NCBI RefSeq assembly: GCF_008065135.1
Contig: NZ_CP042914.1
Coordinates: 6,243,404-6,307,403 of the forward strand
Length of the DNA stretch: 64,000 bases
DNA from: Roseimaritima ulvae
GTDB taxonomy: Bacteria > Planctomycetota > Planctomycetia > Pirellulales > Pirellulaceae
Direction: 5' to 3'
The notes beneath the pieces are model-generated. The model ran no database searches and was not told the DNA's origin. It was given only the letters and a program-made list of their open reading frames with translations. Every line of letters begins with the position of its first letter. Position 1 is the first letter of the stretch. A program made the position numbers and the translations under genes. Shown in pieces: positions 1 to 64,000 of the stretch.

Positions 1-1055
1 CTTTGCGCGCAGCGATAAATGCGTGCTCGAGCGCCACATGCCCCCGCCTGCCTCTCTAGGCGACATTCTCCCCGGCAATCACAAGTCTCAATTTGAGGCG
101 CACGTCTACACAGAAAGATTACACAAGCAGTGGAGCCCGCCAGCACGGCGGCCAGTCCAGCAGCGGTATAGAGGAGTGTAACCATCAAAGTCCCCAAAAA
201 GCGTTCCTGCCATACGCCGCCCTCGCGAGACGAAGGAAAACCATGGCATTGGCTTACGTTGCGACAGATAGCGGTACCAGAAAGTGCCGATCGCACGCAA
301 CCGAAAAAGACACAGCTCTTTCAGTTCATTGGCTTCCCTGACTCGTTACCGACCGTCACTATGGTGAATCGTCTCACCTTTCCAACGCAACCATATGAAT
401 ATACCTCACAATCACTGCAAATTACGCACCAAACAGGAAACAAAACGCCGTATCTCCGGCCAACCAAGCCCCACTCGCCTCAAACGCCTCCCCTTTTGCT
501 AGCAGCCGCTGAGCCCCGAACTTACCTCGACCACCACCCGAATTTACGCCGACCACCACCCCACGCGTCCACCAGCCACCCCACAAGGTCCGCAAGCCGA
601 CACCGGCGAAATGCAAAAAACCTTCGAAATTTTGCGAGCCTCACAACGAGCATCCCCTCAGCAAAAACGGACCAAACCACACCAAAGAGGGGCAGCCCGC
701 AACGAGCGCCACAGCCCCCTTCAGGGCACTTTAGGGACCGTTCCACCCCATCAGTGAGCGAGCGCACAATTTTGTTTGCATTCGGGATTTTAATTCACGC
801 TTGGCAAGTACAATGCCGAGCACCACGCGTTTTATTATGAGACGCATGGAATGGAACTGAGACAACACCGAAGCTCCCGATTGGCGATTGACTCTTTTCC
901 CTGCGGGACTAGCATATCCCTCGTCAGGAGATCACGAGGGGACCCAGCATAGCTAAGCAGAGTTATGCAGCCTCCCCAGAGCGGAAGCAATCGGTTCAGC
1001 GCACGGAGTCGCGTTTTCGTCCTGGCTCCTTTTTGCATCTATGTGAGAGCTGATT
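1..1055. other. Upstream region without a supported gene
   Basis: I see no credible coding sequence here. The longest open frame (259-840, +) translates to a proline/threonine/arginine-rich low-complexity string with no recognisable motif, and the minus-strand frames over the same bases are equally featureless. The stretch around 400-720 has a C/A-rich + strand unlike the flanking genes. It probably holds the leader of the exosortase operon. Confidence 0.5.
888..915 (+). promoter_or_regulatory. Candidate sigma70-type promoter
   Basis: TTGACT at 888-893 and TAGCAT at 910-915 are separated by 16 bases, about 140 bases upstream of the exosortase start. The first box matches the consensus at 5 of 6 positions and the second at 4 of 6. 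This is by-eye matching only; no operator or terminator accompanies it. Confidence 0.3.
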
Positions 1056-2087
1056 TTGGCAAACCGCAGTACAAAGAGACGACGGCGAAAACCTCCCACC
1101 CACCCGCAGGCCGCCCGTGCTCAAGAACCCCGTGCTTCGAAGACTCCCAGCCGGGAAAGTCGCCACCAGACCTCTCAGCCGGTCGCCGAAGCTCCGCTTT
1201 ACCAGGTCTCCGGCCATGAACTACTGAAGGGGTACTTACCGGCGCTGGCGGCGTTCCTCGGTGTGCTGCTGTTTGCCTACTGGCCCACGCTGTTGTGGCT
1301 GGAAGACTCCTGGCGTAATGAACCCGATTACTCCCATGGCTATTTGGTGCTGCCTCTGGCGGGACTGCTGTGCTGGCAGCGCCGCGAACTATTCCCTGGC
1401 GTCACCGGACGCGTCAACTGGAGTGGCCTGGCACTAATCGCGCTGGCGGTCGTGATGCGGATCGTGGGACGCTTGTCCTACACCGACTTCCTCGACGCTT
1501 GGTCCTTGCTTCCTTTGATCACGGGTACGGTTTTGCTGTTATTCGGCTGGGCAGCCATGAAATGGGCCCTGCCGGCAATTGGTTTCCTGTTCCTGATGAT
1601 CCCCTTGCCTTACCAAGCGGAAAGCTTGCTCAGCTGGAAACTGCAAGGTATCGCGTCTGAATTGAGCACGGTGATGCTGCGGATACTGGGCCAACCGGCC
1701 GTGTCCGAAGGGCATGTGATCTGGATCGATGACCAACGACTGCACGTCGAGGAAGCCTGCTCAGGCATGCGGATCTTTGTCGGGGTTGCCGCGTTAGCCT
1801 ACTTCTGGGCCGCTTCGGTAACCCGCAGCTGGATCGATCGCGTGATCCTGCTGGCGGCAGTTATCCCCTTGGCGGTGATGGTAAACGCCACCAGGATCAC
1901 TGCGGTCGGATTATTGAACCAAATGTTTGACGATACCGTCAGCCGCAATAGAATCCATGACTGGTCGGGGTACATGATGATCCCCTTAGCTTTCTTCATC
2001 TTGTGGCTGGTGAAGGTTTACTGGCAGCGACTCTACCGCCCGCTGGAACAGCTCACCGCAAGGGATTTTGTACCGAGTTCGACGTAG
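1056..2087 (+). CDS. Exosortase (EpsH/Xrt family transpeptidase)
   Basis: This is a multi-pass inner-membrane cysteine transpeptidase of the exosortase family, which cleaves C-terminal sorting signals and anchors exported proteins, usually together with an EPS locus. The 343-residue product starts at TTG with an Arg/Lys-rich cytoplasmic tail (about residues 1-50) followed by about eight hydrophobic segments. The predicted catalytic residues are visible: Cys235 in EEACSGMRIF, Arg280 in NATRIT and His301 in HDWSGYMM. The pattern GYLVLPLAG near residue 95 is also family-typical. No ATG lies close to the conserved region, so TTG is accepted with some doubt. The BY-kinase, TPR and EpsI genes follow in the same direction, the usual exosortase neighbourhood. 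I cannot assign the Xrt subclass without profile scores. Its substrate proteins are not in this window. Confidence 0.93.
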   Translation: MANRSTKRRRRKPPTHPQAARAQEPRASKTPSRESRHQTSQPVAEAPLYQVSGHELLKGYLPALAAFLGVLLFAYWPTLLWLEDSWRNEPDYSHGYLVLPLAGLLCWQRRELFPGVTGRVNWSGLALIALAVVMRIVGRLSYTDFLDAWSLLPLITGTVLLLFGWAAMKWALPAIGFLFLMIPLPYQAESLLSWKLQGIASELSTVMLRILGQPAVSEGHVIWIDDQRLHVEEACSGMRIFVGVAALAYFWAASVTRSWIDRVILLAAVIPLAVMVNATRITAVGLLNQMFDDTVSRNRIHDWSGYMMIPLAFFILWLVKVYWQRLYRPLEQLTARDFVPSST

Positions 2088-2158
2088 TTTGTATCGCTTG
2101 GTTCAGTTAATTCCACTTTCATATTCTTTTGTCCGCCGACAACTCTACAGGTCAATTC

Positions 2159-4402
2159 ATGACTACTCATGCACCTCCCAAAGGCATTCCGGGTTACTCG
2201 GCTGGGTCCCCAGGGGCCGCGCCGCCCTTTCAGTTTGACCCTTGGCTGATCTGGGTGACGTTTCGCCGCTGCTGGATGTGGGCCTTGCCTTGCGGACTGG
2301 TGCTGGCTGGCATTGCGGCCTACGTGGTACAGCGAGACTTTGTACCTCGATATCGCGCCAGCCACCTGCTTGAGGCCAGCCAGGACTACGTGCTGTTCAA
2401 GAATTTGCTGCCAACCGCTGGCTCCAACCTTTCGGGTACCGAAAGAACCATCCTGTTGAATTCGATCGTGCTGGATCCGGTACTGGAGGATGCCTCGCTA
2501 AGAAAGGCCCCCAGTCTTTCCGATCCCTTGATTGCAGAACAAAATTTGCGTCGTAATATCTCCATTAGTAGTGGTGGTGCGGCGACACGGATGGTCGTCA
2601 GTTACACCGACACCGACCAACAAGCCGCTGCCATGGTCTGCAACGCCATTGTGGATTCGTACCTGCGGCAGCGGAACGCATTCGACAGCAGCCGCATGCG
2701 GAATCTGGAACGCTGGCTGGAACCCGAGACCACACGTTGGGAACAAGAAGTGGAAAGCCGGCAGTTAAGGGTCCAAGAGTTGAGTGCTAGGCTCATGGGT
2801 TACGCGCCTACCGAGCGGGTCGACGCAATGGAGGACAAAAACAGTTTCTCCATGATGCAGAGCCTACACTCGCAAGTCGCAAACCTAACCTACGAACTGG
2901 CAGTCCTGGACGCCCATCACGCGATGCGCGAAGAGCTTCGTGGCGAACAAGGTCTGGAATCGCCCGAGGACTCGGTCAAGCGAATCGAACCCACACCGGA
3001 GGCGATTGCACAGACGGTTGCGAACAACCCCAGTGTCAAGGAAGCCCAGGCTCACATCGCCCGGTACAAGAAAATCATGCTCGAAATGGAAGACAATGGG
3101 CGAATTCGAGTGGCTCGCGACCACTACGAAGACATGCAGTCGCGGCGTGATGAGTGGACCGCCAAACTGGAGCAGGCTACCAAAGACGCACAGGAGCAAG
3201 CGTTGGCTTACCTGAATCAAAAAGCGGACGAAGACTTCGAAGCTCGCAAGGCCGCTGCGATTGTTGAACGCGAACGGAAACGGGCAGCACAGATCGCCGC
3301 TGACGAGCAGGAACGCAAATCGCTGGTCGCTAAATTGGAAATTGCCCAATCGCTGTATGACGAAGAAAGAGAGCGAATGTCACAATATGGCGGTGCCACG
3401 GCCGAACTTAGTTTTGCCAGGCAAGAGCTTGAAGTGGCCAACGACGTCTTGTCAAAACTGCGCGGACGCGTAGCGGCGATTCAGACCGAACGCAGACAGG
3501 ACGGTGCAGTCCGCTCGCTAGCTGCTGCCAAACCGCCGTCCCGCCCGATCGAAAAAATCCCCTACAAAAAGATGTTCATGGCCTCCGCTGGGGCGATGGC
3601 GCTGCCCTTCCTGCTGGGCTTGTTGTGGGAGTTCCGAGTGCGTCGAATCTCCGACGGCAGCACGCTCTCCAAGATGACCGGGCTCGCCCCTGTGGTGGGC
3701 GAAGTGTCTCGGTTGCCGGCCGGCAGCGGAAGTCGCCGCAGTCGCCGCCTGTTCGAAGAAAGCATCGACACCTTGCGTTCCAACCTGTTCCTGTCCGTTC
3801 GCACCCGGGATACGCGATCCATCGCGGTGGCGAGCAGCATGTCCGGGGAAGGCAAAAGCAGCGTCGCATCGCAGTTGGCAATTTCGATTGCCAAAGCCAC
3901 GGGCGAGCTAGTCCTGCTGGTCGATGCCGACCTGCGTTGTCCCGATCAGCACGACATTTTTGGGCTGGAAATGGGACCGGGATTGTGCGGTGTATTGTCG
4001 GAAGAAGCGACGCTCAAAGACGCGGTTGATACCAGCCTCGGGGACTTGATTCACGTCTTGCCCGCGGGCCACCTGACCAGCAGCCCGCATCGCTTGATCA
4101 ATCCATCGGCGATGCGTGACTTTGTTGACCGCGCGTTAGCAGATTACCGCTTTGTGGTCGTCGATACGGCCCCCGTGCTGGCGGCCGGAGAAACCCTGGC
4201 GGTCGCATCGGCGGTCGACTCGACGTTGCTGTGCGTAATGCGAGACGTCAGCCGCACAGAAAATCTGACCCGCAGCATGCGACGCTTGGAAGCTTCAGGA
4301 GCAAACATTGCGGGCACCGTGTTCAGTGGGGTCAGTCCCCGCGAGTACGCCTACCGATATGGAAATTACGATTACGCCATCGCCGGAGAAACAAACTCCT
4401 AG
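2159..4402 (+). CDS. Polysaccharide chain-length determinant / BY-kinase fusion (Wzc-like)
   Basis: This is a Wzz-domain protein fused to a bacterial tyrosine kinase that controls polymerisation and export of the polysaccharide. From ATG 2159 it is 747 residues: an N-terminal membrane segment near residues 35-55, a long charged coiled-coil periplasmic region (about 170-450), a second membrane segment near 470-490, and a cytoplasmic P-loop domain. The kinase shows Walker A MSGEGKSS (Lys about 566), Walker A' VLLVDADLR and Walker B FVVVDTAPVL, and ends in a tyrosine cluster (YAYRYGNYDYA) as expected for autophosphorylation. An in-frame TTG at 2129 is possible, but ATG 2159 gives the more normal start. 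It lies between the exosortase and the TPR gene, matching known EPS operons. Confidence 0.92.
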   Translation: MTTHAPPKGIPGYSAGSPGAAPPFQFDPWLIWVTFRRCWMWALPCGLVLAGIAAYVVQRDFVPRYRASHLLEASQDYVLFKNLLPTAGSNLSGTERTILLNSIVLDPVLEDASLRKAPSLSDPLIAEQNLRRNISISSGGAATRMVVSYTDTDQQAAAMVCNAIVDSYLRQRNAFDSSRMRNLERWLEPETTRWEQEVESRQLRVQELSARLMGYAPTERVDAMEDKNSFSMMQSLHSQVANLTYELAVLDAHHAMREELRGEQGLESPEDSVKRIEPTPEAIAQTVANNPSVKEAQAHIARYKKIMLEMEDNGRIRVARDHYEDMQSRRDEWTAKLEQATKDAQEQALAYLNQKADEDFEARKAAAIVERERKRAAQIAADEQERKSLVAKLEIAQSLYDEERERMSQYGGATAELSFARQELEVANDVLSKLRGRVAAIQTERRQDGAVRSLAAAKPPSRPIEKIPYKKMFMASAGAMALPFLLGLLWEFRVRRISDGSTLSKMTGLAPVVGEVSRLPAGSGSRRSRRLFEESIDTLRSNLFLSVRTRDTRSIAVASSMSGEGKSSVASQLAISIAKATGELVLLVDADLRCPDQHDIFGLEMGPGLCGVLSEEATLKDAVDTSLGDLIHVLPAGHLTSSPHRLINPSAMRDFVDRALADYRFVVVDTAPVLAAGETLAVASAVDSTLLCVMRDVSRTENLTRSMRRLEASGANIAGTVFSGVSPREYAYRYGNYDYAIAGETNS

Positions 4403-4518
4403 GCGGTACATGCGACAAGCTTGGCTGCTTGTCACTGACGATCACTCTACTTTTAGGCGGCAAGCCTGCCCCCACTGCCTAGCTGGTGGCGAGCAGCTTG
4501 AATTTAGACAAAACCGAT

Positions 4519-7500
4519 ATGGCCAATACAAATCCCCCACCACCCCAAGCGGATGACGCTCCCAGCGACGAGGCGGCTCGCCTTGCGGCGGCCGCGGCGA
4601 AACCGAGTGCCCGAAGCACCGGCTCCGCCACGTCTGAGCAGATCCGCCAAACGCGTCGGCTGCGTTGGGAGTGGAACGGTCGGTTGGTCGTGGTAACCAT
4701 CGTGGTCACACTGATCCTTAGCCTGTTGGCGACCGGGTCCTATCTCTACAACTCTCGCCGGACGGCCAGCACGTTCTTGCAGCGCGCAGAACAAGCCGCC
4801 GACGCGGAAAATTATTCCGAACAGGCCAAGTGGTTGCGGCGCTATTCGTTGCTCAAGCCCGATGACCTGGATGCGATTGTCAATGCAGCCATCGCGGCGG
4901 ACGAGGCGGCCGATCGAACTGCCCTGCCGCAGCGTTCGGCGGCGATCAACAACGCCAGAAAACAACTTAGCAACGCCATCGGTCGGCTCAGTGCCGAAGA
5001 AGATCATGCCAGGGAGACGGATCTTCGCATTCGTTTAATTGAACGCCTGTTGCAACTGGGGAGTTATTGGTGCCGGGAAGCCGAGCGTCAGGTCGTATTG
5101 CTGGACGCCGAACCAGACGATCCTCGCGCCACCAAGTGGCTCGCACAAGCGTTGACGGGCCAAGTTAATGCGGACGCCTACACCCAACGGCAAATGCCCC
5201 TTGTCGATCAGCAAGAAACGGACTACTGGAATTGGCTGGCCGGACAACCCGTTGGCGCCGTCCTTGCCTTGGCCGTCGAGCGAAACGAGAAAGATCTGGA
5301 CCTGCTTGCCAGCTTCTTAAATTTGCTTAAAACGCACCCGGAACACTGTCAATCCGGCGACAACCTGGCTGAGCTGGCACAGTCCCTGGAGGAGACGAAA
5401 CAAGAATTGGCATCCGCCGTCGCTAAGATCCGTGACAATCAAGATGGCCGCTCGCAATTGCTGGTTTACGAGCTGGATATATTCTTAGGCCGGGAGCACG
5501 ACGCACGGGCTGGCTTATTGGATGCTGCCCAGCACGCTACCAACCGTCTGGCGTCGTTAGACTCCCAAGTTCCCGGCGACCAGGTCTCGGCAAAGGCGCT
5601 CGACCAATTCCCAGAATCTACCTGGGACTACTTCCTGGTGCTGGAAGCGGCCAAAGTGGCCGCCCTGCCAGATTCCGATGCCGATCGCGTCCAGGCAGCG
5701 ATGTGGCTTGAGCAATTGACCTCGTTGCAGTTGGAAGCAGTTCCCCCCGCAGCCGCCGAGAATGCTTTCCTCACCGCGGGCACACTTCAAGAACAATTGG
5801 GGCATACCGATCAAGCGATCGAAATTTGGGAACGTGGACTGAAGCAAGTGAACGCCAACAGCTTGCAGCTGTTGTGGCGGCTGAGCAGTGTCTACGCACA
5901 ACGCGAATCGGATCCACAGGCCGCCGAGGCCGTCAAGCGATTCGAGCAAGCAATCGATGTCGTCAAGACGCACTGGCTGCGGACGACCGCCGACGAAGCT
6001 TCGCGTGCCGAAAGAGTTGCCCTGGGCCGCGAACTGGATGTCGCCGCTTGGCGACTTTCGGTACTCAAGGCCATCATGAACATTCATCAGGGTCAGCAGA
6101 CCGCCGCCATCAGTGGTCTTACCCGAGCCCTGTCCAGCTCCACGGACCTGGCGGTGGATCCCAACGAACGGATCCGCATCGCCACTGCGTTGGCGGAATT
6201 ATGTAAAGCCGAAGGCTTGTGGGACCAGGCGGCCGAAGCTTACGATCGCGCCGTCGAGATTTCCCCTGGCGACTTGGCCCTGCGGGCCGCTTCGGCCAAT
6301 GCCTGGACCCGCTCGGGCAACCGCTTGCAGGCCATGGAACAATGGCGGATCGCTGGCAATAGCGACTCCTGGATATTGCAACTGCAAAGCGCCAATGCGT
6401 TGTTTGAATATCAACTACGCTTGCCAGTGAACCAACGCGACTTCAGCGGTACGCGGGCGGCTATCGATCGATTGCAACGCAAACTGCCCACCCCCGCAGA
6501 GATTTCTGATGAAAACGTACGGCGAGAAGTAACCTTCGCCCGTACTCGCCTTCAGGTCTTGGAACTGTCGGTTCCCCCGCCGGGAGTTTCGGCGGAGGAG
6601 CATATGCGTTCTGCGACCATGGCTGATAGGGTTGCTGAACTTGCCGCCGAGCATCCTGATAACGAGACGATTCAAGCTTTTGCGGCGGAGCGTTTGGCGG
6701 CGGCTGGAAAAGTTGGGCTGTCCCAGCAAGCACTGGCTCGCGTGAAAACGATCGTGGGCCCCTCGGCCACCCTCACGATCCTACAGGCAAGGCTTGCAGC
6801 ACAGCAGGATGGCCCGCTTGCTGCCAGCCAGATCTTGCTCAAACAAGCCGAACAGGACGACGCTCGCACGGGAGAGGTCCTGCGACTGGCAGCCGCCTAT
6901 GCGATGAAAGCCAATGATGCCGAGTTGGCATATCAGGCCTTGAATCAGATCCCTGAGGATCAGTGGACTGTGACGATGCTGTATACGATCGCTAACGTGG
7001 CAATGAGTCTACCGTCGAACTCGGACCTGTTATCCGATGCCGGCAAGCGTCTGACTCCCAGCGAACTGTCACTAAGATGGGAACAGCAATTGAAGCAACG
7101 GGAAGGAGACTCCGGTGCCTATTGGCGATACTTGAAAGCCACGCGACTGATTAACCGACTATATGGCGAATCCAAAACGTTTGCCGATGATGACCCGGCG
7201 ATCGAGCAAGCGCGTATTCTGGTCCGCGATATTTTGTCCCTGCGACCTCGCTGGGGAGAGGCCATCTCACTGGAAGGCTGGCTGTCCGCGTTAAAAGGTC
7301 AGCCGGAAAAGGCCGTCCAACAACTGCGCCGTGGTATCGCTGCCGGAGACGCTCGCCTGCAGACACGCCAACGCCTGATGGAACAACTCTACCTCCTGGA
7401 GCGGTATGCCGAAGTCGAGCAAGAAATCAGCGCCGCCGCCATGTCCACCGAAGTGGCTATCGACAAGTATGCTGCAACCCGCATCGGATTGATGCAATTG

Positions 7501-9426
7501 CAAGGCGACTATGACCGTAGCTTGGCTGTGGCCGAATCGGCTGTGGAACAACGACCCGAAGACTTTGTTAGCCATTTGGTGCTTGCCATCACCGCTTCCC
7601 AAGCGGCCACGAAAGCAACAGACAAGCCTAATCGCGAAAAGCTAATTTCTCGCGCCCACGCGGCGATTGACCGCGCCGACGAGCTGGCCGACGAAAACGA
7701 ATCGAGAATCTTCGCCGCACGGCTGCAGATCGAAATGGCACATGGCGACGAACAGAGCGTGCGGGCCGAAATCGCGAAGATCAAAGCCAGTGACCTGGAT
7801 CCGTTTCTCAAATTGGCCTTGGAAAGCAGGGCCCTGATATTGCTGAAAGACTACGAAGCCGCTCTGCCACTGCTGAAGCAAGCCGACCAGCAAAAGCCCT
7901 CCCAACGGACCCGCTTTGCCTTGGCCGAATTGTACCGTCAAATGCAGCGGCACAACGATGAAGTCAAGCTGCTGCGCAAGGCCCACGCCAAGCAACCGGA
8001 CAACGAGGGCGTGCGAAACGACTTAGCGCGGGCCCTGGTCGCCCGTGACGGAAAAGATGTGGATTGGGACGAGTTGGCAAATCTGCTTTCTTCTGCCCAG
8101 GGCGTTACGGCGAACAACCGATTTCTGTACGCCATGCTGCTTGGCTCGCGAGGCACCGTGCAACAGCAAACCGAGGCCGCGGGGATCCTCCGTGAACTGA
8201 TCGAAGAACAAAACCAAAGCAGCGACGACGCCAGGAGGTTTTTGGCGGCCCTGCTGCGAAAGCGGCTGGATGCGTTGAGCCCCGAGCCCAAAGCGGCGGA
8301 CGCAGACGCCGAGTCGCCCTGGGATAAAACATTCGCTGAAATCCAATCTCTGTTTGAGGAATTAACGCTCCGCTCGGCACCTGCGTTGGTCGACCTGTAC
8401 CGTTACGCAGACCTATTGCTGGAGTTGGACGAGCCCGAACGGCTATCCCCAGTCGGCTCGTTGCTCGACAGCCTGAAAAAACACTTCCCGGGCACCTTGC
8501 CCGCACTGGACGTGGACCTCCGCTATGCGATTGCCAACGACAATAGAGATTCCGTTCCCGAACGCGTTCGCAACTGGAATGCCGCGGCCCTCAAGAGCGA
8601 CACGATGGACGAAGCCAACGCTGCGACTGTGGCTGGTTCGACCTTACTGAACCTTGGCTTTTTCGATACCGCCGTCCCTTGGCTGGAACGCGCATATCGC
8701 GATAACGTGGCGGTGCTGCCCAATTATATCCGAGCGCTAAATCGCACCGGTCAGTCTGAAAAGAGTGTGGGCATTTGCATCACCCATTTCGAACAGCATC
8801 AGGACGCAACATCCGCAACCTTGCTGGTCGAATCCGTGCTGAACGTCGGCCCTGACTCGTTCACCCCACAGGTCCAGATGCTGATCCTGCAAGCCATGGA
8901 ACGTTTCGGTGAACATGCTCCGCTGTTGGAAGGTGTGGCCACGCTTAATCTGCAACAGAACGATTTAAAGGGGGCAATCCCCTTGTACGAGAAAGCTCAC
9001 AAACTGGCGCCGGACCGAGTCCGCACACTCAACAATTTGGCGATGGCCTACTCGGAAATGCCAGGGCAAGCCTCCAAGGGCATCAAACTGATCGACCGCG
9101 CCATCAAACTGCAAGGCGACGATCCCGAGCTTTTCGACACCAAGGGCGTTGTCCTACTGAAGGCGAACAAACCAGCACAGGCTCAAGCCGCCTTCCAATC
9201 GGCACTCGACCAATCGGCACAGCCGCACTACCAATTCCACTTGATCGTCGCTTTGCTCGCTCAGAAACAGGACAAACTAGCTCAGGAACAATGGCAGAAG
9301 CTCGATCTGAACAAGCTCGATCCCGTCCGCCTGACGCAAGCTGAACGAGAACAACTGAAGTCGATGAAATCGAGGTTCGGTGAACACCCAACCGTTGCGG
9401 AAAAAACACCAGAGGCCCCCCAGTGA
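4519..9426 (+). CDS. Giant membrane-anchored TPR protein
   Basis: This is a 1635-residue protein with a short Pro/Ala-rich cytoplasmic tail, one membrane segment at about residues 54-77 and a very long alpha-helical remainder. The helices carry repeated tetratricopeptide-like patterns, for example the stretches around 8970-9230 with alternating A/L/Y positions and 34-residue spacing. No catalytic motif is visible. Large TPR proteins are standard members of exosortase/EPS loci (PrsT-like), where they are thought to scaffold export complexes; this role is inference. A GTG at 4486 would add 11 residues. The stop overlaps the start of the EpsI gene (GTGA), which suggests translational coupling. 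The product is much longer than the usual 900-residue PrsT, so it may be a planctomycete-specific scaffold. Confidence 0.85.
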   Translation: MANTNPPPPQADDAPSDEAARLAAAAAKPSARSTGSATSEQIRQTRRLRWEWNGRLVVVTIVVTLILSLLATGSYLYNSRRTASTFLQRAEQAADAENYSEQAKWLRRYSLLKPDDLDAIVNAAIAADEAADRTALPQRSAAINNARKQLSNAIGRLSAEEDHARETDLRIRLIERLLQLGSYWCREAERQVVLLDAEPDDPRATKWLAQALTGQVNADAYTQRQMPLVDQQETDYWNWLAGQPVGAVLALAVERNEKDLDLLASFLNLLKTHPEHCQSGDNLAELAQSLEETKQELASAVAKIRDNQDGRSQLLVYELDIFLGREHDARAGLLDAAQHATNRLASLDSQVPGDQVSAKALDQFPESTWDYFLVLEAAKVAALPDSDADRVQAAMWLEQLTSLQLEAVPPAAAENAFLTAGTLQEQLGHTDQAIEIWERGLKQVNANSLQLLWRLSSVYAQRESDPQAAEAVKRFEQAIDVVKTHWLRTTADEASRAERVALGRELDVAAWRLSVLKAIMNIHQGQQTAAISGLTRALSSSTDLAVDPNERIRIATALAELCKAEGLWDQAAEAYDRAVEISPGDLALRAASANAWTRSGNRLQAMEQWRIAGNSDSWILQLQSANALFEYQLRLPVNQRDFSGTRAAIDRLQRKLPTPAEISDENVRREVTFARTRLQVLELSVPPPGVSAEEHMRSATMADRVAELAAEHPDNETIQAFAAERLAAAGKVGLSQQALARVKTIVGPSATLTILQARLAAQQDGPLAASQILLKQAEQDDARTGEVLRLAAAYAMKANDAELAYQALNQIPEDQWTVTMLYTIANVAMSLPSNSDLLSDAGKRLTPSELSLRWEQQLKQREGDSGAYWRYLKATRLINRLYGESKTFADDDPAIEQARILVRDILSLRPRWGEAISLEGWLSALKGQPEKAVQQLRRGIAAGDARLQTRQRLMEQLYLLERYAEVEQEISAAAMSTEVAIDKYAATRIGLMQLQGDYDRSLAVAESAVEQRPEDFVSHLVLAITASQAATKATDKPNREKLISRAHAAIDRADELADENESRIFAARLQIEMAHGDEQSVRAEIAKIKASDLDPFLKLALESRALILLKDYEAALPLLKQADQQKPSQRTRFALAELYRQMQRHNDEVKLLRKAHAKQPDNEGVRNDLARALVARDGKDVDWDELANLLSSAQGVTANNRFLYAMLLGSRGTVQQQTEAAGILRELIEEQNQSSDDARRFLAALLRKRLDALSPEPKAADADAESPWDKTFAEIQSLFEELTLRSAPALVDLYRYADLLLELDEPERLSPVGSLLDSLKKHFPGTLPALDVDLRYAIANDNRDSVPERVRNWNAAALKSDTMDEANAATVAGSTLLNLGFFDTAVPWLERAYRDNVAVLPNYIRALNRTGQSEKSVGICITHFEQHQDATSATLLVESVLNVGPDSFTPQVQMLILQAMERFGEHAPLLEGVATLNLQQNDLKGAIPLYEKAHKLAPDRVRTLNNLAMAYSEMPGQASKGIKLIDRAIKLQGDDPELFDTKGVVLLKANKPAQAQAAFQSALDQSAQPHYQFHLIVALLAQKQDKLAQEQWQKLDLNKLDPVRLTQAEREQLKSMKSRFGEHPTVAEKTPEAPQ

Positions 9427-10070
9427 ATGCTGCCCTTCCACCGCGAAATTCCAGTCAAAAAATCGCGATTGTTGCCATCATCAGCTTGACGCTACTTTCC
9501 GGCGTGGCGCATGGCTACCTAGACGGTCGCTGGGCCGCTAAAACCGATCTGCAAGCCGTTGGCCAGCGTTTAAGCGAACTGCCCGAACAATGCGGGGACT
9601 GGGTCCTGCTAGAACAACAAGAGCTTGATCCAGGGGCCGCCACACTGCTGCGTTGCTATGGCTCGGAAGTCCGCGTGTACCAACACCAGGAAACCGAAGT
9701 TGTGGTCAATGTGGCCTTGCTGTTTGGCCCCCGTGGGCCCATCGCCGTGCATACGCCGGAGATTTGCTACAGCTCCAGCGGCACCAAACAATTCGGAGAA
9801 ACCCAAGCCCATACCCTCGATACCGCAGGCTCACCGCATACCCTGTGGCAAGCAAGATTCACGCAGGACCAACAGCCAGAGCCGACCCTCGATGTATGGT
9901 ACGCCTGGAGCGATGGGGGGCCGATGCAGGCGGCCCAATATCCCCGCGTCTGGCTCACAGAGAATCTCTACAAGATTCAAGTTGCTGGACCGGTCGGCAA
10001 TCAGGCCTTCCAGCCTTGCCGTAATTTTTTAACCGCGTTTTTACCCTATGTGGAAGGAGTCGTAGAGTGA
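9423..10070 (+). CDS. EpsI-family exosortase-associated protein
   Basis: This 215-residue protein has an N-terminal signal/anchor (about residues 13-32) and an exported domain with the EpsI hallmark HTPEICY near residue 118, followed by a conserved aromatic and basic pattern to YVEG at the C terminus. EpsI is found fused or adjacent to exosortases and is needed for EPS production in characterised systems; its biochemical role is not established. The start is GTG 9423, whose TG is shared with the stop of the upstream TPR gene. Finding it here with the exosortase, BY-kinase and TPR gene strongly supports a complete exosortase/EPS operon. The operon is followed by a 300-base gap before the sugar transferase. 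Confidence 0.88.
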   Translation: MNAALPPRNSSQKIAIVAIISLTLLSGVAHGYLDGRWAAKTDLQAVGQRLSELPEQCGDWVLLEQQELDPGAATLLRCYGSEVRVYQHQETEVVVNVALLFGPRGPIAVHTPEICYSSSGTKQFGETQAHTLDTAGSPHTLWQARFTQDQQPEPTLDVWYAWSDGGPMQAAQYPRVWLTENLYKIQVAGPVGNQAFQPCRNFLTAFLPYVEGVVE

Positions 10071-10373
10071 AATGTGCCCCCGCAACCACCCACCTACGGG
10101 AACCTTGCCCCCCTTGGCGACCAGGCATGATGGGCCTCCTCCTGTTCGCTGAGTACCCCTGGCAAAGTTTTCCGTTTATACAGAAGACAACCGGCCCTTT
10201 CGAGCGTAGTATAGCACCCTCTGCAGCAGGGCAACGATAAACCACCAAATTGAGAGCCTCGACGACTCTGCTCGCAGGGAACCGAGGATGGGGCAACCAC
10301 GACCGTTCTTTGTTCGAATTCTTTACACCAAGACCTACTTGCCTCGCGGCATCCACAGACCCGAATTCGAGTC
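10071..10373. other. Intergenic gap, possible promoter region
   Basis: About 300 bases lie between the EpsI and sugar transferase genes. Open frames here are shadows without family resemblance. I find no clear hairpin terminator and no member of the repeat families seen further right. The size suggests a separate promoter for the sugar transferase, but no box pair stands out. Confidence 0.4.
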
Positions 10374-11261
10374 ATGTCCCGATCGCTACCCCTAAACATC
10401 TGCGAAACTATGCCCAGCTCCATCGAGGATACGATTCAAGCGTCTAGCACGGAGCTTGAAACGAGCCGCACGGATACACCGCGACTGTTTTGCGACCAAC
10501 GGTTCTTTCAACGCAAGTACCTCGTCGATCGCTGCTTCGGGGGAGTCCTGCTGGTGCTCACTTCTCCTCTCACACTTGCACTGTATCTGCTCGTCAAAGC
10601 CACCTCGCCCGGCCCCGGCTTTTACCTCCAGGAACGTGTCGGTCTGGACGGGAAAACCTTTCTCGTCGTCAAATTGCGATCGATGCGGGTGGATGCGGAG
10701 GCGTGCGGGAAAGCCAAATGGTGCGGCAAAAACGATCCGCGAGTGACGCGTGTGGGTAAAGTCCTCCGCAAACTGCATTTGGATGAACTGCCCCAACTGT
10801 GGAATGTGGCCAAAGGCGAAATGTCGCTGATCGGCCCGCGCCCCGAGCGACCGGTGATCTGCGAGTCGCTGGCCGAGAAAATCCCTGGTTACTACCGCCG
10901 CATCACGGTCAAGCCCGGCGTCACCGGATTGGCCCAAATCAACCTGCCGCCTGATGAGTCGATCGAGGATGTGCAGCGCAAACAAATCCTGGATCTGCAC
11001 TACATCGAAGAAACCAACCTGTGGCTGGAAACGCGAATCTTCTGCGCCACGGCGCTGCGGGTCGTCGGCCTGCAGGGAGAGACCGTTATGAAATGGATGC
11101 GACTGTGCCGCTTGGACGTGGTAAACGCCGGCATGGCCGATCTTGTCAGTGTCACCATCCACGGAGAAGACGGCGCCATCATGCGACTCGACCGCAGCGA
11201 GCAGTGCGAAACTTGGGGGGCTGCCGATTCCCAGCACAGCAATCCCAACCGGCCACGTTAA
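10374..11261 (+). CDS. Monotopic phosphoglycosyl transferase (bacterial sugar transferase, WcaJ/EpsL-like)
   Basis: This is a priming enzyme that transfers a sugar-1-phosphate from a nucleotide sugar to undecaprenyl phosphate, the first step of repeat-unit assembly. The 295-residue product has a variable N-terminal tail, a hydrophobic re-entrant helix at about 55-75, then the family motifs: KLRSMR, the DELPQLWNV block near residue 137 and SLIGPRPERP near 153. The Asp-Glu catalytic dyad expected of monotopic enzymes is present. The long polytopic N-terminal region of WbaP/WcaJ proteins is absent, so this is the short form. ATG 10410 is an alternative start. The C-terminal extension (about 235-295) is not part of the core domain and I do not recognise it. 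It is directly followed by the deacetylase gene. Confidence 0.93.
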   Translation: MSRSLPLNICETMPSSIEDTIQASSTELETSRTDTPRLFCDQRFFQRKYLVDRCFGGVLLVLTSPLTLALYLLVKATSPGPGFYLQERVGLDGKTFLVVKLRSMRVDAEACGKAKWCGKNDPRVTRVGKVLRKLHLDELPQLWNVAKGEMSLIGPRPERPVICESLAEKIPGYYRRITVKPGVTGLAQINLPPDESIEDVQRKQILDLHYIEETNLWLETRIFCATALRVVGLQGETVMKWMRLCRLDVVNAGMADLVSVTIHGEDGAIMRLDRSEQCETWGAADSQHSNPNRPR

Positions 11262-11306
11262 GTCTTATTGTCGGATCTCAGTGACTTTCATCCGGCAAAC
11301 TCTTTC

Positions 11307-12218
11307 ATGAACGCAACGATTCAAACGGCCCAATCCTCCACGGCACCCAACGGTCCTCCGGCCCGCATCACCCATGCCCTGACCGTGGACGTCGAAGACT
11401 ATTTTCAGGTCTCTGCGTTTGAGCATCGCGTCAGCCGGTCGAGCTGGGAGAACCGGGAATGCCGCGTGGAAGCCAACACTGACAAATTGCTGGCACTGTT
11501 CGATCGCTGCGACGTGCGCGGTACTTTTTTCATCCTCGGCTGGGTCGCTTCTCACTATCCTCAACTGGTCCAGCGCATCGCCGCCGCCGGACACGAAATC
11601 GCCTCCCACGGCTACTGGCATCGCCTGGTCTACGACCTCACGCCCGAACAATTTGCGGACGATATCCAAAAATCCAAAGCCGCCATCTTCGACGCCTGCC
11701 AAATCGAACCCACGGCCTACCGGGCGCCCAGCTTTTCCATCGTCGAACGATCGCTGTGGGCGTTGGATATTCTAAGCGAACAAGGTTTCACCACCGACAG
11801 CAGTATTTTCCCGATTCGCGGCCATGACCGTTATGGCATGCCCAACGCCAAGCAGGAAATTCACACTCTGCCCACGGCAAGTGATCGGATTCAAGAGTTC
11901 CCGCCCACGCTGGAAACCGTCGCCGGCATCAAGGTGCCGATCGGCGGAGGCTATTTCCGCTTGCTGCCAGCCAGCGTGACATCGGCCGCCATCCGCAAGA
12001 TTGAAGCCCAAAATCGGCCCGCGATGTTTTACATCCACCCTTGGGAAGTCGATCCACAGCAACCCCGAATCACCGGCGTCGGCAGCAAAAACCGCTTTCG
12101 GCATTATGTTGGGTTAAAGAGAACCGAAGCGAAGCTCGAGAAACTAATCAGCTCCCATCGCTTCGGCACCATGACCGCAGCCATGCAATCCGCGGAAGCC
12201 TGCAGAGCGCCGATTTAG
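11307..12218 (+). CDS. NodB-type polysaccharide deacetylase of exosortase loci
   Basis: This is a carbohydrate esterase (family 4) that removes N- or O-acetyl groups from sugars. Metal-binding motifs are present: DVEDYF near residue 28 and SHGYWH near residue 100, followed by YRAPSFSI and, near the C terminus, FYIHPWEVDP, which is typical of the XrtA-system deacetylase family with a DUF3473-like tail. ATG 11307 gives 303 residues; a TTG at 11268 would add 13 poorly conserved residues. No signal peptide is visible, so it may act on lipid-linked intermediates in the cytoplasm, as inferred for this subfamily. It is the last gene of the left, repeat-free operon; a dense repeat tract begins directly after its stop. 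Confidence 0.9.
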   Translation: MNATIQTAQSSTAPNGPPARITHALTVDVEDYFQVSAFEHRVSRSSWENRECRVEANTDKLLALFDRCDVRGTFFILGWVASHYPQLVQRIAAAGHEIASHGYWHRLVYDLTPEQFADDIQKSKAAIFDACQIEPTAYRAPSFSIVERSLWALDILSEQGFTTDSSIFPIRGHDRYGMPNAKQEIHTLPTASDRIQEFPPTLETVAGIKVPIGGGYFRLLPASVTSAAIRKIEAQNRPAMFYIHPWEVDPQQPRITGVGSKNRFRHYVGLKRTEAKLEKLISSHRFGTMTAAMQSAEACRAPI

Positions 12219-12229
12219 ATGTTTACCCC

Positions 12230-12330
12230 GTAGCACAACTCCCCCGTAGCACGACTCTCCGAGTCGTGTAACCCCCGTAGCATGGGTCCCCGGCCCGTGC
12301 ACCCCCGTAGCACGACTCTCCGAGTCGTGT
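12230..12330. repeat. Cluster of short palindromic repeats A and B
   Basis: A repeats have the form gtagcacgactctccgagtcgtg, a near-perfect palindrome with an 8-base arm and a 3-base loop; copies lie at 12246-12268 and 12308-12330. One B repeat (gtagcatgggtccccggcccgtg type) lies at 12278-12300. A half A repeat at 12230-12241 stops at the palindrome centre and runs straight into the next A copy. Confidence 0.9.
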
Positions 12331-12345
12331 AAACCGCAGCCACAG

Positions 12346-12420
12346 AAACCACATCACCCTCCCCCTGGGAGGGTCGAGCGTCAGCGAGGGGAGGGCGATC
12401 GCGCCGCCGGCAAGACGCCA
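12346..12420. repeat. Partial copy of MITE-like repeat C
   Basis: The stretch contains ccctgggagggtcgagcgtc followed by agcgaggggagggcgatcgc, matching the interior of the complete C elements at 12650 and 15705, but lacks both terminal inverted repeats. It is a decayed or truncated copy. Confidence 0.7.
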
Positions 12421-12545
12421 CACCACCACTCGCGAAAATCACCAAAATTCGCGACTTTCGAACGAACCTATCCAGCGCCAACCTATGGTTGTCAGCACCC
12501 CAGCTGCCACCCACAGGAACGAAGTCCGCGCCAACGAAACGCCCC

Positions 12546-12628
12546 GTAGCATGACTCTCTGAGTCGTGTCCCCCCGTAGCATGACTCTCTGAGTCGTGTC
12601 CCCCCGTAGCATGGGTCCCCGGCCCGTG
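12546..12628. repeat. Repeat cluster A, A, B
   Basis: Two A-type copies with a ctctctgag centre lie at 12546-12568 and 12576-12598, followed by one B copy at 12606-12628. The next A repeat (12636) is split by the MITE-like element. The cluster lies in the gap between the deacetylase and the next glycosyltransferase. Confidence 0.88.
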
Positions 12629-12635
12629 CAGCCCC

Positions 12636-12852
12636 GTAGCACGACTCTCGTGACGTGAAGTGTATTAATGACGGATTCACTTCACTCTCCCTCTGGGAGA
12701 GTCGAGCGTCAGCGAGGAGAGGGCGACCGCGCCGCTGCAAACTCCCAAAAACCTCCCCTCGCTAAGGCTCGACCCTCCTTGAAAAGGAGGGTGAAGCAAG
12801 CGGCCCCAAGGTCCAATGCGTCAATAATACATTTCACGTCCCCCGAGTCGTG
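12636..12852. repeat. A palindrome split at its centre by a MITE-like element
   Basis: The left half gtagcacgactctc (12636-12649) and right half cgagtcgtg (12844-12852) would rejoin exactly into a normal A repeat. Element C (12650-12843) sits between them. The same arrangement recurs at 15691-15901. Confidence 0.85.
12650..12843. mobile_element. MITE-like element C, copy 1 (about 194 bp)
   Basis: The ends are inverted: tgacgtgaagtgtatta on the left and taatacatttcacgtcc on the right. Inside, tcgagcgtcagcgagga on the left pairs with tcgctaaggctcga on the right, so the element could fold on itself along most of its length. It encodes nothing credible; the long open frame starting at 12668 simply reads through it into the following glycosyltransferase. 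Its size, terminal inverted repeats and lack of genes fit a miniature inverted-repeat element. Copy 2 is at 15705-15892, a truncated copy is at 63572, and an internal fragment is at 12346. Confidence 0.8.
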
Positions 12853-12906
12853 TCCCCCCCGTAGCGTCCCTCTCCGAGCCGTAACGTACGCACGCATTTC
12901 CCCAGC

Positions 12907-12965
12907 CACGACTCGGAGAGTCATGCTACGGCGAATCCCAGCCACGACTCGGAAAGTCGTGCTAC
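12907..12965. repeat. Two A repeats in reverse orientation
   Basis: Reverse-oriented A copies (cacgactcggagagtcatgctac) lie at 12907-12929 and, with one mismatch, 12943-12965. The second ends five bases before the ATG of the next glycosyltransferase, so its hairpin could cover that gene's ribosome binding region. Confidence 0.85.
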
Positions 12966-12970
12966 TTTTG

Positions 12971-14398
12971 ATGTTGCCTCGTTTACTCTTCCTGACGCAC
13001 CGCTTTCCGTACCCGCCTAACCGTGGGGATCGGATTCGGTCCTATAACATGCTCCGCGAACTGGCGCAGCGGCACCGCGTGACGCTGGCCTGTACCACGG
13101 ACGAAGCGGTTGCCGACAGCGACTTACAGCACGTCGAAGAGCTTTGCGAGAGCGTACTTGTGGCTCCGCTTCACCGTCTCCGCCGCGTGCTCCGAGGCGC
13201 CGGATCGGTGGCCCGGGGCGGCAGTTTGACCGAAGGCATGTTTCATTCTCCCGCCCTATTCGCCCAGGTCGCCTCGGCGCAGCAACAACATCCCTTCGAC
13301 AACGTGCTAGTGTTCTGCTCCAGCATGTTTCCCTATATCGACCATGGCTGTTTTACCGGCACCCCCACGGTTGTCGATTTGGTGGACGTGGACAGTCAGA
13401 AGTGGGCGCAGATGAGTCGCGAAACAGGGGCGCCCAAACGGTGGGTGTATCGCTTGGAAGCCCATCGAGTTGGCAAGTTGGAACAGCGGATTGCCAACCG
13501 TGCATGCGCCGTCACCTTGGTCAGCGATAGCGAAGCCGACGTGTTCCGCAAGACGCTCACGGAGGCCAAACCGGCGCTGAACATCTGCGGCATCAGCAAC
13601 GGCGTTGACACCGACTACTTTCGCCCACCGTCTGGCCGTAGCCACGCTCGCCAGAGCGTGGGCGCTGGAGTCCAGCCTTTAGGCGCCCACAAGCCTATAA
13701 CCGAATCGGCTAAAGCCTACACTCCAGCGCCATCCCAGGCCAACGCCCACCAGAGCGTCGGCCCCCAAAACGAACCACCGTCTGGCGACGGTAGCTACGG
13801 GGGAGCGTCGGCCGAAACCGATCCTTCAAACTTCGAACTTCGAACTTCAAACTTCCTCCGTCTCGTATTCACCGGCGTGCTCGACTACCACCCCAACGTC
13901 GAAGGCATCGATTGGTTCTGTCGTCAGGTGATGCCCGAGTTGCTGCGAAACGTCGACGCCGAGCTTGCGATCGTCGGTCGCCGTCCCACGCCACGGGTTT
14001 TAGAGCTCGCGAACATGGCAGGCGTTAGAGTGGTCGGCGAAGTGCCGGACGTACGTCCCTACCTACACGCCGCCGACGTCGCCATTTCGCCGCTCTCCTT
14101 AGCCCGCGGTATTCAAAACAAAGTGCTCGAAGCCATGGCGACGGGGTTGCCCGTGGTCTTAACGCGTCCCTCCGCCGAAGGCATCGAGGCCGAATCCGGT
14201 CAGCACTTTGTGATCGCCGACAGCGCTGCGGAATGGACCGAGCGGTTGGTAGCTCTGGCGCGCGACGCGCAGTCCAGAGCCGACATCGGCGAGGCGGCCA
14301 GGGAATTGGTCGTCAAGGAGTATTCTTGGTCCGCAAAGCTAAGTGACTTCCAGACCTTGTTAGACACCAACAAGACCGATGCCCCCCACACCCCGTAG
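12971..14398 (+). CDS. Glycosyltransferase, Stp1-type (PEP-CTERM/exosortase-associated)
   Basis: This is a GT-B family 4-like transferase that adds a sugar to the growing lipid-linked chain. It resembles the exosortase-associated sugar transferase family: the N terminus LFLTHRFPYPPNRGDRIRSY, VDLVDVDSQKW near residue 138, GVLDYHPN and a C-terminal EAMATGLPVV donor-site motif. The open frame extends upstream to 12668, but that part is translated repeat DNA, so ATG 12971 is chosen (475 residues). Residues about 219-293 (13624-13850) do not belong to the fold: they are intergenic repeat sequence carried in frame between the two Rossmann domains. The TAG stop is the one inside the gtag of the following D repeat. 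Confidence 0.9.
   Translation: MLPRLLFLTHRFPYPPNRGDRIRSYNMLRELAQRHRVTLACTTDEAVADSDLQHVEELCESVLVAPLHRLRRVLRGAGSVARGGSLTEGMFHSPALFAQVASAQQQHPFDNVLVFCSSMFPYIDHGCFTGTPTVVDLVDVDSQKWAQMSRETGAPKRWVYRLEAHRVGKLEQRIANRACAVTLVSDSEADVFRKTLTEAKPALNICGISNGVDTDYFRPPSGRSHARQSVGAGVQPLGAHKPITESAKAYTPAPSQANAHQSVGPQNEPPSGDGSYGGASAETDPSNFELRTSNFLRLVFTGVLDYHPNVEGIDWFCRQVMPELLRNVDAELAIVGRRPTPRVLELANMAGVRVVGEVPDVRPYLHAADVAISPLSLARGIQNKVLEAMATGLPVVLTRPSAEGIEAESGQHFVIADSAAEWTERLVALARDAQSRADIGEAARELVVKEYSWSAKLSDFQTLLDTNKTDAPHTP
13624..13850. repeat. Intergenic-type repeats inserted in frame in a glycosyltransferase
   Basis: The stretch holds a palindromic pair (gcgctggagtccagccttta and, inverted, taaagcctacactccagcg), a cgccagagcgtggg motif, two cgtctgg...ggtagc units and a run of aacttcgaacttcaaac. 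These are noncoding-type repeats, yet the frame is kept open across about 75 codons. They fall in the linker between the N- and C-terminal domains. Confidence 0.75.
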
Positions 14399-14462
14399 CC
14401 GAAGTCGCCAGACTTTGGACGATTTTTGCTCACGCGTCCAATCTCTGGCGAGATCGGCTACT
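14394..14462. repeat. Palindromic repeat D
   Basis: gtagccgaagtcgccagact at the left and, inverted, tctggcgagatcggctac at the right form a long imperfect stem around a central ttgctcacgcg. The left edge supplies the TAG stop of the upstream glycosyltransferase and the right edge ends nine bases before the next gene. Related half copies occur at 17795-17818 and 51653-51676. Confidence 0.8.
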
Positions 14463-14470
14463 GAATAACC

Positions 14471-15673
14471 ATGATCGGATTCAACACAACCCAATCGACA
14501 CCACCTGCCCCTGTCCGCGTGGGTTTTGTGATGCACAAGATGCAGGTTGCGGGCGCCGAAGTGTTGGTCAAGCAGATCATCGAACAACTGGCGGGCGAAA
14601 TCGAGGCGACCGTATTCTGCCTGGATGGGCTGGGCGAACTGGGACAACAACTGCGCGACGCCGGCACCCCCGTGATCGTGCTCGACCGCCAACCGGGATT
14701 TGACCGACAAGTCGCCAAACGTTTGGCCGATGAAGTCAACTCACGCCGCATCGACGTTTTACACGCGCATCAATACACCCCGTTCTTCTATTCCGCACTG
14801 GCGCGGCTGCGGCACCGGTGCCAGACCAAAATCCTATTCACCGAACACGGCCGCCACTACCCGGACATCGTTTCCTGGAAGCGACGTTCGGCCAACCGGT
14901 GGCTGCTGCAACGTTATGCCGAAGTCACCACCGCTTGCTGCGACTTCAGCACCGCAGCGTTACGGCAGATCGAAGGTTTTCCCCGAGCGATCACACTACG
15001 CAACGGCGTCGTCCTTGACGAATTGCCGCCCCGCGGCGACGCACAAACCCAGCAAGCCCTACGAGCCAAACTGGGTTTGCAGGCAGATACGCCCTACGCC
15101 GCCTGCGTGGCGCGATTCCATCCGGTCAAAGACCACGCCACATTGATCCGAGGCTGGCGGCAAGTCCACCAGCAACTGCCGGGCGCCAAGCTGCTACTCG
15201 TCGGCGACGGCCCCGAACGAGCCAACATCGAACAACTCATCCAGCAACTAAGTCCCCTCGCCCCCGCCGCGGGGGAGAGGGTTAGGGAGAGGGGGCCAAC
15301 ATTCGCCAGCTCCATTAAATTCCTCGGCATCCGCAACGACGTCGCCGACATCCTCCGCGCCGTCGACGTGTTCACGTTGACCAGTGTCAGCGAAGCGGCC
15401 TCGCTGACGTTGCTCGAAGCGATGGCCAGCGAGTGCGCCTCGGTGGTCACCGACGTGGGCGGCAACGCCGAACACCTTCGCGAGGGCATCGATGGTTTCC
15501 TGACGCCACGTGGCGACGCGGAGAAGCTAGGCGAACGGCTGACGGAACTTTTGCAGTCCCCTGATCGTTGCCGAGAGATGGGCACCAGCGCCCGCCGCCG
15601 AGTCATCGAAGCCTTTAATCTAGACGACGTCATCGCCGCCTACGCCCAACACTACAAAACCCTACAAAAGTAG
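14471..15673 (+). CDS. Glycosyltransferase family 4
   Basis: This is a GT-B fold transferase of 400 residues. The N-terminal domain opens with VGFVMHKMQVAGAEVLV, typical of GT4 acceptor-side glycine/alanine loops, and the C-terminal donor domain carries VARFHPVKDHATLIRGW, LLLVGDGPER and EAASLTLLEAMASECASVV. Its sugar specificity cannot be read from sequence. Residues about 260-276 (LSPLAPAAGERVRERG) interrupt the region between the VGDGPE loop and KFLGIRNDV, and are encoded by a C/G-rich palindromic repeat retained in frame. The stop TAG lies at the start of a repeat tract. The gene follows the Stp1-type transferase directly, so both probably act on the same chain. Confidence 0.9.
   Translation: MIGFNTTQSTPPAPVRVGFVMHKMQVAGAEVLVKQIIEQLAGEIEATVFCLDGLGELGQQLRDAGTPVIVLDRQPGFDRQVAKRLADEVNSRRIDVLHAHQYTPFFYSALARLRHRCQTKILFTEHGRHYPDIVSWKRRSANRWLLQRYAEVTTACCDFSTAALRQIEGFPRAITLRNGVVLDELPPRGDAQTQQALRAKLGLQADTPYAACVARFHPVKDHATLIRGWRQVHQQLPGAKLLLVGDGPERANIEQLIQQLSPLAPAAGERVRERGPTFASSIKFLGIRNDVADILRAVDVFTLTSVSEAASLTLLEAMASECASVVTDVGGNAEHLREGIDGFLTPRGDAEKLGERLTELLQSPDRCREMGTSARRRVIEAFNLDDVIAAYAQHYKTLQK
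15250..15297. repeat. REP-like palindrome inside a glycosyltransferase gene
   Basis: agtcccctcgcccccgccgc followed by gggggagagggttagggaga forms an imperfect stem. It closely resembles the ggggagaggggccgggggtg repeats at 63829-63986, which are intergenic. Its length is compatible with the reading frame, adding about 16 residues. Confidence 0.75.
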
Positions 15674-15690
15674 CCGCCCGTGTCCCCCGC

Positions 15691-15901
15691 GTAGCACGAC
15701 TCTCGGGACGTGAAGTGTATTAATGACGGATTCACTTCACTCTCCCTCTGGGAGAGTCGAGCGTCAGCGAGGAGAGGGCGACCGCGCCGCCGCCAAAGAA
15801 CCTCCCCTCGCTAAGGCTCGACCCTCCTTAAAAAGAAGGGTGAAGCAAGCGGCCCCAAGGTCCAATTCTGCAGTAATACCTTTCACGTCCCCCGAGTCGT
15901 G
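15691..15901. repeat. Second A palindrome split at its centre by element C
   Basis: gtagcacgactctc at 15691-15704 and cgagtcgtg at 15893-15901 are the two halves of one A repeat, with MITE-like element C exactly at the centre. The junction is the same as at 12636-12852, down to the base on the left side. Confidence 0.85.
15705..15892. mobile_element. MITE-like element C, copy 2 (about 188 bp)
   Basis: Terminal inverted repeats gggacgtgaagtgtatta and gtaatacctttcacgtcc bound an interior nearly identical to copy 1, including the same internal inverted repeat. Small length differences sit near the middle, and substitutions occur in the right terminal repeat. No protein is encoded. Confidence 0.8.
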
Positions 15902-15909
15902 GCCCCCGC

Positions 15910-16612
15910 GTAGCATGGGTCCACGGCCCGTGCCTGCAAAATCCCTCAACACACTATCCACACGGGCCAGGGGCCCATGCTACAAACTCCCCCCGTAGCA
16001 TGACTCTCCGAGTCGTGGCCTCCGCGTAGCATGGGTCCCCGGCCCGTGTCCTGAAAACCCCCTTAACACACTATCCACACGGGCCAGGGGCCCATGCTAC
16101 AAACTCCCCCCGTAGCATGACTCTCCGAGTCGTGGCCCCCGCGTAGCATGGGTCCACGGCCCGTGCCTGCAAAATCCCTCAACACACTATCCACACGGGC
16201 CAGGGGCCCATGCTACGAACTCCCCCCGTAGCATGACTCTCCGAGTCGTGGCCCCCGCGTAGCATGGGTCCCTGGCCCGTGTCCTGAAAACCCCCTCAAC
16301 ACACTATCCACACGGGCCAGGGGCCCATGCTACAAACTTCCCCCCGTAGCATGACTCTCCGAGTCGTGGCCCCCCGCGTAGCATGGGTCCCCGGCCCGTG
16401 TCCTGCAAACCCCCTTAACACACTATCCACACGGGCCAGGGGCCCATGCTAGAAACTCCCCCCGTAGCATGACTCTCCGAGTCGTGGCCCCCGCGTAGCA
16501 TGGGTCCCCGGCCCGTGCCTGCAAAATCCCTCAACACGCTATCCACACGGGCCAGGGGCCCATGCTACTAATTTTCCCAATCGCCACGGGCCGGGGGCCC
16601 ATGCTACAACCA
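15910..16612. repeat. Tandem array of six ~117-bp units
   Basis: Units begin at 15910, 16026, 16143, 16259, 16378 and 16495, giving periods of 116-119 bases. Each full unit reads B repeat, spacer with aacacactatccacac, inverted B repeat (cacgggccaggggcccatg), then an A repeat, so each unit contains a potential B/B' hairpin of about 75 bases plus an A hairpin. Units differ by point changes and by 1-3 base indels. The last unit lacks the A repeat and instead ends in one more inverted B copy, just upstream of the acyltransferase GTG. No coding function is seen. Confidence 0.92.
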
Positions 16613-16617
16613 CCAAC

Positions 16618-17211
16618 GTGAGGTCCTTCCTTAAATCCTGTTGCCGCGGCTTCGCGATCCTGCTGGTCGCGCCATTGCTGGCCACCCATATCGTCTTGTC
16701 ACGGCTGAGTTCACCGGACGGCTCTTTGGAAGCTCATTCCCAGTGCCTATCCTGCCTGCCGGGTTTGCTGGGCAGTTATCTGCGAGTTGGTTTTTACCGG
16801 TTTGCGTTGGCAAAATGTTCGCCCACGGCCACGATCAGCTTTGGCGTGTTGTTTTCCAAAGTCACCGCGTGCATCGACGAGCACGTGTACATCGGCCCGC
16901 ACTGCATGTTGGGCTCCGTGACCCTGGAACGCGACGTGTTGCTGGGCCCCCATGTGCAAATCCCCAGCGGCCCGCACACACACGGGATCGAACGCCTGGA
17001 CGTGCCGATCCGGCATCAGCCCGGGTGCCCGCAGCGAATCACGGTGGGGCAGGACAGCTGGATCGGAGCGGGCAGTATCGTGTTGGCGGACATCGCAACT
17101 CAAACCGTCGTCGCCGCCGGCGCCGTAGTCACCAAGCCCCAACCGCCAAGAACCATCATCGGCGGCTGCCCGGCCAAAGTCCTCCGCCACCGCGAAGACG
17201 CACCCCCGTAA
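16618..17211 (+). CDS. Hexapeptide-repeat acyltransferase (LbH fold)
   Basis: This 197-residue protein has an N-terminal hydrophobic segment (about 12-30) and a left-handed beta-helix built from hexapeptide repeats between about residues 70 and 180, with IGPHCMLGSVTL, GQDSWIGAGSIVLADI and VVAAGAVVTK as clear turns. Such proteins O- or N-acetylate sugars of polysaccharides using acetyl-CoA. The histidines in GPHCML and GPHTHGIE could contribute to catalysis. The GTG start lies eight bases after the last B repeat of the tandem array, and the TAA stop is the one in a diverged A repeat (gtaacacaactctc), so the gene is bounded at both ends by repeat DNA. The acceptor is not predictable. Confidence 0.85.
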   Translation: MRSFLKSCCRGFAILLVAPLLATHIVLSRLSSPDGSLEAHSQCLSCLPGLLGSYLRVGFYRFALAKCSPTATISFGVLFSKVTACIDEHVYIGPHCMLGSVTLERDVLLGPHVQIPSGPHTHGIERLDVPIRHQPGCPQRITVGQDSWIGAGSIVLADIATQTVVAAGAVVTKPQPPRTIIGGCPAKVLRHREDAPP

Positions 17212-17431
17212 CACAACTCTCCTGTAGCATGGGCCCCCGGCCCGTGCCCCCGTAGCATGACTCTCCCGTAGCATGGGCCCCCGGCCCGTGCCCCCGTAGC
17301 ATGACTCTCCGAGTCGTGCAGTACCACCACAACCACCAACCATCAGTCCACACGGGCCAGGGGCCCATGCTACTAGAGCCTCTAGTCCCTAAAGCAGCAA
17401 AGCACACGACTCGGAGAGTCATGCTACGCGG
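17208..17431. repeat. Cluster of A and B repeats with broken palindromes
   Basis: Two half A repeats, each ending at the palindrome centre, are each followed at once by a full B repeat. A complete A repeat follows, then an inverted B and an inverted A near 17350-17427. The mixture shows repeated recombination or insertion at A centres. Confidence 0.85.
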
Positions 17432-17893
17432 CACGCCACAGTCCACGACCACGCACTAAGTCCCAGATCGCCCCCCAAACCACGCCCTACAGGCGACATC
17501 CACCACACCAGCACAACCTCGTGATCCCAGGGCTAGACGCCCGCCACCCCAGCTAGCAATTCTTTAGGGCCCGCCGACCGCACCGTGTAATCCGGTTGCG
17601 CCGGCGGCGCGGCAAGACCATTCCAGGGACATGTAAAAATGTTCTGGAAAACCCATTGAATCTGCGAGCAACTAGTTACCTTAGTGGCAACTGCAGGTCC
17701 CCACCGGCGGGAGTTACGCCGCCAACAGACGGGCCATGTCACCCACGGGAACGAGGTACGCGCCAACCGCCCCTAACGACCATCCCCGAACAAAGTAGCC
17801 GAACTCGCCAGAGTTTGGATCGCAACTCGCAACTCACCCTCCCAATACACCGCAACCGCACCACTAACTAGACGCCGTGACCGCCCCAACCCT
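17432..17893. other. Noncoding stretch before the ABC permease
   Basis: There is no convincing gene. A half D repeat (gtagccgaactcgccagagt) is at 17795-17818, followed by a gcaactcgcaactc run near 17820-17835. A related actcgc motif is found inside the glycosyltransferase gene at 51968. The rest shows no clear structure. Confidence 0.55.
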
Positions 17894-18799
17894 ATGACCA
17901 CCGTAATCGAGAATACCAGCGAACCGTCCACCGCTGCGGCCACGCAAACCGAAGACCTTCCCGTGGTCGTGTATTCGCCGGAATCGCCGCTGGCGCATCC
18001 GGGCAAGCTGGTGCGGGAGGTGTTCAGCGACCTGTGGCGTTGCCGCGAACTGATCTGGATCCTGTTCCAGCGTGACCTCAAGGCGCAATTTCGCCAAAGC
18101 TACCTCGGCTACGTATGGCTGTTCCTGCCGCCGGTGATGACCACCATGGTGTGGCTGTTTTTGAACAGCCAGCGAGTAATCTCGGTGGGCGATACCGGCA
18201 TTCCGTATCCGGTGTTTGTGATCATCGGCAGCGTGGTCTGGCAAACTTTTACTAAGCTGATCACCAGCCCGCTGAGCTCATTTAACGCCGGCAAACCGGT
18301 ATTCATGAAGCTCAAGGTGCCTCCGGAGGCTTTCATTGCCGCAGGAACCGCGCGGGCTGTCTTCGATTTCATCCTGTATTCCGCGGTTCTGATCCCCGTG
18401 ATGCTGGTCTTTCAGATCATGCCGCCCTGGACGATTTTGTTGGTGCCGGTCGCCGTGCTAGCGTTGTTCGCATTGGGGACGGCGTTAGGGCTGGTGTTAG
18501 TCCCCTTCGGCAGTCTCTACTCCGATATCCAGCAAGCCATCCCGGTGCTGATGGGCTTCCTTATGTACATGGCCCCGGTAGTGTACCCTCCTCCCAAAGA
18601 AGGCTGGGCGGCGTTGGCGATTTCATGGAATCCCCTAACGCCCATCCTGATGGGAATGCGAGACTTCATAACCACTGGCTCGCTGCAACATCTTGCCTCG
18701 ATTCTCATGCTCCTCCCATTATCCTGCTTAATCATCTTCCTCTCCATGCTGGTCATCCGAGTGGTAATGCCACATTTGATCGCACGTATGGGAATGTAG
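17894..18799 (+). CDS. ABC-2 type polysaccharide/polyol exporter permease (Wzm/TagG-like)
   Basis: This is a 301-residue integral membrane protein with a cytoplasmic N-terminal region (LIWILFQRDLKAQFRQSYLG, the conserved RD-K-R-Y-S/L-G amphipathic entry of ABC-2 exporters) and six hydrophobic segments between about residues 75 and 295. Proteins of this family pair with a Wzt-type ATPase to export finished lipid-linked polysaccharide. The matching ATPase is at 23790, about 5 kb downstream, separated by sugar-nucleotide genes and S23 cassettes. ATG 17894 is well placed. The stop is followed directly by a G-rich octamer array. Confidence 0.9.
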   Translation: MTTVIENTSEPSTAAATQTEDLPVVVYSPESPLAHPGKLVREVFSDLWRCRELIWILFQRDLKAQFRQSYLGYVWLFLPPVMTTMVWLFLNSQRVISVGDTGIPYPVFVIIGSVVWQTFTKLITSPLSSFNAGKPVFMKLKVPPEAFIAAGTARAVFDFILYSAVLIPVMLVFQIMPPWTILLVPVAVLALFALGTALGLVLVPFGSLYSDIQQAIPVLMGFLMYMAPVVYPPPKEGWAALAISWNPLTPILMGMRDFITTGSLQHLASILMLLPLSCLIIFLSMLVIRVVMPHLIARMGM

Positions 18800-18800
18800 C

Positions 18801-18912
18801 GGGGAGGGGCAGCAGGAGAGTAGGGCAGTAAGGCAGTGGGTACCAGAGCCTAACTGCCTAACTGCCTAACTGCCTAACTGCCTAACTGCCTAACTGCCTA
18901 ACTGCCCAACTC
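18801..18912. repeat. Empty octamer cassette (inverted GGCAGT arrays without an S23 gene)
   Basis: A G-rich arm (ggggcagcaggagagtaggg, cagtaaggcagtggg) is followed after about seven bases by a C-rich arm of at least seven taactgcc octamers. The two arms are inverted relative to each other, like those flanking the S23 genes at 19840 and 21398, but here nothing lies between them. It fills the junction between the permease and the RmlD-like gene. Confidence 0.85.
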
Positions 18913-18918
18913 CTCCCC

Positions 18919-19812
18919 ATGCACATCGCCCTGATCGGAGCCTCCGGATACGTCGGAGCTGAATTTGCCGCCCAGATCAACGCTCGTGGTGACCGGCTGA
19001 CAACCGTTGGCCGAGCCGACTGCGACGTCTACTCGGCCGAAGCGTTGCGCAAGACGCTCCGCGACGCTTCACCAGACGTCGTCGTCAACTGTGCGGGTTA
19101 CACCGGCAAGCCCAACGTGGACGCTTGCGAACTGGACAAAGCCAATTGCCTGGCCGGTAACGGTGTCCTTCCCGGCGTGATCCAACAGGCCTGCGAATCC
19201 CTAAACATCCCCTGGGGACATGTCTCGTCGGGCTGCATTTTCACCGGACGCCGCCCCGACGGGAAAGGCTTTGTCGAAACCGACACACCCAACTTCTCCT
19301 TCCGCCAGAACAACTGCAGCTGGTACTCGGGCACCAAAGCCCTGGGCGAAGAAGTCTTAGCGGACGCCCAGCAATGCTACATATGGCGGCTGCGGATTCC
19401 CTTTTCCAACATCGATTCCCCACGCAACTACCTCTCCAAAGTTCAACGCTACGAAAACCTGCTGGAAGCCGAGAACAGCCTGTCGAATCTGCCCGAATTT
19501 GTGGCCGCCTGCCTGGATTGTTTTTCCAAGAACGTGCCGTACGACATCTACAATCTGACTAATCCGGGCAGCATGAAGACCTCGGAAGTCGTCGAGCTGA
19601 TCAAAGCGTCGGGCGTCTCGGACAAACAATTTCACTTCTTCGACTCCGAAGACGACTTCATGCAACGAGCCGCCAAGACGCCCCGCTCGAATTGCGTCAT
19701 GGACAGCAGCAAAGCCATCGCAGCAGGATTGAAACTAACACCGATCGAAGAATGTATTCAGCAGACGCTAAAAAACTGGGTGCCGGAGAAGGAAGCGGCA
19801 GTAGGGCAGTAG
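18919..19812 (+). CDS. RmlD-like NAD(P)-dependent sugar-nucleotide reductase/epimerase
   Basis: This is a short-chain dehydrogenase-fold enzyme (297 residues) with a Rossmann motif GASGYVG at residues 7-13, NCAGYTG near 61, and a catalytic Tyr136-X3-Lys140 (WYSGTK) preceded by SSGCIFTG. It resembles dTDP-4-dehydrorhamnose reductases and relatives, and neighbouring RmlA and RmlB homologues support a dTDP-deoxysugar pathway. No RmlC epimerase is in the window, so the true product may not be rhamnose. The last residues (about AAVGQ) are encoded by the octamer array that follows, and the TAG stop is within a gcagtagggcag unit, so the native C terminus may have been replaced. Confidence 0.82.
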   Translation: MHIALIGASGYVGAEFAAQINARGDRLTTVGRADCDVYSAEALRKTLRDASPDVVVNCAGYTGKPNVDACELDKANCLAGNGVLPGVIQQACESLNIPWGHVSSGCIFTGRRPDGKGFVETDTPNFSFRQNNCSWYSGTKALGEEVLADAQQCYIWRLRIPFSNIDSPRNYLSKVQRYENLLEAENSLSNLPEFVAACLDCFSKNVPYDIYNLTNPGSMKTSEVVELIKASGVSDKQFHFFDSEDDFMQRAAKTPRSNCVMDSSKAIAAGLKLTPIEECIQQTLKNWVPEKEAAVGQ

Positions 19813-20275
19813 GGCAGTGGGGCAGTGGGAGCTTATACATTGCACAAGCCACATCGTCAGCGTCATGTATGGCAGGATTCGATAACGGTTGCCGAAGCAG
19901 TTTATGCAGCGACAGAACGGTTTCCCGATGAAGAACGGTTCGGGTTGGTTTCGCAAATGCGTCGATGTGCGGTGTCAATTCCGTCCAACATTGCGGAAGG
20001 CGCCGCAAAGGACTCCCCGGCGGGTTATTCGTGTTTCCTTACCATCGCAATCGGTTCGGTGGCCGAGCTCGATACCCAGCTGGAACTTTCTAACCGTCTC
20101 GAATCCCTAAATACTGAAGACCACGAACAGCTCGACACGAAACCAGGTATTGGCAGCCGAATGCTCATCGCCCTACACCGTTCCATCCGCGCAAAGATCT
20201 AGCACCTCACTGCCTCACTGCCTCACTGCCCAACTGCCCAACTGCCCAACTGCCTCACTGCCTCACTGCCCAACT
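19797..20275. mobile_element. Octamer-armed S23 cassette, copy 1
   Basis: The left arm (19797-19829) is built of gggcagtg-type octamers. The right arm (20206-20275) is a run of ctcactgc/caactgcc octamers, inverted relative to the left. A four-helix-bundle gene is the only content. The cassette sits between the RmlD-like gene, whose tail and stop it supplies, and RmlB. Calling it mobile is inference from the three similar copies nearby. Confidence 0.6.
19840..20202 (+). CDS. S23-type four-helix bundle protein, copy 1
   Basis: This is a 120-residue helical protein of the family first known from 23S rRNA intervening sequences (PF05635/TIGR02436 type), related in fold to the Avd accessory protein of diversity-generating retroelements. 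The family core is clear: [20 protein letters not shown] followed by [19 protein letters not shown]. Its molecular role is not established; nucleic-acid binding is only suggested for the family. The TTG at 19840 is chosen because it aligns with the ATG of copy 2 and gives the same length; a GTG at 19825 would start in the octamer arm. By my count about 85 of 118 aligned residues match copy 2. Confidence 0.85.
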
Positions 20276-20291
20276 CACCTCCTCCCCCAAA

Positions 20292-21347
20292 ATGCAAACC
20301 CTTCTTCTCACCGGCGGTGCCGGCTTTATCGGTGGCTGCTTTGTGCGTCGGGCGGTCGAGTCGGGACGCTACAAAATCGTCAATCTCGACGCGCTGACTT
20401 ACGCGGGCAACCTGGATTCGATTCCCGGCGAAGGCCCCAATCACGTGTTTGTCCAAGGCAGCATCTCCGACGGGGACTTGGTCGGCTCGCTGTTGGAACA
20501 GCATCGGCCGGACGCGGTGTTGAATTTTGCCGCCGAGTCGCATGTGGACCGCTCGATCGACGGCCCCGGAGCGTTTATTGACACCAACATCGGTGGTACT
20601 TTTCGCCTGCTCAATGCCACGCTGGGCTACTGGAAAACCTTGCCGGCCGAAGCCCAAGCCACGTTTCGCTTCCTGCACGTCTCGACCGACGAAGTCTACG
20701 GCTCGCTGGGCGCCGAAGGTTACTTTACGGAAACCACGGCCTACTCCCCCAATTCGCCCTACTCGGCATCCAAAGCGGCCTCGGATCACTTGGTTCGCGC
20801 CTGGCTGCACACCTACGGCCTGCCCACGCTGATCACCAACTGCTCCAACAACTACGGCCCCTACCAGTTCCCGGAAAAGCTGATTCCTCTGATGACGCTT
20901 AACGCCATCGAAGGCAAACCGTTGCCCGTTTACGGAGACGGCATGAACGTCCGCGACTGGCTGTATGTCGAGGACCACTGCTCGGCGCTGGAAACCGTAT
21001 TGGACGGCGGCCAAGTAGGGGAAACTTACAACGTGGGCGGCAACTGCGAGCAGACCAATATCGACATCGTCAAAACCATCTGCCGCACCGTCAGCGAACT
21101 GCTGCCCGACCTGCCGCATCGCTGCGAAGACCTAATCACGTACGTGACCGATCGTCCCGGGCACGACCGTCGCTACGCCATCGACGCCAGCAAAATCAAG
21201 GACGAGTTAGGCTGGACGCCGCAGTCCAACTTCGCCGACGGCATCCGCCAGACGGTGCAGTGGTACATCGAGAATACGTCCTGGGTAGAGAATATCACTT
21301 CGGGCAAGTATCAGCGGGAGAGGCTGGGGGTAGGGGGTAGGGGGTAG
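20292..21347 (+). CDS. rfbB: dTDP-glucose 4,6-dehydratase
   Basis: This enzyme converts dTDP-glucose to dTDP-4-keto-6-deoxyglucose. The 351-residue product shows the glycine motif TGGAGFIGG at residues 7-15, DALTYAGN near 36, the active-site STDEVYG near 133, and Tyr157-X3-Lys161 (PYSASK). The C-terminal [11 protein letters not shown] motif of RmlB is also present. Length is normal. The last residues (about RLGVGGRG) and the TAG stop are encoded by a ggggtagggggtagggcag stretch at the start of the next octamer cassette. It is flanked on both sides by S23 cassettes, between the RmlD-like gene and RmlA. Confidence 0.95.
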
Positions 21348-21885
21348 GGCAGTGGGGCAGTGGGGCAGTGGGGCAGTAAGAAAATTGGGGGTAGAAGATG
21401 GAAAAGCCACATCGTCAGCTTCGTGTTTGGCGGGATTCGATGAAATTGGTGGAAAAGGTTTACGATGTGACGCATCGCTTCCCAAGTGAGGAACGATTTG
21501 GATTGGTTTCGCAGATGCGTCGCTGTGCTGTCTCAATACCGTCCAACATTGCAGAGGGTGCCGCCAAAAACTCCGCAGCAGATTATTCTCGCTTTCTGAC
21601 CATCGCAATCGGTTCAGTGGCCGAACTCGACACGCAACTAGAACTCTCAAAACGCCTCACATTTCTGACCGAAGAAGACCACCAGAATCTCGACAATCAA
21701 CTAGGCTCGATCAGCCGAATGCTAGTCGCCCTCCGCCGTTCCATCCGCAACAGCCGGTAGCCTAACTGCCCAACTGCCCAACTGCCCCACTGCCCCACTG
21801 CCCAACTGCCCAACTGCCCAACTGCCTTTCCCCGCCATGTCTCCCACTGCCCCACTGCCCAACTCCCCCACTGCCCGAAAAGGAA
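21328..21885. mobile_element. Octamer-armed S23 cassette, copy 2
   Basis: The left arm (21328-21378) runs from ggggtag units into four cagtgggg-type octamers. The right arm (about 21760-21885) is a long series of ccaactgc/cccactgc octamers inverted relative to the left arm. An S23 gene lies between. The right arm contains the ATG of rfbA, so the cassette overlaps that coding sequence by 13 codons. Confidence 0.6.
21398..21760 (+). CDS. S23-type four-helix bundle protein, copy 2
   Basis: This 120-residue protein starts at ATG with [15 protein letters not shown], typical of the family's N terminus (short basic tail, then a W-containing first helix), and carries the conserved [17 protein letters not shown] core and a [19 protein letters not shown] third helix. 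It is a close paralogue of the gene at 19840. Both the DNA and the surrounding octamer arms are similar, so the two cassettes probably share a recent origin. No partner reverse transcriptase, variable repeat or transposase gene is present in the window, so neither a DGR accessory role nor a transposition role is supported directly. Confidence 0.9.
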
Positions 21886-22739
21886 TCATCCTCGCCGGCG
21901 GCTCCGGTTCGCGTCTGCATCCGATCACCAAGGGCATCAGCAAACAGTTACTGCCGATCTACGACAAGCCGATGGTGTATTACCCGCTGTCGACGCTGAT
22001 GCTGGCCGGGATCCAAGAGATCCTGCTGATCTCCACGCCGCACGACCTGCCGGGTTTCGAGCGACTGCTCGGTGACGGGTCACAGTGGGGCTTGAAGCTA
22101 TCCTATGCCGAGCAACCCAGCCCCGATGGTTTGGCCCAGGCATTTATTATCGGACGCGAATTCATCGGGGATGACTCGGTCGCGTTGGTGCTGGGCGACA
22201 ATATTTTTTACGGTCAGGGATTCAGCAAGATGCTGCAGTCGGCATCCGCACGCGACGCTGGAGCGACCATTTTTGGATACCATGTCCAAGATCCAGAGCG
22301 TTACGGGATCGTCGAATTTGATTCCCACGGACAAGTCGTATCCTTGGAAGAAAAACCGAAACAGCCCAAATCGTCTTACGCGGTACCCGGGTTGTACTTC
22401 TACGACAATCGCGTGGTCGAAATTGCCACAAACCTAAAACCCTCGCCGCGGGGCGAGCTGGAGATCACGGACGTCAACAAAGCCTACTTGAAATCGGGCG
22501 AGTTATCGGTAGAGCTATTTTCGCGCGGCTTCGCCTGGCTGGACACCGGAACCCGCGACAGCCTGTTAGACGCCTGCAACTTCGTCGCCGCTATTGAAAA
22601 ACGGCAGGGTTTGAAGATTTCGTGCCCTGAGGAAATCGCCTTCGTCAAAGGATTTATTGATGCGGACCACCTGCACCGGCTGTCGTCCGAGATGAAGAAC
22701 GAGTACGGAACCTACCTACAACACCTTGTTCCGAACTGA
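21837..22739 (+). CDS. rfbA: Glucose-1-phosphate thymidylyltransferase
   Basis: This enzyme makes dTDP-glucose from dTTP and glucose-1-phosphate, the entry step to dTDP-deoxysugars. The nucleotidyltransferase signature [13 protein letters not shown] is at residues 18-30, followed by [26 protein letters not shown] near 120 and [16 protein letters not shown] near 226. The first 13 residues ([13 protein letters not shown]) have no counterpart in the family and are translated octamer repeat; no other start codon lies between them and the conserved domain, so this ATG is forced. With that extension the protein is 300 residues; without it the length is the usual one. It completes an RmlA-B-D-like set lacking RmlC. 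Confidence 0.95.
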
Positions 22740-22778
22740 GCTTTCTTTTTGTGAGCAGTTAATCGAGGTATCGTCACT

Positions 22779-23786
22779 ATGTTGAACACCAGTTCCGAAC
22801 CCAAACTAGACTCACGAAAGTTTGCAGCCGAGATCATGCTGCAAGAGAGCGAAGCGATCCGTCGTGCTTCGAAGCTGCTCGACGAGCGTTTCGACTGGGC
22901 TGTCGACCGCATGTCAAGTTGTACCGGCAATGTTATCGTTAGCGGAGTGGGCAAGAGCGGGTTGATCGGGAAAAAAATCAGCGCGACGCTGTCGAGCACA
23001 GGTACGCCGAGTCATTTCATGCATCCCACCGAAGCGATGCACGGTGACCTCGGACGCGTTGGCTCTAAGGACGTGGCGTTCTTGCTCAGCTTCAGTGGCA
23101 CGACTGAAGAACTATTGAGCCTAGCGGCTATACTACGACAAGATTCGATCCCCATCATCAGCATCAGCAAGTCCCGTGACTCGCGATTGGCAAGGCTAAG
23201 CGACGCCGCGTTATGCGTGGGCGACATCACAGAGGCTTGCCCCTACAACCTCGCCCCCACGGCCTCCACCGCGGCGATGCTCGCCTTGGGCGATGCGTTG
23301 GCCCTGGCGGTCAGCCAGCGCCGAACGTTCAGCGTGGAAGATTTCCAGAAACGACATCCTGGCGGAATGCTTGGGAAGAAACTAATGCCGGTAAGCGAGG
23401 TACTACGGTTTGAGGTCGGGAAGAACGTTGCCTTGGCTTCGGGGGGCGCAACCGTCGCCGAGATCCTTGCCGACGCGGAGAGGATACCGCGACGCAGTGG
23501 TGCCATCCTAATCGTGAATCAGCAAGGAAAACTCACCGGTATTTTCACAGACGGTGACCTAAGAAGACTATTGGCGGCTGAAGGCGCCCAAGTTATGCAA
23601 CGCACGGTTGATCGGTTAATGACCATCGATCCGATCCATCTGGTTTCCACCGATCTTGTCCGGGATGCCATCCAATTGGTGCGAGAGCATCGCGTAGATG
23701 AAATCCCGGTGGTGGACCGGAATGGATTTCCAGTGGGAATTCTCGACGTCCAAGATTTAGTCTCTCAAAAACTGATCACTGATTAA
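22779..23786 (+). CDS. kdsD: D-arabinose-5-phosphate isomerase (KpsF/GutQ family)
   Basis: This enzyme interconverts ribulose-5-phosphate and arabinose-5-phosphate for Kdo synthesis. The 335-residue product has an N-terminal SIS domain (about 40-190) with SGVGKSGLIGKKI, HGDLGRV, SFSGTTEELL and CPYNLAPTASTAAMLALGDA, all family signatures, and two CBS modules (about 205-265 and 275-332; TDGDLRR and VVDRNGFPVGILDVQDLV). Its presence suggests Kdo is a component of, or a linker for, the exported polysaccharide, as in capsule loci; the other Kdo genes are not here. The stop is three bases before the ATPase start, so the two are likely co-transcribed. Confidence 0.93.
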   Translation: MLNTSSEPKLDSRKFAAEIMLQESEAIRRASKLLDERFDWAVDRMSSCTGNVIVSGVGKSGLIGKKISATLSSTGTPSHFMHPTEAMHGDLGRVGSKDVAFLLSFSGTTEELLSLAAILRQDSIPIISISKSRDSRLARLSDAALCVGDITEACPYNLAPTASTAAMLALGDALALAVSQRRTFSVEDFQKRHPGGMLGKKLMPVSEVLRFEVGKNVALASGGATVAEILADAERIPRRSGAILIVNQQGKLTGIFTDGDLRRLLAAEGAQVMQRTVDRLMTIDPIHLVSTDLVRDAIQLVREHRVDEIPVVDRNGFPVGILDVQDLVSQKLITD

Positions 23787-23789
23787 GCG

Positions 23790-24995
23790 ATGACTGAACC
23801 ATTAATTGAATGCGAGAACCTTGGTAAAAAATTCTGCCGCGACTTAAAAAAAAGTCTGTGGTACGGAGTGAAAGATTCTTGCTCAGACCTATTTGGCAAG
23901 CCTCCCCACCCCCAATTACGTGAAGGCGAATTCTGGGCTAACCAAGGAATTGACTTTTCTCTAAATCGAGGGGAATGCCTAGGACTACTTGGCAGGAATG
24001 GTGCAGGAAAAACAACACTGCTCAAAATGTTATGCGGCTTGGTCAAGCCGGACAGCGGGCAAATTCGCCTGAAAGGAAGCGTTGGGGCACTGATAGCACT
24101 AAATGCTGGCTTTCAGCCTGTGCTTACTGGAAGAGAAAACGTCTTCGTGTATGGTGGAATTTTAGGCTTGTCGCAGAAAGCGATCAAGGACCGCTTGGAC
24201 GAGATAGTTGCCTTCGCAGAACTTGAAGAATTCATTGACACTCCGGTTCGCAATTACTCTTCTGGAATGAACGTTCGATTAGGATTCGCGTGCGCGTCGC
24301 TTCTAATAAAGCCTGATATCCTCATACTCGATGAGGTGCTTGCAGTCGGCGATGTATCGTTCCGTGCAAAATGCTACGAACGTATAACTGACTTGCTGCA
24401 ACAATGCGCAGTAATTTTCGTATCACATAACAGTACTCAGGTTGCGCGAACTTGCTCCAAATGCCTACATCTTCACGAAGGCCGGCCTCTTTCCTTGGGA
24501 CCCACCAACCAGGTATTACAGCGGTATCTTGCCAGCTCTTTCGAACGCCACGATTCACAGGAAATTGGACAGCAGATCATAAAGCTCAACAAACTGTTGA
24601 CAAACGGAAATACGCACCTGAATCAACGCTGCATAATCGATTACGGTACGGACGTCAAATTCACGCTTGAACTAACGACGACGAACATGCCGGACGAAGT
24701 CATTACGATAATATCTTTAACAAATGACGCCGGAGATATCGTTTCGCAATTACGATCACCACCGCAGAGCTTAGCCAGCCTTCACGCCAGCGAAAGTAAC
24801 GAATTGATCATCACGTGCGAAACCGGCAAACTGCCTTTAGCTCCGGGCACCTACGCAATAACCGTCTCCCTCCTGGATGGGGGAACACAGAACCGAATCC
24901 TAACATGGGTGCGAAACGCCGGTGGACTGGAAATCCGCGGAGATACGATGAGCAACTCACCAACATTGCTTCTGTCATCCTGGGATATGCGTTAG
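23790..24995 (+). CDS. ABC transporter ATP-binding protein, polysaccharide export (Wzt-like)
   Basis: This is the ATPase for ABC-2 polysaccharide export. The 401-residue product has Walker A GRNGAGKTT near residue 68, a Q-loop region GFQPVLTGRENV, the signature YSSGMNVRLGFA and Walker B DILILDEVLAVGD with the following H-loop VSHNS. A C-terminal domain of about 150 residues, beta-rich by composition, resembles the Wzt extension that binds the modified end of O-antigens in characterised systems. Its likely partner is the permease at 17894. Codon usage and base composition turn visibly AT-richer here than in the preceding genes, so this gene may mark the left edge of an island. Confidence 0.93.
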   Translation: MTEPLIECENLGKKFCRDLKKSLWYGVKDSCSDLFGKPPHPQLREGEFWANQGIDFSLNRGECLGLLGRNGAGKTTLLKMLCGLVKPDSGQIRLKGSVGALIALNAGFQPVLTGRENVFVYGGILGLSQKAIKDRLDEIVAFAELEEFIDTPVRNYSSGMNVRLGFACASLLIKPDILILDEVLAVGDVSFRAKCYERITDLLQQCAVIFVSHNSTQVARTCSKCLHLHEGRPLSLGPTNQVLQRYLASSFERHDSQEIGQQIIKLNKLLTNGNTHLNQRCIIDYGTDVKFTLELTTTNMPDEVITIISLTNDAGDIVSQLRSPPQSLASLHASESNELIITCETGKLPLAPGTYAITVSLLDGGTQNRILTWVRNAGGLEIRGDTMSNSPTLLLSSWDMR

Positions 24996-25109
24996 CGCAA
25001 ACGATAACCCTATCACTAAACGCCAGAGCCCATACCCAAAGAAATTACCCATCTCCTTCAAACGCAACACGCTCAGCATACATTACCTCGCTTGGTTAAC
25101 TTCAAAGCA
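24996..25109. other. Short noncoding gap
   Basis: No gene or repeat recognised between the ATPase stop and the IS remnant. Confidence 0.4.
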
Positions 25110-25746
25110 AAGTCGTTTATCGAGAGCATCAGGCACAGGAAGCCTTGTTGCCATCTCGCGGAAAAGTCCATAATGCTTTTTGCATTGGATTCCTGGCAGC
25201 CATATGCATCCAGTTTGACTATCGTAGTGCAGGCGTCCACCATGTCGAAAAATTGAGGGAGCGCTGTGATTTCATGGGAATTCAAATCTACGGCGACGCG
25301 CCCTTTCGAAATGCGTTGCCCCGTTACCCGCGCGGTAACAATGCACGATGAATCCGAATTCCCTGTGCATGTGTAGCCCCCCCGCGCGGCCCTACGGCCG
25401 ATGGGAACGACGATAGGGTTGTTGGTACGATGTTCCCTTCGGAACCGACCGTTCCTGCCCATTGATGCAGATTGAACTGAGCCGACCTGAGCAACGACAG
25501 GATTCGCCCGATAGTGCCACATGAATTCATACCGCGAGGAAGTGTGACAAACTCCTCCAGCCAGTTCTCTCTCGCTTTACCAAAGCCCTCGGTGCCGACT
25601 GCAACAGCGGCATCGGAAATCAACGCGGCCACGAATTGCAACAATTTTGAATGTGTACGGTGGGCGTCGCACCACTGGACACGCGCCCCATCAACAACGG
25701 TGAGACATCTCTCAAACGCAAGCAATAGTTTCTTCCACACCGACAA
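25110..25746 (-). pseudogene. Decayed ISAs1-family transposase
   Basis: On the minus strand one frame reads FGKARENWLEEFVTLPRGMN followed by a TIGRILSLL-like stretch, matching the N-terminal half of ISAs1 (H-repeat) transposases (a GKAKEDWL...LPNGIPSHDTFGRV pattern in intact members). Another frame continues with RVAVDLNSHEITALPQF and IVKLDAYGCQESNAKSI, equivalent to the intact KSNEITAIP and DAxGCQ blocks. At least one frameshift joins the two, and the C-terminal third is missing. There is no intact open reading frame. It lies in a gene-poor 1.3-kb gap between the exporter ATPase and a sulfotransferase, consistent with an insertion scar at the island edge. Confidence 0.75.
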
Positions 25747-26352
25747 AACCGTTCAATAAATGGCCCCACCCGCCCTAACAAATCAATCGCAAAGCTCATT
25801 CCCGCAGGAAACTCAACTGAGAGCATTTATCCGGAATGGGAATACTGTGGCCGTGCGAAGAACAGAACCAATCTCCGCCTCTGTACTGAAGACGTGGAAG
25901 CCCGTGAAATCAGGATGAACAACAGCATCGTTCCCCCTCACAGCACAACGAGACCGAGGCGCCCATTAGTCTCAGATTCATACACAGCTCCGAGCAGATG
26001 CAGCGATTTAAGAATCAAGATTTGCACTCTCATCTTTCTCATTCGATGGAGACTCTCCCGCCCAGCGAGAAACGCAGGCAACCGAACTTGCACAAGAGAC
26101 ATCGCTCAGATCATACGCCACTTGTTAGCATCGCTTCGTCTACGATGCTAACAAGTGGCGAACGTCCTTGCACACCACAAGGCCCGACACTCAGAATCTA
26201 ACAAACCATCTCGAGTGCCTTAGAAACGTCGGCACTATTTAAATTGCTGAGCGCGCCGCCACAAACGCAACTAGTCAATTAATGGTGTCTCGGACTACAA
26301 GCAATGCCTAAAAACGTCCCTAACATAATCACGCCCTGCTGCAATTACTACC
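25747..26352. other. Noncoding gap after the ISAs1 remnant
   Basis: I find no supported gene. The only clear structure is a perfect 18-base inverted repeat at 26116-26160. The frames here are short and composed of low-information sequence. Confidence 0.45.
26116..26160. repeat. Perfect 18-bp inverted repeat with 9-base loop
   Basis: The left arm cgccacttgttagcatcg (26116-26133) pairs exactly with cgatgctaacaagtggcg (26143-26160). No T tract follows, so a classic intrinsic terminator is unlikely. It could be an operator, a transposon end pair or the remnant of a larger element. Confidence 0.85.
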
Positions 26353-27192
26353 ATGCTAAAACTATTCCGCACCCCAGTTAAAATCTTTCACATGGCAAGC
26401 ATGCCGAGGTGTGGGGAGACTCTGCTGCTACGAACCCTTAACGCCCATAGCCAGCTGCGTGCCGTACATAACCTACGGGCGACCGACTCAGTTCATGAAC
26501 TTGCGCTTTTTGAGTTTCTCAAAACTTTCAATGGCAAGAAACTGCGTAGATCGCACCCACTGCTCAAGCCTTACTGCTTACACGAAGATGAACACTTAAT
26601 TTTCAAGCAAAGTGTCTGGAACCACGAGCATCCCTTTAGAGGATTTGTCCTAACGCGAAACCCAATTTCGGTCTATGCGAGCTTGGTTGAATATGGCCGC
26701 CGAAATGCCACCAGCGATCCTTGGCAACCGATCGAAGAACGAATCGAAAGATGGATGTCAGACATCGAACCTGACAAGAAAGCGAGCATTAAAGGCAAAA
26801 CGCCTATCGAACAATTTGCAATGCTCTACAACGCAAGAATGGGACACCTCTCCAGAAGAGAACTCCCCGTTCTTTTCTATGAAAACTTTGTAATTTCCCC
26901 GGCAGGAGAGATCAGATCTCTACTGCGTGCACTTGGTTTACCATTCCAACAAGCGATTCTCACCTCGCACTCACGATACTCAGAACAAAGCGAAGGCCAT
27001 GGCGACAATTCACTAAGTAGCGAAATCAACCGCCGTTCTCTTCTAAAGTACACACGCATAATATCGCAAACGGATTTCCAGGAGGTAAAGTCACTCACAG
27101 ATGATACGTCATCGCAGTTTGGATACGAATGCGTCTGGGGATCAGAATGCAGGCCCAGTAACAACGCGGGTGGCGTCACGGCGAAAAGCTGA
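26353..27192 (+). CDS. Sulfotransferase-like protein
   Basis: This 279-residue protein has a P-loop-like 5'-phosphosulfate site near its N terminus (ASMPRCGETLLLRTLNAHSQ, compare PRSGTTLL in sulfotransferases) and a 3'-phosphate site GFVLTRNPISVYASLVE near residue 98. These are the two PAPS-binding elements of the superfamily. It would transfer sulfate from PAPS to a sugar hydroxyl of the polysaccharide; the acceptor is unknown. No signal peptide is visible. Sulfated polysaccharides are common in marine planctomycete settings, but here that is inference. It is preceded by a decayed IS and followed after 186 bases by a methyltransferase. Confidence 0.72.
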   Translation: MLKLFRTPVKIFHMASMPRCGETLLLRTLNAHSQLRAVHNLRATDSVHELALFEFLKTFNGKKLRRSHPLLKPYCLHEDEHLIFKQSVWNHEHPFRGFVLTRNPISVYASLVEYGRRNATSDPWQPIEERIERWMSDIEPDKKASIKGKTPIEQFAMLYNARMGHLSRRELPVLFYENFVISPAGEIRSLLRALGLPFQQAILTSHSRYSEQSEGHGDNSLSSEINRRSLLKYTRIISQTDFQEVKSLTDDTSSQFGYECVWGSECRPSNNAGGVTAKS

Positions 27193-27378
27193 AAGCTTAC
27201 GCCCCAAACACTGGGGGAGACCAATGATCAATCAACGGGAACGAAGCCGCAACGCTGCCTCGAAGAACAAACAATGCTCGGTGCACGGCAGCCCCGAACA
27301 TACTGAGCTCACACAGAAACCGCCCAACTCTTCGGCCTCCCCACAAGCCCTGACAGATGCCCCCTTTAAGGACAACCA

Positions 27379-28074
27379 ATGAAACTCCGCTCCATGCTCC
27401 ACTCCATGCTTCGCACGCCTCCACGCCCCGGCGAACAGCCGCCACGATCCAAACACCACGGATTACGAGGATGGATGGCTCTCGAACTTCTACTACATCA
27501 GTGCGAGTTTGATTCCGTGCTAGACGTTGGCAGCGGAGCTGGCGAACACGCCGAAATCTTTGAAAGAAAAGGAAAAACCGTTACATGCATCGACTTCGGC
27601 GTTTCCGTATACTACGCGCCAAAGACAACCGCCAGAACTGAAATAATCGCAGACTACTACCAACACGATTTCAAGACCCAGTTCGATCTTGTTTGGGCAT
27701 GCCATGTCCTTGAACATCAACCGAATGCAAACCTATTCTTGAGAAAGCTACACTCCGACTGCCGTGAAGGTGGATGGATTGCGATTACGGTTCCTCCACT
27801 CAAACACAATATAGTTGGTGGTCACGTTTCACTATGGAACGGTGGCTTACTACTGTACCAAATGGTTTTAGCAGGATTTAACTGCCGGCACGCGTCAGTC
27901 AAACAATACGCCTACAACATCTCGGTCGTCGTTAAAAAACAAACTATCCACGACCTTCCTCCGCTACACTACGATAAAGGGGATGTTGAACGATTGCGTG
28001 ATTTCTTTCCAGATGCTTTGACCGAAGGTTTTGACGGAAACATCTCCGAATTGAATTGGCCAATGCACACATAG
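27379..28074 (+). CDS. Class I SAM-dependent methyltransferase
   Basis: This 231-residue protein has a SAM-binding motif I VLDVGSGAGEHAEIF near residue 49, an acidic motif II position CIDFGVS near 73 and a post-motif FDLVWACHVLEHQP near 102, the usual Methyltransf_11 pattern. It could methylate a sugar hydroxyl or a chain end. Terminal methylation is a stop signal recognised by Wzt C-terminal domains in some O-antigen systems, which would fit the neighbouring ATPase, but this link is speculative. It is followed by an ISL3 transposase remnant. Confidence 0.82.
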   Translation: MKLRSMLHSMLRTPPRPGEQPPRSKHHGLRGWMALELLLHQCEFDSVLDVGSGAGEHAEIFERKGKTVTCIDFGVSVYYAPKTTARTEIIADYYQHDFKTQFDLVWACHVLEHQPNANLFLRKLHSDCREGGWIAITVPPLKHNIVGGHVSLWNGGLLLYQMVLAGFNCRHASVKQYAYNISVVVKKQTIHDLPPLHYDKGDVERLRDFFPDALTEGFDGNISELNWPMHT

Positions 28075-28155
28075 GTTTGCCCGGACCTCTACCCAAAGGC
28101 ACCCACCTGGGTTTGCCGTAGCGCTGGTAGGATTCTCCACTAAATAAGAACCACC

Positions 28156-29262
28156 ATGCAAGACAGAGAACTTTATCAGCAGATTCTGAGAGTCGCGTCG
28201 CCCTGGGCCGCCACCGAAGTGTAACTCGATCACTAAACCGAAGATGTCCGGACGGGTGCTAAGCATCCTCGTGACACGAAGTTTGCTGCCCTGAATGTAG
28301 CAAGGAATGCCCCCTGCACGACCACGCCGATGAACGTCGCTGGAAACAACTGGACTCCTGCTAATTCAAGACCGTGCTGATCGCAGCGTCCCTCGCATGA
28401 AGTGCCCTGCCCACTGCGCCGAGGTCGCTCCTGCTGTGGGCCGAGAAAGTGCCCCGATTCACAAAGCTCATCGAGCGCTTCACAATCGGCATCCTTGACG
28501 CGGCCCAGACGGCTAATGGTGCTCAGGCAAGCTGGGACGAGACTTGGCACATACTCTAAAAAGCGGTCGCTCACGGCAAGGCCCGAAAGGTCGACGAAGT
28601 GATGCGTCGAACCGGGAATGACAAAAAGGCTTTCGTAAATGGCAACATTTCGTCTCTTTACTTTACGACCTGGACAACAGCACTGCCGAAGCGAGCTCTG
28701 ACGGAAACGAAACCGAGCGCACGGGCTAGTGTTTTTCGCAGCTTTCGCAGGAAAATTTTGACGGCGTTGAAGCGATCGCGATGGTAATTAGTGCGGCATA
28801 CGTCCAGTCCGCAAAGGCGAACTTCGATTTGCCCGCTCGCGGCACCAACGCCTGACTGGCCAAGAGAACTTACGGGACGCTCAGGGAGAGCGTTTTAAAG
28901 CGAGCTATTCTCAGGAACTTGAGACAGGGAAGGCCTGGGCTCACAAGGAGATGCTTCGCGACCTTTGGAATCACCAGGACGCTGCCTCAACCATTCTTTA
29001 TTGCAAGGTCTGGTATAAGCGTGTTATCCACACCAAATTAACTCCAATGAAGATAGTTGCCTGGACCATCCGTGAGCGCTTACCCAACGCCGCCAGCTAC
29101 CGCACGCACAGGATCACCAACGCGGTAGCCGAAGGAATTAACAGCAAGACCATACCTGCCAAGCGTCGCGTAGGTGGGTATCGCACCCGAGAGAATTTCA
29201 CGTCAGCGTTCTACTTCTACCTTGGTGGACTAGATCTCTACTCACGATCCCCCCCAAAGCCC
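28156..29262 (+). pseudogene. Decayed ISL3-family transposase
   Basis: The start is intact (MQDRELYQQILRVASPW) but reaches a stop after about 22 codons. Further fragments in shifting frames include WAEKVPRFTKLIERFTIGIL, SWDETWHIL, KKAVAHGKARKVDEV and, near the end, RITNAVAEGINSKTI followed by GGYRTRENFTSAFYFYLGGL. These correspond in order to the ISL3 (IS204/IS1001/IS1096/IS1165) transposase from N to C terminus. Several frameshifts and stops make it nonfunctional. No terminal inverted repeats or target duplication could be fixed by eye. The next gene begins directly after it. Confidence 0.85.
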
Positions 29263-29293
29263 CTCCAAGCACTCAACCGAATCCGCGTCTCCA

Positions 29294-30496
29294 ATGACTA
29301 GACAAAAATTCAATCACTTAGTCCGATGCTTGAAACTCTCTCAATGCGGCTACTCAAGCGAAGATATCCAGAAACTGCTAAACATGGCGCCGGACATCAA
29401 CGCAATCCGAACGAGGGGACAAGCAGACAAGCTTGACGAAGACGAGACGATCGATGTTGTCGCACCGCAAGCAAACGAAGGCTTTTTCCCGCCCTTGCTA
29501 GCAAGAAATGAACACCACCTCACCGGCAGCCGAAACGGAATGGTTTCGATTCGACTTGCGTACCTATCGCTTTACCTGGGCCTCTCTGAACTTGGTGTAA
29601 GGTTCAACCAAGTCAATGCAGATAATGCAGACGTTGTGCTTAACTGGTCATACAAGATGTCGCATGGCGACAACTCACAACGAATCTATCTCGAACACGG
29701 ATGGTTGCCACGCACCTCTTACCAGATTAGCCCTGACGGAACAAACGCACTTAGCCACGTTGCAAAAGCCTATCGTTTCGAACCGCTTGAAGACCAGCAC
29801 AAAGAGACAATCAACAAAATTCTACACCAGCTAAAGGAGAGAATGAGCATCTCGAATAACCAGCGGGCTATTGACATGCTTCGATCTCAGCATGGCGAAC
29901 CATTTATTTTGTTCGCACTCCAACTCGCAAATGATGCTAATTTACGATACTCAGGGTCTAACTTCGCCGAATTCTTCGGCACCAGCGAGGGTGCAACCAA
30001 GAACCTGGTACAAGCTTGCGTAGAAGAATCTAAAGCATGGACGCTACCATACCGAATCATTTTTCGCCAACACCCCCTTGACACAAACGACTACACAGCC
30101 TTAGCCACCGACCTAGGCGTGACTTTCATGGACCCGAAAACGACATTGCGCACTTCAGAAATATTCGAGTCGGGGCTGTGCAAAGCCGTAGTGGCGATTA
30201 ATTCAAATACGCTCCATGAAGCTTGTCTTTGGAAGATTCCGGTAATATCACTCGGCACACTAATCTGGAACGAAAGCTGCAAGATGCGTCCGTTCCCGCG
30301 CGACCCATCTTCACTGGTGTGCAACAACGCTACTGACCTCACAATGTCTACGTATTCATATCTCCGCTGGATTCTAAGCAACCAGTGGAGCCTCAATGAC
30401 TTCCTTAACCCTAAAAAGCTAAAAGAGCTGATCACGTCACGTGGACGGTGCTGCCCACATAACCTTTACAGTTGCACGGGCACAAGCTCTTCCTAG
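29294..30496 (+). CDS. Capsule-polysaccharide-synthesis-like glycosyltransferase
   Basis: This 400-residue protein has a middle to C-terminal region resembling capsule synthesis proteins (KpsC/KpsS, LipB type): RIIFRQHPLD near residue 258, then a cluster VVAINSNTLHEACLWKIPVISLGTLIW near 300 (shown here only in part by its key N-S-N-T-L-H-E-A spacing), equivalent to the nucleotide-binding loop of GT-B-like enzymes in which a Ser/Asn-Glu pair grips the donor. The N-terminal third is not recognised. Its ATG sits inside the tail of the ISL3 remnant, so native 5' sequence may be lost, and the last ~15 residues look like noncoding DNA. Function in sugar transfer is inferred. Confidence 0.6.
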   Translation: MTRQKFNHLVRCLKLSQCGYSSEDIQKLLNMAPDINAIRTRGQADKLDEDETIDVVAPQANEGFFPPLLARNEHHLTGSRNGMVSIRLAYLSLYLGLSELGVRFNQVNADNADVVLNWSYKMSHGDNSQRIYLEHGWLPRTSYQISPDGTNALSHVAKAYRFEPLEDQHKETINKILHQLKERMSISNNQRAIDMLRSQHGEPFILFALQLANDANLRYSGSNFAEFFGTSEGATKNLVQACVEESKAWTLPYRIIFRQHPLDTNDYTALATDLGVTFMDPKTTLRTSEIFESGLCKAVVAINSNTLHEACLWKIPVISLGTLIWNESCKMRPFPRDPSSLVCNNATDLTMSTYSYLRWILSNQWSLNDFLNPKKLKELITSRGRCCPHNLYSCTGTSSS

Positions 30497-31117
30497 AACC
30501 TGCTTAGAACGCGTCAGGCCTGCGGCACGAGACGACAAGCTCCCTAGCGTTTAGCTTCACAATGGTAGCACCAATCACTAACTTCCGCATTCGCGCAATG
30601 GTTCCGATTGTTTTTCGATATTTTTCGCCAAAGGCTCTTCGATTTTTTTATCCGCAGACGGCGCTAACTACATTTATCGCACATCGCCCCACGGTCAAAG
30701 CGTACTTTCGGAAAGGCAGGGCATCCCAGGTAACGATGCCCAGTGCGGCGTTTGTGTCTCGAGATGGCGACGCGTAGCACCGAACTGCTAAATTACTCTG
30801 TTCTCACCAAAGCCGGGTTACACCGAGGCCCTGCACAATTAGAAGTGTGAATCGGCGCCTCGCGTAGCTTGCTTCTGTTCAAATACAGACTCGCTCTACA
30901 ACAAAGTCGACGCAGCATTCAAAAGCACTACCGGAAACTGCAGTTCAGACTGCTTGCCTCAGTTTGAATGATGAAACGAGGGATACCGTTACTGCTGTGC
31001 ACGCCACGTGAAGCAAGCGTGTTGCGATGCTCGCAAGAACATGACCTATTACATATTCCTGGTGGCGGTTTTTTGACAGGAAAGACCCGCAGCCGGTTGT
31101 GAGGAAATTACTTACTG
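30497..31117. other. Gene-poor stretch
   Basis: There is no supportable gene. The frame 30562-30777 has no family resemblance. The DNA looks like decayed coding sequence of unknown origin, because the frame opposite the next remnant cannot be followed leftward without stops. Confidence 0.4.
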
Positions 31118-31336
31118 ATGCGAGTGAGCGCAGCCATGGGAATTCCTTTCATCACATTTAGATTTTTGGTTGACAAAAAAGTCGCTTGGACGGATTCGCC
31201 TAACGAATTATTCACGACATGTATATCCGAGCGCGAACGCTTGAATCGCGAGTCCAGTTTATGGACGGATAGAATGCGACAGCTGGAGTTGCACCCCTAC
31301 GAGCAGGCGTTACAAGAATTTATCATTAGTCAATGA
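31118..31336 (+). pseudogene. Possible C-terminal remnant of a sugar-transferase-like gene
   Basis: The 72-residue frame reads AAMGIPFITFRFLVDKKVAW near its start and ends in a charged helix (LHPYEQALQEFI). The A-M-G-I-P-F-I pattern resembles the donor-site loop of GT-B transferases, such as the A-M-G-x-P-V-V seen in the neighbouring genes. No intact upstream part is visible, so this may be the tail of a lost gene. Weak evidence. Confidence 0.3.
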
Positions 31337-31434
31337 TCGTTGTTCTAGACATAGCGGCAAACACCTTACCCAAACAACCAATGAGTTCTACTTCCTTTAG
31401 ACCTAATAGCCAAAGAGGTTTCTACTAACCTTCA

Positions 31435-32775
31435 ATGGCAACAATCCTATTTATCAACTGTTGTCCGCACCGCGAAATAGAGGAGCGGTTCTGGAAGAGT
31501 GTAGCCGTCGCACTTCGCCAAACGGGTGATCAACTCGTCATGATGCGCTACGGAAAGGTTGAGAGCGAGATTGATCTAATTAAGTTCCCGGCTGGATTCA
31601 CGTTTTCTGAGGACCCAATTGGCGTTGATGAGGAATTTTATAAACGGGCGAATCAATGGAAGCGAAGAAACCTTGATTGTAAGTACAACGAGATATTAGG
31701 GCAATTTTTAGAACTGTTTTTCGTTGTGCAGCCCGAATTGGTTATTATCTGGAACGGTGAACAGCCTCACGATGTGATTAGCAAAGCTATCCTCGCTCAA
31801 GTCGGTTGTCCCGTGCTCATCGCGGAGCGGATGCCATGGCCAGGAATGATCTCGATTGACCCCTCTGGAATTCTCTCTAATGTTAGCTTTTGCCCCCAGG
31901 AACCGAATTGGCACTCGGGGCAAGAACGGCAGTTCTGGGTAAACGAGTTCCAAGTCTACGAAGAGTGGTTGAGGACTGAGAAAAACACTTGGTGGCAGCA
32001 GCCATCAGTATCAACGGAAGAAGAGCTTGTAACTTCCGAGACACCCCCAATCCTGTTTGCGGGACAAGTCGATGCAGATACGCAAAATTTTCTTTTTTCA
32101 CCTCACTTTGACTCGAATGTGTCTGCGTTTTCCTGGTTTCTCGACGCGGTTGACGGCGAGGAGTACTTCGTCCTCGGCAAACATCACCCAATGTCGGATG
32201 TGCCCGCTACCGCCTACTGCAAAGTCACTGCCGGTCGGAAAGCGCAGTGGAGAGAGGACATTGCACTGGATGAAGCCTTTGCGATTGCAAAGGCGGTGGT
32301 CGCGGTCAACTCATCGGTCCTTTGCGAAGCGATTATTCACAGAAAACCTGCATTGGCGTTGGGAGACACTTTGCTATCAAGAAGCGGCGTGATTGGTACA
32401 ATCCAAGGCAAACAAGCTTATGAGTCGGTAAGGAGTTGGTTAGCAGACGCTAAATCACTAGGGTTCGAACTTCCAGCCGAGCAGACGAACCGGTGGCTGG
32501 AATTTTCGGCATTTCATTTTTCGAAAAACTTATTCGCGTTAAATGGAACAGATTCACTGGAAAGGTTGCGTGGAGGAAAGGCAGCTGCTTCACTCATTCA
32601 CAATGCTGTTGGACACAAAGTGTGCTGGAATAATATCTTCAACAGGGACTTTCGCGAATTGATGTGCGGAAATTTTCATGACGTAGTCAGCGCATGTACT
32701 CGACTTGATTCCCCCAAAGCCAAGATTAAAGCGTTGCTATCCCGTGTCAAAAGACGAGTTCGTAGAATCTTCTGA
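31435..32775 (+). CDS. Capsule-polysaccharide-synthesis-like glycosyltransferase
   Basis: This 446-residue protein shares the same C-terminal pattern as the gene at 29294: FVLGKHHPMS near residue 248, then AIAKAVVAVNSSVLCEAIIH and a KPALALGD turn near 285-305. This is the capsule synthesis (KpsC/KpsS-like) donor-site arrangement. The N-terminal half begins with a Rossmann-like ATILFINCCPHREIEERFW. In characterised capsules such proteins add the Kdo linker, which would fit kdsD at 22779; whether that is so here is unknown. A basic C terminus (KRRVRRIF) could associate with the membrane. Confidence 0.6.
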   Translation: MATILFINCCPHREIEERFWKSVAVALRQTGDQLVMMRYGKVESEIDLIKFPAGFTFSEDPIGVDEEFYKRANQWKRRNLDCKYNEILGQFLELFFVVQPELVIIWNGEQPHDVISKAILAQVGCPVLIAERMPWPGMISIDPSGILSNVSFCPQEPNWHSGQERQFWVNEFQVYEEWLRTEKNTWWQQPSVSTEEELVTSETPPILFAGQVDADTQNFLFSPHFDSNVSAFSWFLDAVDGEEYFVLGKHHPMSDVPATAYCKVTAGRKAQWREDIALDEAFAIAKAVVAVNSSVLCEAIIHRKPALALGDTLLSRSGVIGTIQGKQAYESVRSWLADAKSLGFELPAEQTNRWLEFSAFHFSKNLFALNGTDSLERLRGGKAAASLIHNAVGHKVCWNNIFNRDFRELMCGNFHDVVSACTRLDSPKAKIKALLSRVKRRVRRIF

Positions 32776-33115
32776 AACCAAAACCAAATGCTGCGAATTA
32801 AGCCAAGAAGCGTCTTGAAGACGTGAGATCGGTCGAAAGCAGTTCCGCGCGATTCGGGCTTAAACGCCAATAGACGCACAAGTGGATTGTTGTCAATAAG
32901 CTTAGCTTGAATTGCGACCGATCGCAGACGAAGTAAACATTAGCTTCCGCGGCCCAATCGAGTAATTCGCACGCATTTTGTACCAGCTCGGTGCCGTACA
33001 GTAAATTTAGTTGACTTTAATCAACTGACCTAATTCAAGCATGTCATAAGACGAACGTGATGCGCGACGTTTTTCGACTTTGGAAGCCACCTACAACAAT
33101 GTTCGTAGTGATACG
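32776..33115. other. Noncoding gap
   Basis: About 340 bases without gene, repeat family or clear promoter. The upstream TTG at 33080 for the next gene lies within it and is not preferred. Confidence 0.45.
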
Positions 33116-34342
33116 ATGAATAGCAAAATTGTGATCCCGCAGCCTAGCTTCAACCTTCTTGCGGTGGGGCACGAGGCTTCACGAACCGGCGCGCCGTTGC
33201 TGCTCCTTGAGTTTTTGCGTTGGGTGAAACATCACCAGTCCTGCCTCGTCCGTTGTGGGCTTGGAAAGGACGGGGCGTTGTTCGACGACTTTCAGGCAGT
33301 TTGCGACTCGGAAGTCATTCGTCCCATTGATCGCTCGAGTTTCCAACAACGCATAAAAAATCGGTTGAAACGATTCGTGGCGACGGACGATCCGGTTGCA
33401 AGATGGCTGGATCAATCAGGCGATCCTTCGGTTCTGTACGTTAATTCGATTGCGTCTATAAGATCACTTCGCTTGATCCGAAAACATTTACCGAGGACGC
33501 CCTTCGTTATCCATGTTCATGAACTTACGTCCCTAATGAGACGATTCGAAGCAAAGCAAGGTATCTCGCAAGAGCTTGCCGATGCGGCGAAAGTGATCGC
33601 GGCTTCGAGAGGGGTTCGCGATGCCTTGATTGATGAGTTTGACCTCGATGCGAACCGCATCGAAATTGTGTACGAATACCTTTGTCGAGGAATGCCCCGC
33701 CGGGAGGAAGCTCCGGAGACCAGGGCAAGAGTACGATCGGAATTGGGCATCACGGATCAGATTGTTTGCCTTAGTCTCGGATCGCAAGAATGGCGGAAAG
33801 GAGTCGATTTTCTCCCATCGATTGCGAGGCAGTGCGGGCAACGAGGGTGTGACGCAGTTTTCCTGTGGGCCGGTCAAGAAACACCAGGTCGAACACTCCA
33901 GCAAATGAAGCTCGACGCAGAGAGGGCTGGAGTAGGGGACCGAGTTCATTTTTTGGGAGAAGTCGACAACCCCACGGATTACCTTTCCGCCGCCGACATT
34001 TTCTTGCTTCCGTCCCGTGAGGATCCGTTTCCGCTGGCAATGCTCGAAGCCGCTGCTTGGCAGTTACCTATCATTTGCTTTGAACGTTCAGGGGGCGCAC
34101 CTGAGTTCGTAGCAGGTGGAGCAGGAATTTCCGTTCCCTATTTGGACATTGTCGCGATTTCAGAAGCAATCGTCGAACTCTCTCGCAATCCGGAAAAGAG
34201 AGCGAAAATGGCGGAAATTGGACGAACCCAAGTCATGGAAAAACACCAGCTCGACGACGCCAGCACAGCGATTTGGCAGATACTTTGTTCCGCGGCCTCC
34301 GCAAGCGGCGTCGCAGGACTCTCGCCGTCAAGCAGCGGGTGA
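33116..34342 (+). CDS. Glycosyltransferase family 4
   Basis: This 408-residue GT-B enzyme has an N-terminal acceptor domain starting FNLLAVGHEASRTGAPLLLL, with the R-T-G-A-P pattern of GT4 transferases, and a C-terminal donor domain with LSLGSQEWRKGVDFLPSIA, DIFLLPSREDPFPLAMLEAA (E-x7-E catalytic pattern) and GGAPEFV. ATG 33116 is preferred to the in-frame TTG at 33080. A run of GT2 and GT4 genes follows on the same strand, so this appears to begin the glycosyltransferase block. Donor and acceptor unknown. Confidence 0.9.
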   Translation: MNSKIVIPQPSFNLLAVGHEASRTGAPLLLLEFLRWVKHHQSCLVRCGLGKDGALFDDFQAVCDSEVIRPIDRSSFQQRIKNRLKRFVATDDPVARWLDQSGDPSVLYVNSIASIRSLRLIRKHLPRTPFVIHVHELTSLMRRFEAKQGISQELADAAKVIAASRGVRDALIDEFDLDANRIEIVYEYLCRGMPRREEAPETRARVRSELGITDQIVCLSLGSQEWRKGVDFLPSIARQCGQRGCDAVFLWAGQETPGRTLQQMKLDAERAGVGDRVHFLGEVDNPTDYLSAADIFLLPSREDPFPLAMLEAAAWQLPIICFERSGGAPEFVAGGAGISVPYLDIVAISEAIVELSRNPEKRAKMAEIGRTQVMEKHQLDDASTAIWQILCSAASASGVAGLSPSSSG

Positions 34343-34597
34343 CGACCTTGCCGTCCTTCGAACGGACACTTATTCAATATCGCGAAGATGCAAGAACCAC
34401 AAAGCGTTTGCGATAATCGGAAGACGTCGATCGCCGCTTCACATGCGTTGATTCCACAAGACTTGGCCCTCGTTGAGAGCGGGGAACAAACGAGAGCTCG
34501 AATTGCTCGGTCGACAATTCGCTCGAAACGAAATGGTCGGCAAAAATGCGGGCAACGAACATACAAATGAACTCAATAATGGGTCTATCGTAGGACA

Positions 34598-35539
34598 ATG
34601 CCTGATTCTCGGCAGCCTTCAACTACCTGTGTGATTCCGACTTATCGATCCGGAGACCTACTTGCTCAGGCCATTCGCTCGGTGCAAGAACAGTCGCAAC
34701 CGCCTGACGAGATTATTGTGGTCGACGATGCTTCGCCAGACGACACCTACCAAATCGCAAGCGATTTGGCCGCGTCCAGCTGTGTCCCGACCCGTGTGCT
34801 GAGACTGGAAAAAAATTCCGGGGGACCGTGCAAACCGATCAACCACGGTATTGGGGCTGCACGTGGGGATCTGATTTTCATTTTGGAACAGGACGACTTG
34901 ATGCCCTCGTCCAGAATCGCGGATCAGTTGGCGGTGCTGCGTCGCTACCCCGACTCCGCGCTGGTGATCGGTCGATTTGAGTTGATCGACGGGCATCAAA
35001 TCGAGGACGTCCCCAAGGTCTATGCCCAGCCTCAGTTTCTCACGCTTGGAGACACCGTACCCAGTGACGCAGTCCTGCCGATTCAGGTTCCAAGCCCGCA
35101 GGCGTTTGCGGGTCTCTTGCAGCACAATTTTACGATTAGCAATAGCAATTTCTGTTTCCCGAAATCGACTTGGCGACAGCTGGGGGGATTCGATGAAGCT
35201 ATTGCAACGGTCGCCGATCTCGATTTTGCGCTGCGAGCGGTCGTGTTGGGCCCTTTGGGGATCTCCCCCACGCTGACACTTCGATACCGATTTAACGAGT
35301 CAAGTCTCAACCGACGAGACTTGGGACTCCTACGATACGAGGGGCTGAAGGTTCGTATGAATGCGATCCGCCAGAAACCTGCCTGGGGAAATGAATATTT
35401 TTGGACGCGGTGGACCCCCATGCGTCAGCAACTCATCCAAGCATTAAAACACCTCCGATTGAAAGACTCGCTTCGGCTGCTGCGATTCATGTTCGACACC
35501 GGTTCAATCAAAACACGTCGCGTGGTGCGGCACTCATGA
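34598..35539 (+). CDS. Glycosyltransferase family 2
   Basis: This is an inverting GT-A enzyme of 313 residues: TCVIPTYRSGDLLAQAI at the N terminus, IIVVDDASPDDT near residue 43, and the metal-binding region ILEQDDLMPSSR near 96, which here reads E-Q-D-D in place of the usual D-x-D-D. A GGFDEAIATVADLDFALRA acceptor-side motif lies near 195. There is no membrane segment. It is separated by about 80 bases from the next GT2 gene. Confidence 0.9.
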   Translation: MPDSRQPSTTCVIPTYRSGDLLAQAIRSVQEQSQPPDEIIVVDDASPDDTYQIASDLAASSCVPTRVLRLEKNSGGPCKPINHGIGAARGDLIFILEQDDLMPSSRIADQLAVLRRYPDSALVIGRFELIDGHQIEDVPKVYAQPQFLTLGDTVPSDAVLPIQVPSPQAFAGLLQHNFTISNSNFCFPKSTWRQLGGFDEAIATVADLDFALRAVVLGPLGISPTLTLRYRFNESSLNRRDLGLLRYEGLKVRMNAIRQKPAWGNEYFWTRWTPMRQQLIQALKHLRLKDSLRLLRFMFDTGSIKTRRVVRHS

Positions 35540-35604
35540 GCACCAAACTATCATTCGTTGATCGCATCATACCCGCCAGGGTCGTTGTACGAGTGTGGCT
35601 CGCC

Positions 35605-35610
35605 GGAGGG
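35605..35610 (+). promoter_or_regulatory. Ribosome binding site fixing a start
   Basis: GGAGGG ends eight bases before ATG 35619. This supports that start over the in-frame GTG at 35595, which has no such site. Confidence 0.7.
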
Positions 35611-35618
35611 CTATCTGG

Positions 35619-36626
35619 ATGAGCCCGTCATTGCCCCCTTGCGATTCGCCGTCTGCCGTTTTGATCCTGAACTGGAATGGCTGGGACCAAACTTCGAAAA
35701 CTATCGAAGTGCTCTGCCAACAGGAGGCGTCCTTTGACATTGTTGTGGTGGATAACGGTTCAGCCAGGGAAGAGCGTGAAGCGATTCGCCAAGCGGCTGT
35801 TTGTTTCAGAACCGTTTTCCTGGACGACAACTACGGTTGGGCCGGCGGATACAATCGCGGAATCCAGGCGGCCATCAAGGCGGGGTACACCCATCTTTAC
35901 CTGCTGAATAATGATGCCATTCCAGAGACAGGATTTTTTACTTCCAGTTTGCCGCACATAACGGAAGGAACGGCTGCAGTCGGCAGCATGGTTGCTGACT
36001 CTGATGGAAATCACGTCTATTTCGATGGCGAATATCACCCCGGCCTAATTCAACGCCGACATTGCACGCACGAGCTCCGGGCGGTTAAATCCGTCAACGG
36101 TGCGGGGATGCTGATCTCGTCAAACGCTTTTCAGACAGTAGGACCATTCGACGAACGTTTCTTTTGCTACCACGAGGAGCGGGATTGGTGTGAGCGAGCG
36201 GCAACAATCGCTGGATTGCGTATCGTGGTGAATCCAGAATCCTGGGTCAGGCACGCGTTTGAAGGCAGTGACGTTTCGAACAATGCGCTTTATTACCGGT
36301 TTCGCAACGATTTCATTCCGACGTCCGTTAGAAAACCATGGGTGCCGATCGTCAGCAAAAGGCTGCACCAAAGAGCTTTAGAGTTTCTTGCGAACAATGA
36401 ATTCGAGAAGTATGACGCAGCGCTTTCAGGGATCGAGGACGGTATCGCCGAGCGGTTTGGGAAGCGGCAAACGTTGCAGCCTTCGTTTCGAACGCGAGTG
36501 GATTCGTGGCTGCATCGCAATTCGATTGGCTCCGCACTTCTGAATTTTGAACTGGCGTTGCAACGCAAGTTGACTCGACGCTCACTCACAGATTTTGATC
36601 ACACGATGAAGGAAGCGACACACTGA
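35619..36626 (+). CDS. Glycosyltransferase family 2 (WbbL/rhamnosyltransferase-like)
   Basis: This is a GT-A transferase of 335 residues. AVLILNWNGWDQTSKTIEVL at the N terminus and VVDNGS near residue 41 are the pattern of the dTDP-rhamnosyl-type GT2 subgroup, and LYLLNNDAIPETGFF near 92 contains the N-N-D metal site. GAGMLISSNAFQTVGPFDER near 158 and FCYHEERDWCERA follow as family landmarks. A rhamnosyl specificity would fit the rml genes at 18.9-22.7 kb but is not proven. Its TGA stop overlaps the next ATG by one base, suggesting translational coupling. Confidence 0.9.
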   Translation: MSPSLPPCDSPSAVLILNWNGWDQTSKTIEVLCQQEASFDIVVVDNGSAREEREAIRQAAVCFRTVFLDDNYGWAGGYNRGIQAAIKAGYTHLYLLNNDAIPETGFFTSSLPHITEGTAAVGSMVADSDGNHVYFDGEYHPGLIQRRHCTHELRAVKSVNGAGMLISSNAFQTVGPFDERFFCYHEERDWCERAATIAGLRIVVNPESWVRHAFEGSDVSNNALYYRFRNDFIPTSVRKPWVPIVSKRLHQRALEFLANNEFEKYDAALSGIEDGIAERFGKRQTLQPSFRTRVDSWLHRNSIGSALLNFELALQRKLTRRSLTDFDHTMKEATH

Positions 36627-37573
36627 TGGATCAGGTTTCGGTCATTATTCCATGTTTCAATGCTTCGCGATTTCTGCGAGAGACGTTGGAATCGGTGTTG
36701 GCGCAAACGGTTCCGCCTTTCGAGGTGATCCTTATCGACGACGGTTCGACGGATGACTCAGTGCAGATTGCGGAGTCGTTCGGGCATCGCTTGAAGATCA
36801 TCCGTCAAGCCAATCAAGGTGAATCGGTCGCGAGAAACGTCGGTCTGGACCTCGCCAGGGGCCAGTGGATCGCCTTTCTCGACGCGGATGACCGCTGGGT
36901 TCCGGAGAGACTCGAACGGTTGCAGTCGATCTATCGGTCGGCTAAATCCGACGCTTCAATCATCTCCAATGCTTTCTTTCGGTTCGGTGCTGCTGGTGTC
37001 GGCGATGCAGACATGGTTAGACCGACGGGACTAGACTCTCGCACCGTCGTGGATCACCTGGCAGGAGGAGGATACCTGCCAAGCGCAACCGTGGTTCGAG
37101 CCGCATTGACGCGTGACATTCGTTTTCCAACGCATGTACAGGTCAACGAAGACCTTTGGTATTTTTGCGAACTGCTAAATTTGTCCCCTTGCTTGTACGT
37201 TGCGGAGAGGTTGACCGGTTGGCGAGTTTCAGCGAACCAACAGTCTCGAGCGAGTGATTACGAATTTCACGCAGTTCAAACCAGGATGATGTTTGTCGCG
37301 GATCACAGAGAGTCATTCACTGACCATGAACTCAAGTGTCTTCAGCAAGCGTTTTGTCAGCGACTGGCAACCGCCCACGACAATGCGTACTGGAAACGCG
37401 ACCTGGATACAGTTCGCCGCGTTCGCCAACTTTACCGAGAACAGGCTGAGCCGCTTGGGATGTCAGACCCGGACAGTTTCTCTCGTGTTCTTCACCCGGC
37501 GATTGTCTACCGGCTTTACGACTGGTTCGATGCCAAGTTTCGGCCTAAAAAAGCGGCTCGTGCCGATGGCTAG
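36626..37573 (+). CDS. Glycosyltransferase family 2
   Basis: This 315-residue inverting GT-A transferase starts with VSVIIPCFNASRFLRETLES, then LIDDGSTDDSVQIAESFG near residue 36 and the metal site AFLDADDRWVPERLERL near 88. VNEDLWYFCEL near 173 is the acceptor-side E-D motif. It overlaps the upstream stop by one base and lies 45 bases before the next GT2 gene, so the four GT2 genes between 34.6 and 38.7 kb form a block. The C terminus has no membrane segment. Confidence 0.92.
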   Translation: MDQVSVIIPCFNASRFLRETLESVLAQTVPPFEVILIDDGSTDDSVQIAESFGHRLKIIRQANQGESVARNVGLDLARGQWIAFLDADDRWVPERLERLQSIYRSAKSDASIISNAFFRFGAAGVGDADMVRPTGLDSRTVVDHLAGGGYLPSATVVRAALTRDIRFPTHVQVNEDLWYFCELLNLSPCLYVAERLTGWRVSANQQSRASDYEFHAVQTRMMFVADHRESFTDHELKCLQQAFCQRLATAHDNAYWKRDLDTVRRVRQLYREQAEPLGMSDPDSFSRVLHPAIVYRLYDWFDAKFRPKKAARADG

Positions 37574-37618
37574 TCGCGACGTATTGGAACTATCATCCGC
37601 GCACTTTGAAGGTTCACC

Positions 37619-38653
37619 GTGAAAACGCCAGACATATCGATCATATTGCCAACCTTTAATCGGGAAAAATTCCTGCCGTCCGCAATCGCGGCGATCCGAG
37701 ACCAGCAGTTCACCAACTGGGAATTGATCATTGTCGATGATGGAAGCACTGATAACACTGCGGAACTGGTACAAGAATTGACCGCAAAGATTCCACAGCA
37801 GGTCAAGTACATTTATCAAAGTAATCAGGGAGCGTACATTGCGAGAAACACCGGCTTGGAAAATGTGTCCGGGCGTTACGTCGCATTCTACGACAGCGAT
37901 GATTTGTGGTTGTCGCATCATTTGCAACGATGCGTTGAGTCGCTGGAGCAGAATCCCGATATTGGATGGGTCTATGCGGCGACGGAGATGGTCGATCACT
38001 CCACCGGTAGAATCGTCAACGAGAACAGCTTTCAGGTGGGCGGAGAACGGAGGGCATTTCGATCGTTGGCGTATGAATCCCGCGGTGATTTACATGTCCT
38101 CAAGGAAGAGGGCTTGTTTGATGCGGTGCTCGGAGGCGTGGGGCTTTACTGTGGACTGCAGAATTCGGTGATAGTGTCCAGCTTTTTCGATCAGCGGCCG
38201 TTTGTCACGGACTTTCACAACGAAGCGGAAGATCAAGTGGTGGTGCTTCGAGCGATCGCCGCTGGGGTAAAATTCGCCTATTTAACGGATGTCCATGTTC
38301 GCTACCACATCCATGATCAAAACTCGTCCGCCGCGGCGCTTTCAATGCCGCAAGAAAAACGCCTTCGTCTTGCGGAAGGCCTGATCGAAGGCTTTCAGAA
38401 ACTGCCGGATCAGATCCCGATGACACGATCGCAAAAGACAATCCTTCGCCGCAGGATCGCCGAATTGACAATGTGGCAGTTGGGCTATCATTCGTATTGG
38501 ATGTTTGGCAGCACTCGCGATGCTCTCAACGCGTACCGCAAAGCGATTGCTTTGAATCCAATTAGACTGGCGTTTTGGAAGACCTATTTCCTTGCCAAGT
38601 TCAAAACGGCTTTCAGGCCGTCGCAGATGCCCGTTGAATCGCGTGTTCATTGA
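37619..38653 (+). CDS. Glycosyltransferase family 2
   Basis: This 344-residue GT-A enzyme shows ISIILPTFNREKFLPSAI, IIVDDGSTDNTAELVQELT near residue 38 and AFYDSDDLWLSHHLQRC near 92, with D-S-D-D as the metal-binding site. The start is GTG 37619 with an AAGG about six bases upstream. It is the last of the GT2 block; a 210-base gap separates it from the next gene. Confidence 0.92.
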   Translation: MKTPDISIILPTFNREKFLPSAIAAIRDQQFTNWELIIVDDGSTDNTAELVQELTAKIPQQVKYIYQSNQGAYIARNTGLENVSGRYVAFYDSDDLWLSHHLQRCVESLEQNPDIGWVYAATEMVDHSTGRIVNENSFQVGGERRAFRSLAYESRGDLHVLKEEGLFDAVLGGVGLYCGLQNSVIVSSFFDQRPFVTDFHNEAEDQVVVLRAIAAGVKFAYLTDVHVRYHIHDQNSSAAALSMPQEKRLRLAEGLIEGFQKLPDQIPMTRSQKTILRRRIAELTMWQLGYHSYWMFGSTRDALNAYRKAIALNPIRLAFWKTYFLAKFKTAFRPSQMPVESRVH

Positions 38654-38864
38654 CAAAACGTTGCAACCAAGAACATTGACATTGAACCCGATGGACACAA
38701 CTTCTCTGTCGACGTCAACCAGAGCCCAGGTGTCTTGGCTCTCATCAAATTGCAACGTCCAATCGGCCTACATCTTTGCGTTCCGCGACGGATGAATCAC
38801 CGATTCCCATATTCTTCTCGGTTGGACTACTTTTTCGGGAGCTCGCGCAAGTCGCAAGGTTAAG

Positions 38865-40022
38865 ATGTCAGTTCGCGTTCTTTATCTAACTTGTAATCCT
38901 TACCTGGAAAGCACGACACGCGCTTTGAGCTACTGGGTTGCCCACGCGGACCCGGAAGTGATGGTTCGTGCAGTTGTCCCGAAAAAATCGGAGCTTGCAG
39001 CGCATATGCATGCGTGCTCGGTGCCAATGAAAGGAAGCGCTCTGCCATGGTTAAACAAAACCCGCCCTTGGACCCATTTATCGGAAGTCTTCGCAGTTGG
39101 TAAGTGGGCGAAGCAAATCGGTGTGGATGTAATTCACTGCAATGAGCATAACGTCTATCCGTTTGCCGCCTCCCTTCGCCGCGCGCTTCGCAAGCCTGTT
39201 ATTTGCCACGTTCGGTATCAAGTATCCCCCGGTTTTGCAAGTTGGATGTTTCGTGGCCGACGTGCGCCCGATCGCTTGATCTGGACAAGCGACCAGCAAA
39301 AGGTCGATAGCATGGCCAACTGGTCGGAAGACGTCATTTGGCCTGAGAGTAGGACCATACCGCCAGGGGTTGATGCGGAGCGTTTCGCGAAAGCCGATGG
39401 CGCGGCATTTCGAGAGAAATGGAACATTCCCGCGGACGCTTTCTTCGTTGTAACGGCAAGCCCGTTGCGTCCCAGAAAACGTGTGCACGAATTTCTGACC
39501 TCTGTAGGCAGGCTTTCGCAAAAGAATTCAAAGATTTGGGGCATGGTCGCCGGACGCGAAATCGCAGGTGATGAATCGTATGCGAAACAGATCCGAACCC
39601 AGTGCGATCAGCTGAACAGTAACGGAAGGATTCGATGGATTGGGCACCTTGATGAAGTTGAGCATCTGTATGCCGCTGCGGATTTGATTGTCAGCACATC
39701 GGAATATGAGACATTCGGCAACAGCGTCGTTGAAGGAATGGCTGCCGGAAAACCCGTTGTGTCCTACGCGGCTGGGTCGATTCCAGAAGTCATGGCCGAT
39801 ACGGGAATCCTTGTCCCCTTGGGAGACGTCGATTGCCTCACGCGGGAAATCGAGGCCTTAACCCATCAACCTGATCGGTGTGTTGAAATTGGTCGAATTG
39901 CCCAGGAAAGGGCATTCGGCAACTACAGTCCGGAAGCCAGCCGCGTGGCATTCAAGACCGTTTACGAAGAGCTGTTGCCGGACGGTATCCTTAACAAGAG
40001 ATTAAATCGAGGTGATTCATGA
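38865..40022 (+). CDS. Glycosyltransferase family 4
   Basis: This 385-residue GT-B transferase begins VRVLYLTCNPYLESTTRAL; the donor domain shows VVTASPLRPRKRVHEFLTSV, IRWIGHLDEVEHLYAAADL and STSEYETFGNSVVEGMAAGK, with the glutamates of the E-x7-E element. An AAGGTT lies just before the ATG. Its stop overlaps the next start by four bases (ATGA), the first of two such overlaps, so the transferase, the epimerase and the next transferase are translationally coupled. Confidence 0.92.
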   Translation: MSVRVLYLTCNPYLESTTRALSYWVAHADPEVMVRAVVPKKSELAAHMHACSVPMKGSALPWLNKTRPWTHLSEVFAVGKWAKQIGVDVIHCNEHNVYPFAASLRRALRKPVICHVRYQVSPGFASWMFRGRRAPDRLIWTSDQQKVDSMANWSEDVIWPESRTIPPGVDAERFAKADGAAFREKWNIPADAFFVVTASPLRPRKRVHEFLTSVGRLSQKNSKIWGMVAGREIAGDESYAKQIRTQCDQLNSNGRIRWIGHLDEVEHLYAAADLIVSTSEYETFGNSVVEGMAAGKPVVSYAAGSIPEVMADTGILVPLGDVDCLTREIEALTHQPDRCVEIGRIAQERAFGNYSPEASRVAFKTVYEELLPDGILNKRLNRGDS

Positions 40023-41041
40023 CGGTTAGTGACAAATTTGAAGATTGTAAAATATTGATTACCGGCGGCGCTGGCTTTGTTGGGTCAGAGGTCGTTCGGC
40101 AGTTTTCCCAGCTCAAGAATGCAAGCCTGGCGGTGTTGGACAATTTCGCGTCGGGTCGTCGCGATTTCTTGTCGGCTGTGCCGGAATGCGAGATAGAGGA
40201 GATCGATCTACTTGATCGAGAAAACGTGTTTCGTTGTGTCGACCGTTTTCGCCCTGACTTCGTTGTCCATCTCGCGGCCATTCACTTCATTCCGTATTGC
40301 AATCGGTTTCCCGCGGAATGCATTCGGGTGAACATTGAAGGTACTCAGAATCTGCTGGACGCTTTGCTGAATTCGTCGGTTCGACGGGTCGTCGCCGCAT
40401 CGTCCGCAGCCGTCTACCCTATTCACGACGGTGCCTGTGGAGAATCAAGCGTATCGCCAGAACCGACGGACGTATACGGACTGAGTAAGCTTTGCAACGA
40501 AATGCAACTCCAACAATTTCACGCAAAGTCAGGTGTGGATTCGGCCGCCGCACGTTTCTTCAATGTTTACGGACCACGGGAAACCAATCCGCATGTTATC
40601 CCAGAACTTCTCAATCAGCTCCTGGAAGGAGCGAGCGAGCTAAAGCTGGGAAACTTAGAACCCAAGCGAGATTACATTCATGTCGAAGACGTCGCTCGTG
40701 CTTGCATCGCACTCGCAGCAGATGCGTCTGGCTTCGGTGCGTACAATGTCGGCACCGGGACAGAGTTTTCTGTTGCGGAGATCGTTTCGCATTTTAAAGC
40801 GATCTCCGCTCGGCCTTTCGAGGTAGTGCAAGATAAGAACAAGGTCAGGAAGTCCGATCGGATGCACCTCCGAGCGGACACCAGCAAAATTCAGGAAGCT
40901 GTCGGCTTTACCGCAAAGGTAGGTTTTGCGGATGGCTTGGCGGACCTCTGGGATTGGGGACAAGCCAATCCTGTCTTACGAGACTTTTCGGGCTCGCAAT
41001 CTGTCCGTATGGAGCGACCTCTTGCGGGGTCTGACCGATGA
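40019..41041 (+). CDS. NAD-dependent epimerase/dehydratase (UDP-sugar type)
   Basis: This is an SDR-fold sugar-nucleotide enzyme of 340 residues: glycine motif TGGAGFVGSEVVRQF near residue 15, HLAAIHFIPYC near 84, ASSAAVYP near 123, and catalytic Tyr-X3-Lys in VYGLSKLCNEMQ near 152. RFFNVYGPRE and DYIHVEDVARACI follow in the usual order. It resembles UDP-glucose/GlcNAc 4-epimerases and related dehydratases; which substrate it uses is open. Its start and stop both overlap glycosyltransferase genes (ATGA), which suggests the sugar it makes is used by one of them. Confidence 0.9.
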   Translation: MTVSDKFEDCKILITGGAGFVGSEVVRQFSQLKNASLAVLDNFASGRRDFLSAVPECEIEEIDLLDRENVFRCVDRFRPDFVVHLAAIHFIPYCNRFPAECIRVNIEGTQNLLDALLNSSVRRVVAASSAAVYPIHDGACGESSVSPEPTDVYGLSKLCNEMQLQQFHAKSGVDSAAARFFNVYGPRETNPHVIPELLNQLLEGASELKLGNLEPKRDYIHVEDVARACIALAADASGFGAYNVGTGTEFSVAEIVSHFKAISARPFEVVQDKNKVRKSDRMHLRADTSKIQEAVGFTAKVGFADGLADLWDWGQANPVLRDFSGSQSVRMERPLAGSDR

Positions 41042-42177
41042 AAGTTGGAATTTATGTGCAACCGGCTCGCTATAAGGAACTGACCGGAGTTGGCAGGCAT
41101 ATTCGCAAGTTGATCGAACATTTGCCACTAGCGAGTGAGCGTAGTGATCAGTTCCTGTTGTACTATCCCTCCGTTGGCCGCGAGGATTTAGGATTTACCG
41201 TACCTGATAATCGTTTCCAGCCGCGTCCGGTGCGGGTCCCATCCAATTGGGAAGGATCTCGTCCCAATCTTTGGTGGAACTGGCGATTACCGATATCCGT
41301 GCTGGCGGACCGTCTTGACGTTTTTCATGGCCCCAGTCACTACCTTCCCCGCAGCCTGCATAAGCGAACCGTTACGACGATTCACGATCTAGCTTATTTT
41401 CAAATGAGCGTGCACTCCCCTGGTCATGATGAATTGCAACGCAGGTTAACACTTACTTCGCTCAAGAGAGCCGGAAAGGTAATTGCGCTTTCGGAGAATA
41501 CTAAGCGGGATGTTCTTGCACTGGATTTTCCTGACGACCGAGTCGACGTCATTTATGGCGGAGGCGACATCGCGGGCGAGGATACGATACAGGAAAATCG
41601 CTGGACCGAAGTAGCCGACAGGTACGACATCGATGCTCCGTACATATTGTTCGTCGGCTCGATTAACCAACGCAAAAACGTCCCCCACCTGATACAAGCA
41701 TTTGCGCGATTGATCAAAGATCGGAACCATCCTCATCTTCTGGTAGTGGTGGGTGGAGACGGTGGCGGTTTACAAGAAGCTCGCCAAGTAGCATCGGAAT
41801 GCGGTTGCGCGGATCGAGTAAGATTCACCGGGTTCATTGACGATTGGGAGCGTCCATTAATTTTTAGGCACGCGGATATCTTCGGTTTTCCTTCAAAGTA
41901 TGAAGGCTTTACCCTCGTGACAATCGAAGCGATGGCATACGGAATCCCTGTCGTCGCGATCGATTCCAGCTCGGTGACCGAAGGGGTAGGGAACGCTGCC
42001 CGACTGGTCAAAACCGATGAATCGGAGGATTTTGCATCGGAGATGAACCTAGTGCTGGGGTCTCGTGAGCTGGCAAACGAGATGGTTCGGGAAGGCAAGA
42101 AGCAGGCACAAAAGTTTTCGTGGGAAAGTAACGCCAGGGCAACCATGTCCCTCTATCAATCTCTGGCAGGTCATTAA
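41038..42177 (+). CDS. Glycosyltransferase family 4
   Basis: This 379-residue GT-B enzyme of the mannosyl/rhamnosyl-transferase type starts VGIYVQPARYKELTGVGRHI; DVFHGPSHYLPRSLHKRTVT and TIHDLAYFQMSVHSPGHDEL lie in the N-terminal domain. VGSINQRKNVPHLIQAFARL near residue 206 and FGFPSKYEGFTLVTIEAMAY near 282 complete the donor site. It is translationally coupled to the epimerase and ends 34 bases before the polymerase/ligase gene. Confidence 0.93.
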   Translation: MKVGIYVQPARYKELTGVGRHIRKLIEHLPLASERSDQFLLYYPSVGREDLGFTVPDNRFQPRPVRVPSNWEGSRPNLWWNWRLPISVLADRLDVFHGPSHYLPRSLHKRTVTTIHDLAYFQMSVHSPGHDELQRRLTLTSLKRAGKVIALSENTKRDVLALDFPDDRVDVIYGGGDIAGEDTIQENRWTEVADRYDIDAPYILFVGSINQRKNVPHLIQAFARLIKDRNHPHLLVVVGGDGGGLQEARQVASECGCADRVRFTGFIDDWERPLIFRHADIFGFPSKYEGFTLVTIEAMAYGIPVVAIDSSSVTEGVGNAARLVKTDESEDFASEMNLVLGSRELANEMVREGKKQAQKFSWESNARATMSLYQSLAGH

Positions 42178-42211
42178 GTCCGATGACATTTTATTACGGA
42201 AGATAACTTAA

Positions 42212-43534
42212 ATGATGGGACAGCTTTTCGTTTATCCCACTTTCCTGGCGATATGCATCGCGGGTATCAGTCGACCGTGGATTGGTCTAATCGGTTTCTA
42301 TGGCTTTGTGTTGCTGGAGCCACAGTGGAACTGGCGTTGGAGCATTCCTGCCGATTTCCAGTTCCAGAAATTTATCGCTGCCTCGGTGATCATCGGCTGG
42401 GCGCTACAGGGTTTTCGCGTTCCCTTTCTCGCCCGGTCCGCCAAACAGGCAGTTATCTGTTTGAGTGCGTTCTTGGCGGTTGGCTTTTTGAGCACTACTC
42501 AATCAATTGATCCGCAACTGAGCGCCTTCTATATGTCCAACATGTGGAAGATCGTGTTGTTCGCAGTGATGGCGGTTATTTTGCTCGATAGCCCGGACAA
42601 GATATGGATTGCAATCGTGGTGTCTTCGATTGCTCAAGGGTACTCAGCCATCCGAATCAACGAACAGTACTTCCAGGATGGGTTTAGCCTTTACGCCTAT
42701 CGGGCGTGGGGCACGAAGGGCGACAACAACCTCTACTCAAACCTGACTGTCCCGCTGATTGCCTGTTCAATCGCGGCTTGTATCTACTCGGATCGTCTTT
42801 GGCTGCGACTCACCACTGGCGCCATCGCCATACTTCAAATCCATCAGATCATGCTTCTGGATTCCAGAGGCGCGATGCTGGCAGCGGTGGGAATGGGTTT
42901 CCTTATCCTTTGGGTAATGCCGAAGAACTCCTTCACAATTCGCAGCACGGTTTTTACAGTCATCATAACAGTGTTGCTGGCCGGTCCGTCGGTGGTTCGT
43001 GAATTTCGATCGAGCTTTGAATCCGGTGAAAATCGTGACTCTTCGGCGGAAAGTCGCTTTCAGTTGTGGAAAGCCGGAGCCAGAATCACGAAGGATAACG
43101 CTTTACTGGGCGTTGGCCCCTACGCGGGGCAGCGACTTGTGCCGAGTTACTACCAGGGTGGCCTCAATGCGACCCACAAAGGTCTCCATAATCTACTATT
43201 TGAAATTTCGACGGGATTCGGCATCCCCGCTGCGATCTTATACTTCCTCTATTTCCTGATCCCGTGGTGGAATCTCGTAAGACTCAAGTGGGCTCACCGA
43301 AGCCGAGTTCCATTGCCTAAGTGGTACGGCGCGGCGCAACTAGCGGTGATTGCGGGGATTCCAGGTTATCTCGCTGGGGCCATGTTCTCTAGCGGGGCAT
43401 TGTCAGAATCTCCTTACCTGCTGGCGTCCATTGGATTGGCAACACTATCTGTCGCTCAGGTAGAGTCAATGCGTGAACAAGACGCCGAGCCAGGAAGCGA
43501 GGGCGAGCAAGATAGTTTGGCAGAGGGACACTAG
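42212..43534 (+). CDS. O-antigen ligase/polymerase-family membrane protein
   Basis: This 440-residue polytopic protein has about ten hydrophobic segments and a conserved periplasmic loop with ESRFQLWKAGARITKDNALL and GVGPYAG, then HKGLHNLLFEISTGFGIPAA near residue 320, the O-antigen ligase (Wzy_C/WaaL) pattern including a histidine just before the last membrane segments. It resembles the ligase/polymerase proteins of exosortase loci. Such proteins polymerise repeat units or ligate chains to an acceptor in the periplasm. A second, more diverged member is at 56279. The ATP-binding-cassette exporter in the same region would normally make a separate polymerase unnecessary, so two pathways may be interleaved. 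Confidence 0.88.
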   Translation: MMGQLFVYPTFLAICIAGISRPWIGLIGFYGFVLLEPQWNWRWSIPADFQFQKFIAASVIIGWALQGFRVPFLARSAKQAVICLSAFLAVGFLSTTQSIDPQLSAFYMSNMWKIVLFAVMAVILLDSPDKIWIAIVVSSIAQGYSAIRINEQYFQDGFSLYAYRAWGTKGDNNLYSNLTVPLIACSIAACIYSDRLWLRLTTGAIAILQIHQIMLLDSRGAMLAAVGMGFLILWVMPKNSFTIRSTVFTVIITVLLAGPSVVREFRSSFESGENRDSSAESRFQLWKAGARITKDNALLGVGPYAGQRLVPSYYQGGLNATHKGLHNLLFEISTGFGIPAAILYFLYFLIPWWNLVRLKWAHRSRVPLPKWYGAAQLAVIAGIPGYLAGAMFSSGALSESPYLLASIGLATLSVAQVESMREQDAEPGSEGEQDSLAEGH

Positions 43535-43552
43535 TTCGCCCGCCGTTAGACA

Positions 43553-44770
43553 GTGCTATCGCCCTTCACATACAGCCATTCCAAGGTTCCCCAAGCATTG
43601 CCTCCAAAATCTGAATTGTTAGTCACCGAGATTTTTCCACCAACTCCCGGCGGGAGTGGCCGTTGGCTTTCGGAAGTCTATCAGCGCTTCGATCATCGGT
43701 CCGTCATCTTAACTGATTCATGCGACGCCCCATTGCCTGAGCTTGAGATCGAGTCGAGCATTAGCGTTGTGCGTGTTCCATTCCGACTGACTGAGACGGG
43801 AGGGTTTGTTCCCCGAGGTATGTATCAGTACCTGCGTTTGCTCAGAACTGCGAGAAAGCTGGCGAAAACTGAAAATGTCAGCTTTGCGCGTGCGGCAAGA
43901 ACGGTCCCGGAAGGATGGCTTCTATGGCTGTGGAAGACTTTTCTTGGAGGACCGTCGTTCGACGTTTTCGCACATGGGGAGGAGATCAACCTGGAAGGTA
44001 TCCATCAAGGAGGCGTGATGGACAGTCGCCAGCATCGCTGTATGGCCAAGCTAGTCCTGTCTGCAGCGGACCGCATCATCGCAAACAGCCAAAACAGTGC
44101 TAAACTTCTTGAGCAGCAGTGGAGTGTCCCAGCCCACAAATTGGTTGTTGCAAACCCGGGTGTCGATACCACATTTTTTACCCCCGCACCGCCGCAAGAC
44201 CGGAATTCTTCTCGGTTCTGGGAGGGTCGATTTGTTGTTCTCACAGTAGGGCGATTGCAGCGTCGAAAGGCTCAGGACCAAATTCTTCGCTGCTTGGTGG
44301 ATTTAGTCGACCAAATTCCAGAGTTGTTGTATGTCATCGCTGGTGCCGGAGAAGAGGCGGCGTCACTGAAATCACTTTCACATGATTTAGGACTCGATGC
44401 TTACGTTGAATTCCGTTCTAACTTCAATGATGAAGAGCTATTAAAGCTCTATCAAGACTGTGATGTATTTGCGATGGCGAATCGCCAAATTGGATCCGAT
44501 GTTGAGGGTTTCGGAATGGTGTTTCTCGAGGCCGCCGCGTGTGCCAAGCCGACCATCGCAGGCAATTCAGGAGGAACGAAAGAAGCGATTGTCGACGGCA
44601 AAACTGGCTTGTTGGTTGACGGTAACAAGCCAAGTTCAATTGCGTCGGCAATTCTGAGATTTTATCGAGAGCCTGAACTGCGACGTGATATGGGACTTGC
44701 AGGTAGACGGCGGGTCGTGGAGGAATTTGACTGGACGATCGCGGCATCCAAAATCCCCGTACCGGATTAG
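43553..44770 (+). CDS. Glycosyltransferase family 4
   Basis: This is a GT-B enzyme of up to 405 residues. SELLVTEIFPPTPGGSGRWL near the N terminus is the P-P-x-x-G-G-x-G acceptor loop of GT4; LTVGRLQRRKAQDQILRCL near 228 and DVEGFGMVFLEAAACAKPTI near 318 form the donor site. The start is uncertain: GTG 43553 is used, but a TTG at 43617 begins just before the conserved core. The stop lies six bases before the next gene. Confidence 0.88.
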   Translation: MLSPFTYSHSKVPQALPPKSELLVTEIFPPTPGGSGRWLSEVYQRFDHRSVILTDSCDAPLPELEIESSISVVRVPFRLTETGGFVPRGMYQYLRLLRTARKLAKTENVSFARAARTVPEGWLLWLWKTFLGGPSFDVFAHGEEINLEGIHQGGVMDSRQHRCMAKLVLSAADRIIANSQNSAKLLEQQWSVPAHKLVVANPGVDTTFFTPAPPQDRNSSRFWEGRFVVLTVGRLQRRKAQDQILRCLVDLVDQIPELLYVIAGAGEEAASLKSLSHDLGLDAYVEFRSNFNDEELLKLYQDCDVFAMANRQIGSDVEGFGMVFLEAAACAKPTIAGNSGGTKEAIVDGKTGLLVDGNKPSSIASAILRFYREPELRRDMGLAGRRRVVEEFDWTIAASKIPVPD

Positions 44771-44776
44771 GCAAAG

Positions 44777-45793
44777 ATGCAAATCGTCTTTTTACACCCG
44801 CACATTCGCGAGAAGAAACGGGAAGAAATGGATGGGCTAACAAAGGCTCTCTACTCCGAAGGAGTGGAGCCGATCTGGCTGGAACCTAGTAGCTCTCGAT
44901 TCAATCCTCTCCGAGACACCAATCCTTTTATAAGAGCGTTGGACTTGCCGCGAGCGTTGCGAGTGATGTTGCATCATCGAGATGCTGACCTGGTGGTATC
45001 CATTTTTGAAAGTGGAGGGCTGTGGATCCTGCTTCTCAGACGCCTATTCTGGTTTAAACCGAAAGTCGTTCTTTGGGATTCCAGTACTTCGAATACTTGG
45101 CGTGTTGTTCGTTGGATTCAAAAACTTGTCCTTCCCCGATATGACGGATTTTTAATGCTTACCGATTCGCAAATCTCTTACTTGCGATTTCACTCCAAGC
45201 CGGACGCAGTATTTTGCAACATTGGATACAACATCGACGAGCAAGTATTTCATCCGGTTGACGGAACGGATTGCCTGGGTGACGAGTATATCCTAGCGAT
45301 CGGTGAGGATGACTCTCGAGACTTCAATCTGCTTCTTGATGCGTGCCCCCAAGAAATTCCAATCCTTCTAAAGACGCGATGGCGTCCGTCAGCGATGACA
45401 GCTCATCCGAAGGTTCTGTTTGAATCGCGCCGCTTAACAGATTCCGCATATCGAAAGCTGATCGCTAACTGTAAGTTCGTTGTCATACCGCTGCACGACA
45501 CCAACCACCCAGGCGGGATCACCACCTTGTACGAGGCGATGGCCATGGGAAAAGCCGTCATTGTTTCACAATCTCCCATTGCGGAAGAGATAGTACGCCC
45601 TAATCGAACCGGTGCTGTTGTCCCTTTAGGAGATGCCCATGCACTGAAAGAAAACATCGCAAAGTTTTGGGAGGATTCACACGTTCGGGAAGAATGCGGC
45701 TTGAGGGGGCGCAAATTCATTGAGGAGAATGGAACCTATTCGTCGATAGCGACCCGAATCAACGCGGCAGCGCACCGGTGCAAAGGAGTCTAG
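44777..45793 (+). CDS. Glycosyltransferase, GT4-like
   Basis: This 338-residue protein begins IVFLHPHIREKKREEMDGL; its C-terminal domain carries the donor-site motif HPGGITTLYEAMAMGKAVIV near residue 247 and GAVVPLGDAHALKENIAKF near 276, as in GT4 enzymes. The N-terminal domain is shorter and more diverged than in its neighbours. It is probably part of the same transferase series; specificity unknown. No gene follows for about 550 bases. Confidence 0.75.
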   Translation: MQIVFLHPHIREKKREEMDGLTKALYSEGVEPIWLEPSSSRFNPLRDTNPFIRALDLPRALRVMLHHRDADLVVSIFESGGLWILLLRRLFWFKPKVVLWDSSTSNTWRVVRWIQKLVLPRYDGFLMLTDSQISYLRFHSKPDAVFCNIGYNIDEQVFHPVDGTDCLGDEYILAIGEDDSRDFNLLLDACPQEIPILLKTRWRPSAMTAHPKVLFESRRLTDSAYRKLIANCKFVVIPLHDTNHPGGITTLYEAMAMGKAVIVSQSPIAEEIVRPNRTGAVVPLGDAHALKENIAKFWEDSHVREECGLRGRKFIEENGTYSSIATRINAAAHRCKGV

Positions 45794-46349
45794 TGTCCAG
45801 CGAGACGCGCTGACTTCCATGGACTTCGCGATCACCGGCCCTTCAGACGGTCGCCGATGGAAAGTGCACCGGCGAACTGTTGGGGTAGAGTGAAAATGCG
45901 CCGCAAGCGTTTATGGAACAAGCCGCCGAGCGAGTTCAGGACCGACGCGAACCGAATGGAATTGACCGAACCGATATGGAGCAGAAGAACTTTCTTAAAG
46001 ACCCTAGCAAACATTATCCAAGTGTCGATGAATATAGGGCACGCGCACATGACGAGCACAGTCTCCCAGGCGAAATTCGTCAATGAAATATTTAGCATTC
46101 GCGATGTAACTCTGCGGGTTGGTTGAGAAAGGTCGATAAGGTTCCCCTGCGTGCGAACAAAGACAATTTGGCCGATCGCGAAGTTTACCCTCAAACCGGT
46201 CCCCGCGCGCGGCCAAGCAGGCAGGCCGCTGAGTCATTGCCGTATGCTGATGAAACGGCAAACCTAATGCGGAACCTCCGTTCAATGAGTACCGTCGAAT
46301 CGCAAATGTTTAGCGTTGAATATTTATTTTATAATACTGGAAAGTTGCC
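45794..46349. other. Noncoding gap with unassigned short frames
   Basis: Overlapping frames on both strands (about 80-120 residues) show no recognisable family. The mixed frames suggest decayed coding DNA, possibly on the minus strand near 46000-46190. I could not identify it and do not call a gene. Confidence 0.4.
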
Positions 46350-47042
46350 GTGACTACACACAAGGAATTACCAGCGTCTCAACCGGCCGCGATGCGACCG
46401 ATGGAATACGATGTGCTGGGACAACTGGTGCGGGATGTCCGACCTGAAAACACTTTGGAAGTTGGCATGGCCAATGGGCAGAGTACTATTGAAATCTGCC
46501 GGGCTGCCCAGCAAATCGGAGCAGTTAATCATGTTTCGATCGATCCATTTCAGTCCCAACCAGATGGTTGGGGTGGACGCGGTATTACCGCCGTAAACGA
46601 AGCGGGATTCGGTGATGCGGTAGAATTGATCGAAGACTTCGATTACCTTGCCCTACCTAGACTGGTAACGGAGAACCGAAAGTTTGAGTTTATCCTACTC
46701 GATGGCTGGCACTCGTTTGACTTCACCTTAACTGACTTCTTTTTCGCAGACTTGCTGTTAGCGACGGGGGGAGTAGTGGTATTCCATGACTCCGCTTTGC
46801 CAGCAGTCCACAAAGTCTGTCGCTTTGTCGAAACACATAAGGCGTACGAACTTGTGTCGCCACCACCAAGCGTGGAACTCAACTCGATAACTTCAAAGAT
46901 CATACGTCGAGCAGCGACTTTTCTAAAGGGACGCGAGGCTCGCAAAGGCGCGCATTTAAGGCGAACCCGATGGTACAGCCTAGCCGCCTATCGAAAGCTC
47001 AAAGATCTCCAGGTAGGAAACACTTTCTTCGAGAGTTTCTGA
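46350..47042 (+). CDS. SAM-dependent methyltransferase (CmcI/Methyltransf_24-like)
   Basis: This 230-residue protein has NTLEVGMANGQSTIEICRAA near residue 28 (motif I), VSIDPFQSQPDGWGGRG, and FILLDGWHSFDFTLTDFFFA near 112 with the D-G-W-H-S/T-F pattern of Methyltransf_24/CmcI proteins, followed by VVVFHDSALPAV. Such enzymes often methylate sugars in polysaccharide and antibiotic clusters. The start is GTG 46350; no ribosome site stands out. It is isolated between two noncoding gaps. Confidence 0.82.
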   Translation: MTTHKELPASQPAAMRPMEYDVLGQLVRDVRPENTLEVGMANGQSTIEICRAAQQIGAVNHVSIDPFQSQPDGWGGRGITAVNEAGFGDAVELIEDFDYLALPRLVTENRKFEFILLDGWHSFDFTLTDFFFADLLLATGGVVVFHDSALPAVHKVCRFVETHKAYELVSPPPSVELNSITSKIIRRAATFLKGREARKGAHLRRTRWYSLAAYRKLKDLQVGNTFFESF

Positions 47043-47653
47043 TTTTCTGCGATTCTGGCTGTCACCGGACTCAATCGGAAAGCCTGTCAGCTTGGAATCG
47101 CTATGAAGGCAAATGACTCATTTGCTGGAGCAAAGTGTGGTAACGCGTAAGGTGTGTAACTCACCTCGCTCGCGGCGCAAGGCGTTGTCAACGTTGGAAC
47201 ATCCTAGACTCGTGCTAGCAAAGAACAGGAACTTTGAAAGGCGGGCGGCAGCCTGAAGAACAATGCCGCCAATTGCTAATGCAGCGGAGAATGGGCTGCG
47301 GGCTGAGCGAGGTCCCAAAAATTCGCCGCTATCGAACGATACTTGTGTCAATGACACTACAACGAAACCTCGATGCCCGTCACGCTCAACAGCAAGCGGA
47401 GCATCTGCCAGCAGACCAGAGACCTGGCTAGCCTCAAGGCGAGCATTTTGATGTCCTAAAGCTTCGCTGTGACACAATCGAAAACAGCAAGCCTCTGACG
47501 AAATGATGCGAAATGAATTCTTGAGCGGTCTACGTTCGCCCGTTGACTAATCGTAAATAACCCGAGGTCGGCTTGAGCGCCTACTAGCTTTGGCTGTATG
47601 GCGATCTGGGGCTTGTAGTAAATCTCCTAAAATTCAGGTTGGCAAGAGAACAA
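47043..47653. other. Noncoding gap
   Basis: About 600 bases with only short, unrecognised frames and no repeat of the families seen elsewhere in the window. The sequence around 47120-47460 may be decayed coding DNA, but its origin is not identified. Confidence 0.4.
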
Positions 47654-48538
47654 ATGATTAAATACGCTCTACCACCGGTTGCTGCCTACCTCCGGCACTG
47701 TCCTATTGATTGTGGAAAATGGCGTTTGGAGAGAAAGGCAGTTAATTGGGCGCGAACGGCGGGGCATCAGATGGGGGAAAAAACAGTTCGCACGCGCCAG
47801 CATTTTCGAATGAGTCTATGTTTGAACGACTGGGTTGATCAGCATATTTATGCCACCGGCCAATACGAACCAGAGGTCATTCGTGTAGCGCAATCGATCC
47901 TTGGTCCTGGAGATGTCGCTGTTGATATTGGGGCAAACATTGGCTTCTTTAGCCTCCTATTCGCAAGCTGCACAGGTAGGCAGGGGAAAGTCATTTCATT
48001 TGAGGCACAACCTAATGTCTTTCAGCGTCTTTCGCGGAATCGAGATCTGAATCCCGGGTTGATCATCGAATTGAATCAGGTAGCTGCAGCCGGTGTGAAT
48101 GGTACCCTTGAGTTTCATTGTGGACCGGAAGAGCATAGCGGTGTTGGTTCGTTGAGAAATCGCGGAACGGCAAATCAAATAATCTCGGTGCAGTCGGTGC
48201 GTTGCGATGACATGCTGGCCAATATTGAATCGATTCGTTTGATCAAGATTGATGTCGAAGGAGCCGAAAGCCAAGTCCTGGCAGGACTGAACGCAACATT
48301 GACGCGTTGCCATCCAGAATTGTTGGTGGAGGTTTCTGACCACTACCTAAAACAATGTGGCTCCTCTGCCGAGCAGTTGTATTGCACGTTACAGCAACTT
48401 GGGTACCAAATGATTCGCTTGTCTCACGACCGCAACGAGTTAGTTGATGGCAGGAACGATCAACTACCGATTCAGTTCAATGCGCTTTTCACGACCAGAA
48501 AGCAAGTCATTGACGATGTATTGATGATGCGTTCGTGA
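47654..48538 (+). CDS. FkbM-family methyltransferase
   Basis: This 294-residue protein has DVAVDIGANIGFFSLLFA near residue 91 (motif I, D-x-G-A-N-x-G), VISFEAQPNVFQRLSRN near 116 with the acidic E that binds SAM, and LIKIDVEGAESQVLAGL near 198, the diagnostic K-x-D-V/I-E-G-x-E of FkbM enzymes. These typically O-methylate sugars. ATG 47654 is preferred to the upstream TTG at 47639. It is the last gene of the AT-richer block; the following genes are GC-richer again. Confidence 0.9.
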   Translation: MIKYALPPVAAYLRHCPIDCGKWRLERKAVNWARTAGHQMGEKTVRTRQHFRMSLCLNDWVDQHIYATGQYEPEVIRVAQSILGPGDVAVDIGANIGFFSLLFASCTGRQGKVISFEAQPNVFQRLSRNRDLNPGLIIELNQVAAAGVNGTLEFHCGPEEHSGVGSLRNRGTANQIISVQSVRCDDMLANIESIRLIKIDVEGAESQVLAGLNATLTRCHPELLVEVSDHYLKQCGSSAEQLYCTLQQLGYQMIRLSHDRNELVDGRNDQLPIQFNALFTTRKQVIDDVLMMRS

Positions 48539-48669
48539 TTCTTTTTCAATGGTCTACCGAGCGCTGTGGTATTGGCCTTGAATAACACCGATCAGACTCG
48601 TCTCGAAATAAGAGCGCTGAGTTCTTGTCGCCCCTTCGGTTCTCGACGATTCCTCGCATAAGGCGCAGT

Positions 48670-50115
48670 ATGGCGATTCTTCCTCGCAGTTTAGTTGCTC
48701 AAACATCGCTGTCGGTCGGTTGTTTCTTTTCGGACAGCAACTGTCTTTCGCTAGCGAAAGCACCGGCGAACAGCGGCCGGATTGCCGACGAGCGGTTCTC
48801 TCGAATCATTGAACACGCACACGCGAAGGTTCCCTTCTATGTCGACCGCCTCCGGCCAATTCCTCGCCACATAGATACATTGGAGTATTTGGCAACCATC
48901 TCGGTCACCACCAAGGATGATGTCGAGGCTCATTTTCCTGATGGGATGACCGACGACTCAGATCCGGCCGACTGGCGGATGATGTCCACACGCGGCACCG
49001 CTCAGCGTTTGATTACAATCCAGGGGTTCGCCAAACGCGATGCGGTGCGGGCGGCGCAGCTGCGTTCCTTGCGACTCTCCGGCGGCTATCGGCCCGGTAT
49101 GCCGATGGTCGAAATCCCGCCGGAAATCTGTGAGATTGTCTGTGGAGAGGAAGGCGAACAGGAGCAGGGCGTGTTGTCTCACGCTTGGGGCATGCTGCGG
49201 CGCGGCCAACTACGCGACAAGAAGGCTGTCCGAGACCTGCGCGGTTTGGTCGAACGACACTGGATCCTGAATCGAAAAATGTATCCCGGCTTTGGCCGGC
49301 ATGGTTCCCATCCTCCTACCGAAGTGCTGGACGAGTATCTCCTCCGATTGCGGCGCGACCGGCCCTATGTTTTGAAGGCTTTGGCCACGTATCTGGTCGC
49401 CATTGCCCGTCACATCCACACCGAAAACCTCCCCCCGCTCCAGATTCCCGTGATCAAGACGATGGGCAGCCGTGTCACGCCGGGTCAACGCCCACTGCTG
49501 GAACAAGCCTTCGGCGGCGTCTACTGGGACGACTACGGCAGCGCCGAATTCGGCGCGATCGCTTGTGAATGCGAACACCATAACGGCCTTCACGTGTTCG
49601 ATGATTTCTTTATCGTCGAAGTCGTTGACGCCGAAGGCCACCCCGTGGCTGACGGCCAGCGCGGCTGGATTGTAGTCACCGACCTGATGAACACGACCAT
49701 GCCGCTAATTCGCTATAAGATCGGCGACGTCGGTGTGATCGACCATCAGCCATGTGCCTGCGGCCGTTCGGGTCCGCGGATCACGGTGGAGGGCAGGGCA
49801 CACGATACGCTGGTCGATTCTCAAGGCGGCTGGCGGACGACCGATGACGTGGTGGATTTTTTAGAACAATGTCCGGGGGTGGTGGCGGGACAGGTCTGTG
49901 CGCTGGGGTCACAACGATACGAGTTAACGCTGATCGAAGACACCCATGTCGCCTTGGACCAAGAGGCCCTGCGGGAACAGTTCGCGGAGTGGATAGGCGG
50001 TCAGCCCACCGTGAAACTTCAAACGGCCACCACGCTGCGGCCGGAGGCGGGTGGCAAGTTCCGCTATGTACGGGGTGACTTGGAACGTTCCTCCAACCAT
50101 GGTTCCGTCGGTTGA
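48670..50115 (+). CDS. PaaK/CapK-like adenylate-forming enzyme
   Basis: This 481-residue protein belongs to the phenylacetate-CoA ligase-like (CapK) branch of the adenylate-forming enzymes: the ATP/acyl-pocket region around DDYGSAEFGAIACECEHH (about residue 288), MPLIRYKIGDVGVI near 344, and a C-terminal lid with LVDSQGGWRT. The substrate is not predictable, and the P-loop S/T-G rich motif of the canonical family is weak here (MMSTRGTAQRLI). ATG 48670 with an upstream AAGG is used rather than TTG 48625. Its TGA overlaps the start of the aminotransferase, so the two are translationally coupled. It probably activates or transfers an acyl group onto the polysaccharide, which is inference. Confidence 0.78.
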   Translation: MAILPRSLVAQTSLSVGCFFSDSNCLSLAKAPANSGRIADERFSRIIEHAHAKVPFYVDRLRPIPRHIDTLEYLATISVTTKDDVEAHFPDGMTDDSDPADWRMMSTRGTAQRLITIQGFAKRDAVRAAQLRSLRLSGGYRPGMPMVEIPPEICEIVCGEEGEQEQGVLSHAWGMLRRGQLRDKKAVRDLRGLVERHWILNRKMYPGFGRHGSHPPTEVLDEYLLRLRRDRPYVLKALATYLVAIARHIHTENLPPLQIPVIKTMGSRVTPGQRPLLEQAFGGVYWDDYGSAEFGAIACECEHHNGLHVFDDFFIVEVVDAEGHPVADGQRGWIVVTDLMNTTMPLIRYKIGDVGVIDHQPCACGRSGPRITVEGRAHDTLVDSQGGWRTTDDVVDFLEQCPGVVAGQVCALGSQRYELTLIEDTHVALDQEALREQFAEWIGGQPTVKLQTATTLRPEAGGKFRYVRGDLERSSNHGSVG

Positions 50116-51308
50116 TGAATAATGAACTCGCCGATTGCGCGCAGGACTTTCCCGCCTTGCGGTCCATCGACGGCGCTCCGGTCGCTTATCTGGACAGCGC
50201 GGCGACGACGCTTAAACCGCAGTCGGTCGTCGAGGCAATGTGCTGGTTTCTGGAGCAGGGCACTTCGGCGGTGCACCGAGGCGTCCACGCTCGCAGCATC
50301 GAGGCCACCGACCGCTTCGAAGCAACGCGCGAACGTTTGGCACGCTGGTTTGGGGCCGACACCGATGAAATCGTTTTCACCACCGGCGCGACGGCAGCGG
50401 TCAACCTTGTCCGCCGCGGCTGGTCGCCGCTTCGCCGTGTGGCGGTCACGGCCATGGAACATCACAGCAATTTCGTGCCCTGGCTGGATGTGGAACGCTG
50501 CGATGTGATCCCGGTCAGCCCTGAGGGCACGCTTGATCTAAATGCGTTGGAACAAAGTCTTCGCGCGGGTGTCGACTTAGTGGCCGTGACTCACGTCAGC
50601 AATGTTTTGGGCACCATCACCGACCTGCAAACGATTACCGAACTATCCCATCGCCACGGTGCCCGGGTATTGGTCGACGCGGCGCAATCCGCGAGTCATC
50701 ACCCGCCCAATGTGCGGGAGCTGGACCTGGATTTCCTGGTCTGCAGCGGGCATAAAATGCTCGGACCCAGCGGCTGCGGGGCCTTGTTTGTCAAACGAGA
50801 ACTATACGACAACCTGGCACCGGTGGTGTTGGGGGGAAATATGGTCGACCAGGTTTCGACCACTGGCTGGACACCGCAGGCTCCGCCGCAGTGCTACGAA
50901 GCGGGAACGCCAGCGATCGAGAGCATCATCGGTTGGGGAGCAGCGGTCGAATACCTGCAACAACACGGGATTGCCGCAATTCAACAGCAACTCGAACGGT
51001 TGACACGTGAGTTGGTCAACCGATTGGAAGCGATCCCCGGCCTAACGCTACTGGGGCCGACGGACGTTCGCCGCGGACCGCTGGCAAGTTTTCATATCGA
51101 CGGTTTAGAAGCTGCGGCGATCGCCAAGATCTTAAGTCAGCGCGATCGGATATACGTGCGTTCCGGTTTTCATTGTGCGCAACCGCTGCACGAGCATCTC
51201 GGCCTGCGTCCCTCGGTCCGTGCAAGTCTGCAGATCTACAACAGCGAAGACGATCTCGATCGTCTCGCCCGAACACTGCAGTCGATTGCCAAGTTACGGA
51301 TGATGTAA
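50115..51308 (+). CDS. Class V aminotransferase, SufS-like
   Basis: This PLP enzyme of 397 residues resembles group II cysteine desulfurases: YLDSAATTLKPQSVVEAM near residue 25, TTGATAAVNLV near 88, AMEHHSNFVPW near 113, VDAAQSASHHP near 188, the PLP-binding Lys214 in CSGHKMLGPSG and the catalytic-loop Cys354 in RSGFHCAQPLHE. No SufE, SufU or SufBCD genes are nearby. Its translational coupling to the PaaK-like gene and its position in a polysaccharide locus suggest a dedicated role other than general Fe-S assembly, for example supplying sulfur or an amino group to the same substrate; this is speculative. Confidence 0.85.
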   Translation: MNNELADCAQDFPALRSIDGAPVAYLDSAATTLKPQSVVEAMCWFLEQGTSAVHRGVHARSIEATDRFEATRERLARWFGADTDEIVFTTGATAAVNLVRRGWSPLRRVAVTAMEHHSNFVPWLDVERCDVIPVSPEGTLDLNALEQSLRAGVDLVAVTHVSNVLGTITDLQTITELSHRHGARVLVDAAQSASHHPPNVRELDLDFLVCSGHKMLGPSGCGALFVKRELYDNLAPVVLGGNMVDQVSTTGWTPQAPPQCYEAGTPAIESIIGWGAAVEYLQQHGIAAIQQQLERLTRELVNRLEAIPGLTLLGPTDVRRGPLASFHIDGLEAAAIAKILSQRDRIYVRSGFHCAQPLHEHLGLRPSVRASLQIYNSEDDLDRLARTLQSIAKLRMM

Positions 51309-51320
51309 CGACCGCGCCAA

Positions 51321-51402
51321 GTAGCGTGGGCCCCCGGCCCGTGAAAAGTAGCATGGGTCCCCGGCCCGTGAAAAGTAGCATGGGTCCCCGGCCCGTGTGC
51401 CA
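51321..51402. repeat. Three B repeats
   Basis: Three B copies (gtagcatgggtccccggcccgtg type, the first with gtagcgtgggccc) are separated by aaaa. They lie right after the aminotransferase stop and are the first intergenic repeats of the A/B families seen since 17.4 kb. Confidence 0.88.
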
Positions 51403-51704
51403 CGCACTTACCGGGGCTTAACAGCCCCGGCAGAGGTTCTGCCGACCCTCCGGGCCTAATTCCGGTCCCCAGCGCCACAGCCTTGCTCGTATTGCAATCC
51501 GTCGGCAACCCATTTCACGTTCCACGCTGCCCAAAAGTGGCTCAGAATCACACCGCTTATTTGCCACACCTCCCAAGCGGTGACGGGAGGTCGCCATGCT
51601 CGCGTGCCGTGCTACCAAAATCAGGCCTCTTTCATGGCATGCAGTAAACCGTCCAAACTCTGGCGAGTTCGGCTACGCAAGACTTTGCTCGGACACGAGA
51701 ATTG
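51403..51704. other. Noncoding stretch with a half D repeat
   Basis: A ggggcttaacagccccggca hairpin lies near 51414-51433 and a reversed D half repeat (ccaaactctggcgagttcgg) at 51653-51676. Nothing else is supported. Confidence 0.5.
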
Positions 51705-52970
51705 ATGGATCGACTGATTGTATTTTCCGATGATTGGGGGCGGCATCCGTCAAGTTGCCAGCACTTGATTCGCCAGTTGCTGCCCACCACCGAGGTGACT
51801 TGGGTCAACACCATCGGCATGCGGCCCCCGCGACTGGATCTGCTGACCGCCCGACGCGGCCTGGAAAAGATCGCCAGTTGGGCACGCCGAAGCGAAGCCA
51901 AGGTCGTTGTTCGCTCCGCGAACACAACGGAGGCACCAGAGAAAGCAGTGGAGCACGTGCAGGCCTCGCAACTCGATTCTCGCAACTCGCATCTCGCCTC
52001 CCCCACCGTCATCGATGCCAAAATGTGGCCGTGGATGACACATACTTGGGATCGCTGGCTGAATCAAAAATTGCTCTGCAGGCAATTGCACGAGGCGGCC
52101 GAGGGGGCGGTTGCGATCACCACGATCCCGATCGTCACCGATCTGATCGGGACGCTGCCCGCATCCAAGTGGGTTTACTACTGCGTCGACGATTTTTCAG
52201 TCTGGCCGGGACTCGACGGCAAGACGCTGGGGCGCATGGAAGATGCGTTACTGCCCCAGATGGATCGGATCGTCTGCGTCAGTGACACGCTGGCTGAGGG
52301 CATTCGCAAACGCGGTCAAGACTGCGAAGTGCTCACGCACGGCGTCGACCTAGCGTTTTGGCAGCAACCGACTCCCTCGCCTCCCACGCCCCAGTCCCCA
52401 CTCCCGGCGCTCCGCTCGCCTACCGTTCTGTTCTGGGGCGTGGTCGATCGTCGGATGAATGTGGACTGGATGCTGGCGCTGGCCGACTCCCTCGACGAAG
52501 GGCAGATCGTGCTGGCCGGCCCGCAACAGGATCCGGATCCCAGGTTGGCCCAGCACGAGCGAATCCAGCTGCTCGGACCGGTTCCCTTTGAACAGTTACC
52601 TGAACTAGCGCGGCAAGCCGGCGTGCTGATCATGCCCTATGCGGACCTGCCCGTGACCCGCGCCATGCAGCCGCTGAAGTTGAAGGAATACCTGGCGACT
52701 CTGAAGCCGGTGGTCGTCTCGCCCCTGCCGGCGATTCGAGGCTGGGAGGAATTTTTGCATGTCGCCCACGATGCGGAACAGTTCATCGCGCTGGTCAAGC
52801 AGCAGATAGCGAATGCGGCGGGAGGCGAAGATTCGGAAGCGAAGCCGATCGATCTGGCGGCCTTGAAAGATCGTTTGCGAGCCGAATCGTGGAGTGCCAA
52901 AGCGGAACGGTTGATGGAAATGATAGATTCCTATCCGCCGCAGGGCACTAGCCGATCCCTTTCAAGCTAG
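51705..52970 (+). CDS. Glycosyltransferase (GT4-like)
   Basis: This 421-residue protein has the GT-B layout: N-terminal LIVFSDDWGRHPSSCQHLI, WVYYCVDDFSVWPGLDGKT near residue 157, and a donor domain with TVLFWGVVDRRMNVDWMLAL near 240 and PLKLKEYLATLKPVVVSPLP near 323, resembling the exosortase-associated sugar transferases of the UDP-galactopyranose mutase/GT4 neighbourhood type. Two stretches look like translated repeat DNA: about residues 88-98 (51968-51998, actcgcaactcgcatctcgc type) and about 221-238 (52367-52420, a Pro/Ser/Thr-rich run PTPSPPTPQSPLPALRSP). Both are in frame and at domain boundaries. ATG 51705 is preferred to TTG 51702. Confidence 0.82.
   Translation: MDRLIVFSDDWGRHPSSCQHLIRQLLPTTEVTWVNTIGMRPPRLDLLTARRGLEKIASWARRSEAKVVVRSANTTEAPEKAVEHVQASQLDSRNSHLASPTVIDAKMWPWMTHTWDRWLNQKLLCRQLHEAAEGAVAITTIPIVTDLIGTLPASKWVYYCVDDFSVWPGLDGKTLGRMEDALLPQMDRIVCVSDTLAEGIRKRGQDCEVLTHGVDLAFWQQPTPSPPTPQSPLPALRSPTVLFWGVVDRRMNVDWMLALADSLDEGQIVLAGPQQDPDPRLAQHERIQLLGPVPFEQLPELARQAGVLIMPYADLPVTRAMQPLKLKEYLATLKPVVVSPLPAIRGWEEFLHVAHDAEQFIALVKQQIANAAGGEDSEAKPIDLAALKDRLRAESWSAKAERLMEMIDSYPPQGTSRSLSS
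51968..51998. repeat. In-frame simple repeat within a glycosyltransferase
   Basis: actcgattctcgcaactcgc and following bases repeat an ac/ttcgc motif similar to the intergenic run at 17820-17835. Confidence 0.55.
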
Positions 52971-53269
52971 CATCAACAACTTCCCCAGGCCGAAGGCCGA
53001 CACAGCCCCTGCCGGCGATATCAACCGCCGGTACCAGATGAAGCGAGCGAAAGGCCGGACGCCGACACGGCCAGGAACGACTTTGTGTCGCCCTCCGGGC
53101 TAGCGGATTGCTTGCACCTCCCACCGGTGGCTCACGCCACCGGCAGAGGCTATGTCGCCCTCCGGGCTAGCGGTGTATTGCTCGCTCGTGGCTCTTGCTT
53201 GAAAGGGCCCAACGCTAACCCACGGTTACCGTTGTCAACGATGCGCGCGAAAACCGGTCGCTTAGCGCG
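52971..53269. other. Noncoding stretch with repeat E
   Basis: Two copies of tgtcgccctccgggctagcg occur at 53086-53106 and 53153-53173, separated by a caccggtggctcacgccacc hairpin. They resemble the A/B-type palindromic repeats in being short, GC-rich and intergenic. No gene supported. Confidence 0.6.
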
Positions 53270-54748
53270 ATGCGGTTGATGACTCTCACTCCGCGAATTC
53301 ATATGCATTCTTCCCCTCACAACTTCGCACATCCAGTCACCGCCGCATTGGTGGGCGTGCTACTGCTCGCGGGCTGCGTCCCTGCTCCATCCTCGAAGAT
53401 CTCCTCTCGCGGAGACCGCGAAACGGAGCAGGCTACAGCCCCTGCGGTTGCGCCTCCAACTCGCACCCTGGAACAGCGGCTGGGCACGGTCTTCCGACCC
53501 TTTGATGGAGACTCGGATTGGTCGTTGGAGATCGAGCGTATTCCGATTCCTGATTTCCCGGGCACCTACGCGATTTGGGGCGCCAGCGGACGTTACGACA
53601 GCGGCAACATGCTGTTCGGCGTATCCACGGTCTCGACCCCCGATGCACCGCGACCTTCCGCACGGGTCTACAAGTATGAACCGGCCACGGACCGGTTGCA
53701 GTTGATCGGTGACGTGGTCGGCAAACTTGACGACCTGGGGCTGGCGCGTGAAGAAACGCATCGCCTGAACGGCGGCGGCAGAATTGTCTCCGACCAGCAG
53801 GAAGGCAAGCCGACCGTTTGCCGTGAGTGCCAGATGAAGGTGCATTCCAAATTTGTCACCATGGACGACGGCTATACGTATTTCACGTCGATGGACGAGT
53901 GGAATGAGCGAGAAGACGGTTCGCAGCTACCACACTGGGGCTCCCATTTCTGGCGGCATCGCGAAGGCGAAGACTGGGAAAAACTACACAGTGTCCCCGA
54001 AGCGATGATCGCCGTCAGTGGTGTGGGACGTTATCTGTTCGCGCTCGGGTACTACGGGCACGTCGTGTATCGCTATGACACGCAGACCGGTGACTGGAAG
54101 CGGACCAAGGTGGGTTCCTACAAGGGGCACATTTCCCGCAATTTCTTTTCCGACGACCGGGGGCATGTGTTTGTGCCCCGCTTGTCCGCCGGGATGGACG
54201 AGAACAAGAAGCTGGACGCCAGCGTCGCGTTGGTCGAGCTCGATGCGGATTTGCAGGAGATCGCAGCAACGCCGCTAAAACATTATCCGGTCACCGGGAA
54301 TGCTCAATCGCACGGCATTGTGGCATTCGCTCACCTGGCCGATGGTTCCATCGCGGCCACCACGTCCGCGGGATTTTTATATCGAGTCCAACCGACCGCC
54401 GGCGGTGGCTCCGACGTGCAGCCGCTGGGCTGGTTTCATCCCGATGGACAATCTTATGCCGCTTCGCTGTTCCCGGTCGACGGCGAACGGTGGTTGTGTG
54501 GCGCCGCCCAGCGCAAAGGTAATCCATCGCCCGAGTGGGTGGTCTACGACCTGAACTCCCAACGCTCGCTTACCGTTCCCTTTGAAATCAAGAATCCGCC
54601 GGAACATGGCATGAAAGCGGTGCTGCTGTACGGATCCAATTCGCGCGACGACGATGGCAACTACTATGTGGTCGGCGGTTACAAGACTTTGGATGGAACG
54701 CGGCATCTGCCGCTATGTCTAAAAGTGGCGATGACAAAGCAGCCATGA
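53270..54748 (+). CDS. Putative beta-propeller lipoprotein
   Basis: This 492-residue protein has a type II signal peptide: a hydrophobic run ending in LLLAGC, with the lipobox Cys at residue 36, followed by a Ser/Thr/Pro linker. The rest contains repeated short beta-type blocks of about 45 residues with W/Y-G and D-G turns (YRYDTQTGDWKRTKVGSYKG is one), suggestive of a six- or seven-bladed propeller. No catalytic motif is recognised and I cannot name a family. Conserved-looking cysteines at CRECQ may bind metal. It could be a carbohydrate-binding or sensing component of the locus. ATG 53303 would give a shorter, equally plausible signal peptide. Confidence 0.6.
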   Translation: MRLMTLTPRIHMHSSPHNFAHPVTAALVGVLLLAGCVPAPSSKISSRGDRETEQATAPAVAPPTRTLEQRLGTVFRPFDGDSDWSLEIERIPIPDFPGTYAIWGASGRYDSGNMLFGVSTVSTPDAPRPSARVYKYEPATDRLQLIGDVVGKLDDLGLAREETHRLNGGGRIVSDQQEGKPTVCRECQMKVHSKFVTMDDGYTYFTSMDEWNEREDGSQLPHWGSHFWRHREGEDWEKLHSVPEAMIAVSGVGRYLFALGYYGHVVYRYDTQTGDWKRTKVGSYKGHISRNFFSDDRGHVFVPRLSAGMDENKKLDASVALVELDADLQEIAATPLKHYPVTGNAQSHGIVAFAHLADGSIAATTSAGFLYRVQPTAGGGSDVQPLGWFHPDGQSYAASLFPVDGERWLCGAAQRKGNPSPEWVVYDLNSQRSLTVPFEIKNPPEHGMKAVLLYGSNSRDDDGNYYVVGGYKTLDGTRHLPLCLKVAMTKQP

Positions 54749-54809
54749 GATCGATTAAATCGCTGCTCCCCAGAGGGCGTGCGATCTACAACATGCGAGC
54801 CCCCCTTTC

Positions 54810-54884
54810 GTAGCATGGGCCCCTGGCCCGTGACACATTGAGATTCTTAGCGACGGCCTTCCACGGGCCAGGGGCCCATGCTAC
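54810..54884. repeat. Inverted B-repeat pair
   Basis: A B repeat at 54810-54832 and its inverted copy at 54862-54884 enclose about 29 bases, the same arrangement as one unit of the 15.9-16.6 kb array. It sits between the lipoprotein and VanZ-like genes. Confidence 0.88.
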
Positions 54885-54911
54885 GACCTCGGCCACGGCC
54901 ATTCTCTCTCG

Positions 54912-56282
54912 ATGCTGAATTCCCCCAAACTCTATCGCTCAATACCAACTCCAAGCGAGCAGCGGTTCGCGACGTTTCGAAAGCTGTCCGCGGCCTTGGC
55001 GTTGTTCTTTTTCCTGGCTCTTATTTATGGCTCGATGGTGCCGCTGACGCCTCGCCAGCTTTCTTGGGACCAGGCGGTAGCCAAGTTTGGAAAATTGCCC
55101 TGGCTGCAATTGGGCGTTTACCACCGCGCGGATTGGGTGGCCAATATCTTAGTGGTGCTGCCGGCGGGCTGGTTTGCAGCCGCCGCTGTGGATCTTGGTC
55201 GCCGCTCGCGCGGGCCCCTGCTGTGGGCGATTCCCTTGATTGTGGGCTTGCTATCCGCCACGGTAATCCTGATCGAATTCTGTCAGGTTTGGTTTCCGCC
55301 CCGGACGCAATCGAAAAACGATATTGCAGCCGGCTTGTTGGGCGCCTTGGCGGGGCCCATGCTATGGCTGCTCTGTGGCCGAGCCGTGTTCACCATCCTG
55401 GACTCCATTCGCCACACTCGTTTGACGCAGATTCGCGTGCTGTGGGCCGTGGTGGCTTACGCGATTTTGAATTTGATCTATGCCGTATTGCCGCTGGATG
55501 TGATGGTCGATCCCGCCGAATGGTCCAGCAAATTGTCAGCCGGTCGCTTGATCTTGTGGCCCACTGCCTCCCTGGACATTGATTCCAATCTGGTGCGTGG
55601 GTTGCTGTTGGCGGGTCTACGAACATCGATCGTCGCCTTCGCCATCTCGCTGTACCGAGGGCCACTTTGGGGACTGATGCTGGGGACGGGATTTGCGTTG
55701 TTATGCGAATTGGTCCAGATCCCGATTTACACTCGAACCGCTTCCTCGTTGGACGTTCTGGCCGGCGTCGCAGGAGCCTGCGGAGGCTTATTGGTTGCCG
55801 GGCAATGGGAACGCGTCAACCGTTGGATGCGTCGTCCTCTGTCCTGGGGCCTGCTGTTTCTTGGGCTGTTACTGTTGATCAATCTGATTACGTTGGGCCG
55901 TTCCGGGCAATGGATCAGTGATCCGGAATGGATTCAGCAACGTTGGGCTTCTTTTTTTGCTTGGCCGTTCGTTAAGTACTACTACACCAGTGAATTTGCC
56001 GCCGGCACCAATTTGCTGTCGAAACTGCTGAGCTTTGCAATCGTCGGTTTTGTGCTCAAGGGTGCGCAGCGCACGGCGCCCGCACGGTTCTCGCGTTCGG
56101 TAGCCGTGGTGGGTTGGCTAAGTATTGGTATGGTCGCGGTGATGTTGGAAATTGCGCAGGTGTATCTGCCCCCCCAGATTCCCGATGCCGCGGATGTATG
56201 CATCTATATTGCAGGAGCGATGTTCGGCTACGGCAGCCACTGGATGTTCAGCCTGGATGATCGATCGGTGGTGACCGCATGA
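54912..56282 (+). CDS. VanZ-family membrane protein
   Basis: This is a 456-residue polytopic protein of about ten hydrophobic segments. RADWVANILVVLPAGWFAA near residue 74 and EFCQVWFPPRTQSKNDIAAG near 122 are the R/D-x3-N-x5-P-x-G and E-x2-Q-x5-R-x3-D patterns of the VanZ family, and a second, weaker E-x2-Q-x11-D copy (LEIAQVYLPPQIPDAADVCI) lies near residue 412, so the protein may contain two VanZ units. VanZ-like proteins appear in many polysaccharide and exosortase loci, but their function is not established outside teicoplanin resistance. Its stop overlaps the next start (ATGA). Confidence 0.82.
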   Translation: MLNSPKLYRSIPTPSEQRFATFRKLSAALALFFFLALIYGSMVPLTPRQLSWDQAVAKFGKLPWLQLGVYHRADWVANILVVLPAGWFAAAAVDLGRRSRGPLLWAIPLIVGLLSATVILIEFCQVWFPPRTQSKNDIAAGLLGALAGPMLWLLCGRAVFTILDSIRHTRLTQIRVLWAVVAYAILNLIYAVLPLDVMVDPAEWSSKLSAGRLILWPTASLDIDSNLVRGLLLAGLRTSIVAFAISLYRGPLWGLMLGTGFALLCELVQIPIYTRTASSLDVLAGVAGACGGLLVAGQWERVNRWMRRPLSWGLLFLGLLLLINLITLGRSGQWISDPEWIQQRWASFFAWPFVKYYYTSEFAAGTNLLSKLLSFAIVGFVLKGAQRTAPARFSRSVAVVGWLSIGMVAVMLEIAQVYLPPQIPDAADVCIYIAGAMFGYGSHWMFSLDDRSVVTA

Positions 56283-58234
56283 CGTTGGACCAAGGCTCTC
56301 GCGCAGCACGTCTATTGGCAGCCGCCACGTTAACGGTCGGCGGTTGTTTATTGGCATCCTCACACGCGAGTTGGCCTGTCATCCAGGTCGCCCTGGTGGC
56401 CGGCTGTTTTATCGTAGGTCTGCTTCGTCCGCACTGGTTTGCGGCAATTTTTCCTCTGGCTTGGGTGATCGGCGATGCCTATCCGTTAACCGGGCAGATT
56501 CTTGTCAAAGAGTACGACTCCATCTTGTTAGCCACGGCCGGCGGCGTGCTGTTTTCGACCTTTCGCCATGCCGCCACCGCCCCTCATAGTGTGAGCCCCC
56601 ATCCACCGCAAGCCCTGGCCAGGGGAGGAGAGAGTGACGGCAGATCCAGGGGCCGAAAATGGAACCAAGCCCTTCCGTGGTGGCTACTGGGCGCTGCCAC
56701 CGTCCTGTCATTGCTGATTGGTTGGCAGGCGCTTCCCGCTGGAGATTGGGACGATCCGTTATCGATCTACTTCACGCGTTGGAATGCGGTACGTGAAGCC
56801 AAGGGCTATTTCTTAGGCGCATTGTTTGCCTCGCTGGCTTGGCACCACCGCCACCGGCACGGCGAGTCGCGCGTTTTACACGACGGCTTCGCGGTGGGCG
56901 TTCAGGTGGCAAGCGCGTACGTCATCGCCGCAATGATGGCCGAACGTTGGATGTTCAAATCGCTTTGGCAATTCGAGACGGTCTATCGGGCCACGGGTCC
57001 GTTCTTCACCATGCACATCGGCGACCATCATGTGGACGCATTTTTGGTGATGGCATTTCCGTATGCCTGGTATGGCTGGAAGGGTGAGTGCCTTAAGTGG
57101 CGGTTTGTTGTCCGTTTGTTGTTGTCGATGGGGCTGACCTACTGTGTGATCGCCACCATGTCGCGGGCAACCATCGTCGTGTTAGGTTTGGAGATATGCG
57201 TGCTGGCTTCGTGGGCTACCTTGCGTATCCTGCCCTGGCAACCATTGCGATATCCGTACCTAAGTCCTATCGCGGGGTTAGCGGCTAGCTGTGTCGCTGT
57301 GGTGTTAATGTATGCGGTCGCTCAGATCGCGCCTCTCAAAAATCGTTTTGAAACCGCGGCCTCCGACATCGTTACGCGGACCGACCACTGGGAGGTTTCG
57401 GCCGACAGGGAAGGGCAGACGTTTACCACGGCAACCTGTGGGCACGGTGCCGGCACCTTCCCCACCTACATGGCCGGCCAGCGAGGCGTGAGCTTCCCTC
57501 CGCTGCAACGCATTGGGGACAAACAGCAAAACATCATACGGCTGCAGCCGGGTTGGCCCATCTATCTGGAGCAGTGGCTGACCCGCGGCGGGGACGAGGG
57601 GGTCGTCGTTTCGGGCGTGGCCGAGCTGGTTGCGAAAGATTCGGACGACCGTGCTCGCGCACGTTCGCAACTCACAGCGATTCGCAGCCGCAAGTCACTG
57701 CTGTACTCATTCGAATCCCACCAAGTCGCGATCGATGTTGTCGGCACGGCCCCTCAACCCTTTGAGTTGGTCCTTCCTCCGCCGTCAAAACAAGATGTCG
57801 GCGAGCCCTGGACCGCTCGGCTACGCCCCCAATCGGCGGCCTTGTTTCTGTCTGGCAACAGCGCTGTCGATATTAGTGGCTTGACCGTACACGTACAAAA
57901 CAAGGACACCCCCCACGCGTTGAAAGCCTCGGGGTTGCCGTGGAGTTTTACATGCGACGATCACCTGATTTGGCGAGCCAAAAACGGACTGCTTCACATT
58001 TTCTTTTCTGCAGGCATCTTGGGTACGATTGCGTTACTGTGGATATGGCTGAGCGCCTTCTTCCCGCCAGGAAGTTCGCGGGGACAACCGCAGATGAATG
58101 GTTTGCGTTCTCTGGCCCCCTGCCTGGCGTTAGGCGGCTTCATCGCTCTTTCCATGATTGGGACGTTGATTGATACTCCCTGGCTGACCGGCTGGATGCT
58201 CAGCCTGGTTTGGCTTGCCTCCACACGCTCCTGA
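56279..58234 (+). CDS. O-antigen-ligase-like membrane protein (second, diverged)
   Basis: This is a 651-residue protein with about eleven hydrophobic segments in two clusters and a large hydrophilic insert (about residues 365-555) between them. Weak resemblance to O-antigen polymerase/ligase proteins comes from ATMSRATIVVLGLEICVLAS near residue 290, with a conserved Ser-Arg, from the GHGAGTFPTYM loop near 390 and from the terminal membrane cluster; the family's long periplasmic loop is here unusually large. Residues about 100-125 (56575-56650) appear to be translated repeat DNA between two membrane segments. Coupled to the VanZ-like gene. It may polymerise or ligate a second glycan; assignment is less certain than for 42212. 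Confidence 0.62.
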   Translation: MTLDQGSRAARLLAAATLTVGGCLLASSHASWPVIQVALVAGCFIVGLLRPHWFAAIFPLAWVIGDAYPLTGQILVKEYDSILLATAGGVLFSTFRHAATAPHSVSPHPPQALARGGESDGRSRGRKWNQALPWWLLGAATVLSLLIGWQALPAGDWDDPLSIYFTRWNAVREAKGYFLGALFASLAWHHRHRHGESRVLHDGFAVGVQVASAYVIAAMMAERWMFKSLWQFETVYRATGPFFTMHIGDHHVDAFLVMAFPYAWYGWKGECLKWRFVVRLLLSMGLTYCVIATMSRATIVVLGLEICVLASWATLRILPWQPLRYPYLSPIAGLAASCVAVVLMYAVAQIAPLKNRFETAASDIVTRTDHWEVSADREGQTFTTATCGHGAGTFPTYMAGQRGVSFPPLQRIGDKQQNIIRLQPGWPIYLEQWLTRGGDEGVVVSGVAELVAKDSDDRARARSQLTAIRSRKSLLYSFESHQVAIDVVGTAPQPFELVLPPPSKQDVGEPWTARLRPQSAALFLSGNSAVDISGLTVHVQNKDTPHALKASGLPWSFTCDDHLIWRAKNGLLHIFFSAGILGTIALLWIWLSAFFPPGSSRGQPQMNGLRSLAPCLALGGFIALSMIGTLIDTPWLTGWMLSLVWLASTRS

Positions 58235-58246
58235 CCGCCGCGCTAC

Positions 58247-59425
58247 ATGACGAACATGAAGACAACAAAGGAACCGGCATTGAATCGATCGGAAAGCGTA
58301 ACGGCGCCACAAGAGTCTCCGCTGGTAATGCATGTCCGGGTGGTCAGCGGGACCGGCGGAGGGCCGGACAAGACGATCCTTAATTCGCCGCGGTTTCTCA
58401 GCGAGCTCGGATACCGTAGCGTCTGTGTTTATCTGCGGGATCCGCGCGACGATGGGTTTTCGGTGCTCGCTCGACGCGCGGCCGCCCGACAAGCTCCTAT
58501 TGAAGCCGTCGATGACTTTGGTATTCGGGACATCGGGATTGTTTCGCGGATGCGAGACTTGGTCGAACGCTACCAGCCCACCATCTGGCACGGGCACGAC
58601 TACAAAAGCAACCTGCTGGGACTGATCCTGCGACGGCGACACCCCATGGAGCTGGTCACCACGGTACACGGCTGGGTGCACAAAACCTGGAAGACGCCGT
58701 TGTACTACTTCCTTGATCGCCGCTGCCTGCCGCGATACCAACAGGTGATTTGTGTCTCCCAAGACCTGTACGACGACTGCCTTCGGATCGGTGTACCGGA
58801 ATCCAGGTTATCTTTGATCGATAACGCCATCGCGTTGGACGACTATTCCGATCAACAGGACAGCGGCGTAGCCAAGTCGCAACTTGGATTTCCGCCCGAG
58901 ATACCGCTGGTCGTGGCGGTGGGGCGACTATCTTACGAGAAAGGTTTTGACCTACTCATTCAAGCGGTTGCCAATCTGATCGACTCGGGCGAAAAAGTCT
59001 CGCTTGCCATCGCTGGCGACGGCGCCGAGCGAGCCGCACTGCAAGGTCTGATCGACGCGACCGGTCATGGTGATTCGATTCGTTTGTTGGGGTTCGTCGA
59101 CGATCCTCGACGGGTCTACCAAGCGGCGGATCTGTACGCCCTGAGCAGTCGCCGCGAAGGACTGCCCAACGTGGTGTTGGAAGCGATGGCGATGGGAGTG
59201 CCGGTGCTGGCCACCAATGTCGCCGGCATGCCGACGCTGCTGCAGCAAGATGTCAACGGCTGTCTGATCGAGCCTGACAACCTGGACCAATTACAATCCG
59301 AACTGCTTCGTTTGCTGGGCGATGCCGACACTCGTCAGCGACTGAGCGCAGCGGCGAGAAAAACCATTGAGCAGCGGTTTAGTTTTCGTCGCCGCATGGA
59401 AAAAGTTGTGCGAACGTACAAGTAA
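58247..59425 (+). CDS. Glycosyltransferase family 4
   Basis: This 392-residue GT-B enzyme has MHVRVVSGTGGGPDKTILNS near residue 26 (acceptor-domain glycine loop), LVTTVHGWVHKTWKTPLYYF near 136, VVAVGRLSYEKGFDLLIQAV near 222 and ALSSRREGLPNVVLEAMAMG near 301 with E-x7-E. No membrane segment. It is the last + strand gene and converges on the metalloprotease gene with only 18 bases between stops; no terminator hairpin was found there. Confidence 0.93.
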   Translation: MTNMKTTKEPALNRSESVTAPQESPLVMHVRVVSGTGGGPDKTILNSPRFLSELGYRSVCVYLRDPRDDGFSVLARRAAARQAPIEAVDDFGIRDIGIVSRMRDLVERYQPTIWHGHDYKSNLLGLILRRRHPMELVTTVHGWVHKTWKTPLYYFLDRRCLPRYQQVICVSQDLYDDCLRIGVPESRLSLIDNAIALDDYSDQQDSGVAKSQLGFPPEIPLVVAVGRLSYEKGFDLLIQAVANLIDSGEKVSLAIAGDGAERAALQGLIDATGHGDSIRLLGFVDDPRRVYQAADLYALSSRREGLPNVVLEAMAMGVPVLATNVAGMPTLLQQDVNGCLIEPDNLDQLQSELLRLLGDADTRQRLSAAARKTIEQRFSFRRRMEKVVRTYK

Positions 59426-59443
59426 CCCAGCGAGACACTCGGA

Positions 59444-62400
59444 TTACAAGCCAGCCATTCCGTGGATCCGATCCGCAAGATGATCAAGCAGTTCGATGTC
59501 GCGGAACAACCGGTCGGTGGTCTCTTGCACCGCGGTTAACTCGCTCGGCACGCTAAACTTTGGCTTGCCACGTGACTCTGAGTCGTTTGGCCACGCACTG
59601 CTGAATTCACGCATGCGTTGTCTGCCAGCGGCAACGATTTCTACCAGTTGTTGCAATGGCAATAACCATTCCGCGTTATTTTGCGATCCGAAATCATCGC
59701 CATGCTCGATCAGCGGAACACTTTCGTCCGAGGGACTGTTTTCGATCGTAGCCTGCACGAGCTGCGAGTCGAGCCACGGCGAAGATGCGGGTTCCACATC
59801 GGCGACGAGGATTCCGGGCTCGAGAGCTAGAACTCCAGCCACTTCGGTGGTGTGATTCTGCTCGCTATCACGCGAGGCCTCTTCTTCGAACCACACCGTC
59901 ACGCTGCTGGCGGTCGACGAGCGATGCCGGATTGAACCCGTGTCGGCTCCGTCGAGGGTCTGAGAGTCGGCAAGGATCACCGGACTCGTGGATCCACCAA
60001 GGCTGCCAAACGTGACCGTCGTATCGGTATGCGTGACGGTGTCGCCGGTAACAACCGCGTTTAGGCTAACATCGCCACTCTGCGACGCACCTCGGTCGAT
60101 AGCGATGTACCCCACCGTTTCTGGCGAGTGAATCCCGTCGGCGGCCTCTTCTTCATAGAGTGCCACACTAAATCCGTCAGCACTTACGTTGCTGATTCTA
60201 TCGGTGACCGCCGCGGTGTCGTTTATGGTCATGGTCTGGGCGAGCACCAAGGGTGTACCGCCGAAGGCCGCCGCAAAGGCAACGTTCTTGCTGTTCTCAT
60301 TGGCCAGCGATGTCGTCGTCCCCGCGACCACCTGAGTGCCGTCACTCAGCCTGTGCGTCCCCGCTTCGACGACCAAGTAGCCAATATCTTCGGTCGCATG
60401 GGTGCCATCGAGGTAGTCCCACTCTTGGAACCGAATCTGAAAGCTGTTGGATGTGACGTTCCGCACGCGGACGACTCCTTGATTCCAACCGTTAACCGTC
60501 GCGCCGCCAGCGACAACCACGGGGTTGTCAAAACTTTGCGGTAGCGGGACCGTCTTCCATTGATGGTCGACCCCCAAAGCAGTCCCCGAAAAACCGATTT
60601 CGGCCGAGGGCTGAGGCGGTTGCGGAGGATTAGCGACGCCAATCAGACCTGGCTGAATCGCCAGGACGCCGGCGACTTCGGTCGTATGACTCAGCTCGCT
60701 GTCCCTAGAGGCCTCTTCCTCAAACCACAGCGTTACGCTATTGGCGGTCGATGAGCGATGCCGGATCGAACCGACGTCGCCACCATCCAACGTCTGAGCG
60801 TCGGAAAGAATAATGGGCTGACTGGATCCCCCGATGCTGCCAAAGTTGACCGTCGTATCCGCATGGGTGACTGTATCGCCGGTAACGACAGCGTTTAGAC
60901 CAATCTCTCCATGTTGTGCGGTACCGCGATCGATGGCGATAAACCCGACCGTTTCTGTCGAGTGAATTCCGTCGGCCGCCTCTTCTTCGTACAGCGTCAA
61001 CTCAAATCCGCTGGCGCTGACATTGCCGATGCGGTCTGCCGCGGCAGCGGTGTCGTTGTAGCTCATTGTCTGAGCAAGCACTAACGGCATGCTGTCGAAT
61101 GTGGTCTCGAACGCAATCGGTTTCAGGGTCTCATTGGGCAGCGAGACCGTCGTTCCTGCGACCAACTGCGTGCCATCATTCAAGGTGTGCGCCCCCGCCT
61201 CGACAACCAGGAACCCGATATCTTCGGTCGTGTGGGTGCCATCGTGGTAGTCCCATTCCTGGAAGCGAATTTGGAAACTGTTGGCGGTCACGTTTTTAAT
61301 CCGGACCACTCCTTGATTCCAACCGTTGGCCGTGGCCCCGCCCGCGACGACCACGGGGTTTGTGAAGCTGACCGGCAATGTGACGGTCTGCCACTGGTGA
61401 TCCACGTCGGCGGCGATCCCAGAGAATCCGATGGTGTCGCTGGTCAGCGGTGAAACCGTAATATCGACGGTTGCGGTACTCGTCAAATCCCCATCGGTGA
61501 TCACGTATGAAAACGCATCACTGCCGCTAAACCCAGGATCGGGTGTGTAGGTCAATGTCCCATCGCCGTTGTCGACCACCGATCCGTGTGTCCCCTGAGA
61601 CAGCGAGTGGATCGCCAGTCCGTCACCATCGGGGTCGGAGTCGTTTGCAAGAACATCCAGTTGAATCCAGGCATCTTGGTCAACCGCGGCGAAATCATCG
61701 TTAGCCACGGGCGCACGGTTTCCGTCGATCGCCACGATGGTGCCCGAAACCGCATACTGGCCGCGACTGACGACATCGCTGTATCCCGAAGGCGGGTTGG
61801 CGGCAAAGTTTCCCACGCCGCTGCCATCCACGGCGGCATAATACGTTCCCGCTGGCAACTCCAGGTTTAGGAAAGAAGCACTTAAACCGTTGGTGGGATT
61901 GGATGTCGCGACGGGCGTCCCGCTGCTGTCGTACAGCGTCGCGCTGATATCGAGATTGGTGCCCTGACTTCCGACCGGGGTCGACTCGATCAGCCGAGTA
62001 AAACTGGAACCGTCGTTGATAAAAACCTCTTGGACATAGGAATCAAACGTCAGGTTGATGGTGCCGGCACCAGTCTGGAATTCGAACACATCCAAATCGT
62101 CTGCACGTTCGATCACCCCAAAGGCCGCAACGTCGATAAGGGCTGAGTTCGCTGCGTTGGCACCGAGTGTCTCCAGCGGCGTCGCCGATCCGATCTCATC
62201 GCCGTGATCATCGGTTCGGTATCCGAAGCCATTGCGTGACGTGATCACATCAAAATCGTCTTGGCTATTGCTGGAATTGTGGTACTGCCCGGTATCCCAG
62301 GTAGTCATGTTCTTGTAGTAACCACTGCCCATGATCGGTCCCCAGCCCGTTTCCCCCGAGCCATGCCCGTTGTAGTAGGGAGAGCCGCCGGAGAGTCCGT

Positions 62401-63124
62401 CATGGCCCAGTCCGAGGGCGTGGCCGATCTCATGACTGCTAGCTGCAGAGACTCCGATTTCACTGGTATTGAACACAAACACCGGTTCGTCGGCGGAGTC
62501 GTTGAAGCTGTTCATATAGGCAAACCCGCCGCAGCCACAACTGTCCCAATCTTTGGTGATGACGACGCGCGTCCCCCACTGGGCATCATCCCCCCCGGAT
62601 CGTCGCAGTGCCTGCTCTCCCGGATCCTCGGTCGTCACGTTGACGTGGAAGGGAGAAAAATCCTCGGCAACGCGCCGCCAAATCCTTTGAATGCGATCGA
62701 GTTCACTGCTGGTAAACGCGGGACCGTTACCGCTGGGGTCATAGGCTGGTGAAACGATACTGCTGCGTCCGCTGGCAGCATTCCAGGTCGTGCCTTCGGT
62801 GGTGTGCCCATCGAAATCCAAATAGATCGTGTGGTCGGCCCCGGGCAGGCTGTGCAACCGAAAGGTGTCGGCCGCAGACGCCTCCACCGGGCTGAGTGCG
62901 TCAACATTGTCTGCAATGGTTGCCGCAGGGTGGAGGATTTCGAGCACCTCAGGGTGTTCGACAAACAAACCGTTGTCGGACTCCTCGCTGGCGATCCAAC
63001 TGACCGCGATATCGGCGGCCAGCAATTGGCGAGCTTCCAGGGTTTCAAACCGCGTCCTGCGGTGGTTGCCTGTGCGAAAGTTCGTTCTCCGACGACGGCT
63101 CTTCACTAAGCGATATCGCGACAT
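59444..63124 (-). CDS. Secreted metzincin-type protease with two long repeats
   Basis: This is a 1226-residue exported protein. Its N terminus has the planctomycete RFETLEARQLLAAD signature (about residues 25-38), then a zinc-protease domain with HEIGHALGLGHDG near residue 230 (H-E-x2-H-x2-G-x2-H) and a Met-turn GPIMGSGYY near 262. A cadherin/Ig-like domain follows at about 470-560 (GVDP-type run ANDSDPDGDGLAIHSLSQGT). Residues about 562-830 and 840-1108 are two copies of a 265-residue repeat, each containing three shorter modules ending in E-T-V-G-F/Y-I-A-I or similar, resembling H-type lectin modules. It starts at ATG 63124 with an AGGGG five or six bases upstream. It may cleave or bind extracellular proteins or glycans; no C-terminal exosortase sorting signal is seen. 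Confidence 0.85.
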   Translation of the reverse strand: MSRYRLVKSRRRRTNFRTGNHRRTRFETLEARQLLAADIAVSWIASEESDNGLFVEHPEVLEILHPAATIADNVDALSPVEASAADTFRLHSLPGADHTIYLDFDGHTTEGTTWNAASGRSSIVSPAYDPSGNGPAFTSSELDRIQRIWRRVAEDFSPFHVNVTTEDPGEQALRRSGGDDAQWGTRVVITKDWDSCGCGGFAYMNSFNDSADEPVFVFNTSEIGVSAASSHEIGHALGLGHDGLSGGSPYYNGHGSGETGWGPIMGSGYYKNMTTWDTGQYHNSSNSQDDFDVITSRNGFGYRTDDHGDEIGSATPLETLGANAANSALIDVAAFGVIERADDLDVFEFQTGAGTINLTFDSYVQEVFINDGSSFTRLIESTPVGSQGTNLDISATLYDSSGTPVATSNPTNGLSASFLNLELPAGTYYAAVDGSGVGNFAANPPSGYSDVVSRGQYAVSGTIVAIDGNRAPVANDDFAAVDQDAWIQLDVLANDSDPDGDGLAIHSLSQGTHGSVVDNGDGTLTYTPDPGFSGSDAFSYVITDGDLTSTATVDITVSPLTSDTIGFSGIAADVDHQWQTVTLPVSFTNPVVVAGGATANGWNQGVVRIKNVTANSFQIRFQEWDYHDGTHTTEDIGFLVVEAGAHTLNDGTQLVAGTTVSLPNETLKPIAFETTFDSMPLVLAQTMSYNDTAAAADRIGNVSASGFELTLYEEEAADGIHSTETVGFIAIDRGTAQHGEIGLNAVVTGDTVTHADTTVNFGSIGGSSQPIILSDAQTLDGGDVGSIRHRSSTANSVTLWFEEEASRDSELSHTTEVAGVLAIQPGLIGVANPPQPPQPSAEIGFSGTALGVDHQWKTVPLPQSFDNPVVVAGGATVNGWNQGVVRVRNVTSNSFQIRFQEWDYLDGTHATEDIGYLVVEAGTHRLSDGTQVVAGTTTSLANENSKNVAFAAAFGGTPLVLAQTMTINDTAAVTDRISNVSADGFSVALYEEEAADGIHSPETVGYIAIDRGASQSGDVSLNAVVTGDTVTHTDTTVTFGSLGGSTSPVILADSQTLDGADTGSIRHRSSTASSVTVWFEEEASRDSEQNHTTEVAGVLALEPGILVADVEPASSPWLDSQLVQATIENSPSDESVPLIEHGDDFGSQNNAEWLLPLQQLVEIVAAGRQRMREFSSAWPNDSESRGKPKFSVPSELTAVQETTDRLFRDIELLDHLADRIHGMAGL

Positions 63125-63256
63125 CCGTTTCCCCTAAGGCTGTAGTCGTAAAGTTACGCGCGGAAGTGGTGACCGTGGAAAAGACTCGCACAAGGGAGGA
63201 TGGGTCGCCACAAGAAAAGGTTTCGGGAACGTGAGCAACGATTCCCATGGTGAGCA

Positions 63257-63283
63257 ACTATAAAGTTTTGCCCAACAAAGCAA
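63257..63283 (-). promoter_or_regulatory. Candidate promoter of the metalloprotease gene
   Basis: On the minus strand TTGCTT (63283-63278) is followed after 15 bases by TATAGT (63262-63257), about 135 bases before the start codon. The -10 box matches 5 of 6 consensus bases; the spacing is short. By-eye only. Confidence 0.28.
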
Positions 63284-63571
63284 ACCCGCCTGCAGAGGAG
63301 GGCATAGACGGCCTTGGTAGGGATCGTGCTTCACCATTGCCCCCAATTAGACAGACCGGAGGCAAGCTGGACGAAGCGAATCCACGGAGCATCATCACTC
63401 AGCAGCTAATTCCCAATATCCCCAGGATCGATGGACCGGTGAATTTCCCGGTACCGATTTACCCGCGCGACCGCAGGAGACGACTGACTTAGTAGCATTG
63501 AAATACCAAACGGCCTCGATTCACCCTCCCCCCGGGCATTGGTATCTACACATCTTCCTTCACCCTCTCTC
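63284..63571. other. Noncoding gap
   Basis: No gene is supported; the short + frame at 63247-63492 has no family resemblance. Confidence 0.5.
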
Positions 63572-63720
63572 GGGACGTGAAGTGAATGATTGACGGATTC
63601 ACTTCACTCTCCCTCTGGGAGAGTCGAGCGTCAGCGAGGAGAGGACGACCGCGCCGCTGCAAAAATCATAAGAACCTCCCCTCGCTGACGCTCGACCCTC
63701 CTTAAGGGACGTGAAGTGTT
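63572..63720. mobile_element. Truncated MITE-like element C, copy 3, with a second left end
   Basis: gggacgtgaagtgaatgatt starts a C element (63572) whose interior matches copies 1 and 2 to ctcgaccctcctta (about 63704). Instead of the right terminal repeat, a new left end gggacgtgaagtgttttatt begins at 63706 and leads into other sequence. The element is therefore incomplete or two copies have recombined. Confidence 0.75.
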
Positions 63721-63738
63721 TTATTGACGAAAATCTGG

Positions 63739-63986
63739 CTCTCCTCTCCCTCAAAACAAGCTTACGGATAACACGTTTCATCTCAACGCTACCGTTCATT
63801 TGCTAGGTCAATTGACTTCCTCGCAAAGGCTTGTTTTGGGGGAGAGGGGCCGGGGGTGAGGGGGCGACAGAGCAGCCCTTGCATGTCGTGTGCGCGCTAA
63901 CAAATAAACGTCAAAACAGCACGTTCCCCCAGAATATCGCCTCGTGGAATTCCCCCTCACCCCCAGCCCCTCTCCCCCAAGCAAGC
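63739..63986. repeat. G/C-rich inverted repeats
   Basis: gcttgttttgggggagaggg at 63829-63848, continued by gccgggggtgagggggcg, is inverted at 63951-63986 (tccccctcacccccagcccc, tctcccccaagcaagc). A further partial copy lies at 63739-63763. The enclosed bases encode nothing. The same ggggagaggg core occurs inside the glycosyltransferase gene at 15250. Confidence 0.8.
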
Positions 63987-64000
63987 TTCTGGAAATCGCA

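Follow-up and report, generated by a model that had tools for sequence, protein, structure and literature searches.

Mirrored short tandem arrays mostly frame S23 genes, between rml genes of a planctomycete and in a sample from many phyla

The window analyzed here (one stretch of 64 kb of the Roseimaritima ulvae genome) contains two S23 genes among genes of the rml type, as listed in Table 1. In the initial annotation, the two genes at 19840 and 21398 were described as framed by octamer arrays and their inverted copies, and this framing was confirmed by profile matches, octamer counts and Tandem Repeats Finder. The neighbours proposed there, a permease, an RmlD-like protein, RmlB and RmlA, were likewise confirmed by profile matches. 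The S23 proteins show 109.3 bits (gene 1) and 134.6 bits (gene 2) against PF05635 (cut-off 33.8), and 105 and 131 bits, respectively, against TIGR02436 (cut-off 24); thus both belong to the family. According to the sequence matches to 2gsc and 2rld, S23 is a predicted four-helix bundle. The ORF of gene 1 is also open from a GTG at 19825. The two proteins are identical at 85 of 120 positions, with a dN of 0.21 and a dS of 1.02; therefore, both genes look maintained.

Table 1. Features of the cassettes and host genes in the window (positions are those of the window).
Feature	Position	Strand	Evidence and remarks
ABC-2 type permease (host gene)	17894..18799	+	PF01061 1.2e-12
Gene-less inverted arm pair (solo hairpin)	18807..18911	+	Degenerate GGGCAGTR arm, then 8x GCCTAACT; Tandem Repeats Finder, fold
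RmlD-like reductase (host gene)	18919..19812	+	PF04321 7.4e-25; C-terminus encoded by cassette 1 left arm
Cassette 1 left (5') arm	19797..19826	+	4x GGGCAGTR; RmlD-like ORF end inside
S23 gene 1 (predicted four-helix bundle)	19840..20202	+	TTG start; PF05635 1.3e-31, TIGR02436 2.6e-30 (ORF from 19825)
Cassette 1 right (3') arm	20205..20270	+	8 inverted octamers; pairs with left arm
RmlB (host gene)	20292..21347	+	TIGR01181 1.2e-145, above cut-off
GGGGGTA heptamer run before cassette 2 left arm	21326..21349	+	RmlB ORF end here
Cassette 2 left (5') arm	21347..21377	+	4x GGGCAGTG
S23 gene 2 (predicted four-helix bundle)	21398..21760	+	ATG start; PF05635 1.9e-39, TIGR02436 2.6e-38
Cassette 2 right (3') arm	21760..21876	+	11 inverted octamers, blocks 21760-21826 and 21843-21876; RmlA ORF start inside
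RmlA (host gene)	21837..22739	+	TIGR01207 4.2e-149, above cut-off

Each cassette is about 475 nt in size. Only the S23 ORF is present between the arms; the proposed layout, a transposase-free gene cassette bounded by short inverted arms, holds. The left arms contain the ends of the RmlD-like and RmlB ORFs, and the right arm of cassette 2 contains the start of the longest RmlA ORF. Octamers were counted as GGCAGT/ACTGCC matches spaced 8 nt; the counted runs span 19797-19826 and 21348-21377 in the left arms and 20209-20270 and 21765-21875 in the right arms, and the same arrays were detected by Tandem Repeats Finder. The spacing is broken twice in the right arm of cassette 2. The fold of cassette 2 (21344-21834) has a z of -3.8, and the arms are paired in the predicted structure. 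In the rest of the window, GGCAGT/ACTGCC occurs as singletons, except for one pair 40 nt apart. Three consecutive octamers gave 61 matches genome-wide and the reversed pattern gave none, indicating that the arrays are not due to chance.

A specific link between the octamer and S23 was also supposed in the initial annotation. However, 13 octamer array sites outside the window are devoid of S23, and no cluster of the octamer lies within 1.5 kb of any of the eight S23 matches located elsewhere in the genome. The octamer-specific association was therefore rejected, in line with the refuting condition given in that annotation when it is read literally. Most of these eight genes carry inverted arms, composed of different short units, so that the co-occurrence of S23 and arms stands for any short unit.

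The genome (8.2 Mb) contains 10 matches to S23 (PF05635). A locus was regarded as armed when the inverted arm score was 15 or more; the distances were measured from the ends of the profile match for S23 loci and from the ORF ends for controls. Inverted arms were detected at nine of the 10 S23 matches (seven clear), versus 5 of 271 other ORFs (Fisher 7e-13). Two loci are doubtful: the arrays of L005 are mainly direct (85 versus 18.5), and the arms of L010 are located about 200-320 nt away from an S23 match under the family cut-off. Without these two, 7/10 are armed and the Fisher value is still 4e-9. At L006 and L007, the best arm partner belongs to an adjacent hairpin built from the same unit. 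Arms are visible by eye at L004, with a score of 12.5, below 15. For these loci, the direct-repeat score was judged against shuffles scored for inverted repeats. Direct arrays surround the S23 gene at 620094.

The same measurement was performed against S23 loci of many phyla (far set), the best 80 of at least 563 confirmed loci. These were picked by two peptide patterns, and the set therefore leans to typical S23 proteins. Four loci with a flank shorter than 100 nt (L095, L103, L129 and L149) were dropped. Arms were observed at 68 of the 76 remaining loci and at 2 of 54 control ORFs (Fisher 4e-25). Among these best-scoring loci, the inverted arms exceeded 100 of 100 shuffles in 70/76, whereas only 9/76 did so as direct repeats, and in 60 of the 68 armed loci neither arm begins more than 120 nt from the S23 match. 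Arms are less frequent at S23 genes outside the typical set: 19 of 29 loci in the order set, which consists of the 29 better-scoring S23 loci, and 16 of 29 in Spirochaetota. In the spirochaete set, from which one locus of 30 (L270) was dropped, several loci share nearly the same protein, L267 is the same gene as L162 of the far set, and a direct repeat outscores the inverted one in seven of the 16 armed loci. The fraction of control ORFs with a score of 15 or more is low in all three control sets (5/271, 2/54 and 2/156). These results indicate that the mirrored framing extends much wider than the window and applies to most S23 genes of this planctomycete and of the sample taken across many phyla. 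S23 matches are present sporadically, in 25 of 40 genomes (own included). Tandem arrays of period 6-9 without S23, composed of many different units, are common in the own genome (19 per 400 kb sampled); thus, S23 predicts arms, whereas arrays do not predict S23.

The arm units differ between cassettes of one genome and match within a cassette. When each arm was compared with its own partner and with the remaining armed cassettes of that genome, the own partner was best in 31 of 33 cases. The 5' arm is G-rich on the S23 sense strand in 103 of 108 loci. The period is 7 or 14 in 78 of 96 loci and 8, as in the window cassettes, in 14. Across phyla, with labels assigned by hand, arm unit and S23 protein co-vary weakly (permutation p 0.001). 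In the far set (best 80 of at least 563), the arms are TGGGGAG in Nostoc and CGGGGAC in Xanthomonas S23 cassettes. Intergenic arrays of period 7 are reported in the available portions of two papers, G-rich GGGAATC in Xanthomonas and GGGGAYT in Nostoc (PMC4692102), and TAACTGA in Beggiatoaceae (PMC4679880). They share the period and the intergenic location with the arms, but they are described there as arrays alone; those portions contain no four-helix or 23S terms, and that of PMC4679880 does not contain S23. In the literature outside bioRxiv and most subscription journals, no report that links S23 genes lying outside rRNA to heptamer arms was recognised.

Orthologous junctions without a cassette exist, as had been anticipated. 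Genomes have or lack the unit as one block at the rmlB-rmlA junction, at a tRNA-Cys/Arg junction, and between two genes that we take, by names and peptide motifs, to be carA and carB. The left insertion point at carA-carB is the same in four genomes, and no target-site duplication is evident by eye; 6 of 30 loci, where both genes were not found, were left out of the carA comparison. From another set of 30 loci, L199, L211, L215 (contig edge) and L221 were left out. In a genome of the same genus (G002), one cassette is present in seven copies at three sites, and is recently multiplied. The neighbouring genes are mostly co-oriented with S23 (upstream 58 versus 9, downstream 41 versus 20). At the tRNA cluster, the S23 gene is oriented opposite to the tRNA genes, unlike a classical intervening sequence (IVS).

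The known system closest to these cassettes is the 23S rRNA IVS, which RNase III excises from the transcript with no subsequent ligation. The IVS of Coxiella burnetii contains an S23p ORF, complementary ends and tandem heptamers, and is cleaved by RNase III; it is 428 nt long, with three GACAGAT heptamers just upstream of the ORF, and such IVSs are sporadic and thought to be spread horizontally (PMC4990558). The window cassettes share the S23 ORF (PF05635 match), short tandem repeats, a similar size, sporadic presence, and ends able to close a stem according to the predicted fold. They differ in lying between rml genes and not inside an rRNA gene, as cassettes elsewhere lie between protein or tRNA genes. 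Their arms are longer tandem arrays, and several cassettes are present per genome, each with its own unit. No rRNA match was detected within the flanks examined at the far loci (0/80, best 80 of at least 563) or the spirochaete loci (0/30). The arm measure therefore covers no true rRNA IVS, and the link to the IVS is based on PMC4990558 and the protein family.

The junctions show that the whole unit was inserted in one piece, resembling the known rRNA gene insertions but located elsewhere. Thus, we consider that each unit is probably a small IVS-type insertion element outside rRNA, composed of a G-rich short tandem array, an S23 ORF and the inverted array. The arm unit and the S23 protein would travel together. 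In the transcript, pairing of the arms would leave the S23 ORF in a loop, and the stem may be cut by RNase III or a comparable enzyme, by analogy with 23S rRNA IVSs; insertion between operon genes or between tRNAs would thereby be tolerated. S23, a relative of Avd of diversity-generating retroelements, may bind the nucleic acid of its own element and help a trans-acting enzyme to copy that element into further transcribed sites. At the DNA level, slippage and fold-back copying between the arms would keep them alike. No enzyme for the movement was found: of the 25 genomes with S23, reverse transcriptase is absent from seven and Y1 transposase from three.

A wider proposal is possible, and we advance it with somewhat less than even confidence. 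S23 genes would define widespread minimal mobile elements of bacteria and perhaps archaea, whose ends may be any mirrored G-rich heptamer or octamer array. The element would remake its own ends, each cassette converging on a private unit via arm-to-arm copying, and the rRNA IVS would be only its best-known landing place. The S23 family (PF05635) has no known role and is named after one location. If most S23 genes prove to be the only gene in an IVS-type element whose mirrored arms are private to it, the family gains a context and the rRNA IVSs gain a likely source. Arms or remnants may then account for some of the unexplained heptamer arrays in planctomycetes, cyanobacteria and xanthomonads. 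The private arms make recognition of its own unit by S23 directly testable, and the route of movement could be tested by comparing filled and empty junctions.

In another explanation, the stem is a host-useful RNA device, namely an element for mRNA processing or stability that keeps operon genes apart and is regulated by the S23 product, with mobility incidental and old. The co-orientation with neighbours, the identical left insertion point at carA-carB and the purifying selection on the window S23 pair agree with it. On the other hand, G.U and A.C mismatches between the arms are 130 and 120, respectively (108 loci, p 0.57), and selection for RNA pairing is unsupported because G.U shows no excess. 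By subset, the numbers are 51 versus 27 in the order set (28 loci, p 0.009) and 70 versus 78 in the far set (best 80 of at least 563). As no overall signal was obtained at 96, 107 or 108 loci, RNA-level selection via wobble asymmetry was rejected, and the lean of the order set is not relied on. The sporadic presence of S23 and the recent multiplication in G002 also disagree with such a device, which we regard as unlikely.

It is less probable still that S23 plays the part of Avd beside a reverse transcriptase that copies the RNA of the element into DNA, although such copying would explain the preference for transcribed junctions. Avd is a related, predicted four-helix protein; S23 gene 2 matches the bAvd and DivGenRetAVD models weakly, below their cut-offs, and PMC10053308 notes the resemblance between PF05635 and Avd. 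Of the three G002 sites, two have a reverse transcriptase 2-5 kb from the cassette, with identical order and orientation, and its blocks align separately from the cassettes. Unlike a diversity-generating retroelement, the S23 cassettes contain no reverse transcriptase ORF; the nearest RVT_1 match in the own genome (G000) is at 6345012, about 80 kb away. G032 has seven S23 matches and no RVT_1 match. Reverse transcriptase is present in 18 of 25 genomes with S23 versus 10 of 15 without (p 0.74), and was rejected as a general partner.

Slippage in intergenic DNA may produce short tandem arrays throughout such genomes, and S23 may merely lie among them or be selected there, for example as an array-binding regulator. 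The abundance of arrays relative to the 10 S23 matches, the octamer arrays without S23, and the direct arrays at 620094 and around several spirochaete S23 genes fit this explanation. The rarity of inverted arms at other ORFs and of the direct arrangement in the far set, the private match within cassettes, and the block absence at orthologous junctions make it improbable.

REP/RAYT units consist of a small gene with hairpin repeats, with gene-less copies elsewhere. The analogy to these units in the initial annotation holds for the layout, but the 23S rRNA IVS resembles the cassettes more closely in protein content and architecture. The S23 unit contains neither the Y1 transposase of REP/RAYT nor, between its terminal inverted arms, the transposase of an insertion sequence, and the arms are private to each cassette. 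Movement of the hairpin-ended units by a Y1 (HUH) transposase in trans, REP/RAYT-like or IS200-like, with S23 as a passenger or accessory, agrees with the hairpin ends and the lack of an evident target duplication at carA-carB, but a sequence-specific transposase would hardly tolerate the variation of arms between cassettes, and we consider it equally improbable. Y1_Tnp is present in 22 of 25 genomes with S23 versus 8 of 15 without (p 0.024, uncorrected for genome size and kinship). Since this association is weak and no Y1 match is present in G029 (one contig, four S23 matches), G003 and G034, Y1 transposase was rejected as an obligatory partner. Among the matches listed for G000, the Y1 match closest to the cassettes lies at 6434440, at a distance of about 170 kb.

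A third arm pair, absent from the initial annotation, is located between the permease and RmlD-like genes and has no gene. In the preferred IVS-type reading, arm pairs lacking a gene would represent copies that are decayed or non-autonomous. The halves of this solo hairpin are 18807-18840 and 18848-18911, and its RNA fold (z -3.6) is better than that of 200 of 200 shuffles.

The genome of Roseimaritima ulvae (G000) is a single contig of 8.21 Mb, and it contains the window at C1:6243404-6307403. Two S23 cassettes and one arm pair without a gene occupy three successive junctions of the permease, RmlD-like, RmlB and RmlA genes. The left arm of each cassette consists of four GGGCAGTR octamers, and the right arm consists of inverted octamers, eight for S23 gene 1 and 11 for S23 gene 2. 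According to the reading and the repeat search, the initial annotation was correct in placing two S23 genes between an octamer array and an inverted array at the rml-gene junctions. The left arms contain the ORF ends of RmlD-like and RmlB, and one right arm contains the start of the longest RmlA ORF. The two S23 proteins have 85 identical residues out of 120 (dN 0.21, dS 1.02), and the next closest protein among those compared shows 53% identity. Of the window units, two are complete cassettes and the third is an arm pair without a gene; all belong to a broad class of elements that resemble intervening sequences (IVS) of rRNA genes and are located outside rRNA.

Features in R. ulvae (G000; window positions unless G000 or a locus is stated) and in G002, a genome of the same genus
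Feature	Location	Units or match
S23 gene 1	19840-20202	PF05635/TIGR02436
S23 gene 2	21398-21760	PF05635/TIGR02436
Arm pair without gene	18807-18911	
Other repeat family	15892-16568	GTAGCATGACTC and GTAGCATGGG(T/C)CCCCGGCCCGTG; 116-bp units in tandem, up to 5.8 copies
Same repeat family	12226-12332, 12542-12613, 17203-17310, 51319-51397	
Heptamer array, no S23 match there	13824-13855	CTTCAAA, type as in tRNA-cluster arms
S23 arms, inverted	G000 tRNA cluster	GAAGTTT-like, TAGGTTG-like
S23 arms, inverted	G000 5339283	AGACAAGG-like
S23 arms, inverted	G000 753391	AAAATGC-like
S23 arms, inverted	G000 7575581	GGATTTT-like
Nested arms without gene	L011:1370-1545 (G000:C1:1405930)	left GAAGTTT, AAGGGAC; right GTCCTTT, ACTGCCCC, AAACTTC
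Longer element between short arrays	L024:1560-1890 (G000:C1:4978859)	ends CTGACTTTAACGGAATCTATGTATGG and near-inverted copy
End sequence similar to that of L024	L008:50-75	
Tandem cassettes, two copies	G002 1400138	GTGCTC/GAGCAC
Tandem cassettes, two copies	G002 2563881	GTGCTC/GAGCAC
Tandem cassettes, three copies	G002 2996513	GTGCTC/GAGCAC

The pattern ACTGCCNNACTGCCNNACTGCC has 61 matches in G000, and the reversed control pattern has 0. The 61 matches make up the three window elements and 13 further sites. None of these 13 sites is near any S23 match of the genome, and the remaining eight S23 matches have no octamer cluster within 1.5 kb. Thus the proposed association of the octamer with S23 fails genome-wide. 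On reading, most of the other S23 loci have inverted arms built from other units. At G000 620094 the main arrays are direct instead of inverted. The match at 40123 falls below the family cut-off, and 200-320 nt separate it from its arms. The nested arms at the locus L011 look as if elements had entered into one another.

For the arm test, the 350 nt upstream of every S23 match were compared with the 350 nt downstream in reverse complement, against 100 dinucleotide shuffles, mismatched partners and a fixed score of 15. Among the 39 loci of G000 (10) and of relatives (29), 30 exceed all 100 shuffles and 24 exceed every mismatched partner. For the 76 usable distant loci from the best 80 of 563 (about 16 phylum-level groups, assigned by title), the numbers are 70 and 50, and as direct repeats only 9 of the 76 exceed all shuffles. 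A score of at least 15 is reached by 9/10 loci of G000, 19/29 of relatives and 68/76 of those distant loci from the best 80 of 563. The controls that reach it are 5/271 ORFs in random G000 stretches and, within the distant loci, 2/54 of the other ORFs and 2/156 of the windows taken at random. When two doubtful loci of G000 are discounted, the contrast of 7/10 with 5/271 persists (p 4e-9). In Spirochaetota, including a divergent subfamily, 16 of 29 S23 loci are armed, and for 7 of the 16 the direct repeat gives the higher score. Among 96 loci, the 5' arm fits a period of 7 or 14 best in 78 and a period of 8 in 14; on the S23 sense strand this arm is rich in G in 103 of 108 loci. The nearest neighbours within 400 nt lie on the same strand as S23 more often than on the opposite strand, both upstream (58 v 9) and downstream (41 v 20).

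The units can differ per cassette inside one genome. The five cassettes of Adhaeribacter have the arm types AGACTTA, GATTTTTC, TTGGTTG, TTAATGA and ATTGTTA. In ten genomes with at least two armed loci, the own partner outscores every other armed cassette of the same genome in 31 of 33 cases. Arm similarity co-varies with S23 protein identity, and does so too over the 1936 cross-phylum pairs alone with G+C partialled out (rank correlation 0.15; permutation p 0.001, and likewise with permutation inside phyla). Similar arms are found in 6/20 cross-phylum pairs at protein identity of at least 0.60 versus 14/1550 pairs below 0.50, for example in Nostoc and an acidobacterium, and in a verrucomicrobium and two acidobacteria. 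The correlation is weak, and its direction is that which would be expected from joint transfer or recognition.

Empty forms of orthologous junctions, which the initial annotation took to bear on mobility, were found at carA-carB, tRNA-Cys/tRNA-Arg(gcg) and rmlB-rmlA. A carA match is present in 69/69 Xanthomonadaceae genomes, in two of these as a short match only. Thirty carA-carB loci were read, and both genes were found in 24. The junction is one nucleotide in 10 of the 24, and also in G066, provided that the first ATG is the start. With the S23 of the locus L166 as the tblastn query, three of the 30 loci (G040, G095 and G090) proved to contain S23, and a fourth occupied junction is that of Pseudoxanthomonas (L107). 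The other junctions contain other sequence. The four occupied junctions have a common left boundary, where the carA frame runs via ATG directly into CGGGAC. In G040, G095 and L107 the right arm stops immediately 5' of GGAG, a sequence that resembles a ribosome site and with which the empty form ends; the right end in G090 is unlike these. No target duplication was seen by eye at the occupied carA-carB junctions. The rmlB-rmlA junction holds an S23 cassette in G000 (GGGCAGTG arms) and in G014, of a related genus (GGTTTTG arms), and only 20 nt in G021. GTTGTTA arrays lie 3' of rmlB in G001, and in G002, G009 and a second G014 copy rmlB is not followed by rmlA in the stretch read. In G014, an in-frame insertion of ~174 nt with inverted GGCGAGT-type arms appears to lie within the coding sequence of rmlB itself (L068:880-1080). 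The block nature of the cassettes and their private mirrored arms are well supported.

The tRNA-Cys/tRNA-Arg(gcg) spacer is 15 nt in G022. In G000 it is occupied by an S23 cassette whose arms are GAAGTTT-like, and in G016 by an S23 cassette whose arms are AGTCTTT-like, together with further sequence. The G000 cluster of 12 tRNA genes contains three S23 cassettes, one with an in-frame stop, and hairpins without a gene, four of which were folded (z from -2.1, with 7/200 shuffles equally good, to -6.2). In G016, from another genus, four S23 matches adjoin tRNA genes within 7.4 kb (C12:219207-226589), and an S23 locus in a Bacteroidetes record (L108) adjoins five tRNAs. Therefore tRNA clusters may be a favoured site for S23 cassettes.

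In G002, one cassette type has been multiplied and dispersed recently. Its copies, one of which has in-frame stops, show 91-96% identity to one reference unit, and relatives with ~80% identity are located at two places in G001. The copies may have spread by segmental copying. Outside the cassette blocks, the first and second sites have only pieces of <220 nt in common, with about 79-89% identity; the second and third sites have a reverse transcriptase block in common. Nearly identical reverse transcriptase ORFs matching RVT_1 (L264 and L265; 397 and 479 aa at L264) lie 2-5 kb from the multiplied cassettes, in like order and orientation at both sites, and we take them to be of the group II intron type. 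RVT_1 is not a consistent partner (18/25 genomes with S23, 10/15 without), nor is the transposase profile Y1 (22/25 and 8/15).

In PMC4990558, the Coxiella IVS has an S23p ORF with complementary borders and three GACAGAT heptamers 5' of the ORF, and is cut by RNase III in vitro. Other papers link PF05635 with Avd, a protein of diversity-generating retroelements (PMC10053308), and describe 23S_rRNA_IVP ORFs inside 16S and 23S rRNA gene insertions of CPR bacteria (PMC11270868). Heptamer arrays are described in PMC4692102, PMC4679880 and PMC4853749, and no match to four-helix terms was found in them. An rRNA match was found in 0 of the 110 S23 loci scanned, within their flanks. A wobble excess between the arms is absent (130 G.U versus 120 A.C, p 0.57); the loci of relatives alone lean to G.U (51 v 27). 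Both the processing of the cassettes as RNA and their route of movement are inferred. The solved structures found by sequence are 2gsc (XCC0516) and 2rld.
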